DNA of 56,529 nt from positions 1 through 56,529 of the forward strand of contig JAGVLJ010000047.1 in the NCBI GenBank assembly GCA_020049855.1. Reading direction: 5' to 3'. The number at the start of each line of letters is the position of its first letter. Position 1 is the stretch's first letter. The notes beneath the pieces are model-generated. The model had not been told where the DNA came from, did no database searches, and saw nothing but the letters and a program-made list of their open reading frames with translations. Made by a program: the position numbers and the translations under genes. This DNA comes from Bacteroidia bacterium (GTDB taxonomy: Bacteria > Bacteroidota > Bacteroidia > UKL13-3). This document shows, in pieces, positions 1 through 56,529 of the stretch.

Positions 1-67
1 ATGAAGGCAAAAACGATAATTTTGTTTGGGTAAGCAAACAAGCAATCTCTTTTTGCACAAGCATTAA

Positions 68-75
68 CAAAGTTA
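68..75 (-). promoter_or_regulatory. Candidate -7 box for a gene left of the window
   Basis: The minus strand reads TAACTTTG, a perfect match to the Bacteroidota -7 consensus TAnnTTTG. No TTG lies at the expected 19-20 base spacing, so this may be chance. It would drive a minus-strand gene starting beyond the left edge. Bases 1-215 otherwise hold no gene that I can support; they are AT-rich and follow the end of the DedA gene. Confidence 0.3.
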
Positions 76-215
76 TAAAAAAAATCAGGCAATTATTTAC
101 AAACTTTTTATTGGTTATTAACAGTTGTAAGCATCTATTTATAAAATAGTACAATAAAAGTTAACCAAAAGGCGGTATTAAGCTGGGAAATACAGAAGAA
201 ATGACGATGTAAAGT

Positions 216-860
216 TTAGCCTTTATTGGCAGGTGTCCTTACCTTCTTCTTATTTTTATAGGCGTTTACAATAGGGATGGCCGTTACAATCACCATCAAA
301 ACAATAACGTAGCTCAGGTAATCTTTTGCGTTTGGTAATATTATACCCAGAAAATAACCGGCATTTACCACCACCAGTGGCCACAAAATAGCTCCAACTA
401 TATTGATAAGCATAAATCGTTTCAGGTTCATATTAATAATACCGGCAAGTATTGGGGCAAACGTGCGAACAATTGGTAAAAAACGACCTATAATGAGTGT
501 TTTTCCACCGTATCTGTTGTAATAGCTGCGAGCTACTTCAATATGTTTCTTTTTAAAGAACAAGCTATCGGGACGATTGAGTAAAGCTTTTCCGGTTTTA
601 TGCCCAAAATAATATCCGAATGAGTATCCGAGAACAGAGGCTAAACAAATAACCGAAAGCACCACTTCTACCGGGTCGTGAATAATTCCTGTGGCGCATA
701 ACAAACCTGCCGTAAACAATAAGGAATCGCCCGGCAGAAAGAAACCGAAAAAAACTCCATTCTCGGCAAAAATAACGATAAACAGCAAAGCCATTCCCCC
801 ATAGTGAAGGATTGATTCAGGGTTTACCAAATGTTTAATAAAATCGAAAAGTTCGGTCAC
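216..860 (-). CDS. DedA family membrane protein
   Basis: Polytopic inner-membrane protein of the DedA/SNARE-associated (VTT) family; members act in lipid scrambling/flipping and membrane homeostasis, exact substrate unknown here. Seen: the family core FFGFFLPGDSLLFTAG, then GYSFGYYFGHKTG, then RFLPIVRTFAPILAG, in the usual order, with several hydrophobic segments and a basic C-terminus. The frame is open to a TTG at 908, but that TTG is the probable -33 element of the gene's own promoter (TTG-N19-CATATTTG), so I place the start at the GTG at 860, giving 214 residues, close to family length. It lies downstream of the M16 peptidase gene on the same strand, separated from it by a strong hairpin terminator, so it is probably transcribed alone. 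Confidence 0.88.
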   Translation of the reverse strand: MTELFDFIKHLVNPESILHYGGMALLFIVIFAENGVFFGFFLPGDSLLFTAGLLCATGIIHDPVEVVLSVICLASVLGYSFGYYFGHKTGKALLNRPDSLFFKKKHIEVARSYYNRYGGKTLIIGRFLPIVRTFAPILAGIINMNLKRFMLINIVGAILWPLVVVNAGYFLGIILPNAKDYLSYVIVLMVIVTAIPIVNAYKNKKKVRTPANKG

Positions 861-878
861 TCTATATTTTACTCTTTG

Positions 879-908
879 CAAATATGGGGTTTTACCCCCG
901 CTACTCAA
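879..908 (-). promoter_or_regulatory. Promoter of the DedA gene
   Basis: Minus strand: TTG (908-906), 19 bases, CATATTTG (886-879). This matches the Bacteroidota pattern TTG-N19-TAnnTTTG with one change in the first base of the -7 box. Predicted start of transcription is near 872, about a dozen bases before the GTG at 860. It is the basis for the shortened DedA start. Confidence 0.6.
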
Positions 909-912
909 AATA

Positions 913-947
913 AAAACCCCGTCAAAAAACTAATCTGACGGGGTTTT
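913..947 (-). terminator. Rho-independent terminator after the M16 peptidase gene
   Basis: Perfect 12-bp stem (913-924 with 936-947), GC-rich core CCCCGTC/GACGGGG, 11-base loop, followed on the minus strand by a T-rich tract (TTTTTATTTT). It lies between the stop of the M16 gene (971) and the DedA promoter, so it insulates the two genes. Confidence 0.85.
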
Positions 948-970
948 GGGTTCACCGTTACTATCTAAAC

Positions 971-3838
971 TTACTCCAATTTATAATCTACTATTTTCCC
1001 AAGGTTAAGATTAGAAACAGGCTTTTTAATCTTAGCCTTATCTCCTACCACTACCACTATCATTTTTTCTAATTTAAGGTATTTTTGGGCAATAGCCAGC
1101 ATATTGTCGCGGGTAATATTGCTTAGAATATGACTTTGTTGTGCATTGTAATCAGGCGGTAAATTGTATAGCAAAATTTGGCTTAAAAATCCGGCTTTTT
1201 GAAAGGATGTTTCATACTCCAAAGCCTCTCCTAAAATAATAGAGCTTTGTGTATTTTTTACATCATCGCTGGTAATGCCGCCATCGCGGTAATTTCTAAT
1301 CTCTTTAAAAAATTCTGTTAGGGCACTGTCGGTTGCATTGGTACGCACACTACCTCCGGCCGAGAAAGTGCCATAATATTTATTAGCCTGGAATGAAGAA
1401 TAACTTCCGTAAGAGTATCCTTTGTCTTCACGAAGATTAAGGTTGATGCGGCTGTTGAATGCGCCACCCAACATATAGTTAGTTAAGCGTCCACGGTAAT
1501 AATCTCCATTGTAATCATAAGCCATAGCCATAATTCCTATCCGAATTTGAGATTGCGGTGCGCCAGGTTTATCCATCATAAATACCTGAGTTGCGTCATA
1601 GGTTGGAGTTGGGGGTAAGGTTGGTATTGCATATGATTTTGCTCCCCACGATTTTAGGAAGCCCAATTGTTCCATTACCTCTTGTTCACTTATATCGCCA
1701 ACCACGGTAACCGATGCAGAACTTGGTGAATAGTAGTTACTGTAATAAGCTTTCACATCTTTTAGTTCAATTGCCTTAATAGATTTTTCGGTACCTAAAG
1801 CCGGAGTGCCGTACACATTATTCCCAAGTAGTAACAGGCGGAAAGCTGTTTGTGCCATATACCCTGCGCTACTGTTTTGCTGCTTTACTAATTGTTGCAT
1901 TTGTTTTTGAATACGTTTAAAATCATCCTCGTCAAATTTAGGATTCATCAATTTTTCCTGTAGCAGTTTTAGCGTAGCAGCCGAGTTCTTTTTAAGCGAA
2001 CGCACTACAATGGTTGTTGATAGCTGATCGGCAGAAAAACTAATTGAACTCCCTAATTTATCCAATTCATCACTCATAGCTTCTGAGCTAAAGTTTTTGG
2101 TAGCTTCATTCATCATTTCGGCAGTAATTACAGCAGTGCCATATTTACCTTCGGCATCTAACAAATGCCCCCCCTCTATACGTAAGATCATGGTTACAAC
2201 TGGTTGCTCAGTGCTTTGTGTACCAATTATTTTTAATCCGTTATCAAATTTTGAGGTAAAATATTTTGGAACTATTGGTAATTTGGCCTGACCTGCCACC
2301 GGACGTTTGCTGCGATCGAAATTATCTTTGGGTTTGTTATAAACTAAGCCGTTATATTCGGCTGGGGTATTCATTGACCCTCCGGTTACTTTCGGTTCTT
2401 TATATTCTTCATTTTCTACGCCTGGAAGAGTTGGGTAAACAGATACGATTAATTTATTTTTCCCTTTTATGTATTTGTTATACACCCTCATGATATCTTC
2501 TTTAGTTACTTTATTATAACGCTTTAACTCATCCCCAATATTCCAGGTACGGCCAACTAAATACTCCCAGGACGCCAATTGAGACGCTCTTCCGGCAATA
2601 CTTTCAAAACCGCCTATCAGTTGTGCTTCCATCATCGCTTTGGCGCGTTGTAACTGATTATCGCTAATTCCGGCTTTTTCAAATTGGCCAAATGTTTCGG
2701 TAAGCCAAACTTTCACGCTATCAAGCGGAGTACCATAATTACCGGCAATCTGAATAGTAAATTCTCCTCCCAATTCTCCGCAAGGATTAGATACACTTGC
2801 CTCGAGGGCACGCTCTGTTTTTACCAGATTTTTATAAAATGGCGAACTGTTGCCATTTCCTAAAATACTTGCCAGTAAATCGAGTGCCGGCTCATCGGCA
2901 TCATAATTTTTAACCGATGGGTAAACCACCTGAAATAACGGAATATATACGCGGTCGGTATAGGAAGCATATCGGTCATCGGGTAGATAAAAAGGGTCAA
3001 CCCGTAATTTTTTCACTTCAGGACCGCGGTTAATACTTCCGAAATATTTTTCAATCAGTTTTAATGTTTCCTGAGGATTAATATCACCTGCTACGGTTAA
3101 AATGGCATTGTTGGGTCCGTACCAGCGAAGAAAAAAGTTTTTTAGATCCTGTACAGTAGCCGCATTTAAGTCTTCCAAGTATCCAATGGTGGTCCAACTA
3201 TATGGATGTCCTTGAGGATAAAGGTTGGAAGAAACCAGTTCTCCTACTCTTCCGTAAGGCGAATTAATACCCTGTCCTTTTTCATTTTTTACTGCATCGC
3301 GCTGGCTTTCGAATTTCTTTTGAGTAACTGCATCAAGCAAAAAGCCCATGCGGTCACTCTCCAGCCAAAGGGCTGTTTCAAGGTAATTACTAGGCACGGT
3401 TTCAAAATAATTGGTTCGGTCGCGGTCAGTAGTGCCATTCATATCGCCACCCACACTTTCTACTATTTTAATATGCTCCTCGTCAGCAATATGGTCTGAC
3501 CCCTGAAACATCATGTGCTCAAAAAAGTGTGCAAAGCCGGTGCGTCCTGCCACTTCACGGTTTGAACCTACCCGGTAAGTAACATTTACGTGAGCAATAG
3601 GGTCTGAGTGATCTTCATGCAGAAACACAATCAACCCATTGGGAAGTTTCCATTTTTCGTATGGAATAACAATTTCGCCATCTTTCTTTTCAATTTTTTC
3701 AATTAAAACCGGCTCTGTGGTGGTATTGGTTACGGATGCCGAAAGTGCGGGAGTAGCCGCTTTTTGCTGTGCAAATGCCGTGATACCCATAAAAAGTATC
3801 GAGAGCAAAAGCGAGGAAAATTTTCTCATATTATGCAT
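971..3838 (-). CDS. Two-repeat M16 family zinc peptidase, exported
   Basis: Pitrilysin-type metallopeptidase of 955 residues made of two M16 halves in one chain. N-terminal signal peptide (hydrophobic stretch about residues 8-23, cleavage near AFAQQ), so it is expected in the periplasm or on the outer envelope. The inverted zinc motif HFFEH is at residues 104-108, with acidic residues about 75 further on as the third-ligand region (FESQRDAVKNEKGQG). The second half (from about residue 510) keeps the fold (RIEGGHLLDAEGKYGTA) but lacks HxxEH, as is normal for the regulatory half of these proteins. Length fits the Bacteroidota insulinase-like family. ATG at 3838 chosen; the in-frame ATG at 3829 is also possible. 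Single-gene unit with its own promoter and terminator. Confidence 0.92.
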   Translation of the reverse strand: MHNMRKFSSLLLSILFMGITAFAQQKAATPALSASVTNTTTEPVLIEKIEKKDGEIVIPYEKWKLPNGLIVFLHEDHSDPIAHVNVTYRVGSNREVAGRTGFAHFFEHMMFQGSDHIADEEHIKIVESVGGDMNGTTDRDRTNYFETVPSNYLETALWLESDRMGFLLDAVTQKKFESQRDAVKNEKGQGINSPYGRVGELVSSNLYPQGHPYSWTTIGYLEDLNAATVQDLKNFFLRWYGPNNAILTVAGDINPQETLKLIEKYFGSINRGPEVKKLRVDPFYLPDDRYASYTDRVYIPLFQVVYPSVKNYDADEPALDLLASILGNGNSSPFYKNLVKTERALEASVSNPCGELGGEFTIQIAGNYGTPLDSVKVWLTETFGQFEKAGISDNQLQRAKAMMEAQLIGGFESIAGRASQLASWEYLVGRTWNIGDELKRYNKVTKEDIMRVYNKYIKGKNKLIVSVYPTLPGVENEEYKEPKVTGGSMNTPAEYNGLVYNKPKDNFDRSKRPVAGQAKLPIVPKYFTSKFDNGLKIIGTQSTEQPVVTMILRIEGGHLLDAEGKYGTAVITAEMMNEATKNFSSEAMSDELDKLGSSISFSADQLSTTIVVRSLKKNSAATLKLLQEKLMNPKFDEDDFKRIQKQMQQLVKQQNSSAGYMAQTAFRLLLLGNNVYGTPALGTEKSIKAIELKDVKAYYSNYYSPSSASVTVVGDISEQEVMEQLGFLKSWGAKSYAIPTLPPTPTYDATQVFMMDKPGAPQSQIRIGIMAMAYDYNGDYYRGRLTNYMLGGAFNSRINLNLREDKGYSYGSYSSFQANKYYGTFSAGGSVRTNATDSALTEFFKEIRNYRDGGITSDDVKNTQSSIILGEALEYETSFQKAGFLSQILLYNLPPDYNAQQSHILSNITRDNMLAIAQKYLKLEKMIVVVVGDKAKIKKPVSNLNLGKIVDYKLE

Positions 3839-3860
3839 AAATTTTAAAGTTTGCAGGGAA

Positions 3861-3891
3861 CGAAATTAGGACAATACCCCTCCATAGTCAA
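3861..3891 (-). promoter_or_regulatory. Promoter of the M16 peptidase gene
   Basis: Minus strand TTG (3891-3889), 20-base spacer, TAATTTCG (3868-3861). It is the TAnnTTCG variant of the Bacteroidota -7 box. The box ends 22 bases before the ATG. Divergent from the promoter at 4001-4032. Confidence 0.55.
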
Positions 3892-4000
3892 GCACAAGCC
3901 TAACGGTGATTGGAGCATTCATATGAATCACAGAGCATATCCGACAAACTTCTTTGTTTTCAGGATTAAAGCAAATTGTGGATACGAGGTTAATTCTTTG

Positions 4001-4032
4001 TTTGCTGAATTTACTTTCGTCCCTTACCTTCG
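4001..4032 (+). promoter_or_regulatory. Promoter of the DUF6580-type gene
   Basis: TTTG (4001-4004), 20-base spacer, TACCTTCG (4025-4032). The -7 box ends 21 bases before the ATG at 4054. It also shows that the TTG at 4039, although in frame, lies at about the predicted transcription start and is not a likely start codon. Confidence 0.55.
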
Positions 4033-4053
4033 CAGCACTTGTTTTACACACGT

Positions 4054-4596
4054 ATGAAAAAAGTATATATCCTTATTGCCATGGTGGTATTGGCCGCTTT
4101 AAGCCGCCTCTTCCCTATTCACAACAATTTTACCCCGGTAGCTGCTCTGGCTCTTTTTAGCGGTGCCTTTTTAAGCCGCAGGCTGGCTTTTGTTGTTCCG
4201 GTAATGGCGATGTTAATGGCCGATGTACTCATGGGTATAAAAAACAGCGACCCCATTTATATGGAATATTTAACCAAAGGACAATTTTTCCCGGTTTATA
4301 TAGCCATGCTTCTTACGGCTGTTATCGGATTTGGACTCAACAACAAATTGACATTTACGAATGTACTGACGCGTTCAGTAGGTGCTTCACTCTTGTTTTT
4401 CCTGCTCACCAATTTTGGCTATTGGTATCAGGAAGGTTCGTTGTATCCGCACACTTTGAGCGGACTGATGACCAGCTACAGCATGGGCATTCCGTTTTAC
4501 AAATGGACTCTGGTGGGTGATTTGTTTTATACTTCTGTAATGTTCGGGGCGTTTTACCTGCTCACTTACCGCAAGGCAGTTCCGGCAAAAATCTAA
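4054..4596 (+). CDS. DUF6580-like integral membrane protein, putative transport component
   Basis: Small multi-pass membrane protein of 180 residues. The stretch HNNFTPVAALALFSGA near the N-terminus is the hallmark of a conserved family (DUF6580, described as putative transport proteins with ECF S-component-like features), and the rest alternates hydrophobic helices with short loops (YMEYLTKGQFFPVY, NFGYWYQEG, KWTLVGDLFYTS). Substrate unknown. The start is the ATG at 4054, not the in-frame TTG at 4039, because the promoter box lies just upstream. Followed by a clear terminator, so probably monocistronic. Family assignment is from memory of the motif. Confidence 0.8.
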   Translation: MKKVYILIAMVVLAALSRLFPIHNNFTPVAALALFSGAFLSRRLAFVVPVMAMLMADVLMGIKNSDPIYMEYLTKGQFFPVYIAMLLTAVIGFGLNNKLTFTNVLTRSVGASLLFFLLTNFGYWYQEGSLYPHTLSGLMTSYSMGIPFYKWTLVGDLFYTSVMFGAFYLLTYRKAVPAKI

Positions 4597-4618
4597 ATTT
4601 AAACGAAATTGACAAGAA

Positions 4619-4650
4619 AAATCCTCCGCCCTGCGGGGGATTTTTTGTTT
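4619..4650 (+). terminator. Rho-independent terminator after the DUF6580-type gene
   Basis: An 11-base left arm (4619-4629) pairs with 4633-4643, with one T-G wobble and a 3-base loop. The core is CCTCCGC/GCGGGGG and the hairpin runs into TTTTTTGTTTT. Confidence 0.85.
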
Positions 4651-4820
4651 TACCTAAAAAAGGTTGACTTGCTTTTTAAAGGATGAGAATTTTTCGTTAG
4701 AAAAACTATTTGCTAATGCTATATCAATTCAGGCTCCTAATATAGCCTAGTTGCCCCCGTTCGCTAAATCAAAATGAAAACGGAAATTACTATTATTTTA
4801 AAACCTTTAAAATGTTACAT

Positions 4821-5342
4821 ATGAAAAAATCAATACTGTATTTAAAGAGAAGCAATATGCTCTTCCTTTTTCTCGCTTTTATAATTTCAAGTGCTTTTAT
4901 AACTGGAATGAAGAAAAAACCCGATTTATTTAAAATTGGGTACACTTTTGATTTCAGGGCAGGTCATCAATCTAACCCATGTGGTGGAATTGGGGAAATG
5001 TGTCTTGATATTGGATTGCCGTTTTCAACAAAATATCCGTGTCATATTCCATGTTGGGGGGCTGGCAATGAATGTGGGCATAAAATTGAAATTTCATTTA
5101 AGTTATCTGCAATGCCGAGCGAGCCATCAAATCCAACGCAGGACGCAATGATGACTCGAATAGATGAAAGCAGTGTTCCAATATTATGTATGCCAAGCAG
5201 ATCATTTGAGGTTACACTCAATGATGAAACTTGGTATGTGAATATTCCTTCCCAGACGATTTATGTTAATAATTTTGTAACGGGGCAAGATGTAATATAT
5301 CCACTATCCGATGTTACTGTAACATCAACTCCTTCTTTTTAA
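4821..5342 (+). CDS. Hypothetical exported cysteine-containing protein
   Basis: Not recognised. 173 residues from the ATG at 4821 (an in-frame ATG three codons upstream also exists). A basic start (MKKSILYLKRSN) and a hydrophobic run of about 17 residues (MLFLFLAFIISSAFITG) predict a signal peptide or N-terminal anchor, so the protein should leave the cytoplasm. The mature part is short, acidic to neutral and contains a cluster of cysteines (NPCGGIGEMC, KYPCHIPCWG, NECGHK), suggesting disulphides. C-terminal half rich in Ser/Thr/Val, likely beta-strand. Flanked by a terminator upstream and a long hairpin downstream, so probably its own unit. Confidence 0.6.
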   Translation: MKKSILYLKRSNMLFLFLAFIISSAFITGMKKKPDLFKIGYTFDFRAGHQSNPCGGIGEMCLDIGLPFSTKYPCHIPCWGAGNECGHKIEISFKLSAMPSEPSNPTQDAMMTRIDESSVPILCMPSRSFEVTLNDETWYVNIPSQTIYVNNFVTGQDVIYPLSDVTVTSTPSF

Positions 5343-5355
5343 TTAAAAACAACTA

Positions 5356-5389
5356 CTTTAGTCCTGATAAATCAATATCAGGACTAAAG
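5356..5389. repeat. 14-bp perfect inverted repeat between two genes
   Basis: Left arm 5356-5369 (CTTTAGTCCTGATA) pairs perfectly with 5376-5389 over a 6-base loop. It starts 14 bases after the stop of the cysteine-containing protein gene and ends 14 bases before the CPBP gene. There is no run of T after it, so it is not a textbook terminator; it could be an mRNA-stabilising or attenuating hairpin. Confidence 0.7.
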
Positions 5390-5403
5390 TTCATCCAACT
5401 TAT

Positions 5404-6165
5404 ATGGCAGTTACTTTCAGATTTTTGCTATCAATTACGGTTTATTTAGTTTTATTTTTTGCCGCTTCCTATCTGTTACAGCAGCAACTGTTTTTCGGTA
5501 TTAAAGTTTTAACTATGCTAAGTTATGCAGCTGTTTTAACCCTGCTTAACTTTCTTTTGCTGAAGGATATGGTTGATATAAGAAAATACTACCATCTCAA
5601 TTGGAAATATATAGCCATTAGCTTATTGGCGGCTATGCTTATTGTATTTGCGCCTTACCTTCTTGTTCATCAAACCCTTCCAAATTGGAATAATCTTTCT
5701 GCTAAAATAATTGCGGGCATTTTGTTTTCCCAGACAGGTGTAGCCTATGCCGAAGAATCATTATTCAGGGTATTTATTTTTCTGTTATTATATAAGCAAT
5801 TAAAACAATTCTGGATGCCCGCCATAATTACTTCTGTATTATTTGCCCTCATTCACTTTCAGGTGTACGACCTTGTAACATATTGGTACATCCATGTCTC
5901 TATTTTTTGCATCAGTATGTTATTGTGTTTTGTTATGGCAACACAAAAGTCCGTATTGCCCTGTGTAGTTTTTCATTTTATGGTGAATGTTTGCTCCTCA
6001 CTTGGGAATCCATTGGATCATACTTATACTTTTGACCCTGCAGATAAAATAAGCGCATTTATATTGTTACCATTTATGATGCTAATACTTTGGGGGTTCA
6101 AAAATAAAATTCGGGAATCAGGGCTATCCAATCTAAAGAGTCCAGACCTTATGCCCAAAACATAA
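5404..6165 (+). CDS. CPBP family intramembrane glutamic protease (CAAX/ABI type)
   Basis: Multi-pass membrane protein of 253 residues. Carries the family signature in order: EESLFR (Glu117-Glu118, Arg122), then FALIHF with His151, then VVFHFMVN with His191. These residues form the active site in the Abi/CAAX-protease fold (Rce1-like). In bacteria such proteins process or give immunity to peptides, or have unknown substrates. About seven or eight hydrophobic segments. The ATG follows a 14-bp hairpin by 14 bases. Neighbours do not reveal a peptide substrate; the small exported protein just upstream is a conceivable partner but that is only positional. Confidence 0.85.
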   Translation: MAVTFRFLLSITVYLVLFFAASYLLQQQLFFGIKVLTMLSYAAVLTLLNFLLLKDMVDIRKYYHLNWKYIAISLLAAMLIVFAPYLLVHQTLPNWNNLSAKIIAGILFSQTGVAYAEESLFRVFIFLLLYKQLKQFWMPAIITSVLFALIHFQVYDLVTYWYIHVSIFCISMLLCFVMATQKSVLPCVVFHFMVNVCSSLGNPLDHTYTFDPADKISAFILLPFMMLILWGFKNKIRESGLSNLKSPDLMPKT

Positions 6166-6180
6166 AATATATCGGAATAT

Positions 6181-6924
6181 TTAATTCATCCTCACCATTT
6201 CCTGCACCTTCTTTTTAAGCAATTGCTCAAACTTTTGTGCCTTGGGGATTAGAATTTTTTCTTCGATAAGGCTGTGCAGCTTCAGATCCTGTTCAAAATC
6301 TTCCAGCTCTTTTATCAAAATACGGTAAGCAATATGGTCGTTGCTGTCCGTTTTAAACTGATTGGTAAGGCTACGAATTAGCAGCATATCATCGTCATCG
6401 TGGGCATGGCGAAGAATAAATGTATCTAAGGTAAAGTCTTTTACCTGCAGTAAAAAATTATGGCCAAACTGCATGGTATGTTGTTCCAGCTTTTTGATAT
6501 ACGGAAATACTACCTTGTTTTCATACCGGATATGAACAAGGAAATCCCTGCGAAAAGTGTCGAAAATATTGCTGAGCAAGTGCAGGTGCGGATAATCTTT
6601 TCCATAATGACTGGCCGTACGCTCAATATGATGTTGAATAATGGGCAACATCACCTGCGAATAATTGTGGTGGCTTCGTTGCAGGTAAGCGCATAATCTA
6701 CCGGGTGAGAAATATTTAAAATCTTCTTCCATATACCTGAACAAAACTTCGGTTCGGGCAAGTTGGTCGTAAATTTTAGCAACGCTCACCTGCTTTATAC
6801 GGCAGGCTTCATCAAGGGTTTGATCTAAATGATCAAAGAAATCAATACCATACTGAAACATCACTGCAGCAAAGCGGTGATTTTCCAATAAAAGTTCGCT
6901 TACGTATTTATTTCTATGGTTCAT
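6181..6924 (-). CDS. Hemerythrin-like protein related to RIC/ScdA/YtfE, cysteine motif lost
   Basis: 247-residue protein aligned in my reading with di-iron RIC proteins (repair of iron-sulfur clusters). The C-terminal helical bundle keeps likely iron ligands: His85/86, His131 with Glu135 (HIRYE), His173/175, and His217 with Glu221 (HSLIEE), spaced like those of YtfE. The N-terminal ScdA_N region is recognisable (YGIDF...TLDEAC at 25-41), but the CCGG motif that normally follows YGIDF is replaced by FDHL. So the di-iron site looks intact while the thiol motif is gone. Soluble, cytoplasmic. Divergent from the dipeptide epimerase gene; its own -7 box lies upstream. Confidence 0.82.
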   Translation of the reverse strand: MNHRNKYVSELLLENHRFAAVMFQYGIDFFDHLDQTLDEACRIKQVSVAKIYDQLARTEVLFRYMEEDFKYFSPGRLCAYLQRSHHNYSQVMLPIIQHHIERTASHYGKDYPHLHLLSNIFDTFRRDFLVHIRYENKVVFPYIKKLEQHTMQFGHNFLLQVKDFTLDTFILRHAHDDDDMLLIRSLTNQFKTDSNDHIAYRILIKELEDFEQDLKLHSLIEEKILIPKAQKFEQLLKKKVQEMVRMN

Positions 6925-6943
6925 TACAATGTTCAGAAGTGAA

Positions 6944-6951
6944 CAAATATA
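6944..6951 (-). promoter_or_regulatory. -7 box of the RIC-like gene
   Basis: Minus strand TATATTTG, a perfect TAnnTTTG match, ending 19 bases before the ATG at 6924. No clear TTG at -33. Confidence 0.45.
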
Positions 6952-7015
6952 GGAAAGGTATTTTAAAAATTTAGCGCATTTTTGACCTTTTAACGATATA
7001 TAAAACCGGAATCAC

Positions 7016-8023
7016 ATGCTTACGTGGAGTTTAGAACCTTTGCGCCTAGAGTTAAAATATACCTGGGTTATTTCACGCAACAGCTCGGAGTACAAACCCA
7101 ATTTTATTGTAAGAGTTGCTGATAATAAAGGGTACAGCGGTATTGGAGAAGTTGCACCTAATATTCGATACGGAGAAACACCTGATATAATTGAAGCCTT
7201 TTTCAAGGAATTTAAAACCGGAGTTCAAGGCACCTATCCCACCCTGTCTAATTTCAGCCGTTTTTTAGACAGCCTCCCGTTGCCCCATGCCCTGCGGTTT
7301 GGAATTGAATCGGCTTTTGTGCATTACCTTTGCGCCTCTCAGTCAAAAAGCATTGAAATACTATTGGGCATCATAGCACCTGCCGAAGTAAAAACCTGTT
7401 ATTCCATTCCAATTATGGAGCCGCAACAAATAGAAGAATTTTTATTATTAAATAATTTAAATCGCTTTCCTGCTATTAAGATAAAAGTAAATAAAGAGTT
7501 TGGTGAAGAATCGCTTAATGTCCTAAAAACTAAATATGAAGGAAGTATTTACCTTGACCCCAATGAGGCATTTGATGATGCTGATGAGTTACTTTTGTTT
7601 CTCGAAAAAATAAAACAACTGAATATTGCTTTTATAGAACAACCTATGCCCAGCTATTGTATAACAGATTACCTCTACGCCAAATCTAAAAGTCCTTTTC
7701 CATTTATTGCAGATGAATCGGTAACCGACAATTCAGAAATGGGTGAGATTGCCAAACAATTTCATGGGGTGAATATGAAACTTATGAAAGCCGGTGGATA
7801 CCTGAAAGGAATAGATATTTTAAACAAAGCAAGGAAAGCCGGATTAAAAACAATGATTGGCTGCATGGTAGAAAGTACACTGGGTATAGGAAGCGCAATG
7901 CAATTATGTCACGGAGTTGATTTTACCGACCTGGATGGTTTTATGATTGTAAAAAATGAGCCATTCCATTACCTTAGCGAACAAAACGGAGTATTATATT
8001 TAACCAAAAAATTTCCTATATGA
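7016..8023 (+). CDS. Dipeptide epimerase-like enolase-superfamily enzyme
   Basis: 335-residue protein of the muconate-lactonizing subgroup of the enolase superfamily, closest in my reading to L-Ala-D/L-Glu (dipeptide) epimerases, which act in murein peptide recycling. Seen in order: capping domain start (GYSGIGEVAPN), general base KIKVNKE, metal ligands Asp (YLDPNEAF), Glu (FIEQPMP) and Asp (IADESV), second base Lys in MKLMKAGGY, and the substrate-loop motif CMVESTLG. Cytoplasmic. ATG at 7016. Its stop overlaps the start of the cyclophilin gene by four bases, so the two are cotranscribed. Exact dipeptide specificity cannot be read from the sequence. Confidence 0.85.
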   Translation: MLTWSLEPLRLELKYTWVISRNSSEYKPNFIVRVADNKGYSGIGEVAPNIRYGETPDIIEAFFKEFKTGVQGTYPTLSNFSRFLDSLPLPHALRFGIESAFVHYLCASQSKSIEILLGIIAPAEVKTCYSIPIMEPQQIEEFLLLNNLNRFPAIKIKVNKEFGEESLNVLKTKYEGSIYLDPNEAFDDADELLLFLEKIKQLNIAFIEQPMPSYCITDYLYAKSKSPFPFIADESVTDNSEMGEIAKQFHGVNMKLMKAGGYLKGIDILNKARKAGLKTMIGCMVESTLGIGSAMQLCHGVDFTDLDGFMIVKNEPFHYLSEQNGVLYLTKKFPI

Positions 8024-8655
8024 ATAAGTTAATTTGGATTCCCTTAGCTTTTGCTTCCATTGTTTTCGCCTGCTCAGGAAAAAAAGATGACCCCTCACCA
8101 AGTCCAATACCGGAGGCTAAAGAACAGGTGGTGGAAATAAATACCGTGTATGGCACAATGTACATGTGGCTATATAAAGAAACGCCACAACATCGCACCA
8201 ACTTTTTAAAACTAGCCGACAGCGGTTTTTACAATAACACAACTTTTCACCGCTTAGTTGATAATTTTGTAATTCAGGGAGGCGACCCGAATTCAAAAGA
8301 CAGCGACCCGAATAATGATGGAAACGGAGGCCCGGGTTATACCATTCCTGCCGAATTTGTGGATTCGATTAAACATATTCGAGGAGCTGTTGGTGCGGCT
8401 CGTGATAATAACCCGGCCAAAGCATCCAACGGTTCGCAGTTTTACATAGTGCTTAGTGAACAAACTACGCAGCAACTAAATGGCAACTACACCGTTTTTG
8501 GCTATATTATGAAAGGAATGAACGTTGCAGATTCAATAGTGAAGCAACCCAAAAACGGAGCCGGAAGACCATACACCAACATTCCCATGACGGTGAAAGT
8601 GCTTAATAAAACCAAAACCGAAATTAAGAATCTTTACGGTTACGAAGTGAAATAA
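8020..8655 (+). CDS. Lipoprotein peptidyl-prolyl cis-trans isomerase, cyclophilin type
   Basis: 211 residues. Signal peptide ending in a lipobox (VFAC, Cys18), then a Pro/Ser linker, so a lipid-anchored envelope protein. The cyclophilin core shows FHRLVDNFVIQGGDP (catalytic Arg in FHR), the acidic loop SKDSDPNNDG, GAVGAARD, GSQFYIV and NYTVFGYI. It would assist proline isomerisation of periplasmic proteins. Starts inside the stop of the epimerase gene (ATGA overlap). Its 3' end overlaps the convergent nnr gene by 32 bases. Confidence 0.92.
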   Translation: MNKLIWIPLAFASIVFACSGKKDDPSPSPIPEAKEQVVEINTVYGTMYMWLYKETPQHRTNFLKLADSGFYNNTTFHRLVDNFVIQGGDPNSKDSDPNNDGNGGPGYTIPAEFVDSIKHIRGAVGAARDNNPAKASNGSQFYIVLSEQTTQQLNGNYTVFGYIMKGMNVADSIVKQPKNGAGRPYTNIPMTVKVLNKTKTEIKNLYGYEVK

Positions 8656-10159
8656 GCCGAAAGGCTTTGGGTAACGTATCAATAATATCTGAAGCCAGAA
8701 CGGTTTCCATTCCCATTTGCCGAATGCACAAATCGGCTGCAAGGCCATGAACAAACACTCCCATTATAGCGGCATGAAGCGGGGTATATCCGGAAGCAAG
8801 CAGACCTACAATACTCCCACACAAAACATCTCCGCTTCCTCCTTTGGCCAAAGACGGATTTCCTGTTGCATTAAAGTACACATTTCCTTCTGTATCGGCA
8901 ATACAGGTATTAGCTCCTTTTAACACCACAACTACCTGATGTGTGTAGGCGAATTTTTGTAACAATTTTAACCGTTCTTCACTGCCTGAATAAGAGCCTG
9001 CGAGCCGCTCAAATTCTTTGAGGTGAGGGGTGAGAATAGCTCCTGCGGGTAGTTTAAAAACTACGCCATCATTCCAAGCTTCGGCAATCAAATTCAGCGC
9101 ATCGGCATCAAGCACTAAAGGCTGTGTTGCTGTTTGAAGTAAGTTCAACAATGCTTTTTTGGTTACGGCCTTGTTACCTAAACCCGGGCCTGCTCCAATG
9201 GTAGAATAAGCACCTAAATTGTTTTCGTACCAAGTAGCAAAACAATCGGCACTTTCCTCTTCATCCACCATTGCTTCCGGAATAACCTGATGTACCAGAG
9301 AACTTGTTTTGCAGGGAATATGAGTAGTGAGTAAACCTGCGCCACTACGCAGGCAGGCACGGCTTGCAAGCAACGCTGCACCCATTTTGCCTTTGCTTCC
9401 TGCAATTAGCAGAGCATGCCCAAAATTTCCTTTGTGCGAAAATTTTTTTCGCGGTCGGTATAGAAGTTGAGCTGCACTCAGGTCGGTATAATAAGTCTGA
9501 GGTATGCCTTCCGTTTTAAATTCAGGATGTAACCCAATTGGCAGTACATTCACAAAACCGGTAAAGTTTCCGTTTTCGGGAAATAAAAAAGCATACTTTG
9601 GCACCTGAAAAGTGAGCGTAGTAGCAGCACATATAATTGCAGCCCCTTCCGGCTGCTCCAATACATCGCAGTTTAATCCGGAGGGAACATCAATCGAAAT
9701 TACCTGGGCAAGCGTATTATTGAGGTAATTGATTAACTGTGCAGCCACACCTTCAAGCCTACCATTAAGTCCGATTCCATACAGGGCATCAATAATTAAC
9801 TCGTTGGGATGGATTTCGGGAAAATCATTTCCTTTCAGAATTTGCACTTTTTGTACACGTTGCAATTCCCATTCTTTCAGGTTGTATTTAAAATCAGCAC
9901 TGCGCTTTTTTCCTTCTACAATAAATACTTCTACTTCATAACGAGCCTTGTCCAGATGCTGTGCAATCACCAATCCATCTCCGCCATTGTTTCCTGTTCC
10001 ACAAAAAATTTTTATTGGCACCTGTGTGGTATAATGCCTCATAATCCATTGGCTGCACACTCCTGCTGCACGTTCCATCAATTCAAGCGAAGTGATGGGT
10101 TCATTTTTAATGGTAAATTGATCCCATTGCTGAATTTCTTTGGTGTAAAGCAGTTTCAT
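8624..10159 (-). CDS. nnr: Bifunctional NAD(P)H-hydrate epimerase / ADP-dependent dehydratase
   Basis: 511-residue fusion that repairs hydrated NAD(P)H. N-terminal YjeF_N epimerase domain (about 1-215) with GTGNNGGDGLV and IDVPSGLN; C-terminal ribokinase-like dehydratase domain (about 230-500) with GHALLIAGSKGKMGAA, LDADALN, TPHLKEF and the nucleotide/catalytic stretch GNPSLAKGGSGDVLCG. Length and order are those of the usual bacterial fusion. Cytoplasmic. The lipoprotein gene upstream overlaps its start by four bases (10156-10159). The last 32 bases are antisense to the end of the cyclophilin gene. Confidence 0.95.
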   Translation of the reverse strand: MKLLYTKEIQQWDQFTIKNEPITSLELMERAAGVCSQWIMRHYTTQVPIKIFCGTGNNGGDGLVIAQHLDKARYEVEVFIVEGKKRSADFKYNLKEWELQRVQKVQILKGNDFPEIHPNELIIDALYGIGLNGRLEGVAAQLINYLNNTLAQVISIDVPSGLNCDVLEQPEGAAIICAATTLTFQVPKYAFLFPENGNFTGFVNVLPIGLHPEFKTEGIPQTYYTDLSAAQLLYRPRKKFSHKGNFGHALLIAGSKGKMGAALLASRACLRSGAGLLTTHIPCKTSSLVHQVIPEAMVDEEESADCFATWYENNLGAYSTIGAGPGLGNKAVTKKALLNLLQTATQPLVLDADALNLIAEAWNDGVVFKLPAGAILTPHLKEFERLAGSYSGSEERLKLLQKFAYTHQVVVVLKGANTCIADTEGNVYFNATGNPSLAKGGSGDVLCGSIVGLLASGYTPLHAAIMGVFVHGLAADLCIRQMGMETVLASDIIDTLPKAFRLISLRNRKDS

Positions 10160-10929
10160 TTTTCTTTAATCAGTAAAGCCACACTTGTACCCATTCCGTA
10201 ATACGGGTTCTCACCGGCATTGTATAAAGTTACGGGTTTAAATAGTTCAATTGTATCTCCATGCTTATTCCATATAAAAAGTTCTTCTACGGAATCTTTA
10301 TACAAAGCCAGTATCGGATAATTGGCAAAAGCTGCATTCTCCCCCTTTATAAATACCTCATATCTATTGGCCTTATTCCAGCCATTAATTAAGCCATCGG
10401 CTGATAGGGTGATTTTGCCAATGCCATTATCCATATTTCTGAAATTTCCCCATGAGGCGGTGTATGTGCCGCTGAGCCAGCAAGAGCGAAGTTGCTTTTT
10501 AAAGGTATCTTTTTTGTCAAGCCCACGTACAAATTCAAAATCAGTTTTTGCCATCAGGTCGTGCATACTGATGCAATCTCTTTCGTGGTTGTATTGCAGT
10601 ATGATGGAATCAGTAAACCCGGGTTCAAACAATAAAATCCGGTTCTTTTCATAACGAAGGGCAATTGGAGTTTGTTCCAGATCATCATTCACCATAAGAC
10701 ATATATTCAGGTGATTGCTGTCGATGATTAATTGAGTGGTACTCCAAACCAAGGTGCTGTCAAAATACGGCCCCACTCGACAAGCTGCATCAAGTACAGT
10801 TTTATTAACCCAAACCCCGGTAAGGTTTTTTTTATCGTCTTGCAGTGTATCGGGCTTGCTTTGCCTGCATGAAACAAAGAGTACCACCAGCAAAAGGATC
10901 GAGGGAAAAAAGCGAAAAGTTGAATTCAC
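10156..10929 (-). CDS. Hypothetical lipoprotein, possible lipocalin-like fold
   Basis: Not assigned to a named family. 257 residues starting at a GTG (10929). Signal peptide with lipobox FVSC (Cys21). After it, NLTGVWVNKT resembles the first strand motif of lipocalin-like domains (GxW), and a second similar element is CWLSGTYTASWGNF near residue 150; the rest is strand-rich. So probably an outer-envelope lipoprotein with two beta modules, by inference. A -7 box TACATTTG lies five bases before the GTG, supporting this start and a separate promoter, although the LEA-like gene is only 26 bases upstream. Confidence 0.7.
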   Translation of the reverse strand: MNSTFRFFPSILLLVVLFVSCRQSKPDTLQDDKKNLTGVWVNKTVLDAACRVGPYFDSTLVWSTTQLIIDSNHLNICLMVNDDLEQTPIALRYEKNRILLFEPGFTDSIILQYNHERDCISMHDLMAKTDFEFVRGLDKKDTFKKQLRSCWLSGTYTASWGNFRNMDNGIGKITLSADGLINGWNKANRYEVFIKGENAAFANYPILALYKDSVEELFIWNKHGDTIELFKPVTLYNAGENPYYGMGTSVALLIKEK

Positions 10930-10934
10930 AGAAA

Positions 10935-10942
10935 CAAATGTA
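10935..10942 (-). promoter_or_regulatory. -7 box before the GTG-started lipoprotein gene
   Basis: Minus strand TACATTTG, a perfect TAnnTTTG match, five bases before the GTG at 10929. This predicts a nearly leaderless mRNA. No -33 TTG at the right distance. Confidence 0.4.
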
Positions 10943-10955
10943 CTTTGTTTCCTTG

Positions 10956-11426
10956 CTAAAAGAAATCTTTCAGATTGATTTTAGCCTTTACTTCTGCCTT
11001 AAATTTTTTGCTCAGAAAACCGGCTACTGCTTTCACACTTCCGGTCATGGCCACTTCTGTTTTACCCTGAAACAAACTTCCAAAACCTGTTAAAAGCGTT
11101 TTAGCCTGATCAATATCGGTTTCCAGTAAAATGGGGTAATATGCTTCGGAGTGTTTGGCAATTTTGATTTTTCGAACCGAATACGCTTTTCCAATAGGTT
11201 TCTTGTTGATGCTTATTTCAAAGTCAAACCGTTTTACTTTTAAGGCAAAAGCGTTGGGGTTTTTAATTCTAAACGCTACCTCCATTCCCTTTGTACCTTT
11301 CTCTGTATTTTTTAAATCAACCGACTTCACATCAGTAATCAACGGAGCCGAAATAGAGCAAGCCTGCATCAGGAAAAGCAGGGAAACAAAAACCATTATT
11401 CCCCAATCGGTAGTTTTATGTAGCAT
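10956..11426 (-). CDS. LEA type 2 / WHy-domain lipoprotein
   Basis: 156 residues from the ATG at 11426; the open frame reaches a TTG four codons further up but that is not favoured. Signal peptide (IMVFVSLLFLMQAC) with a lipobox at the cysteine. The mature part carries the LEA14-like pattern: a strand with VAFRIKNPNAFALKVKRFDFEISINKKPIG, then a matched second strand set. Such domains are single beta-sandwiches of unclear role in bacteria, often stress- or envelope-related. Upstream in the same direction as the GTG-started lipoprotein and nnr, possibly one operon. Confidence 0.82.
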   Translation of the reverse strand: MLHKTTDWGIMVFVSLLFLMQACSISAPLITDVKSVDLKNTEKGTKGMEVAFRIKNPNAFALKVKRFDFEISINKKPIGKAYSVRKIKIAKHSEAYYPILLETDIDQAKTLLTGFGSLFQGKTEVAMTGSVKAVAGFLSKKFKAEVKAKINLKDFF

Positions 11427-11490
11427 ATTCGCAGGCAAAGTACAAAACTACCTGCATAAATTTGAACTTAATTTAAAGCGGTACTTCTAC

Positions 11491-11498
11491 TATATTTG
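11491..11498 (+). promoter_or_regulatory. -7 box of cca
   Basis: TATATTTG, perfect -7 consensus, 11 bases before the cca ATG. A TTTG lies 26 bases upstream, too far for a standard -33. Confidence 0.45.
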
Positions 11499-11509
11499 CC
11501 CCGCATTTT

Positions 11510-12934
11510 ATGAAACAATACCTCACCCATCCCCTTTTTAAAGTAATTGCTGACGAAGCACAAAAACTGAATATCCCCGCCTGGGTGGTGGGTGGCTATG
11601 TGCGCGATTTGTTTCTTAAACGCCCATCAAAAGATGTGGATGTGGTGGTTTTGGGCGATGGTATTGAACTGGCTCATGCGGTAAGTAATGCCTTACCCGG
11701 TAAACCTAAAGTAAACTTTTTCAAAAATTTTGGTACAGCACAACTCAAATCGGCAGATTGGGAAGTAGAATTTGTGGGGGCACGAAAAGAATCCTATGTT
11801 AGCCATTCCCGAAAACCCGAGGTGCAATCGGGCTCATTGCAAGACGACCAAAACCGAAGGGACTTTACCATCAATACCCTTGCGCTGAGTTTAAATAAAA
11901 ATGATTTTGGTGCATTGCTCGACCCTTTTAACGGAGTGGCACATTTAGAGCAAAAAATACTTCAAACACCACTTGCTCCCGATATTACCTTTAGTGACGA
12001 TCCGCTGCGCATGATGCGGGGAATTCGTTTTGCCTCACAATTGCAATTTACCCTTCACCCTGCTACGCTAGCTTCGATTAAAGCAAATGCCGAACGTATT
12101 TCCATTGTATCCATGGAACGGGTAACTGAAGAGTTGAATAAAATTATTCAGTGCCCTAAACCCTCTACCGGATTCAAACTTCTTTTTGATACGGGATTAC
12201 TTCGCCTCATTTTTCCGGAATTAGCCAATATGCAGGGTGTAAAAATAGTGGATGGCAAAACCCATAAAGATAATTTTTACCACACGCTGCAGGTGCTCGA
12301 TCAGATTTGTGCCGATACCGATGATTTATGGTTGCGCTGGGCCGCCATTCTGCACGATATAGCCAAACCGCTTACCCAAAAACTCATTCCTGGCGAAGGC
12401 TGGACTTTTCACGGGCATGAAGACCGTGGGGCACGCATGGTAGCAGGCATATTCAAAAAAATGAAATTGCCCATGAATGAAAAAATGAAATTCGTGGAGA
12501 AAATGGTTTTACTGCATTTGCGCCCCAAAGCATTAGCCGAAAGTGAAGTAAGCGACTCGGCCATGCGAAGGTTATTGTTTGAAGCAGGCAACGACCTGGA
12601 TTCGCTATTTACCCTATGCCGAGCCGATATTACCTCGAAAAATACAGAGAAGGTGAAACAATACCGCGAGAATCTGGCCGAAGTGGAACAAAAAATAAGG
12701 GAAGTAGAAACACGCGACCGCATAAAAAACTGGCAACCTCCCATTACCGGAGAAGAAATAATGTTTGCTTTTGGGATTGACCCAGGAAAAACAATAGGCC
12801 ATATTAAAAACTCACTGAAGGATGCTATTCTTGACGGAGTGATAAAAAATGATCGAACTGAAGCCATACAATGGATGGAAGAAGAAGGTAAAAAACTGGG
12901 GCTCAACCTTAAAAACAAGCTAACCAATTCCTGA
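11510..12934 (+). CDS. cca: tRNA CCA nucleotidyltransferase with HD domain
   Basis: 474 residues. Class II nucleotidyltransferase head with VVGGYVRD (about 27-34) and the carboxylates DVDVVV, then RRDFTINTLA, then DPLRMMRGIRFA for tRNA binding, followed by an HD phosphohydrolase domain containing HDIAKP and HGHEDRGA. It adds or repairs the 3' CCA of tRNAs. The HD domain gives phosphatase activity in relatives. Lys/Glu-rich helical C-terminus. Cytoplasmic housekeeping enzyme. ATG at 11510 fits the promoter box. The next gene is 68 bases downstream on the same strand. Confidence 0.95.
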   Translation: MKQYLTHPLFKVIADEAQKLNIPAWVVGGYVRDLFLKRPSKDVDVVVLGDGIELAHAVSNALPGKPKVNFFKNFGTAQLKSADWEVEFVGARKESYVSHSRKPEVQSGSLQDDQNRRDFTINTLALSLNKNDFGALLDPFNGVAHLEQKILQTPLAPDITFSDDPLRMMRGIRFASQLQFTLHPATLASIKANAERISIVSMERVTEELNKIIQCPKPSTGFKLLFDTGLLRLIFPELANMQGVKIVDGKTHKDNFYHTLQVLDQICADTDDLWLRWAAILHDIAKPLTQKLIPGEGWTFHGHEDRGARMVAGIFKKMKLPMNEKMKFVEKMVLLHLRPKALAESEVSDSAMRRLLFEAGNDLDSLFTLCRADITSKNTEKVKQYRENLAEVEQKIREVETRDRIKNWQPPITGEEIMFAFGIDPGKTIGHIKNSLKDAILDGVIKNDRTEAIQWMEEEGKKLGLNLKNKLTNS

Positions 12935-13002
12935 ATTTTCCATTTTTAGTTTCGTAACATAAATCAGAAATTTGCACTCTCTAAATACTCTACGACATAA
13001 CA

Positions 13003-13605
13003 ATGGCTATTTACCGATTTAAAATTTGGTTTGAAGAATTTGACGATGTACAACGCATCATTGAAATTAAAAGCACACAAACCTTTGAGCAATTACATCT
13101 GTCCATTCAGGATGCAATAGGATTTGATAAATCTCAGTTAGCCTCGTTTTACATTAGTGACGACCACTGGAAAAAAGGCGAAGAGATTACCCTTGAAAGC
13201 ATGGGCGATGATGAAGACGACCCCACGGCTACCATGAAAGATTGCCGCCTGTGCGATATGATTAATGACCCGCACCAAAAATTCATTTATGTATTTGATT
13301 TTTTAGAAATGTGGACGTTTTTCATTGAACTCACCGGTATTGAAACCAAAGAAAACCCTAAGGTAAAATACCCGGTTTGTGTAAAGTCAATGGGAACGGC
13401 TCCCAAGCAATATGATAAAACGGCAAAGTTGGGAACAGTTGACGATAATGAGTTTGATGAACTCACCAAAAACTACCTTGCCAAATCTGATGAAGTGCCG
13501 GGTGAAATTTCGGATGGAGAAGATGACGAACAGGGCGGAGCCGATGAAGAGGATGAGTTTGGCAGTGAAGAATTCGGGGTTGATGAAGATGATACCCGTT
13601 ATTGA
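13003..13605 (+). CDS. IS1096 TnpR-like / pRiA4b ORF-3-like protein
   Basis: 200 residues. N-terminal globular part (about 1-140) with YRFKIWFEEFDDVQRIIEI, TFEQLHLSIQDAIGF and FYISDDHWKKG matches the pRiA4b ORF-3-like family, named after plasmid and IS passenger proteins but widely chromosomal, of unknown function. After about residue 150 the chain becomes extremely acidic (Asp/Glu runs), suggesting a flexible tail. No transposase lies beside it, so mobility is not implied. It sits 15 bases upstream of miaA and is probably cotranscribed with it. Confidence 0.78.
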   Translation: MAIYRFKIWFEEFDDVQRIIEIKSTQTFEQLHLSIQDAIGFDKSQLASFYISDDHWKKGEEITLESMGDDEDDPTATMKDCRLCDMINDPHQKFIYVFDFLEMWTFFIELTGIETKENPKVKYPVCVKSMGTAPKQYDKTAKLGTVDDNEFDELTKNYLAKSDEVPGEISDGEDDEQGGADEEDEFGSEEFGVDEDDTRY

Positions 13606-13620
13606 AAATACATACACCCG

Positions 13621-14538
13621 TTGAAATTTCTTATTGTAGTGCTCGGCCCCACCGCAGTGGGAAAAACCACCACCGCCATTTTGCTGGCCAAACATTACCA
13701 CACCGAAATCATCTCGGGCGATTCAAGGCAGTTTTATAAGGAACTCACCATTGGCACAGCTAAACCTACCGAAACAGAGCTGGCACAGGTACCCCATCAT
13801 TTTATCAACTCCCTTGCGGTTACTACCGAATACAGTGCAGGCGATTTTGAGCGCGATGCCCTTAAAAAAACTGCGGAGTTATTTGCAGACAAACAGATGG
13901 CGGTGCTATGCGGTGGCTCGGGCCTTTTTATAAAAGCACTGTGCTACGGACTGGATGATTTGCCGGTAAAAGATGAAAAACTAAGGCAATGGGTGATTGA
14001 ACATTACCAACAAAACGGCTTGCACTGGCTGCAGCACGAAGTGGCTCGATTAGACCCAGACTACTTTACGGTAGTTGATACCCAAAACCCCAACCGCTTA
14101 ATGCGGGCACTGGAGGTGTGTATGAGTAGCGGAAAACCCTACTCCTCTTTTCGGAAAAATTTACTGGCCAAGCGAAATTTTATTCCTTTATACATTGGTC
14201 TTACCCGGCCGCGTGCCGAGTTGTACGAACGAATTAACCAACGGGTGGATATGATGGTGGCTGCTGGGCTGGAACAAGAAGCCAAAGCGGTTTACCCTTA
14301 CCGAAAGTTGGGTGCTTTAAAAACGGTAGGCTACACCGAGTGGTTTGATTATTTTGAAGGAAAAATGAACCGTGAACAAACCATTGACAAAATAAAACAA
14401 CATAGCCGCAACTACGCCAAAAAACAACTTACCTGGTTTACCAAACAAGAAAATGTTACCTGGTTTCATCCCGGAGAAGAAGCCAAAATAATATCCCATA
14501 TAAATCACCAATTGAATATTTTTGCATCAGATAAATAA
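13621..14538 (+). CDS. miaA: tRNA dimethylallyltransferase
   Basis: 305 residues. P-loop GPTAVGKTT at about 8-17, SGDSRQFYKELTIGTAKPT (substrate DMAPP/tRNA motif), CGGSGLFIKAL and the tRNA-binding stretch QNPNRLMRALEV. It transfers a dimethylallyl group to N6 of A37 in tRNAs reading UNN codons. The start codon is TTG at 13621: no ATG or GTG lies upstream in frame, and starting further in would cut into the first strand before the P-loop. It follows the TnpR-like gene by 15 bases. Confidence 0.95.
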   Translation: MKFLIVVLGPTAVGKTTTAILLAKHYHTEIISGDSRQFYKELTIGTAKPTETELAQVPHHFINSLAVTTEYSAGDFERDALKKTAELFADKQMAVLCGGSGLFIKALCYGLDDLPVKDEKLRQWVIEHYQQNGLHWLQHEVARLDPDYFTVVDTQNPNRLMRALEVCMSSGKPYSSFRKNLLAKRNFIPLYIGLTRPRAELYERINQRVDMMVAAGLEQEAKAVYPYRKLGALKTVGYTEWFDYFEGKMNREQTIDKIKQHSRNYAKKQLTWFTKQENVTWFHPGEEAKIISHINHQLNIFASDK

Positions 14539-14552
14539 AATACATTTACAAA

Positions 14553-14560
14553 TAGCTTTG
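14553..14560 (+). promoter_or_regulatory. -7 box of the TerC gene
   Basis: TAGCTTTG, perfect TAnnTTTG, 24 bases before the ATG at 14585 and just after the miaA stop. No -33 TTG at standard spacing. Confidence 0.4.
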
Positions 14561-14584
14561 CAAGCTCCTAAATAACTCCCACCT

Positions 14585-15340
14585 ATGTTAGAACTTTTTA
14601 GCACAACCGATGCCTGGATAAGTTTACTCACCTTAACCCTGCTTGAAATTGTATTGGGAATTGACAATGTGATTTTCATTTCCATTGTTACCTCGGTGCT
14701 GCCACGTTCACAACAACCCAAAGCCAGACAATTAGGTGTACTGATTGCGCTTGGCATTCGCATTGGGTTACTGTTATGCATCAGCTGGATTATAGGGCTG
14801 GTTGACCCTGTGTTTAGTATTTTTGATAATGACCTTAGCTGGCGAGATTTGATTTTGCTGGCCGGTGGTTTATTTTTATTGGGAAAAAGTACCATGGAGA
14901 TAAACCATAAACTGGAAGGCGAAACCCATCAGGAAAAAAGTGATAAAAAAGTTTCGTTCGGTTCGGTGGTGATGCAGGTAATTATACTCGATATTGTGTT
15001 TTCTTTTGATTCCATTATTACCGCGGTAGGCCTGGCCCAGCATGTAGAAATAATGATTGCCGCAGTAGTAATCTCCATGCTCATTATGATGGCCGCTGCA
15101 CAGGGAATAAGCCGTTTTATAGAAAAGCATCCAAGTATAAAAATGCTGGCACTCTCCTTTTTAATGATGATAGGCATGATGCTGGTAGCCGAAGCCTTTG
15201 AGGTGCATGTACCAAAGGGCTATGCCTATTTTGCCATGGCCTTTTCGCTTTTGGTTGAATTGCTTAATATACGGGTACGCAAAAAGAGCCGGCCTGTGGT
15301 GTTAAGGGATACACCTAAATCTGCTGAGTTGGAGGATTAA
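14585..15340 (+). CDS. TerC family integral membrane protein
   Basis: 251 residues with about seven membrane segments. Carries both TerC repeats with their acidic motifs: EIVLGIDNVIF (near residue 21) and ILDIVFSFDSIITAVG (near 137). The acidic residues within helices fit the metal (Mn2+) export role shown for TerC/Alx relatives; here the ion is inferred. Charged loop (HKLEGETHQEKSDKK) separates the halves. Own promoter; no partner tellurite genes nearby. Confidence 0.9.
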   Translation: MLELFSTTDAWISLLTLTLLEIVLGIDNVIFISIVTSVLPRSQQPKARQLGVLIALGIRIGLLLCISWIIGLVDPVFSIFDNDLSWRDLILLAGGLFLLGKSTMEINHKLEGETHQEKSDKKVSFGSVVMQVIILDIVFSFDSIITAVGLAQHVEIMIAAVVISMLIMMAAAQGISRFIEKHPSIKMLALSFLMMIGMMLVAEAFEVHVPKGYAYFAMAFSLLVELLNIRVRKKSRPVVLRDTPKSAELED

Positions 15341-15437
15341 TGCTTCGCATACTACGAGTACTATTGTTAATACTGACGTTTATGAAAACTTTATCCCGGT
15401 GCTGTTTGATGTAAGAAAAAAACATTTTGAAAAAATA

Positions 15438-15469
15438 TTTGGAAATATAAATCCTGTGTTTTAGCTTTG
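15438..15469 (+). promoter_or_regulatory. Promoter of the GH16-like gene
   Basis: TTTG (15438-15441), 20-base spacer, TAGCTTTG (15462-15469): one of the best matches to the phylum consensus in this window. It lies 15 bases before the first ATG (15485) of the interrupted GH16-like gene, so the locus still appears able to be transcribed. Confidence 0.6.
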
Positions 15470-15493
15470 GTTTGTAATTAAACCATGTTGTTT

Positions 15494-16708
15494 ATGAAAA
15501 TTACCAAATGAGTTTTACCTGTTGTTCTATTCTTAACAAATTTTGGCTTTGCTCAAACTCCCGCCACCGACCCGCATTGGGTTCTTAATCAAAATTTGTC
15601 TGACGAGTTTAGTTATACGGGTTCTCCTTCTTCCATCATTAGCCAAATGAGTAATAAATGGCATTTTCTTGCTTTTGAAAACCCTTCTGTAAACGCACTC
15701 ACCTGCTCAACTCTAGTTGCCAATGGGTATGATTGCCCCCTTGCAACCAGAACCCTAGGATATATTAAAGCAGATGGCAGCGACATTCAGGTGCAAAACG
15801 GAATATGTACCCTTTCAGCCCAATATGCCCCCGGTTATTACCTATGGCCTGCCAACCAGTCAAGCTGGGTAACTCCATTTTATGTACACTATGACTTTAC
15901 CAGATGCCAGTTAGTTTCAAATGCATTAATGAATTACGGGTTTTATGAACTTAAATTTCGATTACCCTATTATTCCGGGCATCCTGAAAAAATTGACGGA
16001 ATTGGTGCTAATATGTGGTTTTTCCCGGTAACGCGAAGCTACCCCGTGCCACCTAATCCATATATTGAAATGGATGTGTTTGAGCAGGTTCCTTTCTGGC
16101 AATATAAGTTTGGGCCTACCATGCATTACGGAGGTACTATTGGCAATATTATTCAAAACATCCAATATCCAAATATTGGGTGGGAGGCCCGTTATGCTGA
16201 ATGGGATGCGCCATTTAATTATAACGTAGATTTTTCGGATGGTCAATTTCACACCTTAGGTTTTGAATGGCAGAAAGAATATGTAGCAATTTATGTGGAC
16301 GGAAAGTTGGTTAGAAGTATGAATTTCTTTCAACACCTAATGGGTCCAATGAATTTGTTTCTCGATTTAAATGTTAGTCCTTATTTTGCCAACCTGAACC
16401 CCGGAGTAACCACCAATACTGTTTTCCCGTATAATTATGAAATTGACTATTTCATGTATTACGATTTTAACACCACTAATCCAACTAACCTGAATGTGTG
16501 CACAGCCGATTATGCCAATACAGGCAGTAGCAATAATTTGGGTTACACCTACCGAGACAATATTACACTTGGTGGTACTGGTTGTAGCTCGGCTAAAGTG
16601 CAAAGCGGAAGTGATCTGGTTTTAAGAGCTAAATCAAACATTACCTTAGATGAAGGTTTTGAATGTGATGAATACACCACCATGTATTTACAAGTAAACA
16701 ATCGTTAA
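15494..16708 (+). pseudogene. GH16-like glycoside hydrolase gene with an in-frame TGA at codon 6
   Basis: The frame from ATG 15494 (or ATG 15485, also in frame) encodes a signal peptide, MKITK, then TGA (15509-15511), then VLPVVLFLTNFGFAQ, and continues uninterrupted for about 400 codons. Removing the stop gives a perfect Sec signal, so a single substitution or read error is likely. The body is a concanavalin-like GH16 domain with the catalytic signature EMDVFE (16067-16084), both glutamates kept. The C-terminus (about 16500-16708) resembles the Bacteroidota coathanger-stack module (SGSDLVLRAKSNITLDEGF). Only a TTG at 15596 could restart, and that product would lack export. Likely polysaccharide (beta-glucan-type) hydrolase or binding protein. 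Same locus as the two following genes. Confidence 0.75.
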
Positions 16709-16719
16709 AAAGGATCAGC

Positions 16720-17283
16720 ATGAAAACAATTAAACTTATTTTATTTTTCGCTTTGATAAGCTCGATGAGCCTTACCTGCAAAAAAGAAGAAGAGCATAAA
16801 CTAGTGGATTTATCGTATAGTAATTTAGGCGGTGTATATCCTAATGATTGGGGCGCTTGGAGTCTAACTTATCAACTTATTGACAGCATTGATCAAAACG
16901 GGAAACCTTATTTAAATATGAATTGGCCTACTTTCTCAGGTGGAGGGGCTGATTTTGCTTTTAAACTGCTGAATAAAGAAAGAACCTTGTATCAAAAAAG
17001 AACCGATTATATTTCCGATCAGGATTCAAAACTTTATACAACTATTGATACAGTGGTAGTAGACAGAATATCCGGGACAATAATTATGAAGGTTTATGAG
17101 CATGTTACCCCAACTTCCGTTCCGGTTCAATTAGGGACATTTATTGGTAAATTCAATGAAAAAACCAACCAAATGGAAGGAGCCATTCAGTACACTGCTT
17201 CATGGTACTGCCCATATTGCCCCATTGGCAACAGGTATAGGTTTGCAACCGTAACTGCTGGCGCATTTGGCTTAAACTGGTAA
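16720..17283 (+). CDS. Hypothetical lipoprotein of the GH16/S74 locus
   Basis: Not recognised. 187 residues with a signal peptide whose end (SMSLTC, Cys20) looks like a relaxed lipobox, followed by a charged KKEEEHK linker typical of surface lipoproteins in this phylum. The mature part is strand-rich and has a CPYCP motif near the C-terminus (SWYCPYCPIG), a close Cys pair that might bind metal or form a disulphide. It starts 11 bases after the GH16-like gene and 32 bases before the S74 gene, so the three are probably one transcript. Confidence 0.65.
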   Translation: MKTIKLILFFALISSMSLTCKKEEEHKLVDLSYSNLGGVYPNDWGAWSLTYQLIDSIDQNGKPYLNMNWPTFSGGGADFAFKLLNKERTLYQKRTDYISDQDSKLYTTIDTVVVDRISGTIIMKVYEHVTPTSVPVQLGTFIGKFNEKTNQMEGAIQYTASWYCPYCPIGNRYRFATVTAGAFGLNW

Positions 17284-17315
17284 AACAATCAATACAACAT
17301 TTAATATTTAAATTT

Positions 17316-18431
17316 ATGAAAATCAAACTTGTCATTTGTGCCCTGTGCACAATCCCTTTTTTAAAAAGCTACGGACAAATTAAAGTAGTACCTGGTGGCA
17401 ATGTGGTGATGAGCCGCCCACTTGATCCATCTACCTTTGTTATAATTGGTGAAACGGCCAGTAAGTATCCGCTTTATACTCTCCCAAATGTTCCAATTCC
17501 AAGTAAGTTAAGTATTAGATCATTCAATCAGGCTTCTCTAATAATTGACCATAAAGACAATCGATATGCTTTTAACAATCACGGTTCATGGCATGTAATT
17601 AGCAACTCCAATAGCAACATGTGGTATGGTGTACATTGGGGAGTGAGTTTAAATGCAAGTAAATTCAATTTTATGGTAACATCACAGGGAGTTTGTGCTG
17701 GAGTTAATTTTCTTAGTATCTCCGACTCGATGTACAAAAAGGATGTAGCCACTATTGTTGATCCAATGACCAAAATAATGTCTTTACGTGGAGTAACGTA
17801 TAAATTCAAAGCCAATACCTATTTGGGCGATAGCGCCACCCAACAAGAAATAGATGCCATAGACAGCCTGCCCGGGCACTATGGCTTTATTGCACAAGAA
17901 GTAGAGCAGGTTATACCCGAACTGGTAATGAATATAAAGCGGCCGGAAGATGCCAAGGCATTAAATTATATTGAAATTATTCCCCTTTTGCTTGAAGGTA
18001 TTAAACAACAACAAACCCAAATAGAAAATTTACAGGCACAATTAACCCTTTGTTGCCCAAATCTTCTTGATTACTCAAACGGGGGCGGTAATGAATACAT
18101 GCAAAAAAAGACCGATAGCAGTTGGTTTAACAGCAACAATTTGCAGGGAAACAAACAGGGGGTTTCTTTAAATGCACAACTTTATCAAAATGTACCTAAC
18201 CCATTTAATTCAAGCACCAGTATTGAATTTGATATTCCGGTTACCTGCAATCAGGCTTTTATTTAAATTTACAATTATCAGGGTGAGCAACTGAGGGCGT
18301 ATAAAATTGATGCCCGCAATCATGGCAGTATACAGCTAAAAGCAGGAGACTTAAAAGCCGAGGTATACTTTTACTCCCTTTTGGTTGATGGCAAAGAAGC
18401 GGGCACTAAAAAAATGATCCTTACTAAATAA
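17316..18431 (+). pseudogene. S74 tail-fibre-type protein with T9SS tail, interrupted by in-frame TAA
   Basis: Frame from ATG 17316: signal peptide (KLVICALCTIPFLKSYGQ), a strand-rich middle, then a peptidase S74 intramolecular chaperone domain (SDSMYKKDV..., HYGFIAQEVEQVIPELV, LNYIEIIPLLLEGIKQQQ, which includes the trimeric coiled-coil end). After a linker comes a T9SS type A sorting domain (LYQNVPNPFNSSTSIEFDIP). A TAA at 18264-18266 stops translation, yet the same frame continues for 54 more codons to 18431 with the rest of the domain (IYNYQGEQLRAYKI to GTKKMILTK). A Tyr codon changed to TAA would explain it. The truncated 316-residue product would keep S74 but lose the T9SS export/anchoring signal. 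Confidence 0.78.
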
Positions 18432-18443
18432 AACAATGGCATC

Positions 18444-18509
18444 GTCATGCTGAACTTGTTTCAGCATCCCTCAGAAAGGAAACAGATGCTGAAACAAGTT
18501 CAGCATGAC
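18444..18509. repeat. 25-bp perfect inverted repeat (REP-like palindrome)
   Basis: Arms 18444-18468 and 18485-18509 are perfect reverse complements (core TGAACTTGTTTCAGCAT), separated by 16 bases. A partial third copy (14 of 15 bases) lies at 18540-18554. It sits 12 bases after the S74 reading frame and before the end of the convergent BtuF-like gene, where it could also stop transcription from both sides. This arm sequence resembles palindromic intergenic repeats that recur in genomes of this phylum (from memory, not searched). Confidence 0.85.
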
Positions 18510-18609
18510 ACTGAGACCGCGAATGAAGGTCGGGACAGGCAAGTTCAGCAGGACTGTATGGTGAGTGATGTTGGAATAACGAGAAAATCCCTTATTTAAC
18601 CCCAAAAAT

Positions 18610-19404
18610 TTACGGGTGCAATATCTCCGCTTTTAATTCGCTGAAATATGCAGCCGCTTTCAACAACCTGCTCCCATACCAGCTGAATATTTCTCCGTCT
18701 ACCAGGCGAATATGTGCACCCGGGCAAATCATTTTTAATTCTAAAATATGTTCGTTTTTGAATGGGTATGGCTCGGATGACAGTAAAATAATATCGGGAT
18801 CCAGCACTGTTATTTCCTGTGCACTTAATTCCGGATAGCGAACCTCTGTTAGTACATTGTACCAACCTATTTGTTGAATCATGTCGCTGATAAAAGTATC
18901 GGTTCCCGCTGCCATATAGGGTTGTCGCCAAATAAGGTAAAGTACTTTTACCGGGGACGAATTAACTGTTGTTGCAAAAATACTAAATGCTGTTTGAATA
19001 GATTTACACAACCGAGTTGCCTGCACCACTGTATCTGTAATTTCACCTATGCACATTATCATTTGTAATGCATCCTCCAGATTTTTAATATCACTCATCC
19101 ATACCGGAAATTCTTTTTGCAATTCTTCAATCTGACTTTGATCGTTTTCTTCTTTGTTCCCAATAAGAAGATCGGGTTTCAGTTCACGGATTTTATCCGG
19201 TTGCAGTTTTTTGGTCCCCCCTACCCTTGGTTTACTATCATGTTGTGCTTTGGGATGAATGCAAAAAAGGGTTTGTCCAACTACTTCATCGGTGAGGCCC
19301 AAATCATACAGTAATTCCGTTTGCGAAGGGACTAATGAAACAATACGTTTTGGTGTGTGTGGCAAATGCAGGGTATTCCCCATTTGATCTTTGTATTCTT
19401 GCAT
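18610..19404 (-). CDS. BtuF-like helical-backbone metal/cobalamin-binding protein
   Basis: 264 residues of the TroA/BtuF-like substrate-binding fold: RIVSLVPSQTELLYDLGL (first lobe), GGTKKLQPDKIRELKPDLLIG, IGWYNVLTEVRYPELSAQEITVLDPDIILLSSEPYPF, and GEIFSWYGSRLL. These patterns match bacterial cobalamin- or iron-complex-binding proteins. Unusually for a periplasmic protein, the N-terminus (MQEYKDQMGNTLHLPHTPKR) has no signal peptide, and no permease or ATPase gene adjoins it. So it may work in the cytoplasm or rely on another export route. ATG at 19404. Confidence 0.8.
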   Translation of the reverse strand: MQEYKDQMGNTLHLPHTPKRIVSLVPSQTELLYDLGLTDEVVGQTLFCIHPKAQHDSKPRVGGTKKLQPDKIRELKPDLLIGNKEENDQSQIEELQKEFPVWMSDIKNLEDALQMIMCIGEITDTVVQATRLCKSIQTAFSIFATTVNSSPVKVLYLIWRQPYMAAGTDTFISDMIQQIGWYNVLTEVRYPELSAQEITVLDPDIILLSSEPYPFKNEHILELKMICPGAHIRLVDGEIFSWYGSRLLKAAAYFSELKAEILHP

Positions 19405-19467
19405 GGCAGATTATTCAATTCTCATTTGCCAAATGATTGGCTCTGTTTTCATCCCGTAACACTGTTT

Positions 19468-19539
19468 CACCTCGGTAAACTCGGTGTGACAAGAGCACCT
19501 CCTTTAAACGTTATGACTCACGCTTCGGTTAACTCAGCG
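19468..19539. repeat. Two imperfect 19-base hairpin units between btuF-like gene and cbs
   Basis: 19468-19486 and 19521-19539 share 14 of 19 bases. Each can form a four-pair stem (CACC/GGTG in the first, CGCT/AGCG in the second), and two of the differing stem positions change in a compensated way. The 180-base spacer 19405-19584 otherwise shows nothing. Confidence 0.45.
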
Positions 19540-19584
19540 GAACAGAGAGAAATAACAAACTCACTTGTCATCAATCACCACTTA

Positions 19585-20952
19585 TTATTTAATTGCATCA
19601 ATAATATCGTACTTGGTAATGATGTGTACGTTTCCGCCTAAATCGCGCACCAATACGGCATCATTATCACGGTTTATTTTAGCCGATACCTCTTCAATAG
19701 AGGCATTGGGGTCAATAAATGGAAACGACTTTTGCATAATATCTTTCACCTGCTTATGTTTTAATTCATTGTTTTTAACCAGCTGCGAAAACAAATGATT
19801 ATCATTGAGCGAACCTACAAATTCTCCTTTGGCATTCGTAACCGGAATTTGTGAAATATCATAACGGTTCATGGTAATAAATGCTTCTTCTACCTTATCC
19901 TCTTCTTTTACAGTTACAAGCTTTTGATTTTTGTGTTTCTCGATTAAATCAATCGCGCGCTTAGCCTGTAAGTCTTCAATAAATCCGCGGTCGCGCATCC
20001 AGTCGTCATTAAACATTTTGCCCAGATAACGGGTACCGTGGTCGTGAAAAATTACCACCACCACATCATCCTTTTTAAACATATCTTTCATTTGCAGCAA
20101 ACCCGCCATGGCCGAGCCTGCTGAATTGCCCACAAAAATTCCTTCCTCGCGCGATATTCTTCGGGTCATTACGGCTGCATCTTTATCGGTTACCTTTTCA
20201 AAATGATCGATGATACTGAAGTCAACATTTTGCGGTAAAAAATCCTCTCCTATTCCTTCAGTGATATACGGGTAAATTTCGTCTTTATCAAAAACACCCG
20301 TTTCCTTATACTTTTTGAATACCGAACCATAGGTATCAATTCCCAAAACTTTGATATTCGGATTTTTTTCCTTTAGAAATTTGCCTGTTCCGCAAATGGT
20401 TCCCCCGGTACCTACACCTACTACCAGGTGTGTCACTTTTCCATCTGTCTGTTCCCAGATTTCGGGACCGGTTTGCTCATAGTGTGCCTGTGAATTGGAG
20501 AGGTTATCATATTGGTTGGGTTTCCATGCGTTGGGAATTTCTTTCTCCAAACGGGAGGACACAGAATAATAAGAGCGTGGGTCATCGGGGTCAACATCCG
20601 TTGGGCATACAATTACATCGGCACCCACTGCCTTTAATGCATCAACCTTCTCGCGCGATTGTTTATCGGTGGTAGTGAAAATACATTTGTAACCTTTAAT
20701 TACAGCGGCAATGGCCAGTCCCATTCCGGTATTTCCGGAGGTACCTTCCACAATAACCCCACCCGGTTTTAACCTTCCGTCATGCTCGGCATCTTCAATC
20801 ATTTTTAAAGCCATACGGTCTTTAATTGAATTGCCCGGGTTAAATGTTTCCACTTTGGCCAATACCAAAGCCGGGATATTTTTAGTGATTTGGTTAATCT
20901 TTACAAGTGGCGTATTGCCAATGGTTTCAAGTATATTTTGGCATATATTCAT
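19585..20952 (-). CDS. Cystathionine beta-synthase-like PLP enzyme with CBS-domain pair
   Basis: 455 residues. Fold-type II PLP domain (1 to about 320): NPGNSIKDRMA with the PLP lysine (about Lys44), EGTSGNTGMGLA, the PLP-phosphate loop GVGTGGT, and GNSAGSAMAG. C-terminal tandem CBS domains (about 335-455; KVEEAFITMNRYDISQIPVT and SIEEVSAKINRDNDAVLV) as in cystathionine beta-synthase, where they sense ligands. Reaction: condensation of serine (or O-acetylserine) with homocysteine or sulfide; which one cannot be decided by reading. ATG at 20952 lies only four bases after a perfect -7 box, so the mRNA may be leaderless. Confidence 0.9.
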   Translation of the reverse strand: MNICQNILETIGNTPLVKINQITKNIPALVLAKVETFNPGNSIKDRMALKMIEDAEHDGRLKPGGVIVEGTSGNTGMGLAIAAVIKGYKCIFTTTDKQSREKVDALKAVGADVIVCPTDVDPDDPRSYYSVSSRLEKEIPNAWKPNQYDNLSNSQAHYEQTGPEIWEQTDGKVTHLVVGVGTGGTICGTGKFLKEKNPNIKVLGIDTYGSVFKKYKETGVFDKDEIYPYITEGIGEDFLPQNVDFSIIDHFEKVTDKDAAVMTRRISREEGIFVGNSAGSAMAGLLQMKDMFKKDDVVVVIFHDHGTRYLGKMFNDDWMRDRGFIEDLQAKRAIDLIEKHKNQKLVTVKEEDKVEEAFITMNRYDISQIPVTNAKGEFVGSLNDNHLFSQLVKNNELKHKQVKDIMQKSFPFIDPNASIEEVSAKINRDNDAVLVRDLGGNVHIITKYDIIDAIK

Positions 20953-20956
20953 GCAG

Positions 20957-20964
20957 CAAAGATA
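20957..20964 (-). promoter_or_regulatory. -7 box of the cbs-like gene, four bases from ATG
   Basis: Minus strand TATCTTTG then CTGC then ATG. Perfect TAnnTTTG. The spacing places transcription start at or next to the A of ATG. Confidence 0.5.
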
Positions 20965-21011
20965 AGAAAGTTAACAGCATGGTTAGTTCTTTTTAATGGT
21001 TACTTCTTATT

Positions 21012-22166
21012 TTGCGGCAAACGCTGGCATTTCTGAACAACCCAAAGACATTTCTTTTTATTTTTATCCTGTTAGCCTGGTTCCTTCCCATGATACAGGA
21101 CATAACAGGATTTATTAAACTTCCCGACCTGTTTGGCGAAGTGATAACTACCCCTGCACCCGTTTATTCAGATAGCTTGTTTGTAACCGGGAAATATGCC
21201 GAAGAATGTGAAAGGTATTACAACGAAAAAAGTGGCTTACGCAATTGGCTTATTCGATTACGTAATCAGGTGCATTTTTCGGTTTTAAAGACATCTAACA
21301 CCAACAACGTGGTTATTGGTAAACAAAACTACCTGTTTGGGAAACGATTTATAGAATCGGCTTACGGGAAAATTTTTAACGGGTTCGATACTATTGAAGA
21401 GCATGCACGATTAACCGCGATATTAAAAGACACACTTGCCCAAAAAGGTATCCGGATTATTGTTTTAGTTGCACCAGGCAAAGGTTTTTATTACCCCGAA
21501 TACATTCCGTATTCGTATAAGAAAAAGAGCGACCGTACCAATTACCGGTTTTACACCGAAGCATTTAAAAAATATGGAATACCGTTTATAGATTTTAACA
21601 GGTATTTTATGAATGAAAAAAAACATAAGCCCTATCCGCTATTTACCAAACTTGGTACCCACTGGAGCAACTATGGCAGCCTACTCTGTGCCGACTCATT
21701 TTTGAAAACAATAAGCACCTGGTGTACGGAACCGCTAACTTCATTTACCATTGACCCGCTAAAACCTACGCATGAATCAAGAGATATTGATGATGCCGAC
21801 CTTTACAGTTCGATGAATCTTCTCTGTAAAATTGACGACAAAGATTTTACCTATGTTTATCCGGAGTTACGCTTTCACCACACCCGTTTTAAGCCCGATG
21901 CCCTTTTTATAGGAGACAGTTTTTATTGGAACTGGTTTATGGCAAAAATTCCTTTGGAAGTATTTGACCCATGTTCCAATTTTTTATATTATGGGGAGCA
22001 ATTCTATGGCACCGACCCATCAGCACCTATTCCGGTTGATCAAATTGATTTAAAAAAAGAGATAGAAAAAAGGCAATTAGTGATATTCCTTTTTTCAGAA
22101 ACCAATTTCGTTCATTATCCATTTGGATTTATTCAAAAAGCATGTCAAATTTACCAAATTAAATAA
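21012..22166 (+). CDS. AlgX/AlgJ-like SGNH-type acetyltransferase partner, first copy
   Basis: 384 residues. One N-terminal membrane segment (FLFIFILLAWFLPMI) anchors a periplasmic domain related to AlgX/AlgJ, which hand acetyl groups to exopolysaccharides. Seen: VVIGKQNYLFGK, IIVLVAPGKGFYYPEYIP, then KLGTHWSNYGS with the His-Trp motif, and FIGDSFYWNW with the nucleophile serine in GDS. The Asp of the canonical D-x-H pair is a glycine here (GTH). The start codon appears to be TTG (21012); the next ATG lies inside the membrane helix. The TTG overlaps a box-like TTATTTTG, so the true start is uncertain. First gene of a tight operon with the MBOAT gene three bases downstream. Confidence 0.83.
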   Translation: MRQTLAFLNNPKTFLFIFILLAWFLPMIQDITGFIKLPDLFGEVITTPAPVYSDSLFVTGKYAEECERYYNEKSGLRNWLIRLRNQVHFSVLKTSNTNNVVIGKQNYLFGKRFIESAYGKIFNGFDTIEEHARLTAILKDTLAQKGIRIIVLVAPGKGFYYPEYIPYSYKKKSDRTNYRFYTEAFKKYGIPFIDFNRYFMNEKKHKPYPLFTKLGTHWSNYGSLLCADSFLKTISTWCTEPLTSFTIDPLKPTHESRDIDDADLYSSMNLLCKIDDKDFTYVYPELRFHHTRFKPDALFIGDSFYWNWFMAKIPLEVFDPCSNFLYYGEQFYGTDPSAPIPVDQIDLKKEIEKRQLVIFLFSETNFVHYPFGFIQKACQIYQIK

Positions 22167-22169
22167 GCA

Positions 22170-23585
22170 ATGGTTTTCAGCAGCAGTTTATTCTTAGTTT
22201 ACTTCTTTCCTGTTTTTTTGATTATTTATTATCTTCTTCCGTACAGGCTAAAAAACAGTTTTATCGTTCTGGCGAGTATATTGTTCTATGCCTGGAGCGG
22301 TGCCAAATACCTGCCCTTTTTACTCATTTCCCTTTTGTTTGATTTTTACATTGCCAAGGCCATTGATGCCCGTGAAGGTAAAGCCCGCAAGCACGTACTG
22401 GCCTTTTCCATTATTGTAAATGTGGGTTTGCTGCTGTATTTTAAATACGCCAACTTTTTTATGGAGAATGTAAATGCTGCCTTAGGTTCTGAAGCAATTA
22501 CATGGACAAAAGTAGCACTTCCCATTGGTATTTCATTTTTTACCTTTCACAAACTCAGTTACACCATTGATATTTACCGAAGGGTTAAAACACCTTTTAC
22601 AAGTATTATCAATTATACTTTATACATTCTGTTGTTTCCACAATTAATAGCCGGCCCGATTATACGGTTTAATGAAATAAGCGACCAGATTGAAAACAGG
22701 AAAAAAGCACTCACTATTGATAACCGTTTGGAAGGTTTTTTTCGCTTCATCATTGGTCTTTCTAAAAAAGTACTTATAGCCAACATTATAGGACAGGAAG
22801 CCGATAAGGTGTTTGACATGAATTTTGGGGATATGGCTATGCAGGATGCCTGGAAAGGTGCACTGGCATATACTTTTCAAATCTATTTCGACTTTTCGGG
22901 GTACAGCGATATGGCCATTGGTATCGGGTTGATGATGGGTTTTAGATTCCCAGAAAACTTTAACAATCCGTACTTAGCCACCAATATCACCGACTTTTGG
23001 CGCAGGTGGCATATGACGCTTAGCCGATGGATGCGCGATTACCTGTACATTCCGCTGGGAGGAAACAAAGTTTCAACTACTCGGTTGTATCTAAATTTAT
23101 GGATTGTATTTCTTATTTCGGGCTTATGGCATGGGGCACAATGGAATTTTATTTTTTGGGGTGCCTACCACGGCATATTTCTGGTGCTTGATCGGTTATT
23201 TTTAAAACGTTTTACCGAAAAACTTCCGCATGTTGTTCAGGTTGCACTCACATTTTTTCTCGTTATTATAGGCTGGATATTTTTCAGAGTCGATTCAATT
23301 TCACAGGGATTTGAAATGGTGAAAATCATGTTTAGTACGTCAGCCATTTTACCCGAATATGAATTTGAACAAGCCTTTTGGGTGATGTTTTTTGTTGGAT
23401 TCCTGATGAGCTTTTATGGAATTTTTATCAAAAACCTTGAACAAAAACAGGCACAATGGTATAATCCGTTTACTACCCCCGCAAAATCAATTCTTTTTAC
23501 TTTGGTAGCTCTTGTTTTATTCGTGCTATGTCTTGCCGAAATTACTTCAGCAGGGTTTAATCCTTTTATTTATTTTAGATTTTGA
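22170..23585 (+). CDS. MBOAT family membrane O-acyltransferase (AlgI/DltB-like)
   Basis: 471 residues, about ten or more membrane helices. Carries MBOAT hallmarks: LIAGPIIRFNEI, YFDFSGYSDMAIGIGLMMGF, FWRRWHMTLSRWMRDYLYIPLGG and the catalytic histidine in SGLWHGAQWNF. It would move acetyl groups across the inner membrane for polysaccharide O-acetylation, passing them to the AlgX-like partners encoded on both sides. Starts three bases after the first AlgX-like gene and its stop overlaps the start of the second (TTGA), so translation is likely coupled. Confidence 0.94.
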   Translation: MVFSSSLFLVYFFPVFLIIYYLLPYRLKNSFIVLASILFYAWSGAKYLPFLLISLLFDFYIAKAIDAREGKARKHVLAFSIIVNVGLLLYFKYANFFMENVNAALGSEAITWTKVALPIGISFFTFHKLSYTIDIYRRVKTPFTSIINYTLYILLFPQLIAGPIIRFNEISDQIENRKKALTIDNRLEGFFRFIIGLSKKVLIANIIGQEADKVFDMNFGDMAMQDAWKGALAYTFQIYFDFSGYSDMAIGIGLMMGFRFPENFNNPYLATNITDFWRRWHMTLSRWMRDYLYIPLGGNKVSTTRLYLNLWIVFLISGLWHGAQWNFIFWGAYHGIFLVLDRLFLKRFTEKLPHVVQVALTFFLVIIGWIFFRVDSISQGFEMVKIMFSTSAILPEYEFEQAFWVMFFVGFLMSFYGIFIKNLEQKQAQWYNPFTTPAKSILFTLVALVLFVLCLAEITSAGFNPFIYFRF

Positions 23586-24721
23586 AACATTCAACGATAT
23601 ATCAACGCATCAGTTGGGTTATTTTTTTCATAGCTCTTCTGCTTCCTATGTTTCAATCGGCAACAGGAGCTTTTAGAGTGCGTATGCTTTTTGGCGAACA
23701 GGAAATCCCCCCGTGTCCAAAATTTACCATGCACAAATGGATTGACGGAAATTTCACACAGTTATTTGAGCGTTATGTTGAAACGCATGTAGGTTTCAGA
23801 CGTTTTTTTATAAGACTACGTAACTCGGTTCGCTACACCTTGTTGTACAAATCGAATGAGCAAGTAATTCTTGGCAAAAACAATGTGCTGTATGAGAAAA
23901 ATTATATCAATGCACTTTACGGAGACGATACCGCTTACACAGCCATACAAACACGGGCTGCCAGATTAAAAACAGTAAGCGATACTTTAAGTGCAAAAGG
24001 AATTAAACTGCTGGTAATACTGGCACCCGGAAAAGCTACCATGTATCCAAATGAAATACCTTTTGAATACCGCAGGGCAAAAAATATAAATCCGGCAAAT
24101 TACCTTACCTGGAAAAAAGAACTCGCCAAACAAGGACTCCCTTTTATTGATATGCGATCATGGTTTAAACAAATGCATGATACGTCTTCCATTCCTGTTT
24201 TTACCCGACTTGGGGTACACTGGACAGTTTACGGCTCCTATTTAGCTGCCGACTCCCTGCTGGCTTACATGGAGCAAATGGGCAACTGGAATTTAGGGCG
24301 TGTAACCTGGACCGAATTAGAACGAACTACTAAATACAGGCAGACAGATGCCGACTTGATGGAAATAATGAACCTGCTTAATGACCTTCCATCTGACGAG
24401 TTGGTTTACCCGAAAGTGACCTATACGCAGGGAAAAGATAAACCCAATGTGCTGGCCATTGGCGATAGTTATTACTGGAGTTTAATGTGTGACAGCATTC
24501 ATGATAAAATGTTTGCCGACAGTTCACACTTTTGGTTTTACAACAAGAAAATTTTTGGGAATAACTGCCTGTTTCAGCGCATGGTAATACCCGGTACATT
24601 AAAAGAAGAAATCGAAAAACGCAATATTATTATTTTATTGTGTACCGAACCAAACCTTTATAATTTCCCCTTTGGAATTGCCGACCAATTGTATAATTTA
24701 TATGTAAAACAAGACAAATAG
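23582..24721 (+). CDS. AlgX/AlgJ-like SGNH-type acetyltransferase partner, second copy
   Basis: 379 residues, paralogous in layout to the first AlgX-like protein: N-terminal membrane segment (ISWVIFFIALLLPMF), VILGKNNVLYEKNYI, LLVILAPGKATMYPNEIP, RLGVHWTVYGS, and AIGDSYYWSL. As in the first copy, the Asp of D-x-H is Gly (GVH) while His and the GDS serine are kept. Start TTG at 23582 overlaps the TGA stop of the MBOAT gene; the next ATG falls inside the membrane helix, so TTG is well supported. Possibly acts on a different acceptor sugar from the first copy. Confidence 0.84.
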   Translation: MKHSTIYQRISWVIFFIALLLPMFQSATGAFRVRMLFGEQEIPPCPKFTMHKWIDGNFTQLFERYVETHVGFRRFFIRLRNSVRYTLLYKSNEQVILGKNNVLYEKNYINALYGDDTAYTAIQTRAARLKTVSDTLSAKGIKLLVILAPGKATMYPNEIPFEYRRAKNINPANYLTWKKELAKQGLPFIDMRSWFKQMHDTSSIPVFTRLGVHWTVYGSYLAADSLLAYMEQMGNWNLGRVTWTELERTTKYRQTDADLMEIMNLLNDLPSDELVYPKVTYTQGKDKPNVLAIGDSYYWSLMCDSIHDKMFADSSHFWFYNKKIFGNNCLFQRMVIPGTLKEEIEKRNIIILLCTEPNLYNFPFGIADQLYNLYVKQDK

Positions 24722-24723
24722 TA

Positions 24724-25986
24724 ATGGAATTTATAAGAACATATCAGCAAAAACTAAGCTACCTTTTTACACTTATGCTGGTGGTGGGCATGCTGGTGCT
24801 TGAGTATGCCCGTGTGATTCCAAGTACTGGTATTATAGGGTTATTCGCTACTGCTTTGTTTAGTCATCGTCCGGGTGAGTTTATCAAAAATTTTTATACC
24901 AACAAGCCGTTATTTATTTTTTCTTTTAGTTGTCTTTTTCTTTTAACCGGATATTTTTATTCGTCCAACACCGATTACTTTTGGGAACGGATGCAAATAC
25001 AGGCCCCTGCGCTTTTATTGCCCATGGCTTTTGCTAACCTCAAACCACTTTCGCGTACCCAATACCTTTCGGTAATAAGCGTTTTTGTCCTGTTGATTTG
25101 TGTAACTGCGGCAGGCAGTTTATACATCTACGCTGCCAATTATAAAGCCATTACCGAATCATATCTTTATTCGAAAGTAATACCCAACCCGCTTAAGATA
25201 AATCACGTTCGGTTAAGCCTAATGACGGCATCGGCCTGCTTTATGGGTTGGTATTTATTCCGAAATAAGGTATCCCTTTGTTTTAATGCTGAACCAAAAC
25301 TCTATCTTGGCTGCTCGTTGTTTTTGGTTTTATTTCTACACATTTACTCTGTAAGAAGTGGAATGCTTGGATTGTATTCCGGGTGTTTTGTACTTATCAT
25401 TTACCAATTTATCATCAAACAAAAAGCGTATAAAAAAGGAGTGGTCATTTTGCTGGCCGCACTCTTTTTACCCATTGGTGCCGTAATGGTTTCGCCTACA
25501 CTCAAAAACAAGACACTAAATACTATTGGCGATTTGAATCGGTATCAAACAGGTGCCAGTGCGAATAATTACCCAATGGCAACCCGTTTTGTTTCGTACA
25601 ATATTGCCTTTCAAATTGCCTCGTACAATCCGTTTTTTGGTTGCGGATTAGGGGATTTGGAAGACGAATTGAGACTGCATTACGCACTTTATTATCCCAC
25701 TATCTCGCCTGTAAACCGAATCATTCCGCACAACCAGTTTATTTATTATTACGTAGCCACCGGTATTGTTGGGTTGCTTATTTTCATCATCGCATTTTAC
25801 TACCCTGTACTTGCCATTTGGCAAAAAAAAATATTTATAGCTGCCATGCACCTCCTTATTGTTTCGTTCTCCTTTTTGGTAGAGCCTACTCTCGAAACAC
25901 AATTGGGAGTGGCGGTGGCCATATCATTTATACTTATTCCGATTTGGTGTGAATCAAAGCCACAAAAAGAAGCAGATGTACGTTAG
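24724..25986 (+). CDS. O-antigen ligase / Wzy-like polysaccharide membrane protein
   Basis: 420 residues, around ten to twelve hydrophobic helices. The Wzy_C-type region is visible: YSVRSGMLGLYSG, then a large periplasmic loop with NPFFGCGLGDLEDELRLHY and RIIPHNQFIYYYVATGIVGLL. Members ligate O-antigen to lipid A core or polymerise repeat units; which one is not decided here. Third step of the operon after O-acetylation genes, three bases behind the second AlgX-like gene, and overlapping the GT2 gene by 11 bases. Confidence 0.87.
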   Translation: MEFIRTYQQKLSYLFTLMLVVGMLVLEYARVIPSTGIIGLFATALFSHRPGEFIKNFYTNKPLFIFSFSCLFLLTGYFYSSNTDYFWERMQIQAPALLLPMAFANLKPLSRTQYLSVISVFVLLICVTAAGSLYIYAANYKAITESYLYSKVIPNPLKINHVRLSLMTASACFMGWYLFRNKVSLCFNAEPKLYLGCSLFLVLFLHIYSVRSGMLGLYSGCFVLIIYQFIIKQKAYKKGVVILLAALFLPIGAVMVSPTLKNKTLNTIGDLNRYQTGASANNYPMATRFVSYNIAFQIASYNPFFGCGLGDLEDELRLHYALYYPTISPVNRIIPHNQFIYYYVATGIVGLLIFIIAFYYPVLAIWQKKIFIAAMHLLIVSFSFLVEPTLETQLGVAVAISFILIPIWCESKPQKEADVR

Positions 25987-26848
25987 CGGATTTACTTTTG
26001 TTCGTAATGCCATAAAGTTTGATTATCCTATTGTTGAGGCTATCGAATCCATCTTGCCCGTTTGCAATGAGGTGGTGGTAGCAGTAGGCAACTCGGATGA
26101 CGGCACACTTGACCTTATAAAAAGTATTCTGTCGGATAAAATTCGCATTATTGAAACCAAATGGGACGACAGCCTGCGCGAAGGTGGCCGCGTGCTAGCC
26201 ATTGAAACAAATAAGGCCTTTGATGCCATTAACCCCGCTGCCAACTGGGCTTTCTACATTCAAGGTGACGAATGTTTTCACGAAAATGGAGTAGAGGCAG
26301 TGAAACAAGCCATGATCACGTATAAAGATGATACGCAGGTTGATGGTTTATTATTTAATTACCGACATTTTTACGGCAGTTACGATTTTGTTGGTGACAG
26401 CCGCAAATGGTATCGGAAAGAAATACGCGTTATTAAAAACAACAAGCGTATCCGCTCTTTCCGCGATGCACAGGGTTTCAGAAAAGACGATAACACCAAA
26501 CTGCATGTAAAACCTGTTCAGGCCTTTATTCATCACTACGGCTGGGTTAAACACCCCAAAGACATGATGGCCAAGCAACAAAGTTTTCACCGCATGTGGC
26601 ATGATGATAACTGGGTTGATAAGTATGTGCCGAAAAAGGAATCTTTCGATTACTCCGGTATTGATTCCCTTGTAAAGTTTAACGGAACACACCCTATGGC
26701 AATGCAAGCACGCATTGAACGCATTAACTGGAATCTTGGTTTTGACCCCAGCCGCAAAAAATACAACCTGAAACTTTGGTTGCTTTATATAATAGAAAAA
26801 CTTACCGGATGGCGTATTGGGGAATATAAAAACTACCGCAAAATTTAA
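25976..26848 (+). CDS. GT2-like glycosyltransferase
   Basis: 290 residues. GT-A-like start (FVRNAIKFDYPIVEAIESILPVCNEVVVAVGNSDDGT), an acidic IQGDECFHE motif in the DxD position, and an aromatic, basic C-terminal half (HHYGWVKHPKDMMAKQQSFHRMWHDDNW). No membrane helix is obvious, so cytoplasmic or peripheral. The open frame reaches GTG 25949, but ATG 25976 is better: it follows an AG-rich stretch and gives an 11-base overlap with the ligase-like gene. Last gene of the polysaccharide operon; probably transfers a sugar for the same glycan. Confidence 0.85.
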   Translation: MYVSGFTFVRNAIKFDYPIVEAIESILPVCNEVVVAVGNSDDGTLDLIKSILSDKIRIIETKWDDSLREGGRVLAIETNKAFDAINPAANWAFYIQGDECFHENGVEAVKQAMITYKDDTQVDGLLFNYRHFYGSYDFVGDSRKWYRKEIRVIKNNKRIRSFRDAQGFRKDDNTKLHVKPVQAFIHHYGWVKHPKDMMAKQQSFHRMWHDDNWVDKYVPKKESFDYSGIDSLVKFNGTHPMAMQARIERINWNLGFDPSRKKYNLKLWLLYIIEKLTGWRIGEYKNYRKI

Positions 26849-26854
26849 ACTGAC

Positions 26855-27511
26855 TCAATCATCAAATCCCGGGCGTTTAAACTTCTCACAATCCGGAAAA
26901 GCCTCTAAGATGCTTTTTTTGAGCTTATCAAGTGCGATAAGCATAACCAAAATTAAATTATCAGCAGATGCTGCATAAATGGTTGTCCACGATTCAATGC
27001 TGAATTTTACAGAAAGTAATGCAATTTTAGCCGAACCATTATAATCCGTCTGAAAGCCGGATTCATAATCCAAGTTTTCGCTTAACTCTGAAAGTGCGCG
27101 GCTAAGCTTTACCTGAATAAAATACTGATACCATTTCACCACCCCTACACAATCACTAACCGAGAGTACAGATGCTTTATCCCCATAAAACTCAAAAAAT
27201 TGATTTACCAGCTTTGCGTATATTTCTGCCAACTGAACTAATGGATTCGATTCGGTGAGCAGTTGCTTAATCTCTGTTTCCATTTTATCCTCATCGGTAA
27301 TAGACTCCGCTTTAATTCCATGTTTTTCCATAGCTTCTTTAAGCATCTTGGCGGCTTTGTCCATATTATCTCCAAGTTCATCCCAAAATTCGGTTGAACG
27401 GGTATGAGTAGAATCCTTCGAGGATAGTCCGACCGAACACCTGCTCACAAACTCACAGCGTTCACACCATCGATCGCAATAATTATGAATAAACGGAATA
27501 ATCTGGCTCAT
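26855..27511 (-). CDS. Conserved-looking protein with N-terminal four-cysteine cluster
   Basis: Function not recognised. 218 residues. Residues 12-25 hold Cys12, Cys16, Cys19 and Cys25 (C-x3-C-x2-C-x5-C), a spacing fit for a zinc or iron-sulfur site. The rest (about 40-205) is predicted mostly helical, with acidic and amphipathic segments, and has no signal peptide, so the protein should be cytoplasmic. It overlaps the upstream lipoprotein gene by four bases (ATGA-type) and is third in an operon after the HAD phosphatase. Converges with the GT2 gene, six bases apart. Confidence 0.7.
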   Translation of the reverse strand: MSQIIPFIHNYCDRWCERCEFVSRCSVGLSSKDSTHTRSTEFWDELGDNMDKAAKMLKEAMEKHGIKAESITDEDKMETEIKQLLTESNPLVQLAEIYAKLVNQFFEFYGDKASVLSVSDCVGVVKWYQYFIQVKLSRALSELSENLDYESGFQTDYNGSAKIALLSVKFSIESWTTIYAASADNLILVMLIALDKLKKSILEAFPDCEKFKRPGFDD

Positions 27512-28071
27512 AAGGGAAGCGGGATTAAATTAAAATTTGCCCCAATGAAGCATTTTTTGTTTTTATCAAAAAAAAGTTGCCATGATGTTTCACCTGCATA
27601 AGATAAAAAAATATACTCGGCAGATTCATTTTTAACCACCCCATTTATCTTCATTAAATCTTCTATTTTAGTTTGTGAAGTAATTAAAATGTTATCCAAG
27701 CTAAGTGTCCCGTTGAGCAAAAGAGCATGCCGGGTAGTATCCTCCGGAGGGGCAAGACTAACCCATAGCGCAGCAATGGTATCGTGAGTTGTGGTAATAT
27801 CAATGCCAAGGCTGTCGTACAAATATTTCTTATTAAACGTAGATGTAGAATTCACTTTTCGGTTCCCCGACCCGATTACCGTAAGCAACTTAGCATAGTG
27901 CACCTGCCCTGAAATAATTTGTCCGTTTATTTTAAGACGTTCTTTAGGTAATTCAAAACGAATATCCACACGCTTGGCCACCCCAGCATGCATGCACCCA
28001 TGCCATGAAATAACTGCAAGTAAAAACACTATTGAATAAATGTAACTACTTAATTTCACCATCTTGACCAT
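27508..28071 (-). CDS. Hypothetical exported protein
   Basis: Not recognised. About 187 residues from the ATG at 28071 (ATG 28062 also possible; the open frame begins at a TTG at 28080). N-terminal hydrophobic segment (IYSIVFLLAVISWHGC) ends in a cysteine, perhaps a weak lipobox, so it is either a lipoprotein or secreted. The mature part has alternating strand patterns and ends in TSWQLFFDKNKKCFIGANF. It lies between the HAD phosphatase gene (upstream) and the four-cysteine protein gene, overlapping the latter by four bases. Confidence 0.6.
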   Translation of the reverse strand: MVKMVKLSSYIYSIVFLLAVISWHGCMHAGVAKRVDIRFELPKERLKINGQIISGQVHYAKLLTVIGSGNRKVNSTSTFNKKYLYDSLGIDITTTHDTIAALWVSLAPPEDTTRHALLLNGTLSLDNILITSQTKIEDLMKINGVVKNESAEYIFLSYAGETSWQLFFDKNKKCFIGANFNLIPLPL

Positions 28072-28082
28072 TGAGTTCAAAG

Positions 28083-28739
28083 TTATGCTATTTGAATTAA
28101 ATTTGAGGTAAATTCAGCAAGCGAGTTCAACTTATAATCAGCCAAACTCCAATATAATTCGTTGCGTTTTAATTCTTCCGGAATCACCACGCATTTCATT
28201 CTGGCGGCTTTAGCGGCAATCAGCCCATTCAATGAATCCTCAAACACCAAACAGGCCGATGGGGAAACGCCAAGTTTTGCAGCCGCAGTAATAAATATGC
28301 CAGGATGAGGTTTTCCGTATGGTTCTGTGTCGGCACTCACCAACTCATCAAAGTACTGTCTTAAGGCCAATTTATTCACCACTGTTTCAATTAAACTCAT
28401 TGCACTTGATGAAGCAATAGCTATACTTAGGCCTGCTTGCTTGCACTGTGTTAAACTTTCGTATACCCCAGGCATCTGATCGGCATGATTGCTTATTAAC
28501 TCTTTCACACTGGAGAGTACCTCTGCTTCGGTTTTAATAAAATCGGGATTAGGCCACGGTTTATAGCTGTACCAATGTGCAACCACTTCACTTAACCTAA
28601 ATCCCATTACCTGCCTCAATAATTCATCGGTGAGATTTAACCCTAGTTGCCCAAAAACTTTTTTCTCTGCCATTTTCCAGTATGGCTCTGAATCAATTAA
28701 TAATCCATCCATATCAAATATGGCTGCTTGTATTTTCAT
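28083..28739 (-). CDS. HAD-superfamily hexitol/sugar phosphatase (HxpB-like)
   Basis: 218 residues. HAD subfamily I phosphatase: nucleophile motif DMDGLLIDSEP (first Asp nucleophile, second Asp acid/base), motif II IASSSA, motif III lysine in YGKPHP, motif IV VFEDSLNG. Cap domain helical between about 20 and 85. Similar to 2-deoxyglucose-6-phosphate/hexitol phosphatases. I place the start at the ATG at 28739; the open frame runs nine codons further to 28766, but that segment contains the -7 box four bases upstream of the ATG. First gene of an operon with the exported protein and four-cysteine protein. Confidence 0.9.
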   Translation of the reverse strand: MKIQAAIFDMDGLLIDSEPYWKMAEKKVFGQLGLNLTDELLRQVMGFRLSEVVAHWYSYKPWPNPDFIKTEAEVLSSVKELISNHADQMPGVYESLTQCKQAGLSIAIASSSAMSLIETVVNKLALRQYFDELVSADTEPYGKPHPGIFITAAAKLGVSPSACLVFEDSLNGLIAAKAARMKCVVIPEELKRNELYWSLADYKLNSLAEFTSNLIQIA

Positions 28740-28743
28740 AAGG

Positions 28744-28774
28744 CAAATATCAGCTTCCCGCAGCAAGCGTCAAA
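28744..28774 (-). promoter_or_regulatory. Promoter of the HAD phosphatase operon
   Basis: Minus strand TTTG (28774-28771), 19-base spacer, GATATTTG (28751-28744), then CCTT and ATG. Full -33/-7 arrangement with only four bases to the start codon, the best supported leaderless candidate here. Confidence 0.55.
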
Positions 28775-29336
28775 TCACTTGTTTCGTTTTCTTAAGCACC
28801 GTTTATGAATCAAGGTTATAGAATTTTAAAAAACTAAACAGTTCACTTCCCCGCGTATGGCACTTATACTTCAAGCTATTCTTTTTAAAGTTGCTCGGTT
28901 ATTTTTTGTAAGACTCCAAATCTAATACCGCTACTCGTTAAGTAAAGTAAACGGAATGTGAGTTAACGTAACCTAATGCCTGCGGCAATATCTTTAAACG
29001 AAGTGGAATTTAATAAACAAGAAGTACAAAAGTGGATTGTGGCAAATTAAAAGTAACCGCCAGAAAAAATAGCTTACAAGCGATACCCGGCCAAAATAGC
29101 CTTACCGCCACCAATGGAGGAGTGATACCTCGAAGCAAGCCAATTAACAAATAACCCAACCTCTATCTTCACATAGAAAAACAACCCTAACCCCTGGCCG
29201 TTCCAGCAAGTGAGTACTGTTTAGCTTTCTGTACAATCTTAAATAAAATATCAGCTTATCCTGACTTTCTTTCCAAAAAAATGTAACTTGCTCAGTGAAA
29301 AAAAGGCGGGTTTGCCTTTAGAATTAGTACAAACAC
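28775..29336. other. Intergenic stretch with a possible decayed reading frame
   Basis: About 560 bases between the HAD promoter and the formate dehydrogenase genes, without a supported gene. One frame on the plus strand starts at ATG 28976 and encodes 24 residues (MPAAISLNEVEFNKQEV and so on), stops at 29048, and then stays coding-like through further stops (29054, 29123) to about 29176, with PPEKIAYKRYPAKIALPPP. This looks more like a gene relic than random sequence, but I recognise no family. Confidence 0.3.
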
Positions 29337-30989
29337 ATGTCAAAGAACATCAGTGATCTCACAGGTAAAAAAGGATTAGAACAGAATCTGTTTGAACAAA
29401 TTGGCCGTCTGGCTGCCAAAAACGGAACACCCACGATAGATGAAATGGAAAAGTTGGCCGAGGATTTCTTAGTAGGGAAAGCCAATGTGTATGGTAGTGC
29501 ATCCTTTTACGATTTTACCCGCAAGGAAAACCAAGGTAAAAAGGTTTATGTGTGCAATGGCAGTTCCTGCCTCACAGCCGGAACACAGAATGCCGTTACC
29601 GAAAAACTGAGCAAACACTTTAAAGCCGAAGAAATAGGCCACATGTGTTGTCTGGGTCGCTGCCATGAGAACAGTTCCTTTCACTTAGACGGAAAAAATT
29701 ACTCGGGGAATGCCATTGAATCCATTACCGATATTAAAGCCGCTAAAACGAAACCTACAGATACTTATCATATAGCTGCTATCGGAACTCAGGTACTCAC
29801 CGAAAATTTTCCCGGCATCCCAACTTTCTATAAGATTTTAGAAACTGCCCTGCGGCAAACACCCGAAGCCCTGCTGGCTGAATTAAAAACCTCAGGCTTA
29901 CGCGGACGGGGTGGTGCAGGTTTCCCTATGTCATTTAAATTGGAAAGCTGCAAAAATACTCCGGGTAAAACCAAATTTGTGGTGTGCAATGCCGATGAAG
30001 GTGACCCGGGTGCATACAGCGACAGATACTTACTGGAACAACGCCCACATGCCGTGTTGCTGGGTATGATCATCACAGGATACATCATTGGTGCTACACA
30101 TGGGGTTTTATATATTCGTGGAGAATACCCCGAGAGCGTTGAAATTATTGAGGAAGAAATTAAAAAATTATACGAATCCGGATACCTCGGAGAAAATATT
30201 CTGAACAGCAAATTCTCTTTTGACTTTAAAGTGATAAAAGCGCAGGGTGCTTATATCTGCGGAGAAGAAACGGCTTTACTTTCTTCGATTGAAGGACAAC
30301 GTCCCGAAGTGCGCGTGCGGCCACCCTACCCTGCTCAACAAGGTTTATTTAACAAGCCTACCGTAGTAAACAACGTAGAAACACTGGCCTGTGTTCCCTG
30401 GATTCTGCGTGAGGGCGGAGCCAAATTCGCAGCCATTGGGCGTGGTAAATCTACAGGAACAAAACTTATTTCATTGGATGGTTTCTTCAACCGTCCAGGT
30501 ATTTACGAGGCCGATATGGGTACACCGCTTTCAGTAGTGGTGAATGAGTTGGGACAGGGATTCAAATCAAAAGTAAAGGCCCTGCACATTGGCGGCCCGC
30601 TGGGCGGGCTGGTTCCGGTAGATAAAATTAAAGACCTTACGGTAGACTTTGAAAGTTTTAACCAGAACGGATTTTTACTGGGACACGCTTCGGTAGTATG
30701 TTTACCCGAAAACTATCCGATGATTGATTATATAGAACATCTATTTGAATTCACAGCTCACGAAAGTTGTGGCAAATGTTTTCCGTGCCGATTAGGATCA
30801 ACCCGAGGTGCCGAGCTCATTCATAAAGCCCGTACCAGTGATTACAAAATGGACAAAACACTCCTAACAGATTTAATTGAAACCATGGAGATCGGTTCCC
30901 TATGTGCCTTAGGTGGTGGTGTGCCGCTACCTATAAAAAACGCATTGAAATATTTTGATAATGAATTGACACCTTACTTTAAGAGATAG
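29337..30989 (+). CDS. NuoE-NuoF-like fused diaphorase subunit of NAD-dependent formate dehydrogenase
   Basis: 550 residues. N-terminal NuoE-like part (1 to about 130): helical lead, VYGSASFY, and a [2Fe-2S] site C73-x4-C78 and C105-x3-C109. Then a NuoF-like domain: GLRGRGGAGFP (NADH/FMN), CNADEGDPGAYSDR, GAYICGEETALLSSIEG, and the [4Fe-4S] motif SCGKCFPCR with SLCALGG. It takes electrons from the catalytic subunit and reduces NAD+ (or runs in reverse). Usually FdsG and FdsB are separate; here they are one chain. 55 bases upstream of the alpha-subunit gene, same operon. Soluble, cytoplasmic. Confidence 0.93.
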   Translation: MSKNISDLTGKKGLEQNLFEQIGRLAAKNGTPTIDEMEKLAEDFLVGKANVYGSASFYDFTRKENQGKKVYVCNGSSCLTAGTQNAVTEKLSKHFKAEEIGHMCCLGRCHENSSFHLDGKNYSGNAIESITDIKAAKTKPTDTYHIAAIGTQVLTENFPGIPTFYKILETALRQTPEALLAELKTSGLRGRGGAGFPMSFKLESCKNTPGKTKFVVCNADEGDPGAYSDRYLLEQRPHAVLLGMIITGYIIGATHGVLYIRGEYPESVEIIEEEIKKLYESGYLGENILNSKFSFDFKVIKAQGAYICGEETALLSSIEGQRPEVRVRPPYPAQQGLFNKPTVVNNVETLACVPWILREGGAKFAAIGRGKSTGTKLISLDGFFNRPGIYEADMGTPLSVVVNELGQGFKSKVKALHIGGPLGGLVPVDKIKDLTVDFESFNQNGFLLGHASVVCLPENYPMIDYIEHLFEFTAHESCGKCFPCRLGSTRGAELIHKARTSDYKMDKTLLTDLIETMEIGSLCALGGGVPLPIKNALKYFDNELTPYFKR

Positions 30990-31044
30990 CCGCTAAGTTC
31001 GCTTATTTGCGCTAAGTTTAATATCAGCGGTAAAAAAAGAAAAT

Positions 31045-33855
31045 ATGACACACGTAAAAGAAAAAGACATCACCGCCAGAAAAACACCTGACACGGCCAA
31101 CACATTATCCGGCAACGCGGCAACAGATGTAAAGGTGGCCTATATTGATAATAAAGCTTACGAGGTAAAAGACGGAGAAACCATCCTCTCCTTTATACGC
31201 AGGCATTTAGGGCATGATTTGGTACCCACCCTGTGCGATGCACCCAACCTCGAACCGTTTGGATCCTGCCGTGTGTGCAGTGTGGATGTAGCACTCACCG
31301 AAAACGGCAATGTTAAAACACAGGCCAGTTGCCATACCCCGGTTATGGCTAACTCGTATATTTACCCCTCAAGCGAGCGTATCCAAAAACTGAGAAAAAA
31401 CATCATTGAATTAGTACTAACCGATCACCCGCTTGATTGCCTCACCTGCGAAGTAAACAACAATTGCGAACTGCAAACCGTAGCCGCCAAAGTAGGGATC
31501 CGAAAGGTGCGTTATCCCGAAGGAAAAAATCACCTCGACCGCAAAAAAGATATGAGTCATCCTTACATGACTTCCGATTTCAGCAAATGCATCAATTGTT
31601 TCCGTTGCGTACGTGCCTGCGATGAAGTACAGGGGCAATTTGTATTAAGCATGGCCGGACGAGGTTTTGAAAGTCATATCATCAAAAGTTCGGAAGTATC
31701 TTTTAAAGAAAGTGATTGTGTAAGTTGTGGTGCCTGTGCACAAGCCTGCCCTACTTCAGCCATTAGCGATGTATTCGAATCAAAATCCGTTGCCAATGTA
31801 GAGAAAACACGTACCGTGTGTACCTATTGCGGAGTAGGATGTAATCTGGAAGTTGCCACCATAGGCGGAAAAATAAAATCCATACAGGCACCGTATGATG
31901 CCGAAGTAAACGGAGGACATACCTGTTTGAAAGGACGCTATGCCTTCGGCTTTTACAATCATCAGGACAGGTTAAAAACACCTTTGGTGCGCAAAAACGG
32001 AGAATTGGTTCCTGCCACTTGGAATGAAGCATATGACTATATCGAAAAAGAACTTAAGCGCATCAAATCCGATTTCGGACCAGATTACATAGCCGGTATT
32101 TCATCAGCCCGTTGTACTAACGAAGAAAATTATTTGATGCAGAAATTTATCCGTGCCGTAATTGGTACAAATAATATTGATGCCTGCGCCCGCGTGTGCC
32201 ACTCGCCTACTGCTTTGGGTATGCAACGCACCTTTGGAACAGGTGCTGCCACCAACTCCATCATTGATTTAAAGTACACCGATTGCATAATGGTAATTGG
32301 TGCCAACCCAACTGACGGGCATCCCGTAACAGGTGCCAAGTTGAAACAGTTTGCCATGAAAGACAAGCCGAGCATTGTGATTGACCCGCGCAGAACCGAG
32401 CTGGCGAAATACGCCACAGTGCATTTGCAGTTGCGCCCGGGTACCAATGTAGCCTTACTAAACATGATGTTGTACTATATCATTAAAGAAGGATTGGAAG
32501 ACAAACAGTTTATTGAATCGCGTACTGAAGGATATGAAGATTTTAAAAATGAAATTTTAAAATTGAATATTGATGAGATGGAGCGCGTAACCGGGGTAAA
32601 CCGCGAACTGGTACGCAAAGCAGCTATCATCTATGCCTCGGCCAATAATGCCATGTCGTTCCACGGATTGGGTGTTACCGAGCATTCGCAGGGAACCTTT
32701 ACTGTGATGCTCATTGCCGACCTGGCTATGATAACCGGAAATATCGGCAGACGCGGTGTGGGTGTAAATCCGTTGCGCGGACAAAACAACGTGCAGGGAA
32801 CAGCCGACATGGGCTGCCAGCCTCATCAGGGTGCTGGATACTTAGATGTAACCAACCCTGAATACCATAAAAAATATGAAGCGTTTTACCACGCCAAATT
32901 GCCCAATTACGCAGGTTATAAAATCCCACAAATGTATGATGCCGCGTTGAACGGAAAGCTAAAGGCTTTGTGGCTGATGGGCGAAGACAACGTGCAAACA
33001 GACCCGAATACAAATCACGTAAGGGCTGCACTTGAACAACTGGATTTGCTGGTGGTTCAGGAAATTTTTATGACCGAAACAGCCAAAATGGCTCATGTGG
33101 TATTGCCTGCCTCTTCCTTTCTGGAAAAGAGCGGAACCTTTACCAATGGGGAGCGTAGGATACAACGCGTAAATGCCGTGGTAAAGCCTATTGAAGGTAC
33201 CAAACCCGATGGACAGATTGTAGCTGATATCATGAACCGCATGGGATACAAACAGACCGATTATGACCCGAAAACATTGCTGGAAGAAATCTCCCAGATC
33301 GTTCCCTTCTTTGCCGGAGTGAAATGGGATGAACTGGGCGATAACGGCAAACAATGGCCGGTGTTACCTGATGGCAGCGATACAGAAATTTTACATACCG
33401 AAACGTTTAAACGCGGCAAAGGCAAATTTGCATACAACGACTGGAGAGAAAGCGAAGAATTGGTGACCAACGGAAGAGAATTCCCGTACATCCTAACCAC
33501 CAACAGGGAACTGGAGCATTACAATGCCGGCACCATGACCCGCAGAACAGGCAACAACGAAATTCTCACAGAAGATGTACTAATGATAAACCCTGAAGAT
33601 GCCAAAACGCATGCAATAAAAAATGGCGAAATGGTATGTGTAATCAGTGCTCGTGGTAAAATAGATGTAAAAGCTAAAGTTACCGATGAAGTGTTGCCTG
33701 GCATCCTCTCTTCTACCTTCCATTTTCCGGAGATAAAAATGAACGACCTTACCAGCAGCATTGCCGACAGCGAAGCCCTCTGCCCCGAATACAAAGTGGT
33801 AGCGGTGAATATTAGAAAAAGTAAGGGAAAGTATAAGACAGGAAAAACCTCCTGA
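31045..33855 (+). CDS. Formate dehydrogenase alpha subunit, molybdenum/tungsten-bis-MGD, Cys type
   Basis: 936 residues. NuoG-like N-terminus: [2Fe-2S] with Cys64, 75, 78, 96; His-Cys [4Fe-4S] with His128, Cys132, 135, 141; two ferredoxin clusters (Cys182/185/188/192 and 225/228/231/235). Catalytic part from about 255: [4Fe-4S] Cys259/262/266/294, then CARVCHSPT, where Cys385-His386 sits in the place of selenocysteine-His of FdhF. Cofactor motifs GANPTDGHPVTGAK and PLRGQNNVQG follow. It oxidises formate to CO2 (or the reverse). No fdhD or maturation gene is in the window. The stop codon abuts an IS remnant. Slightly higher GC in third positions than neighbours by eye. Confidence 0.94.
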   Translation: MTHVKEKDITARKTPDTANTLSGNAATDVKVAYIDNKAYEVKDGETILSFIRRHLGHDLVPTLCDAPNLEPFGSCRVCSVDVALTENGNVKTQASCHTPVMANSYIYPSSERIQKLRKNIIELVLTDHPLDCLTCEVNNNCELQTVAAKVGIRKVRYPEGKNHLDRKKDMSHPYMTSDFSKCINCFRCVRACDEVQGQFVLSMAGRGFESHIIKSSEVSFKESDCVSCGACAQACPTSAISDVFESKSVANVEKTRTVCTYCGVGCNLEVATIGGKIKSIQAPYDAEVNGGHTCLKGRYAFGFYNHQDRLKTPLVRKNGELVPATWNEAYDYIEKELKRIKSDFGPDYIAGISSARCTNEENYLMQKFIRAVIGTNNIDACARVCHSPTALGMQRTFGTGAATNSIIDLKYTDCIMVIGANPTDGHPVTGAKLKQFAMKDKPSIVIDPRRTELAKYATVHLQLRPGTNVALLNMMLYYIIKEGLEDKQFIESRTEGYEDFKNEILKLNIDEMERVTGVNRELVRKAAIIYASANNAMSFHGLGVTEHSQGTFTVMLIADLAMITGNIGRRGVGVNPLRGQNNVQGTADMGCQPHQGAGYLDVTNPEYHKKYEAFYHAKLPNYAGYKIPQMYDAALNGKLKALWLMGEDNVQTDPNTNHVRAALEQLDLLVVQEIFMTETAKMAHVVLPASSFLEKSGTFTNGERRIQRVNAVVKPIEGTKPDGQIVADIMNRMGYKQTDYDPKTLLEEISQIVPFFAGVKWDELGDNGKQWPVLPDGSDTEILHTETFKRGKGKFAYNDWRESEELVTNGREFPYILTTNRELEHYNAGTMTRRTGNNEILTEDVLMINPEDAKTHAIKNGEMVCVISARGKIDVKAKVTDEVLPGILSSTFHFPEIKMNDLTSSIADSEALCPEYKVVAVNIRKSKGKYKTGKTS

Positions 33856-33857
33856 GT

Positions 33858-34208
33858 TGCAAATTCAAGAAAGCAGAGGGCGATGCGGAAAACAGAATCA
33901 AAGAATTAAAATGTGATTTTGGATTCGACAGCTTTAATCTGAAAGATTTTTATGCCACACAAGCAGGTTTCACTTTTGTGATGATTGCCTACAACCTAAT
34001 GTCTATTTTCAGCATGTTTGAGTTACAATAAAAAGCACAGCCAACACTTACCACCCTTCGGACTATCGAACCATATTTTACCGAAGCAAAAGGGCATTTA
34101 GTACTCAACATTGCCCTACACAAAAAGCGAAGACATTTGGTCAATGGACTGTTGGATTATGACATAAATTTCCACATCCAATTTGCTAATGCGTACTACT
34201 GCAAAGAA
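33858..34208 (+). pseudogene. Decayed C-terminal fragment of an IS1380-like transposase
   Basis: In the frame from 33858 the translation reads GDAENRIKELKCDFGFDSFN, then LKDFYATQAGFTFVMIAYNLMSIF, matching the conserved C-terminal DDE-region signature of IS1380-family transposases (AENRIKELK, YATEA, AYNLMS). A TAA at 34029-34031 interrupts it, after which the same frame continues with TLRTIEPYFTEAKGHLVLNIALHKKRRHLVNGL, again typical of the family end. The N-terminal two-thirds is missing. The fragment begins two bases after the formate dehydrogenase stop. Right end is approximate; I see no terminal repeat. Bases 34209-34283 hold nothing else. Confidence 0.8.
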
Positions 34209-34283
34209 TGTAACAGCCTAAATAAAAGAAACAGAATTCTGAAAATAATACCTTATACAGACAGGCTCTGTCGCAAGAAAATT

Positions 34284-35519
34284 TTACCCCAGCTCATGCC
34301 CCATTTTCACCTTTTTAGTTTCAAGGTATAGGTGGTTATGTTTATTAGATTCAATGCGTATGCTTACGTTTTCTACAATCTCCAATCCGTAGCCTATCAA
34401 TCCGGCCCGTTTGGTAGGGTTGTTTGTCATGAGTTTCATTTTACTCACACCTAAATCGCGAAGTATTTGTGCCCCTACTCCATAATCACGTTCATCCATT
34501 TTAAAGCCCAATTCTAAATTAGCTTCTACCGTGTCTAAGCCTTGCTCCTGTAATTTATAAGCTTTAAGTTTATTGAGCAGGCCAATGCCCCTTCCTTCCT
34601 GATTAATATATAGCAATATACCTTTCCCAGCTTCATCAATCATGTGCATGGCCCGGTTTAGCTGCTCTCCGCAATCGCAGCGCATGGAGTGAAAAATATC
34701 GCCCGTTACACATGAGGAGTGTACTCGTACCAAAATAGGCTCCTCTTTTTCCCATGCTCCTTTTACCAATGCCAAGTGTTCTTCTCCGGTATCTTTTTGC
34801 CTGTAGGCATATAAATCAAAATCTCCGTGACGGGTTGGCATACGTACTGTAATTTCCCGTTGAATAAGGGTTTCGTTTTTAAGACGGTATTCAATAAGAT
34901 CTTTAATGGAAACAATTTTTAAATCGAAACGTTTGGCTATAAGCATCAAGTTGGGTAAACGTGCCATACTGCCATCCTCGTTCATTATTTCAACAATACA
35001 ACCTGCCGGTTCAAATCCGGCCAAACGGGCAAAGTCAATGGCAGCTTCAGTATGTCCGGCTCTTCGCAGCACCCCTTCTTTACGCGCTTTTAACGGAAAA
35101 ATATGGCCGGGCTTCCCCAATTCTTCGGGTTTGGTTGCAGGGTCAATTAATGCCTTCACTGTTTTAGATCGGTCGCTGGCACTAATGCCCGTTGTACAAC
35201 CTTTGCCAAGTAAATCAACCGACACGGTGAATGGAGTGGCATGAGTAGCCGTATTGTCGGTAACGGTTACCATCAAATCAAGTCCCAGTTCCTCGCAGCG
35301 GCTTTCAATAAGCGGGGCACAAATCAATCCACGACCGTGAGTGGCCATAAAGTTGATGATTTCGGGGGTTACGTTGCGGGCAGCGGTTAAAAAATCGCCT
35401 TCGTTTTCGCGATCTTCATCATCTACTACAATGATTAGTTTACCGTTTTTAATATCTTTAATTGCCGATTCAATAGTATCCAGCTTTATGGGATTATCGT
35501 TGGGTTGGTGTCCAGACAT
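34284..35519 (-). CDS. ribBA: Bifunctional DHBP synthase / GTP cyclohydrolase II
   Basis: 411 residues, first two enzymes of riboflavin synthesis fused. RibB domain (about 12-210): [42 protein letters not shown]. RibA domain (about 215-405): zinc motif [15 protein letters not shown] (C-x10-C-x-C), then [17 protein letters not shown] and [10 protein letters not shown]. All key residues present in both halves. Its start lies 26 bases inside the upstream GT2 gene, so it is expressed as the last gene of the LptF-GT4-GT2-ribBA operon unless an internal promoter exists. No FMN riboswitch is seen upstream. Confidence 0.97.
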
Positions 35520-36663
35520 TTGTATTTATTCCTTTCGTAAATTTGAAAAACCCGGTTAAAATTCCGAGGTTCATGAGGTAAAAATGGGCTACAAATTTCA
35601 GCAATTTCAGGTGTATTTTCACCTTTTCAAGTAAATAATTGAGTAGTGGAGTGATTAGTAGAACACATTGAACCATAAAAGCAATTTGGTAAATGGAATG
35701 ATGTGATAGCAAGTTGTAACTGCACACAAAAGCGGCCAAAATAAAAAAAGGTCCAAACCAGCGTATTACCTTATGCGACCAATAGGCGAATGACAGCGCA
35801 TTAAACTGATATACTACCGGTAAAAAATAAAAAAAATTCTGAAAATTCCCGGCTGCAATACGAGCCTTTCGTTTAAACTCCACTGATGATTCATTGGGAA
35901 TATCCATAAACACACTTGCCTCTTTGCTGTAAACGGCTTTTTTACCACTTTGCAATAGTGCCATCGTCATAAAAAAGTCATCTACCAAAAAGTTGGAAGG
36001 CACGGGCTGCACATCTGAAGTACGAATGGCGTAGCAGGCTCCGAATGCGCCCATGGAAACACCCCATAAAACACCCTCGCTGTATTTGATAGTTAGTTCT
36101 CCCTCGTAATAGGTTTTTTCCTGAAACGAAATGCCATCTACCCGGTGATTTCCTTTGGTAATATAAGCACCCACCACTGCCACCTCGTTTACGTAAAGTG
36201 CCTGAATCAGGTGTTTAAAACAAAAGGGATCAAAGATGGCCGACACATCGGTCATAATAGTAACCGAAGCGGATAACCCTGCATTCAATACTTCTTCATG
36301 TAAGCGGTTTATGGTTTCTATTTTCCCCTGGCGGTTATAGGTAAAAATATGCAGGTTTGGATAAACACTACTGAGTTGTTTCAAAAGTTCATTGGTGCCG
36401 TCAGCAGAGCCATCACTACCAACAAATGCATGAATTTTTTCGGGAGGATATGATGAGTCAAAAATACTTTTTATTTTTTTGTTAATCAGTCGTTCTCCGT
36501 TGTACACCGATAGTACAATAGCCAGATGTGGCAACCCGTCTTCTTTTACTTCAACCGTTTCAAGTTTTTTGTTCCGGGCTAACCAATTCATTAAAACAGG
36601 ATAAACGATATATGCGTGTACCATTAGTAAGAGTGATATCCAAAAAAGCATTGTCCACATCAT
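35494..36663 (-). CDS. Membrane-bound GT2 glycosyltransferase
   Basis: 389 residues. N-terminal membrane helix ([19 protein letters not shown]), then a GT-A catalytic domain with [36 protein letters not shown] (acidic DxS position of DxD), VGAYITKGN, and [19 protein letters not shown] (acceptor ED-like motif and [13 protein letters not shown] resembling the QxxRW region). C-terminal two to three membrane helices. Layout is like processive or lipid-linked sugar transferases. Overlaps the GT4 gene by four bases and ribBA by 26. Confidence 0.9.
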
Positions 36664-37853
36664 GCCAGTTTCCGGTATAAATTTAACAGGTTAGCTGCTA
36701 ATTGTTCATTATCAAAATTGGTTCGAGCAAATGCGGCAGCTTTCTTTCCAATTTGTCTCACACGTTCGGGTTTCTCTAAACACAAGCGCATGCAATGTTC
36801 AAAATCCTCCTCGTTTCGGGCAATCAAAATATTTTCGCCATCGGTAGCACCAATGCCGGTTGCAGCCAGCGGAGTGGCAATGATGGTTTTTCCCATAGCC
36901 ATCCCTTCAATAATTTTAATGCGAATACCACTTCCTGAAAAAAGAGGAACTACCATGATCCCATGATGAGCCATATAATCATAGGCATCGTCAACTTCTC
37001 CATTTACAATTAAACGGGGAATATCGGCCTGATAAAAGGCCGGAGGCATATTGCGACCGGCTAAATAAAAACACACATGAGGGAAATGTTCATGCACATA
37101 AGGCCACACTTTTTTTAGCAACCATTGTATGCCCTCTACATTAGGCATCCAGTTCATTGAACCTATGTAAAAAAAATTATTTTTCTGTTTTATATTCAGG
37201 TATTTATTTACCAATGAAAAATCAAATCCTGAAGGATGCACTGTAATGGGAACGATACAGCCCAGGCGTTTCATTTCCTCTGCATCGGATGAGGAGATGG
37301 CAAGAATATGATCAAACGCATTCAGATGTTTTAGTTCGTAATCCTGCAACCTGCGAGTAAGTAAATTGAGGTACGCCCTTTTTAGAGGGTGAGTAGTATT
37401 ATCTGCAAGATTTTTCCAGATATGGTGCTCAATATTATGTGAACGAAGAACAACTTTAGCTGTTGAATACCTGCGAATAGTTTTGAGGTAAGGCACCATA
37501 AACAAACTGTCAATATGCACCACATCAAAGTGTTTTTCCAATAATACTTTTTCAAGCATTCGGTTTATGTTCCGTTTGTAAAACCTGACAATATTATATG
37601 ATTCATCGGTGAAAAGATTCATAAACGCATCGAAAGGCTTCACTGATAAATCGGCTTCAAACTGATAAATACACATATTTGGAAAACGATCCTGAATCAA
37701 TTTCGGGTCTGCATAATGTTTAAAGGTATTGAGCGAAAAAAAAGTTACCTCCACTCCTGCTTCATAGAGTCCTTTTAATGCATGGTAGGTAGCAAGTGTG
37801 CCGCCATCAACTGCCGGATAAGGAATTTTACTTGCCAGAAACAGTACCTTCAT
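36660..37853 (-). CDS. GT4-type glycosyltransferase
   Basis: 397 residues, GT-B fold. N-terminal Rossmann start MKVLFLASKIPYPAVDGGTLATYHALKGL; central FDVVHIDSLFMVPYL and LRSHNIEHHIW; C-terminal nucleotide-sugar domain with FFYIGSMNWMPNVEGIQWL and the acceptor/donor motif around GIRIKIIEGMAMGKTIIATPLAATGI (glutamate of the E-x7-E type). Cytoplasmic, likely extends an envelope glycan. Start ATG 37853 lies 26 bases inside the LptF/G gene; stop overlaps the GT2 start by four. Translational coupling likely across the whole operon. Confidence 0.92.
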   Translation of the reverse strand: MKVLFLASKIPYPAVDGGTLATYHALKGLYEAGVEVTFFSLNTFKHYADPKLIQDRFPNMCIYQFEADLSVKPFDAFMNLFTDESYNIVRFYKRNINRMLEKVLLEKHFDVVHIDSLFMVPYLKTIRRYSTAKVVLRSHNIEHHIWKNLADNTTHPLKRAYLNLLTRRLQDYELKHLNAFDHILAISSSDAEEMKRLGCIVPITVHPSGFDFSLVNKYLNIKQKNNFFYIGSMNWMPNVEGIQWLLKKVWPYVHEHFPHVCFYLAGRNMPPAFYQADIPRLIVNGEVDDAYDYMAHHGIMVVPLFSGSGIRIKIIEGMAMGKTIIATPLAATGIGATDGENILIARNEEDFEHCMRLCLEKPERVRQIGKKAAAFARTNFDNEQLAANLLNLYRKLA

Positions 37854-39285
37854 TTGATTTACGTTTTACAAAAAACTTCTTAATTCGGTTAAACAAATTA
37901 GTGTAAACATCAGTATTAAAAAGGTTTGAATCAATAGATGCTTTGTAAGTTAGAAATGCTCCCAGCGGTGAAAGGATAAAACTGGATAACCACATCCCAA
38001 AAAATGGGGTAAAAACCATTTGACGAGCAAACTTATCTCCTATCATGGAAATCACGTGATAAATCACAAACAAAATAACCGAAAAAACAACCGGCATGCC
38101 AAATCCGCCTTTGCGAATAATAGTTCCCAAAGGAGCCCCGATAAAGAATAAAACAAGGCACGCAAAGGATAAAGTGAATTTACGATGCCACTCTACCCAA
38201 TAACGGGTACGCAACTTCTCTAGGTTAAACTGAGCCTGCACCCCATAGTCGGTAATACTTTTTACGGTACGGGCCGAGTTAAGTGCATTGTTAAATAACA
38301 GTTGCTGATCTACTTTATCAAAATTAGCTAGAATGTTTTCTTTGTTCTCAAGCAAACCGGCATTGTGGTATTTGGTGTAGTTCGAATCCAAAGGCCGATA
38401 ATAAATCTCGGCATAGGAAGGAATTTTACCCAATACATCGGCTTCTGCTTTTACCACCGAATCGGCTGCTTTGTTAAGTTCAACCACATTGAGCATATGA
38501 TAACTGTCCTTAAATAAATCTTCATTAGTACGGCTAAAGCTGAAAGAACTTAAATCAAACGTAAGGTGTTCCTCCGAAAACTTCACGATATTGTGTGGGA
38601 AATTCCTTTTCACATTATCCCGTTGCGGCATATCCTCGTATCGCTTTCCGTTATACAAATCCAAAAAAAGATACCGTTTGTCGTCCGACATCTTCATGGT
38701 TCCGTTATCGGCCACTAACACACTTCGCCCGGATGAAGCATCAGTTACATTATCATAAATGATAATATCGCGAATGGTTTCATTATCATTCTCTTTTTTC
38801 CCTATACGAATGCTGTATCCTTCAATTTCATTATTAAACACCCCTTCCTGAATAAGCAAAGAAGGTTTTTGATTTTTCACATCATACAGCAGCGACTTAC
38901 TTTTTAAATTTGCCTTGGGAATAAGAATATTGGAAATGAAAAAAGCACTGATACTGATAAAAACCATCAGAATCATCATGGGGGCAAACACCCTTCTGAT
39001 GGGGATACCAGCCGCTTTTATGGCAACCATTTCGTAGTGTTCTCCCAGATTTCCGAATGTCATAATAGATGAGAGTAAAATAGCCAGCGGCAAAGCCATT
39101 GGAATTAAACTGGCCGAAGAATAAAACAGCAGTTCACCAATAACAAAACTATCTAACCCTTTACCTATAAGTAAATCAATATAATTCCACAGGAATTGCA
39201 TAAGAAGTACAAACAGTGCAACAAAAAAAGTGGCAAAAAAAGGCCCTATAAACGACTTAAGAACAAGGATATGTAATTTTTTCAA
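37828..39285 (-). CDS. LptF/LptG family LPS-export permease
   Basis: 485 residues. Typical YjgP/YjgQ layout: membrane helices at the N-terminus (FIGPFFATFFVALFVLLMQFLW; LIPMALPLAILLSSIMTFGNLGE), a long periplasmic beta-jellyroll (about 130-360), then three C-terminal helices (LSFACLVLFFIGAPLGTIIRKGGFGMPVVFSVILF). It forms the membrane part of the Lpt machine that lifts LPS to the outer membrane. Start codon is TTG (39285): no ATG precedes in frame, and a perfect -7 box is 19 bases upstream. First gene of the LptF-GT4-GT2-ribBA operon. Confidence 0.93.
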   Translation of the reverse strand: MKKLHILVLKSFIGPFFATFFVALFVLLMQFLWNYIDLLIGKGLDSFVIGELLFYSSASLIPMALPLAILLSSIMTFGNLGEHYEMVAIKAAGIPIRRVFAPMMILMVFISISAFFISNILIPKANLKSKSLLYDVKNQKPSLLIQEGVFNNEIEGYSIRIGKKENDNETIRDIIIYDNVTDASSGRSVLVADNGTMKMSDDKRYLFLDLYNGKRYEDMPQRDNVKRNFPHNIVKFSEEHLTFDLSSFSFSRTNEDLFKDSYHMLNVVELNKAADSVVKAEADVLGKIPSYAEIYYRPLDSNYTKYHNAGLLENKENILANFDKVDQQLLFNNALNSARTVKSITDYGVQAQFNLEKLRTRYWVEWHRKFTLSFACLVLFFIGAPLGTIIRKGGFGMPVVFSVILFVIYHVISMIGDKFARQMVFTPFFGMWLSSFILSPLGAFLTYKASIDSNLFNTDVYTNLFNRIKKFFVKRKSNEGTVSGK

Positions 39286-39304
39286 CTCGTAAATGGATAT
39301 GGCT

Positions 39305-39312
39305 CAAATATA
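39305..39312 (-). promoter_or_regulatory. -7 box of the LptF operon
   Basis: Minus strand TATATTTG, perfect consensus, 19 bases before the TTG start at 39285; no -33 TTG at the right distance. Confidence 0.45.
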
Positions 39313-39380
39313 CAGGATTTATGCCGCTTTCGCGGAAAGTGTTTTATCGGTTGGCTTTGCATTAATTTGCCAAAATAATT

Positions 39381-39944
39381 ATGCATATCAATTTTAACGA
39401 ATTCGAACTGATTTCAAACAAAAGCATTATTGAGCAAAAGCAAGCAGCTATAGCCAATATGACTAATCGGTTTCATCAACTTGCTGTTATTTTAAAAGAA
39501 GAATTTCAAAAAGAAAATCTATGGAGCGAACCCCTTTTTGGCGGCAAGCATCCTAAAGTAACTAAAGGTGAAAATTTTCATGGATTCCCCTTCGTGGTAC
39601 TCGATACTCCACAACTTGGTGGCGGTGAAATAAAAGTTGCATTACGCACCTTATTTTGGTGGGGGCATCACTTTAGTTTTCAATTTATAGCAATAAACAA
39701 AAATATATCTATTGATAATAATTACTTGGCAAAGTTAGGCAAGTTTAATACACAAATTTATACTGGGAAAGATATATGGGAACAAAACCTACTTTCACCC
39801 TTTTTTAAACCAGTTGAGGCACACACTTCCTTACAAAATTTTTTAAAATTGGGAGCTATTTTACCCTTATCAGAGTATAAAAAAGTAGAGGAAAAAGCTG
39901 TTGCTTTTTATTCGTGCTGCCTCCGGATGTATCAGGCAAAATGA
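39381..39944 (+). CDS. Hypothetical cytoplasmic protein
   Basis: Not recognised. 187 residues, no signal peptide or membrane helix. N-terminal half contains an amphipathic helix (KSIIEQKQAAIANMTNRFH) and the Gly-rich GFPFVVLDTPQLGGGEIKV; a Trp/His-rich WWGHHFSFQF strand follows. The even composition and codon pattern argue that it is real. A box-like TTAATTTG lies 11 bases before the ATG. Its 3' end overlaps the convergent GT-C gene by 13 bases. Confidence 0.65.
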   Translation: MHINFNEFELISNKSIIEQKQAAIANMTNRFHQLAVILKEEFQKENLWSEPLFGGKHPKVTKGENFHGFPFVVLDTPQLGGGEIKVALRTLFWWGHHFSFQFIAINKNISIDNNYLAKLGKFNTQIYTGKDIWEQNLLSPFFKPVEAHTSLQNFLKLGAILPLSEYKKVEEKAVAFYSCCLRMYQAK

Positions 39945-41275
39945 TGAAATAATACTTCAAAAAAGGCACTAAAAAAAATACTGAATCCAAGTGCTATCCC
40001 AATGTTAAAATTATTTTTAGTAAGGTAATGGGCCGTGGCAATAGCCGCAAAAGGAAATAAAAAAACAAATACCCGCTCGGTTTCACCAAAAATATTTCCT
40101 GTTACAAAGGCGATAAGAAGGGTTAACATCAAACTTTTCCACCATTTGCAAAATGTATATCCTGAAAAAACAAAAAGAGGCAAACAGGAAAGTATAATTG
40201 CTAAAAAAGCCTGAGTAATCCTAAATAAAAATCGGGGAAATGTATCAAACACATTAAACGTATTAATAGCTTTGTTACGATGCATGGAGCCAATAAAACA
40301 CTCGTACATATTAAATCCGGTAATCAGATAAAGGCCCGTAAAAAGCAACAATACCATAACTAAGGCTAATGCTAGTTGCGTTAAAAATAAATGCCAATTC
40401 ACGTTTTTCCTGAAGAAACAAAAAAATATTGCGGCAAACAAAACCCAAAGCGAGGCTGCAAAGCTAAAAAGCAGGAACACAAAACTACCAAGTGAAAAAA
40501 GAGCGGTAAATAAAAAAGAGCTTTGCTTAGTGAGGCGGTGCAAACTGTAAAAGCAACATACAGCACAACAAGTAGCCAGTGCCACCGGGTCGATGGTGGG
40601 ATAAATTAAAAAACCTGGCACCAGTGCAATAAAAAACGATGCAGCTATTGCTGTTTTCCGGTTGTACATTTCGTGGGTCAGTTTCCAAGTTATAAATATG
40701 GTAAGCACACCTGCCAAATACGTTACCACTCTGAATATTTTTATTCCGAATACCATTAACAGAAGCAAATAACCGGGAGGATAATGTTGGCCGTGAACAT
40801 CCAGTTTGGGTTGATTTATCAGATAATGTTGCCAAATATCGGCAGGTGAAGAGAAATAAATCAAATCATTGGCAAAGGTGAGGTAATGGGCGTAAGCACC
40901 AAATATTCTGTCAGGATGATCGGAAGCCGCAAATAAAATAGAGAACCCAAGCCAAAGTATAGACGGGATAACAACCGCCCAACGCCAAGTTGAAATACGT
41001 TTGTAATAAAATACCAGTAAAGCGGCTACCGCAAGAGCACATAAGCAAATCCAACCATTCATAGCTTTCCAGGGCATACGCCATATATAAAACGGAGCCC
41101 ATGAATCGTACATGGTAGGGCGAAATGAATCACCGCGATAGGCATCAACTGCTAATTGCAAATGGAACAACTGATGCCACAGGAACGAAAAGGTAAAAAA
41201 TACAGCCATTGCAAAAATGGCTTTGAAAATGATTTTAGAAGATGATGAAGTTAATCTGGAAATTGATAAAAGCAT
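39932..41275 (-). CDS. Polytopic GT-C-like glycosyltransferase
   Basis: 447 residues with about ten to twelve membrane helices. Features consistent with GT-C (mannosyltransferase/PMT-like) enzymes: a large loop early on, HGQHYPPGYLLLLMVFG after the second lumenal segment, and alternating aromatic helices. No DD/DE motif is obvious in the first loop, so the family call is tentative. It would use a lipid-linked sugar in the periplasm. Fifteen bases downstream of the START-like gene and probably cotranscribed. Confidence 0.65.
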   Translation of the reverse strand: MLLSISRLTSSSSKIIFKAIFAMAVFFTFSFLWHQLFHLQLAVDAYRGDSFRPTMYDSWAPFYIWRMPWKAMNGWICLCALAVAALLVFYYKRISTWRWAVVIPSILWLGFSILFAASDHPDRIFGAYAHYLTFANDLIYFSSPADIWQHYLINQPKLDVHGQHYPPGYLLLLMVFGIKIFRVVTYLAGVLTIFITWKLTHEMYNRKTAIAASFFIALVPGFLIYPTIDPVALATCCAVCCFYSLHRLTKQSSFLFTALFSLGSFVFLLFSFAASLWVLFAAIFFCFFRKNVNWHLFLTQLALALVMVLLLFTGLYLITGFNMYECFIGSMHRNKAINTFNVFDTFPRFLFRITQAFLAIILSCLPLFVFSGYTFCKWWKSLMLTLLIAFVTGNIFGETERVFVFLFPFAAIATAHYLTKNNFNIGIALGFSIFFSAFFEVLFHHFA

Positions 41276-41290
41276 ACAGGAACCATAAAA

Positions 41291-41668
41291 TCAGGCACCC
41301 AAGCAACCCTTTAAATCATGAATTTGGCTTTCCCAAAGAGCCGAAGCTTCTTTTTCTTCGTTTTCATTCACAAAATCGATAATTACCAAAGCTACATCTT
41401 CAGTTAATTCGTCTTGTGTAATCTCAAATTCAAGAAACTCTTCATTCTCTGAATCTATCCAGTGAAAACGGATTAATTTGTTAGGTGTGCGCTTTAACAA
41501 TTTAGCACGCACCTCGTCTCCGTCCCATTTAAATTTATAAATGTCATTGTACACATCAACATCATTACAAAACCATTGTGATAATCCGGATGGAGTACTA
41601 ATATAATTAAATATGAGAGTCGGAGAAGCCTTTATGGTAAACTCCAATCTTATTTTTTTCTTAGCCAT
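41291..41668 (-). CDS. START-like (SRPBCC/AHSA1-type) protein
   Basis: 125 residues. MAKKKIRLEFTIKASPTLIFNYISTPSGLSQWFCNDV is the classic opening of small SRPBCC proteins (ligand-binding helix-grip fold), with the LIRFHWID and LEFEITQDELTEDVALVIIDF strands after it and a C-terminal helix. Ligand unknown; cytoplasmic. Unusually for this window an AGGAG lies four bases before the ATG. Well formed promoter upstream. Start ATG 41668. Confidence 0.87.
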   Translation of the reverse strand: MAKKKIRLEFTIKASPTLIFNYISTPSGLSQWFCNDVDVYNDIYKFKWDGDEVRAKLLKRTPNKLIRFHWIDSENEEFLEFEITQDELTEDVALVIIDFVNENEEKEASALWESQIHDLKGCLGA

Positions 41669-41711
41669 GCTCCTGTTTCAATTTAATGCTGTTTTGTGTT
41701 AAGCAGCCTGA

Positions 41712-41741
41712 CAAAAATAGCCTAAACAAGAGTATTTCAAA
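41712..41741 (-). promoter_or_regulatory. Promoter of the START-like gene
   Basis: Minus strand TTTG (41741-41738), 18-base spacer, TATTTTTG (41719-41712). Both elements match. Unlike others here it has a leader of about 40 bases with an AGGAG Shine-Dalgarno. Confidence 0.55.
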
Positions 41742-41760
41742 GTTTTTATCCTTTTTTTTA

Positions 41761-43980
41761 TCAGTCTTCGGTATGTACTTTAGCCACTCCACTCTGATTT
41801 ACATATTTAACGCTTGGTTTCCCCTTATACCTTACCTCAGAGGTGCCGCTGGCATCAGCCGTTAAACTACTTAAGGCATTCACTTCTGCCGAGGCCGCCC
41901 CCGAACAGTCAACCGTTACGTTTTTACTTTCTAAATCAAAAGCCTGCAACTCGGCCGTTCCTGATACATCCGCAGTAAGTTCTTTACAAACTCCATCTAT
42001 ACGCAGAGTAGATGCTCCTCTTAAATCCACCATCAAATTGGTTGCTTTTATTGAAGTGGCCTTAACGTTGCACATTCCCGAAATATCCACCCCAAACTTT
42101 TTTGAATTAATTCCGCTTAAATAAATTTCATTCAATCCGCTTGCTCTCAATTTTTCCAGCTCGGGCATTTGAATCATTACCTGTATTTTTCTTCCTTTTA
42201 ACCCGATTATATTCAATAGCTCTTTCTCCATTTCCACTTGAAGAGTATTTCCGTTTCGTTTTATTAAAACATCGTTCAAGTCATCTTTCATAGCCGAATA
42301 CACGGTTACTTTACACTCATTACTCTGGCTAATAACCACTTCAAACCTTCCATTTATATCTACCTGCGTAAAAAGTTCAAATGGAATTTTTTTTTGGAAA
42401 GTACCTGCCATTTGTTTTTCGTCTGAACCATAATCCTCACAATTAACACATGTAAATCCATTACCCGTCATGCTCCAGGTGGTATTGGAAATCACTTCTC
42501 CGTTGTTAATGGTTAAATGGGCAGCTCCATTCATAAAAATTACGGTTTTCCCCACAGGTACTTTTAGCTTATATGATACCCGCTGGTTACGCCATATATT
42601 GTTTTTTGATAATTTAAATCCCGACTCAAAAAGCAAGGTTGAATCATTTTGTTCTATAATAGGATTAGCCTGATTTGCCGCAAGGTTTGCCTCCCTTATT
42701 GACCTGCCTCTTGCATTTACTGTCCGCACAAGTTGAAATATGGGTTTATCGGATTGCTCAATGGTTAAATCAACATCTTCCATTAAAAATGTATCGTCAT
42801 CAAATAAAATGAGATGAGCATTATTGAATGCAATGCGATCTTCTTTACCAGATGAAGAAGATAATTCGCGTACATCCACATAAAGAGTATCTGCACCGAC
42901 AGCAAGTAAAGGAATGCTTGTTTTGATTTTGGCTTCAACCGAAAACTCCTTTACCAGATAGGCGACACTCATTAAAACGAGAATAATTCCGGCTCCAAAA
43001 AAAGAAGCCGCTACTCTGTTAAAATATTTGTTTTTGAATTTCAAGTTGAACAGTAATTTAATGCCGGTATATACTAGAAAAACTATTGGTACAATACTAA
43101 ACAACAATAAACCACTTATACCTATGTACAACATGTCAGTGCCAGCAAAAAGAATTTGAAGAAACATGAGGGGAGAGAACGATACAGGCCAGCTTAATCC
43201 CAATAATAAGCCCATAAGTGCAACAAACATAAGTATACTAACCACAGCGAGACAAAAACCTACAAAACGGGTAATTGCAATGGCAAACATGGCTACAACT
43301 TTTATTACTATTTCAATAAGATGCCTGAAACCATCTTTAGCCTTTGGTTTTGAATTTTTAGCAAACGCATTGAGCTTTTCTTCTACACTTTTAAGTTCGT
43401 CTTTAATTTTTTTTTCAATATTGGTGATATCAACTGGCTTTCCACGCATCTGCAATTTCTCTGCAGTAGTTGAAGCCTTGGGAATTACAATCCATAAAAT
43501 GAGGTATAGTAAAAAACCCGTACCCAAAGCAAAAATGGCAAATGCAAACGCAAGTCGAATCCAAACGGGATCTATATCAAAATAAGCTCCCACACCAGAA
43601 CAAACACCTCCTACCAAACGGTTATCTTCGTCTCTGTAAAGCCGTTTTTCGGAATTACCATAATTCATTCTAGGCTCTTCCGTTTGGGATTGTTCCTTCT
43701 TTTGTTGAGGTTCCTCGTCTGTGGCCATTTGTAATGGATCGCCCATTATGGCAACTACTTCTTTTATATCCGTGTCACTCACTACTTGCTTATATGTACT
43801 CAACCTGCTTTGCAGCAACTCCGCAATACGGGCTTCTATATCGGTAATAATTTCATGTCCGCCTTCAACCTTGCTGAAATGATTGTGCAAACGATCAAGG
43901 TATTGTTTTAATCCATCAAAAGCATGTTCATCAATACTAAACACCAGTCCGTTGATATTAATTTGAATTATTTTATTCAT
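41761..43980 (-). CDS. PspC domain and GIN domain (DUF2807) membrane protein
   Basis: 739 residues from ATG 43980; the frame is open 14 codons further but that extension runs over the PadR gene. N-terminal cytoplasmic helix region (INGLVFSIDEHAFDGLKQYL, residues 1-90), PspC domain near 100-165 (LYRDEDNRLVGGVCSGVGAYFDIDPVWIRL, with a membrane helix), more helices to about 345, and a C-terminal GIN/DUF2807 beta-solenoid-type domain in the periplasm (ASGLNEIYLSGINSKKFGVDISGMC, with repeated Asn/Ser/Thr turns). PspC proteins relate to envelope stress; GIN domains recur in surface proteins of this phylum. It overlaps padR by eight bases, so it is under PadR-linked control. Confidence 0.9.
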   Translation of the reverse strand: MNKIIQININGLVFSIDEHAFDGLKQYLDRLHNHFSKVEGGHEIITDIEARIAELLQSRLSTYKQVVSDTDIKEVVAIMGDPLQMATDEEPQQKKEQSQTEEPRMNYGNSEKRLYRDEDNRLVGGVCSGVGAYFDIDPVWIRLAFAFAIFALGTGFLLYLILWIVIPKASTTAEKLQMRGKPVDITNIEKKIKDELKSVEEKLNAFAKNSKPKAKDGFRHLIEIVIKVVAMFAIAITRFVGFCLAVVSILMFVALMGLLLGLSWPVSFSPLMFLQILFAGTDMLYIGISGLLLFSIVPIVFLVYTGIKLLFNLKFKNKYFNRVAASFFGAGIILVLMSVAYLVKEFSVEAKIKTSIPLLAVGADTLYVDVRELSSSSGKEDRIAFNNAHLILFDDDTFLMEDVDLTIEQSDKPIFQLVRTVNARGRSIREANLAANQANPIIEQNDSTLLFESGFKLSKNNIWRNQRVSYKLKVPVGKTVIFMNGAAHLTINNGEVISNTTWSMTGNGFTCVNCEDYGSDEKQMAGTFQKKIPFELFTQVDINGRFEVVISQSNECKVTVYSAMKDDLNDVLIKRNGNTLQVEMEKELLNIIGLKGRKIQVMIQMPELEKLRASGLNEIYLSGINSKKFGVDISGMCNVKATSIKATNLMVDLRGASTLRIDGVCKELTADVSGTAELQAFDLESKNVTVDCSGAASAEVNALSSLTADASGTSEVRYKGKPSVKYVNQSGVAKVHTED

Positions 43981-44320
43981 AAGTTTTATTAGTTGTATGA
44001 GTGGTTGATTGATGAACGGCATATACCAGTTCTTCCCAAGTGGTTTGCAACTCTTTTAAACATTGCTCGCCCACCTCGGTAAGTCTGAAGTATTTTCGAG
44101 GCGGACCTGATTTGGATTCTACCCATTGGTAACTTAGCAGACCATCATTTTTTAGTCTGGTAAGCAATGGGTACATAGTGCCTTCCACTACGATCAGTTT
44201 GGCATTTTTTAATTGCTCAATTATATCTGAAGCATACATTTCTCTCTTTGATACAATGGATAGAATGCAGTACTCCAATATCCCCTTTCGCATCTGTGCT
44301 TTCGAATTATCTAAATTCAT
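43973..44320 (-). CDS. PadR-family transcriptional regulator
   Basis: 115 residues from ATG 44320. Winged helix: MRKGILEYCILSIV, MYASDIIEQLKNAKLIVVEGTMYPLLTRLKNDGLLSYQW, then the wing GPPRKYFRLTEVG. Short C-terminal helix, PadR subfamily 2. Expected to repress its own promoter and the downstream PspC-GIN gene in response to envelope signals (inference). The open frame extends upstream to 44395, but the -7 box sits four bases before the ATG at 44320. A perfect 8-base inverted repeat at 44348-44372 covers the -33 zone and is a likely operator. Confidence 0.9.
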   Translation of the reverse strand: MNLDNSKAQMRKGILEYCILSIVSKREMYASDIIEQLKNAKLIVVEGTMYPLLTRLKNDGLLSYQWVESKSGPPRKYFRLTEVGEQCLKELQTTWEELVYAVHQSTTHTTNKTYE

Positions 44321-44324
44321 ATCA

Positions 44325-44332
44325 CAAAGGTT
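44325..44332 (-). promoter_or_regulatory. -7 box of the padR operon, four bases from ATG
   Basis: Minus strand AACCTTTG then TGAT then ATG. One mismatch to TAnnTTTG (first base). Confidence 0.4.
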
Positions 44333-44347
44333 TAAAAAATAAAGTAC

Positions 44348-44372
44348 TATGCAATACATAATACATTGCATA
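44348..44372. promoter_or_regulatory. Candidate PadR operator (inverted repeat)
   Basis: TATGCAAT (44348-44355) and ATTGCATA (44365-44372) are perfect reverse complements with 9 bases between; inner ACATAATAC adds an ATGT/ACAT-like core of the kind PadR proteins bind. It lies upstream of the padR -7 box, over the -33 zone, and 110 bases from the divergent PAP2 gene. Confidence 0.55.
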
Positions 44373-44481
44373 AAAATAATATTATTGATTATCACATTAT
44401 TAAATTTATACGCAACCTTAAATAAACAAAGCCATACGTAATACCGATAAAAATTAAAATAGAATTGTAGTGAACATCCTT

Positions 44482-44489
44482 CATTTTTG
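44482..44489 (+). promoter_or_regulatory. -7 box of the PAP2 gene, four bases from ATG
   Basis: CATTTTTG then TGGC then ATG (44494). One mismatch to TAnnTTTG at the first base. Confidence 0.35.
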
Positions 44490-44493
44490 TGGC

Positions 44494-45147
44494 ATGCAGC
44501 AACTCATTCGCAGAAACTGGCTTTTCTATACACTTTATGCACTTCTTCTTTTTTGGGCATTTGTTTGCCAGCTTAAGTACAGCAAAACTGAACTCTTCGA
44601 ATTCTTTAATGCAAACAGATCTTTAATGGCAAATACTTTTTACTACTACCTCACCGCATTGGGTGACGGTTGGTCTTTTATAATGCTTATTCTGCTCTTT
44701 GCATTCATAAAATACCGATATGCTTTAGCAGGGGCAGCAACGTATGCGCTGTCCTCATTAATTGCTCAGGGATTAAAACGTTTGATATTTGCCGGAGAGC
44801 CAAGACCACTGGAGTATTTTAAAAATACTTCAGTAAAAGTATACACAGCTCCCGAAAATGAACTTTTGTTATTCAATAGTTTTCCATCGGGACATGCTAC
44901 TACGGTATTTGCCATTGCCTGCCTGTTAAGTTTACTGGTAACGAATAAAAAAACGGCTGTCCTTTTTTTGATTATTGCCGTATTAACCGGCTTCAGCCGC
45001 ATTTATCTGGGTCAACATTTTTTGGCTGATATTACTACTGGTAGCTTTATAGGGGTAATTTCGGCAACTTTTTGCTACTATTGGATAATGCCACTAAAAT
45101 CAACCCTGTTAGAAAAAAGCTTAAATCCTAACTCCGGAAACAGGTAG
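44494..45147 (+). CDS. PAP2-superfamily membrane phosphatase
   Basis: 217 residues, about six helices. Motifs: KRLIFAGEPRP (C1), PSGHATT (C2), SRIYLGQHFLADI (C3), all three complete, so probably active on lipid phosphates such as undecaprenyl pyrophosphate or lipid A. A GTG at 44470 is in frame, but ATG 44494 is preferred because of the -7 box four bases before it and because 44470 would put the box within the gene. Convergent with the ArnT-like gene, two bases apart. Confidence 0.9.
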   Translation: MQQLIRRNWLFYTLYALLLFWAFVCQLKYSKTELFEFFNANRSLMANTFYYYLTALGDGWSFIMLILLFAFIKYRYALAGAATYALSSLIAQGLKRLIFAGEPRPLEYFKNTSVKVYTAPENELLLFNSFPSGHATTVFAIACLLSLLVTNKKTAVLFLIIAVLTGFSRIYLGQHFLADITTGSFIGVISATFCYYWIMPLKSTLLEKSLNPNSGNR

Positions 45148-45149
45148 TA

Positions 45150-46814
45150 CTACTTTGCAATTGGATCTCTTCGCATAAACACAAAACCGTTTTTGCGATA
45201 TAGTTCTTTTACACCTGCAAACTGCTTATAATACTCTGACCTGCCAACTTTTGAAATAAAGTACACAGGCTTATCAATATCACCTGCAATTAATCTGTCT
45301 GTCAAATAAGTTGAATCATTTAACGGTTTTAAACGTTTGCCATAAAACAAATGAGCGTAGCTTTTATATCCTACCACTTCAATATAGCAATTTTCATTCG
45401 CCTTTTCTTTTATAAAATCAATTGCGGCACCCTGCGAAAACCGTTCTACTTTTGGAACAATGATGTAAGAGGCCAGAAATACAGTACACGCGGTTCCTCC
45501 AAACCAGGTGATGGCTGCCGACTTAAAGTGCCCATTATTGACCTGAAACAAACCTGCAAAAACAAAAACAATAAACAGCACACCGATGAGCGGCTCCCAC
45601 CCTGTCCAGTTTACCTCAGCTGCAAGATTTGCTTTGGCAAATTCATCTTTTATATAAGGTGAAAGCAAGGAGGCATTTTTTGCTATAAAGGGGAAAATAG
45701 TTAGCGCACTTCCAATTAATAAACCAACCAGAATAAACATAACCTGCATAAACTTTTGCCAGTAATAGCTTTGGGTAAAAAGATTATACATAGTGTGTGC
45801 AGCCAAAAAAGTAACCGGGAACCAAGCCATGGATGAATAGTGAATAATGCGCGACTGTACAATGGTAAACAAGATAGTGACTACCCAGAATAATAATACC
45901 ATCCAACTTTTAAAATGCTTCTCTTCATCTAACTTAAATTTATTTCTGAAAAAGGAAGCAATGGCAAGTACCGAGGCTGGAAAGCAACCAAACAAAAGAA
46001 CTATGTAATGATACCCGAAAAATCCTTTTTGACCCGCATCGTGAGTGGTAAATAACCTAATTTGGTAGTTAATAAATTCTTCTAAAAACCAGGTGCCATG
46101 TTTACATATTTCGTATCCATACCAAATGCAACTCACAAGCAATGTGGTAAGAAAAAACAAGAAAAGGTGTCTCCATTTCCAAAACACCTTAAACCGATTG
46201 TAAAAAATCCAGTAGCTTCCTGCGGTCAATCCTAAAATTAATAAGGCAACAGGCCCCTTCAACATCATGGCCAACCCTATAAAAATGCCCGAAATAATGA
46301 TATAATAAGAAGATGTTCTATGGGTTTTATCTGGATTTACTCCAGTATTTCTCCAGGAATACAAAATGAAATGGTAAAGTGCCAGAAAAATAAACAGATT
46401 GAAAAAAGGGTCAATAATGCCCGACTTAAAATACATATTTGGAAAAAAAGAACCGGCAAAAGCCATAGCCCAGAACACCCCGAATTGATGGGAGATAAGT
46501 TTATACCCGATATTGTACACTACCAATAAGGTAATCACTCCACACAATGCGTTTGGAAAACGTGCAGCAAATTCATTCACCCCAAATAAATTCATAGAAA
46601 ACGCCTGCATCCAGATAAACAAAGGCGGCTTTTCCCAAAAGGGCTCAAAATTAATATGCACCCGATTATAATCCCCCAGTACCAGCATTTCTCTGGCACA
46701 TTCGGCAAAGTTTATTTCGTCCCAATCAAACAGATGAACTGCACCAAGAAACGGTACAAAAAGTGCACTCCCCACAAGAAATATGATTAAATTTGATTTT
46801 AAGACTAATTGCAT
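45150..46814 (-). CDS. ArnT-like PMT_2 family glycosyltransferase (GT39/GT83-like)
   Basis: 554 residues. First periplasmic loop carries the catalytic acidic motif FDWDEINFAECAREML and EPFWEKPPLFIWMQ, followed by EFAARFPNALCG, the known PMT_2 (glycosyltransferase RgtA/B/C/D-like) hallmarks. About twelve membrane helices, C-terminal periplasmic segment with ENCYIEVVGYKSYAHLFYGKRLKP. It transfers a lipid-linked sugar to an envelope acceptor; the substrate cannot be read. The -7 box lies four bases before the ATG at 46814. Divergent from the M48 peptidase gene. Confidence 0.9.
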   Translation of the reverse strand: MQLVLKSNLIIFLVGSALFVPFLGAVHLFDWDEINFAECAREMLVLGDYNRVHINFEPFWEKPPLFIWMQAFSMNLFGVNEFAARFPNALCGVITLLVVYNIGYKLISHQFGVFWAMAFAGSFFPNMYFKSGIIDPFFNLFIFLALYHFILYSWRNTGVNPDKTHRTSSYYIIISGIFIGLAMMLKGPVALLILGLTAGSYWIFYNRFKVFWKWRHLFLFFLTTLLVSCIWYGYEICKHGTWFLEEFINYQIRLFTTHDAGQKGFFGYHYIVLLFGCFPASVLAIASFFRNKFKLDEEKHFKSWMVLLFWVVTILFTIVQSRIIHYSSMAWFPVTFLAAHTMYNLFTQSYYWQKFMQVMFILVGLLIGSALTIFPFIAKNASLLSPYIKDEFAKANLAAEVNWTGWEPLIGVLFIVFVFAGLFQVNNGHFKSAAITWFGGTACTVFLASYIIVPKVERFSQGAAIDFIKEKANENCYIEVVGYKSYAHLFYGKRLKPLNDSTYLTDRLIAGDIDKPVYFISKVGRSEYYKQFAGVKELYRKNGFVFMRRDPIAK

Positions 46815-46818
46815 AGCG

Positions 46819-46826
46819 CAAATTTC
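46819..46826 (-). promoter_or_regulatory. -7 box of the PMT_2 gene, four bases from ATG
   Basis: Minus strand GAAATTTG then CGCT then ATG. One mismatch (first base) to TAnnTTTG. Confidence 0.35.
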
Positions 46827-46880
46827 ATCAAAAAAACAATGTTCTGAAGAAGTAAATCATCAACAACTGCATTCAATCCT

Positions 46881-46888
46881 TATTTTTG
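46881..46888 (+). promoter_or_regulatory. -7 box of the M48 gene, four bases from ATG
   Basis: TATTTTTG then CATT then ATG (46893). Perfect consensus, predicting a leaderless mRNA. Confidence 0.45.
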
Positions 46889-46892
46889 CATT

Positions 46893-47696
46893 ATGAGTCT
46901 GAAGCTAACCCTGCTAACCCTGCTCTTCCTTACCGTCCTTTATGCCTGTTATAAAGTTCCGATTACTGGACGAAGACAGTTGAGTTTGGTTTCGGAAAAA
47001 GAAATGCAGGCTGTAAGTTTTAAAGAATACAACAGTTTTCTCTCCCAGTCGAATGTTGTAAGATATTCTCCTGATGCGGAAATGGTGAAACGCGTTGGTC
47101 AAAAAATATCTACAGCAGTAACCAACTACCTCTATTCAAAAGGACAGGAAAGATTACTTGATGGATATGCATGGGAATTTAATCTGGTTGACGATCAACA
47201 GGTAAACGCCTGGTGTATGCCCGGAGGCAAAGTGGTAGTGTACACCGGCATAATTCCCATTGTTAAAGATGAAAACGGATTGGCCGTAGTAATGGGGCAT
47301 GAAATTGCTCATGCCATAGCCAGGCATGGAAACGAACGCATGAGCCAAGGTTTGGTACAACAACTTGGAGGCATAGCACTTGCTGTAGCTTTATCAGATA
47401 AACCAGCCGAAACGCAGCAAATTTTTATGGGTGCATATGGTGCTGGAACAACTGTTGGATTTATGCTTCCCTTTTCCCGAACCCATGAAAGTGAAGCCGA
47501 TATTATGGGAATTGATTTTATGGCAATGGCCGACTACGACCCTAATCATGCAGTTACCTTTTGGCAGCGAATGGCTGATGCAAGTAAAGGGCAAGCAAAA
47601 CCCGATGAATTTTTAAGCACACATCCCAGCGATGACGCCCGTATTGCCAATATCAAAAAACATTTACCTGAAGCACTCAGATACTATAAAAATTGA
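46893..47696 (+). CDS. M48 family metallopeptidase, lipoprotein
   Basis: 267 residues. Signal peptide with lipobox LYAC (Cys19). Zinc motif HEIAH at residues 136-140 (within VVMGHEIAHAIARHG), third ligand glutamate in THESEADIMGIDFM, as in LoiP/BepA-type M48 peptidases. NAWCMPGGKVVVYTG is the typical preceding strand. It would degrade or quality-control envelope proteins. Divergent from the PMT_2 gene; own box. Confidence 0.95.
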   Translation: MSLKLTLLTLLFLTVLYACYKVPITGRRQLSLVSEKEMQAVSFKEYNSFLSQSNVVRYSPDAEMVKRVGQKISTAVTNYLYSKGQERLLDGYAWEFNLVDDQQVNAWCMPGGKVVVYTGIIPIVKDENGLAVVMGHEIAHAIARHGNERMSQGLVQQLGGIALAVALSDKPAETQQIFMGAYGAGTTVGFMLPFSRTHESEADIMGIDFMAMADYDPNHAVTFWQRMADASKGQAKPDEFLSTHPSDDARIANIKKHLPEALRYYKN

Positions 47697-47829
47697 TCTA
47701 TTCTGCCAGCCTCATATACCAGCCACTTTATCTTTTATCCACGTCACCGCACCAATGGAAATGGGGTTTTCCACAGGGAGGAATATACACCAGTTTTCAC
47801 AATGCTTGCTTACCTTGTAACCTGATTAA

Positions 47830-49842
47830 ATGCGAAAAATGAACTCAGGGAAATTGCTCCTGTTTTTCTTTCTTATTTTTGGATGTAGCAGGTACGTTAT
47901 ATCGCAAACTCTACCTTTCAAGAAAATAGATCGTAAATCAAAAAGTATTTTCATGTTCCTATCGCCAAATGCCGAAAAACTTACTAAAAGACTTACAGCC
48001 GGATACACCTCAGATGAAGAAAAAATAAGAGCCATTTACATTTGGGTTACCAGTAATATAAGTTATGATGTGCATAGGTTTAAGCGTGGAGTTTCAAATC
48101 ACAATTCCATTGAAACCACGCTTAGAAAACGCAAGGCACTTTGTGCCGAATATTCAGAACTTTTTATAGCCATGTGCAACTATGCCGGTATTGAGGCCAC
48201 CGGAATTATTGGATATGCTAAAGGATTAGGAACCTACGAAAACCAAAGGTATTATGTCCCAAATCATCAATGGTGTATGGTAAAATTAGGTAACGAATGG
48301 AAACTGATCGACCCCATGTATGCAAGCGGATACCTTCATTTTAAAGCTAGATTTATAGATTACATGAGATGGATAAGCCCAATACCCCGTTTGCCCGTAG
48401 CTTATTCTAAGATGAAATATAAACGGAAAAGAAACGACTCATACTACCTCACTTCGCCTAAGGATTTTGTGGTGGAGCATTTGCCTATTGAAAAAATGTA
48501 TCAGTTGCTGCAAAATCCGGTTGACGCAAGCACTTTTGAAAATGACAGCCAAAGTATTAATAACTTTTTGCGTATTGCCACTCCTTATTTCAACTTTTAC
48601 CAGGCTTTATCTTCCTATCAAACTTTGGCACAAATACATCAATTGGTATGGGCGGCCGACTCGTCATATGCATCAAATAATAGAAATCGTGCAACCCAAA
48701 GTATGTACTTAGCCATGGCAGCCGTGATTAAAACAGACGAGTCTGGAGCCAGATACAAACATCCCAAAAGTGTAGAAGCCGACACTTTACTGATAAAATC
48801 GGCCGATAGTCTGGCAACACTTAGTGACAGTTTAGTTGGATTGGCTAAAACACTCTTAGACGAAGAGCGTACTGAAAAACACTTGCTAAACAGCGAACGT
48901 AAAAACCAGGCACATGAAGAAATTAAACAAGTGTCGGGAACTATTACTAAAATGAATAGGTATTTATCCTCCACCTCGTTAAAATTTAACTACCTGAAAA
49001 AACATCAAGATGCCACACAGCGTGCCTTAGCCGATGTATTAAATTATTATCGTCATCTTGATTTTCCTTTCACCAAACTAAAACTACACACTGATACAAA
49101 TACGTTGAATCTGGTGATGGAAAACAACAAAAAACTTATTCAAAATGACATAGACAGCATCTCCTTTAAATTAGCGCAATTAAATACCTTATTTAAAGAA
49201 TTAGACACGCTTTGGTTCGACACAATTGCTGCCTGGAACAAAGAATTTACTCTACTAAATCAGGAATTGTTTTCGCTAAGTGGCAGTATAGCCAACGCCC
49301 GCAAAAACTACGAAAGCAGTTTATCACCTCTCCTGCTGGTAAAATCCAAACAACGTGCTGAACTTATTAAACGCATGAACCATATTTTGCAACGCAAGAA
49401 AGAAACAGATAAAGTACAAAAAGAAACCGAGGTGTTGATGAAACTATACTTGAAAAATATTAAAGAATATACCAAAACAATTAGGCGTAAATTGATTGAA
49501 AATATTAAAATGGGGCAACCTCCAAATAATACATATGCCTATACTGAAGCATTAAACTCTTATGAAAAAGCGTTGGATATTTATGCTTTAAGGTATCAAC
49601 GCTTCAGAATATTTGTGATGGGGGAACTGGACTGGTGCAGCAAAAACCAACACCTCAACAATAAACTAAGTTACGTTCTGTTTTGTGAGAATTGGTTTGA
49701 ATCGAAACGGTATCACTTATACAATATTTTATTCAGCAATTACCGAAAAGGTGTTGCTCATAAACTGGTAATCACACAACGATTTAACAGGCAAACAAAA
49801 CGCATTTGCAAGCAGGCAATGGAAAATTCAGCTCGCTGGTAA
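47830..49842 (+). CDS. Exported transglutaminase-like protein with long coiled-coil C-terminus
   Basis: 670 residues. Signal peptide (KLLLFFFLIFGCSRYVISQ; Cys19 could make it a lipoprotein). Transglutaminase-like cysteine-protease domain (about 40-230): Cys105 in RKALCAEYSE, His146 in PNHQWCMV, Asp161 in KLIDPMYASGYL, a complete triad. From about 300 to 600 the chain is highly charged and helical, with heptad-like stretches (LDEERTEKHLLNSERKNQ), so a long coiled coil. Basic C-terminus. Role unclear: peptidase or crosslinker in the envelope. ATG at 47830 or 47839. Confidence 0.83.
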   Translation: MRKMNSGKLLLFFFLIFGCSRYVISQTLPFKKIDRKSKSIFMFLSPNAEKLTKRLTAGYTSDEEKIRAIYIWVTSNISYDVHRFKRGVSNHNSIETTLRKRKALCAEYSELFIAMCNYAGIEATGIIGYAKGLGTYENQRYYVPNHQWCMVKLGNEWKLIDPMYASGYLHFKARFIDYMRWISPIPRLPVAYSKMKYKRKRNDSYYLTSPKDFVVEHLPIEKMYQLLQNPVDASTFENDSQSINNFLRIATPYFNFYQALSSYQTLAQIHQLVWAADSSYASNNRNRATQSMYLAMAAVIKTDESGARYKHPKSVEADTLLIKSADSLATLSDSLVGLAKTLLDEERTEKHLLNSERKNQAHEEIKQVSGTITKMNRYLSSTSLKFNYLKKHQDATQRALADVLNYYRHLDFPFTKLKLHTDTNTLNLVMENNKKLIQNDIDSISFKLAQLNTLFKELDTLWFDTIAAWNKEFTLLNQELFSLSGSIANARKNYESSLSPLLLVKSKQRAELIKRMNHILQRKKETDKVQKETEVLMKLYLKNIKEYTKTIRRKLIENIKMGQPPNNTYAYTEALNSYEKALDIYALRYQRFRIFVMGELDWCSKNQHLNNKLSYVLFCENWFESKRYHLYNILFSNYRKGVAHKLVITQRFNRQTKRICKQAMENSARW

Positions 49843-49873
49843 AAACTTAAATTCGTTACTTAGTAAGTTATTA

Positions 49874-50974
49874 TTAAACATTGAATTTAAAGTGCATTAC
49901 ATCACCATCATGCACTATATATTCTTTCCCTTCCATAGCTAATTTTCCGGCTTCACGGCAGGCAGCTTCCGAACCAAACGATATATAATCAGAGTAATGT
50001 ATCACTTCGGCTTTGATAAATCCACGCTCAAAATCGGTGTGAATTACTGCTGCGGCTTGTGGGGCTTTGGTTCCCTTAGTTATTGTCCAAGCACGCACCT
50101 CCTGTACTCCGGCAGTAAAATATGTAATTAAATTTAACAGACGGTATGCCCCTTTTATAAGTTTGGCAACCCCAGACTCACTAAGACCTAAATCAGATAA
50201 AAACATCTGACGGTCTTCAAAACTATCCAATTGAGTAATCTCAGCTTCAATAGCGGCACAAATAACCAACACCTCCGCATCCTCATCCTTTACATTTTGC
50301 TTTACTTGATCAACATACTTGTTCCCATTAATCACCGATTGCTCGTCAACATTACACACATACATTACCGGTTTCATAGTGAGTAAAAATAAATCGGCAA
50401 TATGTTCTTTATCCTCTTCACTTAGTGAGGCTGCACGTGCCGATTTGCCCGATTCAAGATGCAGTTTCATAGCTTCTAAAACGTCCACAGCCTTTTTTGC
50501 ATCTTTATCATTTCCTACCTTGGCCATTCGGCTCACACGTTGTAATTTTTTATCAACCGAATCGAGGTCTTTCAACTGGAGTTCAGTATCAATTATTTCT
50601 TTATCCCTAACAGGATTTACCGAGCCGTCAACATGAATCACATTATGGTCATCAAAGCAGCGCAGCACATGTAATATGGCATCTGTTTCCCTTATATTAG
50701 CCAAAAACTGATTGCCTAAGCCTTCCCCTTTGCTTGCTCCTTTTACCAACCCTGCTATATCCACAATTTCCATAGTAGTGGGCACCACACGCTGAGGCTT
50801 AACCAGCTTTTCCAGTTCCAGTAAACGTTCATCAGGAACAGTAATCACCCCTATATTGGGTTCAATGGTGCAGAAAGGAAAATTGGCTGCCTGAGCTTTG
50901 GCATTCGATAAACAGTTAAATAAGGTCGACTTCCCTACATTAGGCAATCCTACAATTCCACACTTTAAGGCCAT
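49874..50974 (-). CDS. ychF: Redox-regulated ATPase YchF (OBG family)
   Basis: 366 residues. Walker A GLPNVGKSTLF near the N-terminus, NFPFCTIEPN (switch I), DIAGLVKGASKGEGLG (switch II), and NVDE in place of the NKxD of GTPases, the feature that makes YchF use ATP. Helical insert, then C-terminal TGS domain (RAWTITKGTKAPQAAAVIHTDFERGFI). Ribosome-associated regulator. 43 bases downstream of glmM and possibly cotranscribed. Confidence 0.97.
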   Translation of the reverse strand: MALKCGIVGLPNVGKSTLFNCLSNAKAQAANFPFCTIEPNIGVITVPDERLLELEKLVKPQRVVPTTMEIVDIAGLVKGASKGEGLGNQFLANIRETDAILHVLRCFDDHNVIHVDGSVNPVRDKEIIDTELQLKDLDSVDKKLQRVSRMAKVGNDKDAKKAVDVLEAMKLHLESGKSARAASLSEEDKEHIADLFLLTMKPVMYVCNVDEQSVINGNKYVDQVKQNVKDEDAEVLVICAAIEAEITQLDSFEDRQMFLSDLGLSESGVAKLIKGAYRLLNLITYFTAGVQEVRAWTITKGTKAPQAAAVIHTDFERGFIKAEVIHYSDYISFGSEAACREAGKLAMEGKEYIVHDGDVMHFKFNV

Positions 50975-51017
50975 ATACTTTTAAAATTATTATATTGTTT
51001 AGTTTATACTCTGAAAA

Positions 51018-52403
51018 CTACCCTTTGATGATAGTTTTCATATCCAGAATGATTTTCTCGGCCAGATGTGTAGCAGTAGCTTCACTGGTACTTTCAGAAT
51101 AAATTCGGATTATGGGTTCGGTATTGGATTTGCGTAAATGCACCCACTCTTTATCAAATTCAATTTTTAGCCCGTCTTCGGTATTAATAGGTTGCTTTTT
51201 GTATTTATCTTTCATTTTTTTCATCAACTCATCCATATTTACCTCCGGAGTAAGTTCTATTTTTTTCTTGGCGATAAAATAATCAGGATAGTTTTCTCTG
51301 AGCATAGAGCATATTTTTTTCTCATTGGCCAGATGAGTCAGGAATAAAGCAATACCAACCAAGGCATCCCGGCCGTAATGTAACTCCGGGAAAATGACCC
51401 CACCATTTCCTTCTCCTCCTATTACTGCATTCACCTGTTTCATTTTAGTTACCACATTCACTTCGCCCACAGCGGCAGCATGGTACTCCCCTCCCGCTTT
51501 CTCTGTAACATCACGTAAAGCACGTGTTGACGAAAGATTTGAAACAGTATTCCCCTTTCGATGTTTCAGCACATAATCGGCCACGGCTACCAGCGTATAT
51601 TCCTCGCCAAAAAAACTTCCATCTTCGCTTATAAAACATAAGCGATCAACATCCGGATCTACCACAATCCCTACATCTGCCTTCCGGAATTTAACCTCCT
51701 GCGAGGTAGCCGTTAAATGTTCAGGCAATGGCTCGGGGTTGTGCGGGAATTTCCCATCGGGTGTGCAATTGTACTCAATAATTTCTGCTACACCCAGTGC
51801 CTTCAGCAATTGCGGAACAGCGATTCCTCCTGTTGAATTTACCGCATCCACCAACACTTTAAATTTCCGTGCCTTAATGGCTCTTGCATCTACTAAATCA
51901 ATCGACAGAATTTTCTCAATATGCTTTTGAATATAGGTATCATCATGGGTAATTTTACCTAACTTATCAACCTCGGCAAATTTAATTGTATCTGTTTCGG
52001 CAATGGCGAGCACCTCTTCTCCATCTTTGCTCGAAATAAACTCTCCGGCAGAGTTAAGAAGTTTTAGGGCATTCCATTGTTTTGGATTATGGCTGGCAGT
52101 GATAATAATTCCCCCTCCTGCTTTTTCTTCAGCAACGGCTATTTCAACAGTTGGGGTAGTAGACAAGCCTATATCAATCACATCCAAACCAAGCCCTATT
52201 AACGTGCCGACCACCAGATTACTTACCATCTCGCCCGAGATACGGGCATCGCGGCCAATAATAATTTTGGTGGATTTACTGTGTAGCTTTACCCAGGCAC
52301 CAAATGCGGCCGTAAATTTTACCACGTTGGTAGGGGTTAGTGTATCTTCTGAGGTTCCGCCTATGGTGCCGCGAATACCTGATATGGATTTTATCAGTGT
52401 CAA
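51018..52403 (-). CDS. glmM: Phosphoglucosamine mutase-like enzyme
   Basis: 461 residues from a TTG at 52403. Catalytic serine in IITASHNPKQWN, metal loop DPDVDRL, sugar-recognition GEGNGGVI, and phosphate loop RKSNTEPIIRI, all complete. Converts glucosamine-6-P to glucosamine-1-P for UDP-GlcNAc; related phosphomannomutases are hard to exclude by eye. The open frame reaches ATG 52529, but a perfect -7 box (52433-52440) lies between, and the product from TTG begins MTLIKSISGIRGTIGG as usual in this phylum. So I choose TTG 52403. Confidence 0.92.
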   Translation of the reverse strand: MTLIKSISGIRGTIGGTSEDTLTPTNVVKFTAAFGAWVKLHSKSTKIIIGRDARISGEMVSNLVVGTLIGLGLDVIDIGLSTTPTVEIAVAEEKAGGGIIITASHNPKQWNALKLLNSAGEFISSKDGEEVLAIAETDTIKFAEVDKLGKITHDDTYIQKHIEKILSIDLVDARAIKARKFKVLVDAVNSTGGIAVPQLLKALGVAEIIEYNCTPDGKFPHNPEPLPEHLTATSQEVKFRKADVGIVVDPDVDRLCFISEDGSFFGEEYTLVAVADYVLKHRKGNTVSNLSSTRALRDVTEKAGGEYHAAAVGEVNVVTKMKQVNAVIGGEGNGGVIFPELHYGRDALVGIALFLTHLANEKKICSMLRENYPDYFIAKKKIELTPEVNMDELMKKMKDKYKKQPINTEDGLKIEFDKEWVHLRKSNTEPIIRIYSESTSEATATHLAEKIILDMKTIIKG

Positions 52404-53212
52404 AAGTGTAGTATTTAAGTTTAATTGGGGGGCAAATTTAAGGATTGTGAGTGAAGCTTTCTCCTTATTAGAATAAGTTATTAGCCTTTGTGAATAATTA
52501 CTCTTATTTTTAACTGAGTAGCAAGCCATTCGGAAATATAGTCAGTACCATCTAAATTCACATCGTAAGTATTTGTATAGAAATAAGAGCTACAAAGCGA
52601 ATCGGACTTAACAAATAATTTTATACAACTGTTGTAATAATGATGCATTTAGTAGCGGAATAAAAAACATAATTTCAACCAGATGTTTGTTAATTATCCC
52701 GATTCCCTTAACGAAAATGAGATATCCTCTTTTGGCTCTTTACTTTCACCTGATAATCAATATCGGCAGTATGGAAGGAACGCAAAAATAAGATACCCCA
52801 CTTTATCAAGCATAGTCGGTATCGCTGTGGGTTGAATTGAAGTTTTTTAACAAGTAATCCTACCCTGTTCCAATAGATAGCGAGCATAGGTACGTAGTAA
52901 ATCTACCCCATCTGAATAGAATATGTCCGGTTTGTAATTACCCTGACACATTTCTAAAACTATCTGTTAAGATATACAGTGCCTAAAAAATTTATTTCAA
53001 AAAAACTGTTGAAGCTCTAATTGACGGTAGCCCAGATTAGTAATCAGCCAAGTGTTTTTTATTATCATTTTGTTGTTTCACAAATTAGATACTTATTTAA
53101 ACAATTGTGAGCAAAGAAATATACTTTTTAACTTGCTGAGTGTAATACTTAAGAGGTAAAAGCAGCTTTTTTTATTTCATTCCATATTATTAATTCAGTA
53201 TGATTGTGTTTT
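52404..53212. other. Long intergenic stretch, one small open frame
   Basis: About 800 bases between divergent glmM and the methyltransferase gene. AT-rich and broken by stops in all frames. The only thing resembling a gene is a 50-codon plus-strand frame at 52683-52835 (begins MFVNYPDSLNENEISSFGS), without a recognised family or convincing promoter. No tRNA, IS or rRNA was recognised. Confidence 0.35.
52433..52440 (-). promoter_or_regulatory. -7 box of glmM
   Basis: Minus strand TAAATTTG, perfect consensus, 29 bases before the TTG at 52403. It decides the start against the upstream ATG at 52529. Confidence 0.5.
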
Positions 53213-53947
53213 ATGTCATCTAATTGGTTCGAAACATGGTTTGATAGCCCTTATTACCACTTGCTTTATCAAAATAGGGATGATAAGGAAGCGGAATTTT
53301 TTCTAAACAATTTGTTTCAGAAAATACCATTGCCTGAACATAGCTGTGTGGCCGATATTCCGTGTGGAAAAGGCCGTCACGCCTTGTACCTTTATGAAAA
53401 AGGATTTGATGTAACCGGCCTCGATCTATCACCAGAATCAATAAAGCAGGCTTCAGGATTTGCCAATGAGCGCCTCCATTTTTATGAACATGATATGCGG
53501 AAGCCGTACACGAAAAAAAAATTTGAGGCTATTTTTAACCTGTTTACCAGTATTGGTTATTTTGAGGATGATGCCGACAACCTGAATGTGCTAAAATCAT
53601 TTAACAGCTCCCTGAAAAAAAACGGTATCTTGGTGATTGATTTTTTCAACACCACTAAGGTGTGTAATGAGTTAAAATTATCTGATGAAATTAAACGCGA
53701 TACAGTTACTTTTAAAATCAGCAAGTACATAGAAAATAACCGCATAATAAAATATATTGATGTATATGATGACGGGAAAGTTCATCATTTTCGCGAAATG
53801 GTTCAGTTACTAAATCGTGTAGATTTTGAACAGTTACTTGCCGAAGCCGGATTTGTTATTTTAAATTTGTTTGGTAACTATGCTTTAGATAGTTTTGATG
53901 AACAAAAGTCAGAACGATTAATTATTAAGGCTCAAAAAATAATATGA
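53213..53947 (+). CDS. Class I SAM-dependent methyltransferase
   Basis: 244 residues from ATG 53213. Motif I VADIPCGKGRHALYL (near 45; Pro in place of the more usual Gly), GLDLSPESI for the SAM ribose acidic residue, then HDMRKP and NLFTSIGYF, as in MmyT/UbiE-type small-molecule methyltransferases. C-terminal half beta-rich. Substrate unknown. Overlaps the PAP2 gene by four bases, so the pair (and the ZIP gene right after) form an operon. Confidence 0.88.
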   Translation: MSSNWFETWFDSPYYHLLYQNRDDKEAEFFLNNLFQKIPLPEHSCVADIPCGKGRHALYLYEKGFDVTGLDLSPESIKQASGFANERLHFYEHDMRKPYTKKKFEAIFNLFTSIGYFEDDADNLNVLKSFNSSLKKNGILVIDFFNTTKVCNELKLSDEIKRDTVTFKISKYIENNRIIKYIDVYDDGKVHHFREMVQLLNRVDFEQLLAEAGFVILNLFGNYALDSFDEQKSERLIIKAQKII

Positions 53948-54510
53948 TAGGCATCCTTTACCGATTGGATAGGGAATTATTTTACCTGATAAACGGGTCG
54001 TTGGGCAATCCCCTGTTTGATTTAATTATGCCCTGGTTCAGGTATATGTATTTCTGGTTTCCACTCTATGCCTTTCTAATTGGGCACATTGTTTATAGGT
54101 TTAAGAAAAGAAGTATTTACCCGCTTCTTATGATCGCATTAACCGTAACCGTGAGTGATCAATTGAGCGGCAACTATATCAAAAAATCGATTCAGCGAAT
54201 AAGGCCATGTAATAATGAAATGATGCAGGAATATGTTGTAAAACGCATTCCTTGCGGCAGCGGATTTAGTTTCACATCGGCTCATGCCTCCAATCATTTT
54301 GCACTTGCTGTTATCATGATATTTTTATTTGCGGGTCAATACAGATGGGTAACATGGGCAGCTCCGATGTGGGCAGCCACCATCAGTTTTGCGCAGGTAT
54401 ATGTAGGCGTACACTTTCCTGCTGATGTTACTGTGGGTGCCTTGTTGGGTATATTGATTGCCTTGCTGATGATTCTAGTTTTCAAACCTTATATACAAAA
54501 AGAAGCATAA
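53944..54510 (+). CDS. PAP2-like membrane phosphatase, variant motifs
   Basis: 188 residues, about five helices. C1-like KKSIQRIRPC, C2-like TSAHASNHF (SAHxSNH rather than PSGH), C3-like AQVYVGVHFPADV in which the arginine of SR-x5-H is Gln. So a divergent PAP2 member of the kind common in Bacteroidota; phosphatase activity likely but altered. Coupled to the methyltransferase and ZIP genes. Confidence 0.87.
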   Translation: MIGILYRLDRELFYLINGSLGNPLFDLIMPWFRYMYFWFPLYAFLIGHIVYRFKKRSIYPLLMIALTVTVSDQLSGNYIKKSIQRIRPCNNEMMQEYVVKRIPCGSGFSFTSAHASNHFALAVIMIFLFAGQYRWVTWAAPMWAATISFAQVYVGVHFPADVTVGALLGILIALLMILVFKPYIQKEA

Positions 54511-55269
54511 ATGAGCGGTTGGTTATTTCTTTTACTCGCGGGCTCTACCTTTACCGGTGGTTTACTCCCATTTGCCCTGCGCCAAAATACCAACGACACC
54601 TTACTCAAAACCCTGCTTGCCTTTGGGGGCTCGTTCCTCTTTTCGGTCACCATCCTGTACCTCATTCCTGAAACATTTGAATCGGGCGACAAGCTGGTGG
54701 GTGTATTTGTTTTGTGCGGTTTTTTCTTTCAGATTATACTCGAACAATTTACCGGTGGCGTAGAACACGGACACCTGCACCTGCACGAACACAAAAACGA
54801 AAAGCTGATTAAGGCACAAATATTTTTCAGCCTTAGTTTACATTCCTTTATGGAAGGTATTCCTTTGGGTACCGATATGTTTGGCAATGCCAACACTCAA
54901 CACACTTTTTTCTTTGGTATCATGCTGCATGAACTGCCTGCTGCATTTGCCCTAAGTTCTATTCTTAATCACGGCAAACCCTTGCAGTTAAAGTCGTTTG
55001 TTATGGCTTTGCTTTACGCCCTGATGGCCCCTGCCGGAGCATTACTCAGCCACGTGCTCAGTATGGAAGATGTGGCTCAGGTGCATGAGCACGGTCACCA
55101 TGCGCACAGCCAGGGATTCAATTACCTCATGGCCTTTATCATTGGCACCTTTTTGCACATTTCTACCATTATATTGTTTGAAAACAGCCCCAACCACCGC
55201 TTCTCCCGCTACAAAATAATATCGGTGATGCTGGGTGCACTGCTGGCTTCCATGAGCCTGTGGGTATAG
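54511..55269 (+). CDS. ZIP family metal transporter
   Basis: 252 residues, about eight helices. LHSFMEGIPLG and MLHELPAAFALSS are the helix IV/V metal-binding motifs (His/Glu) of ZIP proteins. Two His-rich loops: EHGHLHLHEHKNEK and VHEHGHHAHSQG. Likely imports zinc or other divalent cations. Starts right after the PAP2 stop (no gap). Third gene of its operon. Confidence 0.93.
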   Translation: MSGWLFLLLAGSTFTGGLLPFALRQNTNDTLLKTLLAFGGSFLFSVTILYLIPETFESGDKLVGVFVLCGFFFQIILEQFTGGVEHGHLHLHEHKNEKLIKAQIFFSLSLHSFMEGIPLGTDMFGNANTQHTFFFGIMLHELPAAFALSSILNHGKPLQLKSFVMALLYALMAPAGALLSHVLSMEDVAQVHEHGHHAHSQGFNYLMAFIIGTFLHISTIILFENSPNHRFSRYKIISVMLGALLASMSLWV

Positions 55270-55361
55270 ACCTATAAGCGGCTTTCATTTGTTTTTAGCG
55301 GTATGTCAATCATAGCTTTGTTTACCTGGCCTGAGTACAATGAAGTTCTGCGGGAACTTCT

Positions 55362-55369
55362 TAAATTCG
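55362..55369 (+). promoter_or_regulatory. -7 box of the enoyl-CoA hydratase gene, four bases from ATG
   Basis: TAAATTCG then TGCC then ATG (55374). TAnnTTCG variant; no TTG at -33. Confidence 0.35.
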
Positions 55370-55373
55370 TGCC

Positions 55374-56153
55374 ATGGAAACAAAATTCATCATCGTAGAA
55401 CCTGCCTACGCAACACATATAGCCTTAATACGCCTTAACCGCCCCAATGAACTGAACGCCCTTAACCTGGAACTGATGGGTGAACTGCGCGACTCCCTCA
55501 AAGCACTTGACAGCAATGACGAAGTACGTGTAATCATCATTACCGGAAATGAGCGTGCCTTTGCTGCCGGTGCCGATATCAAACAAATGGCCGATAAAAA
55601 TGTGATTGACGTGTTGAAGATTGACCAGTTCAGTACCTGGGACCAGATTAAACGTACCAAAAAACCCATCATAGCAGCCGTTTCAGGTTTTGCTTTGGGC
55701 GGTGGCTGCGAACTGGCCATGACCTGCGATATGATTGTGGCCTCCGAAACTGCACAGTTCGGGCAACCTGAAATCAAGATTGGCATTATGCCGGGGGCGG
55801 GTGGTACCCAACGTTTGCCACGCGCAGTAGGCAAAGCTTTGGCCATGGAAATGGTATTAACCGGCAACTTTATTAATGCCGAACGTGCCCTTAAAGCCGG
55901 ACTGATTAACAAAATAGTTCCTGTAGAAGTATACCTGAAAGAAGCCGTAAAACTGGCCAAAGACATTGCGGCCTTATCACCTATCTCAGTACAATTAGCC
56001 AAAGAATCAGTAAACAAAAGCTACGAGCAAAACCTGCAGGAGAGCTTATACTTTGAACGCAAAAACTTTTACATGTGCTTTGCCAGCGAAGACCAAAAAG
56101 AAGGTATGGCAGCCTTTGTAGAGAAAAGGAAGCCTGAGTTTAAGGGGAAGTGA
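55374..56153 (+). CDS. Enoyl-CoA hydratase/isomerase family enzyme
   Basis: 259 residues, crotonase fold. Oxyanion-hole stretches AAGADIKQM and GFALGGGCELAMTCD; both catalytic glutamates are present (QPEIKIGIMPGAGGTQ and LAMEMVLTG), so hydratase activity is likely. Used in fatty-acid or butyryl-CoA type pathways; the window gives no partners. ATG at 55374, four bases after a -7 box. Convergent with the XRE regulator gene, seven bases apart. Confidence 0.94.
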   Translation: METKFIIVEPAYATHIALIRLNRPNELNALNLELMGELRDSLKALDSNDEVRVIIITGNERAFAAGADIKQMADKNVIDVLKIDQFSTWDQIKRTKKPIIAAVSGFALGGGCELAMTCDMIVASETAQFGQPEIKIGIMPGAGGTQRLPRAVGKALAMEMVLTGNFINAERALKAGLINKIVPVEVYLKEAVKLAKDIAALSPISVQLAKESVNKSYEQNLQESLYFERKNFYMCFASEDQKEGMAAFVEKRKPEFKGK

Positions 56154-56160
56154 CAGACTG

Positions 56161-56364
56161 TTAAAAATTCAAAAGTTCTTCAGGTGAAACCTCCAATTGT
56201 TTAGATAGTTGGAGTAACGTGCTTAATGTAGGGTTAACTTCCCCTCTTTCAATATTTCCTATTTGATTTTTGCTGAAATTACACCTAAAAGCAAGTTCTT
56301 CTTGTGATTGATTACGAGAGAGTCGAATTTGTTTCGGGTGCTTACCGAAATTCTTTAACATCAT
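56161..56364 (-). CDS. XRE-family HTH regulator, short
   Basis: 67 residues from ATG 56364 (ATG 56361 next). One Cro/CI-type helix-turn-helix: QIRLSRNQSQEELAFRCNFSKNQIGNIERGEVNPTLSTLLQLSKQLEV, which fills the whole protein. The open frame extends to 56421 but the extra residues are not typical. No partner toxin is visible within the window; upstream DNA (56422-56529) holds a 6-1-6 inverted repeat TTGATT-T-AATCAA (56478-56490) of unknown role. Confidence 0.85.
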   Translation of the reverse strand: MMLKNFGKHPKQIRLSRNQSQEELAFRCNFSKNQIGNIERGEVNPTLSTLLQLSKQLEVSPEELLNF

Positions 56365-56529
56365 TTTATTCCGATTGTTAATCACTGTAGCAAGGTGAGA
56401 TAAAATAAAAAAACAGACCACCCAATGTATTAGTTATTTGGCTTTTTTCTTAAGTTTGTTTTGTGAGGGATGTAATATTGATTTAATCAAATATTTGACA
56501 TACAAGAAGGTGGCTATTTCGAAGCACGA

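Follow-up and report, generated by a model that had tools for sequence, protein, structure and literature searches.

Organisation of the locus

The window, i.e. the whole analysed stretch of 56,529 nucleotides, is contig C32 of a 2.91-Mb draft genome (G000; 84 contigs, 99.4% complete). Its plus strand carries a cassette of three genes, encoding a GH16-like enzyme, a small lipoprotein and an S74 protein with a type IX secretion (T9SS) sorting domain, of which the first and the third are interrupted by in-frame stop codons. The features of the locus are as follows.

15341–18625, unstranded: variable insertion site between terC and a btuF-like gene, the stretch without counterpart in G047
15438–15469, plus strand: Bacteroidetes-type promoter-like site TTTG-N20-TAGCTTTG, 5′ of the GH16-like gene, from a pattern scan
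15494–16708, plus strand: GH16-like gene, broken at codon 6, with a C-terminal domain resembling a "3-coathanger stack"
15494–15553, plus strand: Sec signal peptide region (MKITK, stop, VLPVVLFLTNFGFA), cut before QTP, from homologue comparison
15509–15511, plus strand: in-frame TGA stop, codon 6 of the GH16-like gene
16067–16084, plus strand: putative GH16 catalytic motif EMDVFE (E195, D197 and E200 of P0001), invariant in homologues
16720–17283, plus strand: small lipoprotein gene, intact
17316–18431, plus strand: gene of the S74 (chaperone of endosialidase) protein with T9SS sorting domain, broken at codon 317
17721–17927, plus strand: Peptidase_S74 domain (PF13884)
18195–18419, plus strand: Por_Secre_tail sorting domain (PF18962, from Pfam), if the stop is read through
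18264–18266, plus strand: in-frame TAA stop, codon 317 of the S74 gene (Tyr in G046, G056 and G033)
18444–18509, unstranded: dispersed palindromic repeat, 3′ of the module

The promoter-like site (TTTG-N-TAnnTTTG) is well placed for the GH16-like gene. Its ranking among the best of the window in the first-pass annotation is a weak claim, as the window has 9 such sites where 5.7 are expected by chance, overall no clear excess. The palindromic repeat is of the TGCTGAACTTGTTTCAGCAT type, which occurs in many copies in the genus mate G047 and also adjoins an S74 fragment on contig C76 of the window genome. As judged from 104 sorting-domain matches, the genome presumably encodes the T9SS machinery. 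No defence system was matched by PADLOC, and no published description of a GH16–lipoprotein–S74 module was found in the literature.

An early stop in the GH16-like gene

The TGA is present in the assembled sequence as codon 6, in frame and inside the signal peptide, as the first-pass annotation had described. If it is read through, the frame continues as MKITK-x-VLPVVLFLTNFGFAQTPA into an unbroken body that includes EMDVFE; a further in-frame ATG is located upstream, at 15485. The QTP just after the predicted signal-peptide cut is conserved in close homologues, and the GH16 signal peptides of G046, G053, G056 and G032 are open across the stop position. Potential routes around the stop were considered and rejected. 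From the TGA to 15596 there is no in-frame ATG, GTG or TTG that could serve as an alternative start and save the signal peptide; an out-of-frame ATG at 15508, which overlaps the TGA, runs into a stop after 26 codons; and a rescuing frameshift would enter one of two frames that both close within 30 codons.

The enzyme is attributed to a putative secreted glycan hydrolase of GH16 fold, and the functions of the other proteins are likewise predicted. The attribution is based on the invariance of EMDVFE in homologues (the E-x-D-x-x-E residues E195, D197 and E200 in alignments A1 and A2), on a match to PF00722 of 21.7 bits at a gathering cut-off of 22, and on a structure model (mean pLDDT 65) whose matches in the PDB are laminarinases and carrageenases (best 4dfs, E 4.8e-16). 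The motif and the predicted beta-jelly-roll fold are shared with GH16 glycoside hydrolases such as laminarinase and kappa-carrageenase, whereas the protein differs from the solved members by an identity of only ~15–20%, a Pfam score just under the cut-off and an extra C-terminal coathanger-type domain, accompanied by a weak GCX_COOH match.

A stop inside the sorting domain of the S74 protein

The second stop was confirmed as codon 317 of the S74 gene, in frame, inside the sorting domain and followed by 54 in-frame sense codons. The protein matches Peptidase_S74 with 49.5 bits (cut-off 22). Only when the stop is read through is Por_Secre_tail matched as well (residues 294–368), with 22.5 bits against a Pfam cut-off of 27 and with alignable homologues; the protein as encoded is without a sorting domain match. 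In the S74 homologues of G046, G032 and others, the sorting domain is open past the stop position, with Tyr at or near the stop. The structure model of the S74 protein (mean pLDDT 38) was too poor for use.

Contig C76 of the same genome carries a partial copy of the S74 3′ end, a paralogue that is itself cut short (L089, C76:5046–5439). Comparison of the two copies gave a dN/dS of 0.17 before the stop and ~0.05 after it, with 12 synonymous and 3 non-synonymous changes over 49 codons past the stop. This implies that selection acted on the end of the gene during most of the divergence, and that the TAA is recent. The paralogue is frameshifted by a one-base insertion at the same codon as the TAA of the window; that one S74 codon was hit twice may be due to chance or to a mutable AT-rich spot.

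Frequency of in-frame stops in the genome

Selected-looking codons past the S74 stop are also what single-base errors of the assembly or consensus, at one or both stops, would leave. Against this stands the rarity of such stops: none of the 104 sorting-domain matches of the genome holds an internal stop, and a coding-potential scan of a 456-kb sample of this genome returned only two loci with in-frame stops, the S74 gene of the window and one gene on L083. With so few in-frame stops the base error rate must be low, and two errors in one cassette are unlikely; we therefore consider the error explanation improbable. It should be noted that the power of the scan is estimated at 39–77%, depending on threshold, and that it is blind to stops as near the start as the TGA. 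The latter case was picked up in a separate signal-peptide scan, in which the other inspected matches fit ordinary starts. The statement that no other gene of the window carries such a stop was upheld by the coding-potential scan, at the same power. Internal stops were also absent among the best 150 sorting-domain matches in four relatives. In summary, such stops are rare in this genome, yet not unique to the cassette. The gene on L083 encodes a secreted protein with a signal peptide and two in-frame TAAs in its body (L083:10582 and L083:10894).

Site and cassette in relatives

In the genus mate G047 the flanks of the site are conserved (79–87% DNA identity), and terC and the btuF-like gene are separated by ~370 bp, with the cassette absent. 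In a second genus mate, G046, the site is occupied by the gene of a very large secreted protein, and an intact cassette is located elsewhere. The terC/btuF-like site holds other genes in both, and the cassette, missing at the site in one genus mate and sited elsewhere in the other, is accessory. Homologues of the lipoprotein gene are part of the module in G046 (two copies), G053, G056 and G032. Beside the module, tandem lipoprotein gene arrays with a GH16 C-terminal fragment are seen in G040 (L058:1129–5000), and three lipoprotein paralogues in a row in G001 (L067:242–1780); these arrays resemble duplicated partner or immunity-like genes.

When the locus was compared with close relatives, as the first-pass annotation had advised, the homologous proteins were found to run through both stop positions. 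As intact homologues are open at both places, the stops are derived.

The S74 genes of the family were divided into 18 with a neighbouring GH16-like gene, or with a contig end compatible with one, and 13 without a GH16 neighbour. Eight of the former are not open from start to end, compared to one truncated gene among the latter (Fisher p 0.031; 0.047 without the window genome; 0.12 when the two repeat cases G006 and G010 are left out as well), which is no more than suggestive of increased breakage in the GH16-linked genes. Besides the TAA of the window genome, the lesions comprise TAG and TAA in G056, a frameshift each in G053 and G062, and a frameshift with loss of the sorting domain in G034, all in the protein bodies. 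G019 has a stop at a repeat before the signal peptide and a further stop within the sorting domain, and in G006 and G010 the start codon is out of frame at a tandem repeat. The GH16 gene is affected in G033, where the start is missing and methyltransferase-like genes lie upstream, and in G034, where it is frameshifted. Extending the search to the whole order brought in no genomes from outside the family.

Every relative has its stops at other positions. Lesions so unrelated and so scattered speak against recoding and for a surface module that is dispensable or conditional and has been lost repeatedly. The first-pass annotation had suggested, as one option, that the stops are read through, in which case full proteins would still be made, and the intact frames onward and the strong purifying selection past the TAA would be in line with that. 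Conversely, the codons turned into stops are unrelated from one relative to the next, frameshifts occur as often as stops, no Rfam match was obtained between 14500 and 19500, which includes both stops, and none of the other 104 sorting-domain matches of the genome depends on read-through. Read-through or recoding is accordingly regarded as very improbable.

A tandem repeat before the signal peptide

In G006, G010 and G019, a 10-bp repeat, (CAACCAGCTT)n, separates the S74 start codon from the signal peptide, with 5, 2 and 2 full units, respectively. The same repeat is found in the same place, with 4 units, before the gene of an unrelated secreted protein in G014. The repeat loci of this set are L068:736–789, L105:1494–1524, L061:4240–4265 and L106 around 1501, and the exact 23-mer CAACCAGCTTCAACCAGCTTCAA is present in 4 of the 64 genomes of the family. 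Three of the four repeat-bearing genes have their start out of frame; in G019 a TAA follows. As the unit is 10 bp long, every unit gained or lost shifts the frame. Such a layout is that of a phase-variation switch, and in the S74 genes of another genus the repeat looks like a candidate for one. In this respect the three S74 orthologues resemble those phase-variable surface proteins whose genes carry tandem repeats close to the start codon, whereas the window S74 gene is without such a repeat and the lesions of the window are substitutions.

These observations bear on the possibility that the stops are polymorphic, with the module open in some cells and closed in others, and the assembly representing one strain or a strain mosaic. 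The genome is available as a draft in 84 contigs, its close relatives as metagenome assemblies, and the out-of-frame starts in G006 and G010 are as expected of an on/off switch. However, neither window stop is associated with a tandem repeat, so that no reversible mechanism is visible, and the 456-kb scan of this genome detected no short-unit arrays of at least three copies. Polymorphic stops are thus considered unlikely, albeit with some support from the relatives. A broader proposal is that the module acts as a contingency surface system under on/off selection, e.g. by phage or grazers; switching would proceed through the 10-bp S74 repeat in one genus and elsewhere, the window included, through recurrent polymorphic nonsense and frameshift changes, and the duplicated lipoproteins would act in protection or as binding partners. 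This proposal is rather unlikely as it stands.

Probable recent decay of an accessory module

Based on the combined data, the two stops are probably the result of a recent decay of an accessory secreted module via two independent nonsense substitutions. Decay was among the alternatives of the first-pass annotation, and it is this one that the comparison supports: the lesions are derived and recent, and lesions recur independently in the same module of G019, G033, G034, G053, G056 and G062. Only recent decay fits, as the frames are otherwise clean and old decay would bring more lesions.

The module comprises a putative GH16-fold hydrolase, a lipoprotein and an S74 protein with predicted export by the type IX system, and is located at the variable terC/btuF-like site. 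The TGA at codon 6 would halt synthesis of the hydrolase almost immediately, and the TAA would strip 55 C-terminal residues with most of the sorting domain, which should keep the S74 protein from export. The lipoprotein gene has so far stayed intact. Loss of function and this order of events are what we infer. Across the family, the module has been repeatedly gained, lost and inactivated, so it is probably useful under some conditions only.

Two points do not sit easily with decay. That 2.9 kb should contain two nonsense changes and no other lesion, and that both should hit export signals, is a mild coincidence (a chance of ~0.009 from mutational target sizes, computed post hoc, for both stops to fall there), and the low dN/dS past the stop is also expected from an assembly error, a minority variant or read-through. 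Compared to recent nonsense pseudogenes of bacteria, the decay favoured here is alike in the single premature stops, the open and recently constrained frames, the intact homologues and the accessory locus; it differs in that two genes of one cassette are affected, both in export signals.

The suggestion that export was lost first, with the protein bodies kept, is not supported, as the stop in codon 6 of 404 leaves no GH16 product at all, rather than an unexported one, and most of the relatives' lesions (those of G056, G053, G034 and G062) are in protein bodies. For the same reasons, selection against surface display finds no support. Stops in export signals as in the window are repeated only in G019. 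The stops are thus most likely ordinary decay of accessory genes and not a new reading of stop codons, in a small secreted module that was gained, broken and possibly phase-switched repeatedly in one Bacteroidota family. Such a history of gain, breakage and possible switching suggests that the module likely faces changing selection at the cell surface.

As a separate observation, an unrelated T9SS sorting domain in G050 carries an in-frame TAA (L044:1663) almost where the stop falls in the S74 protein of the window.
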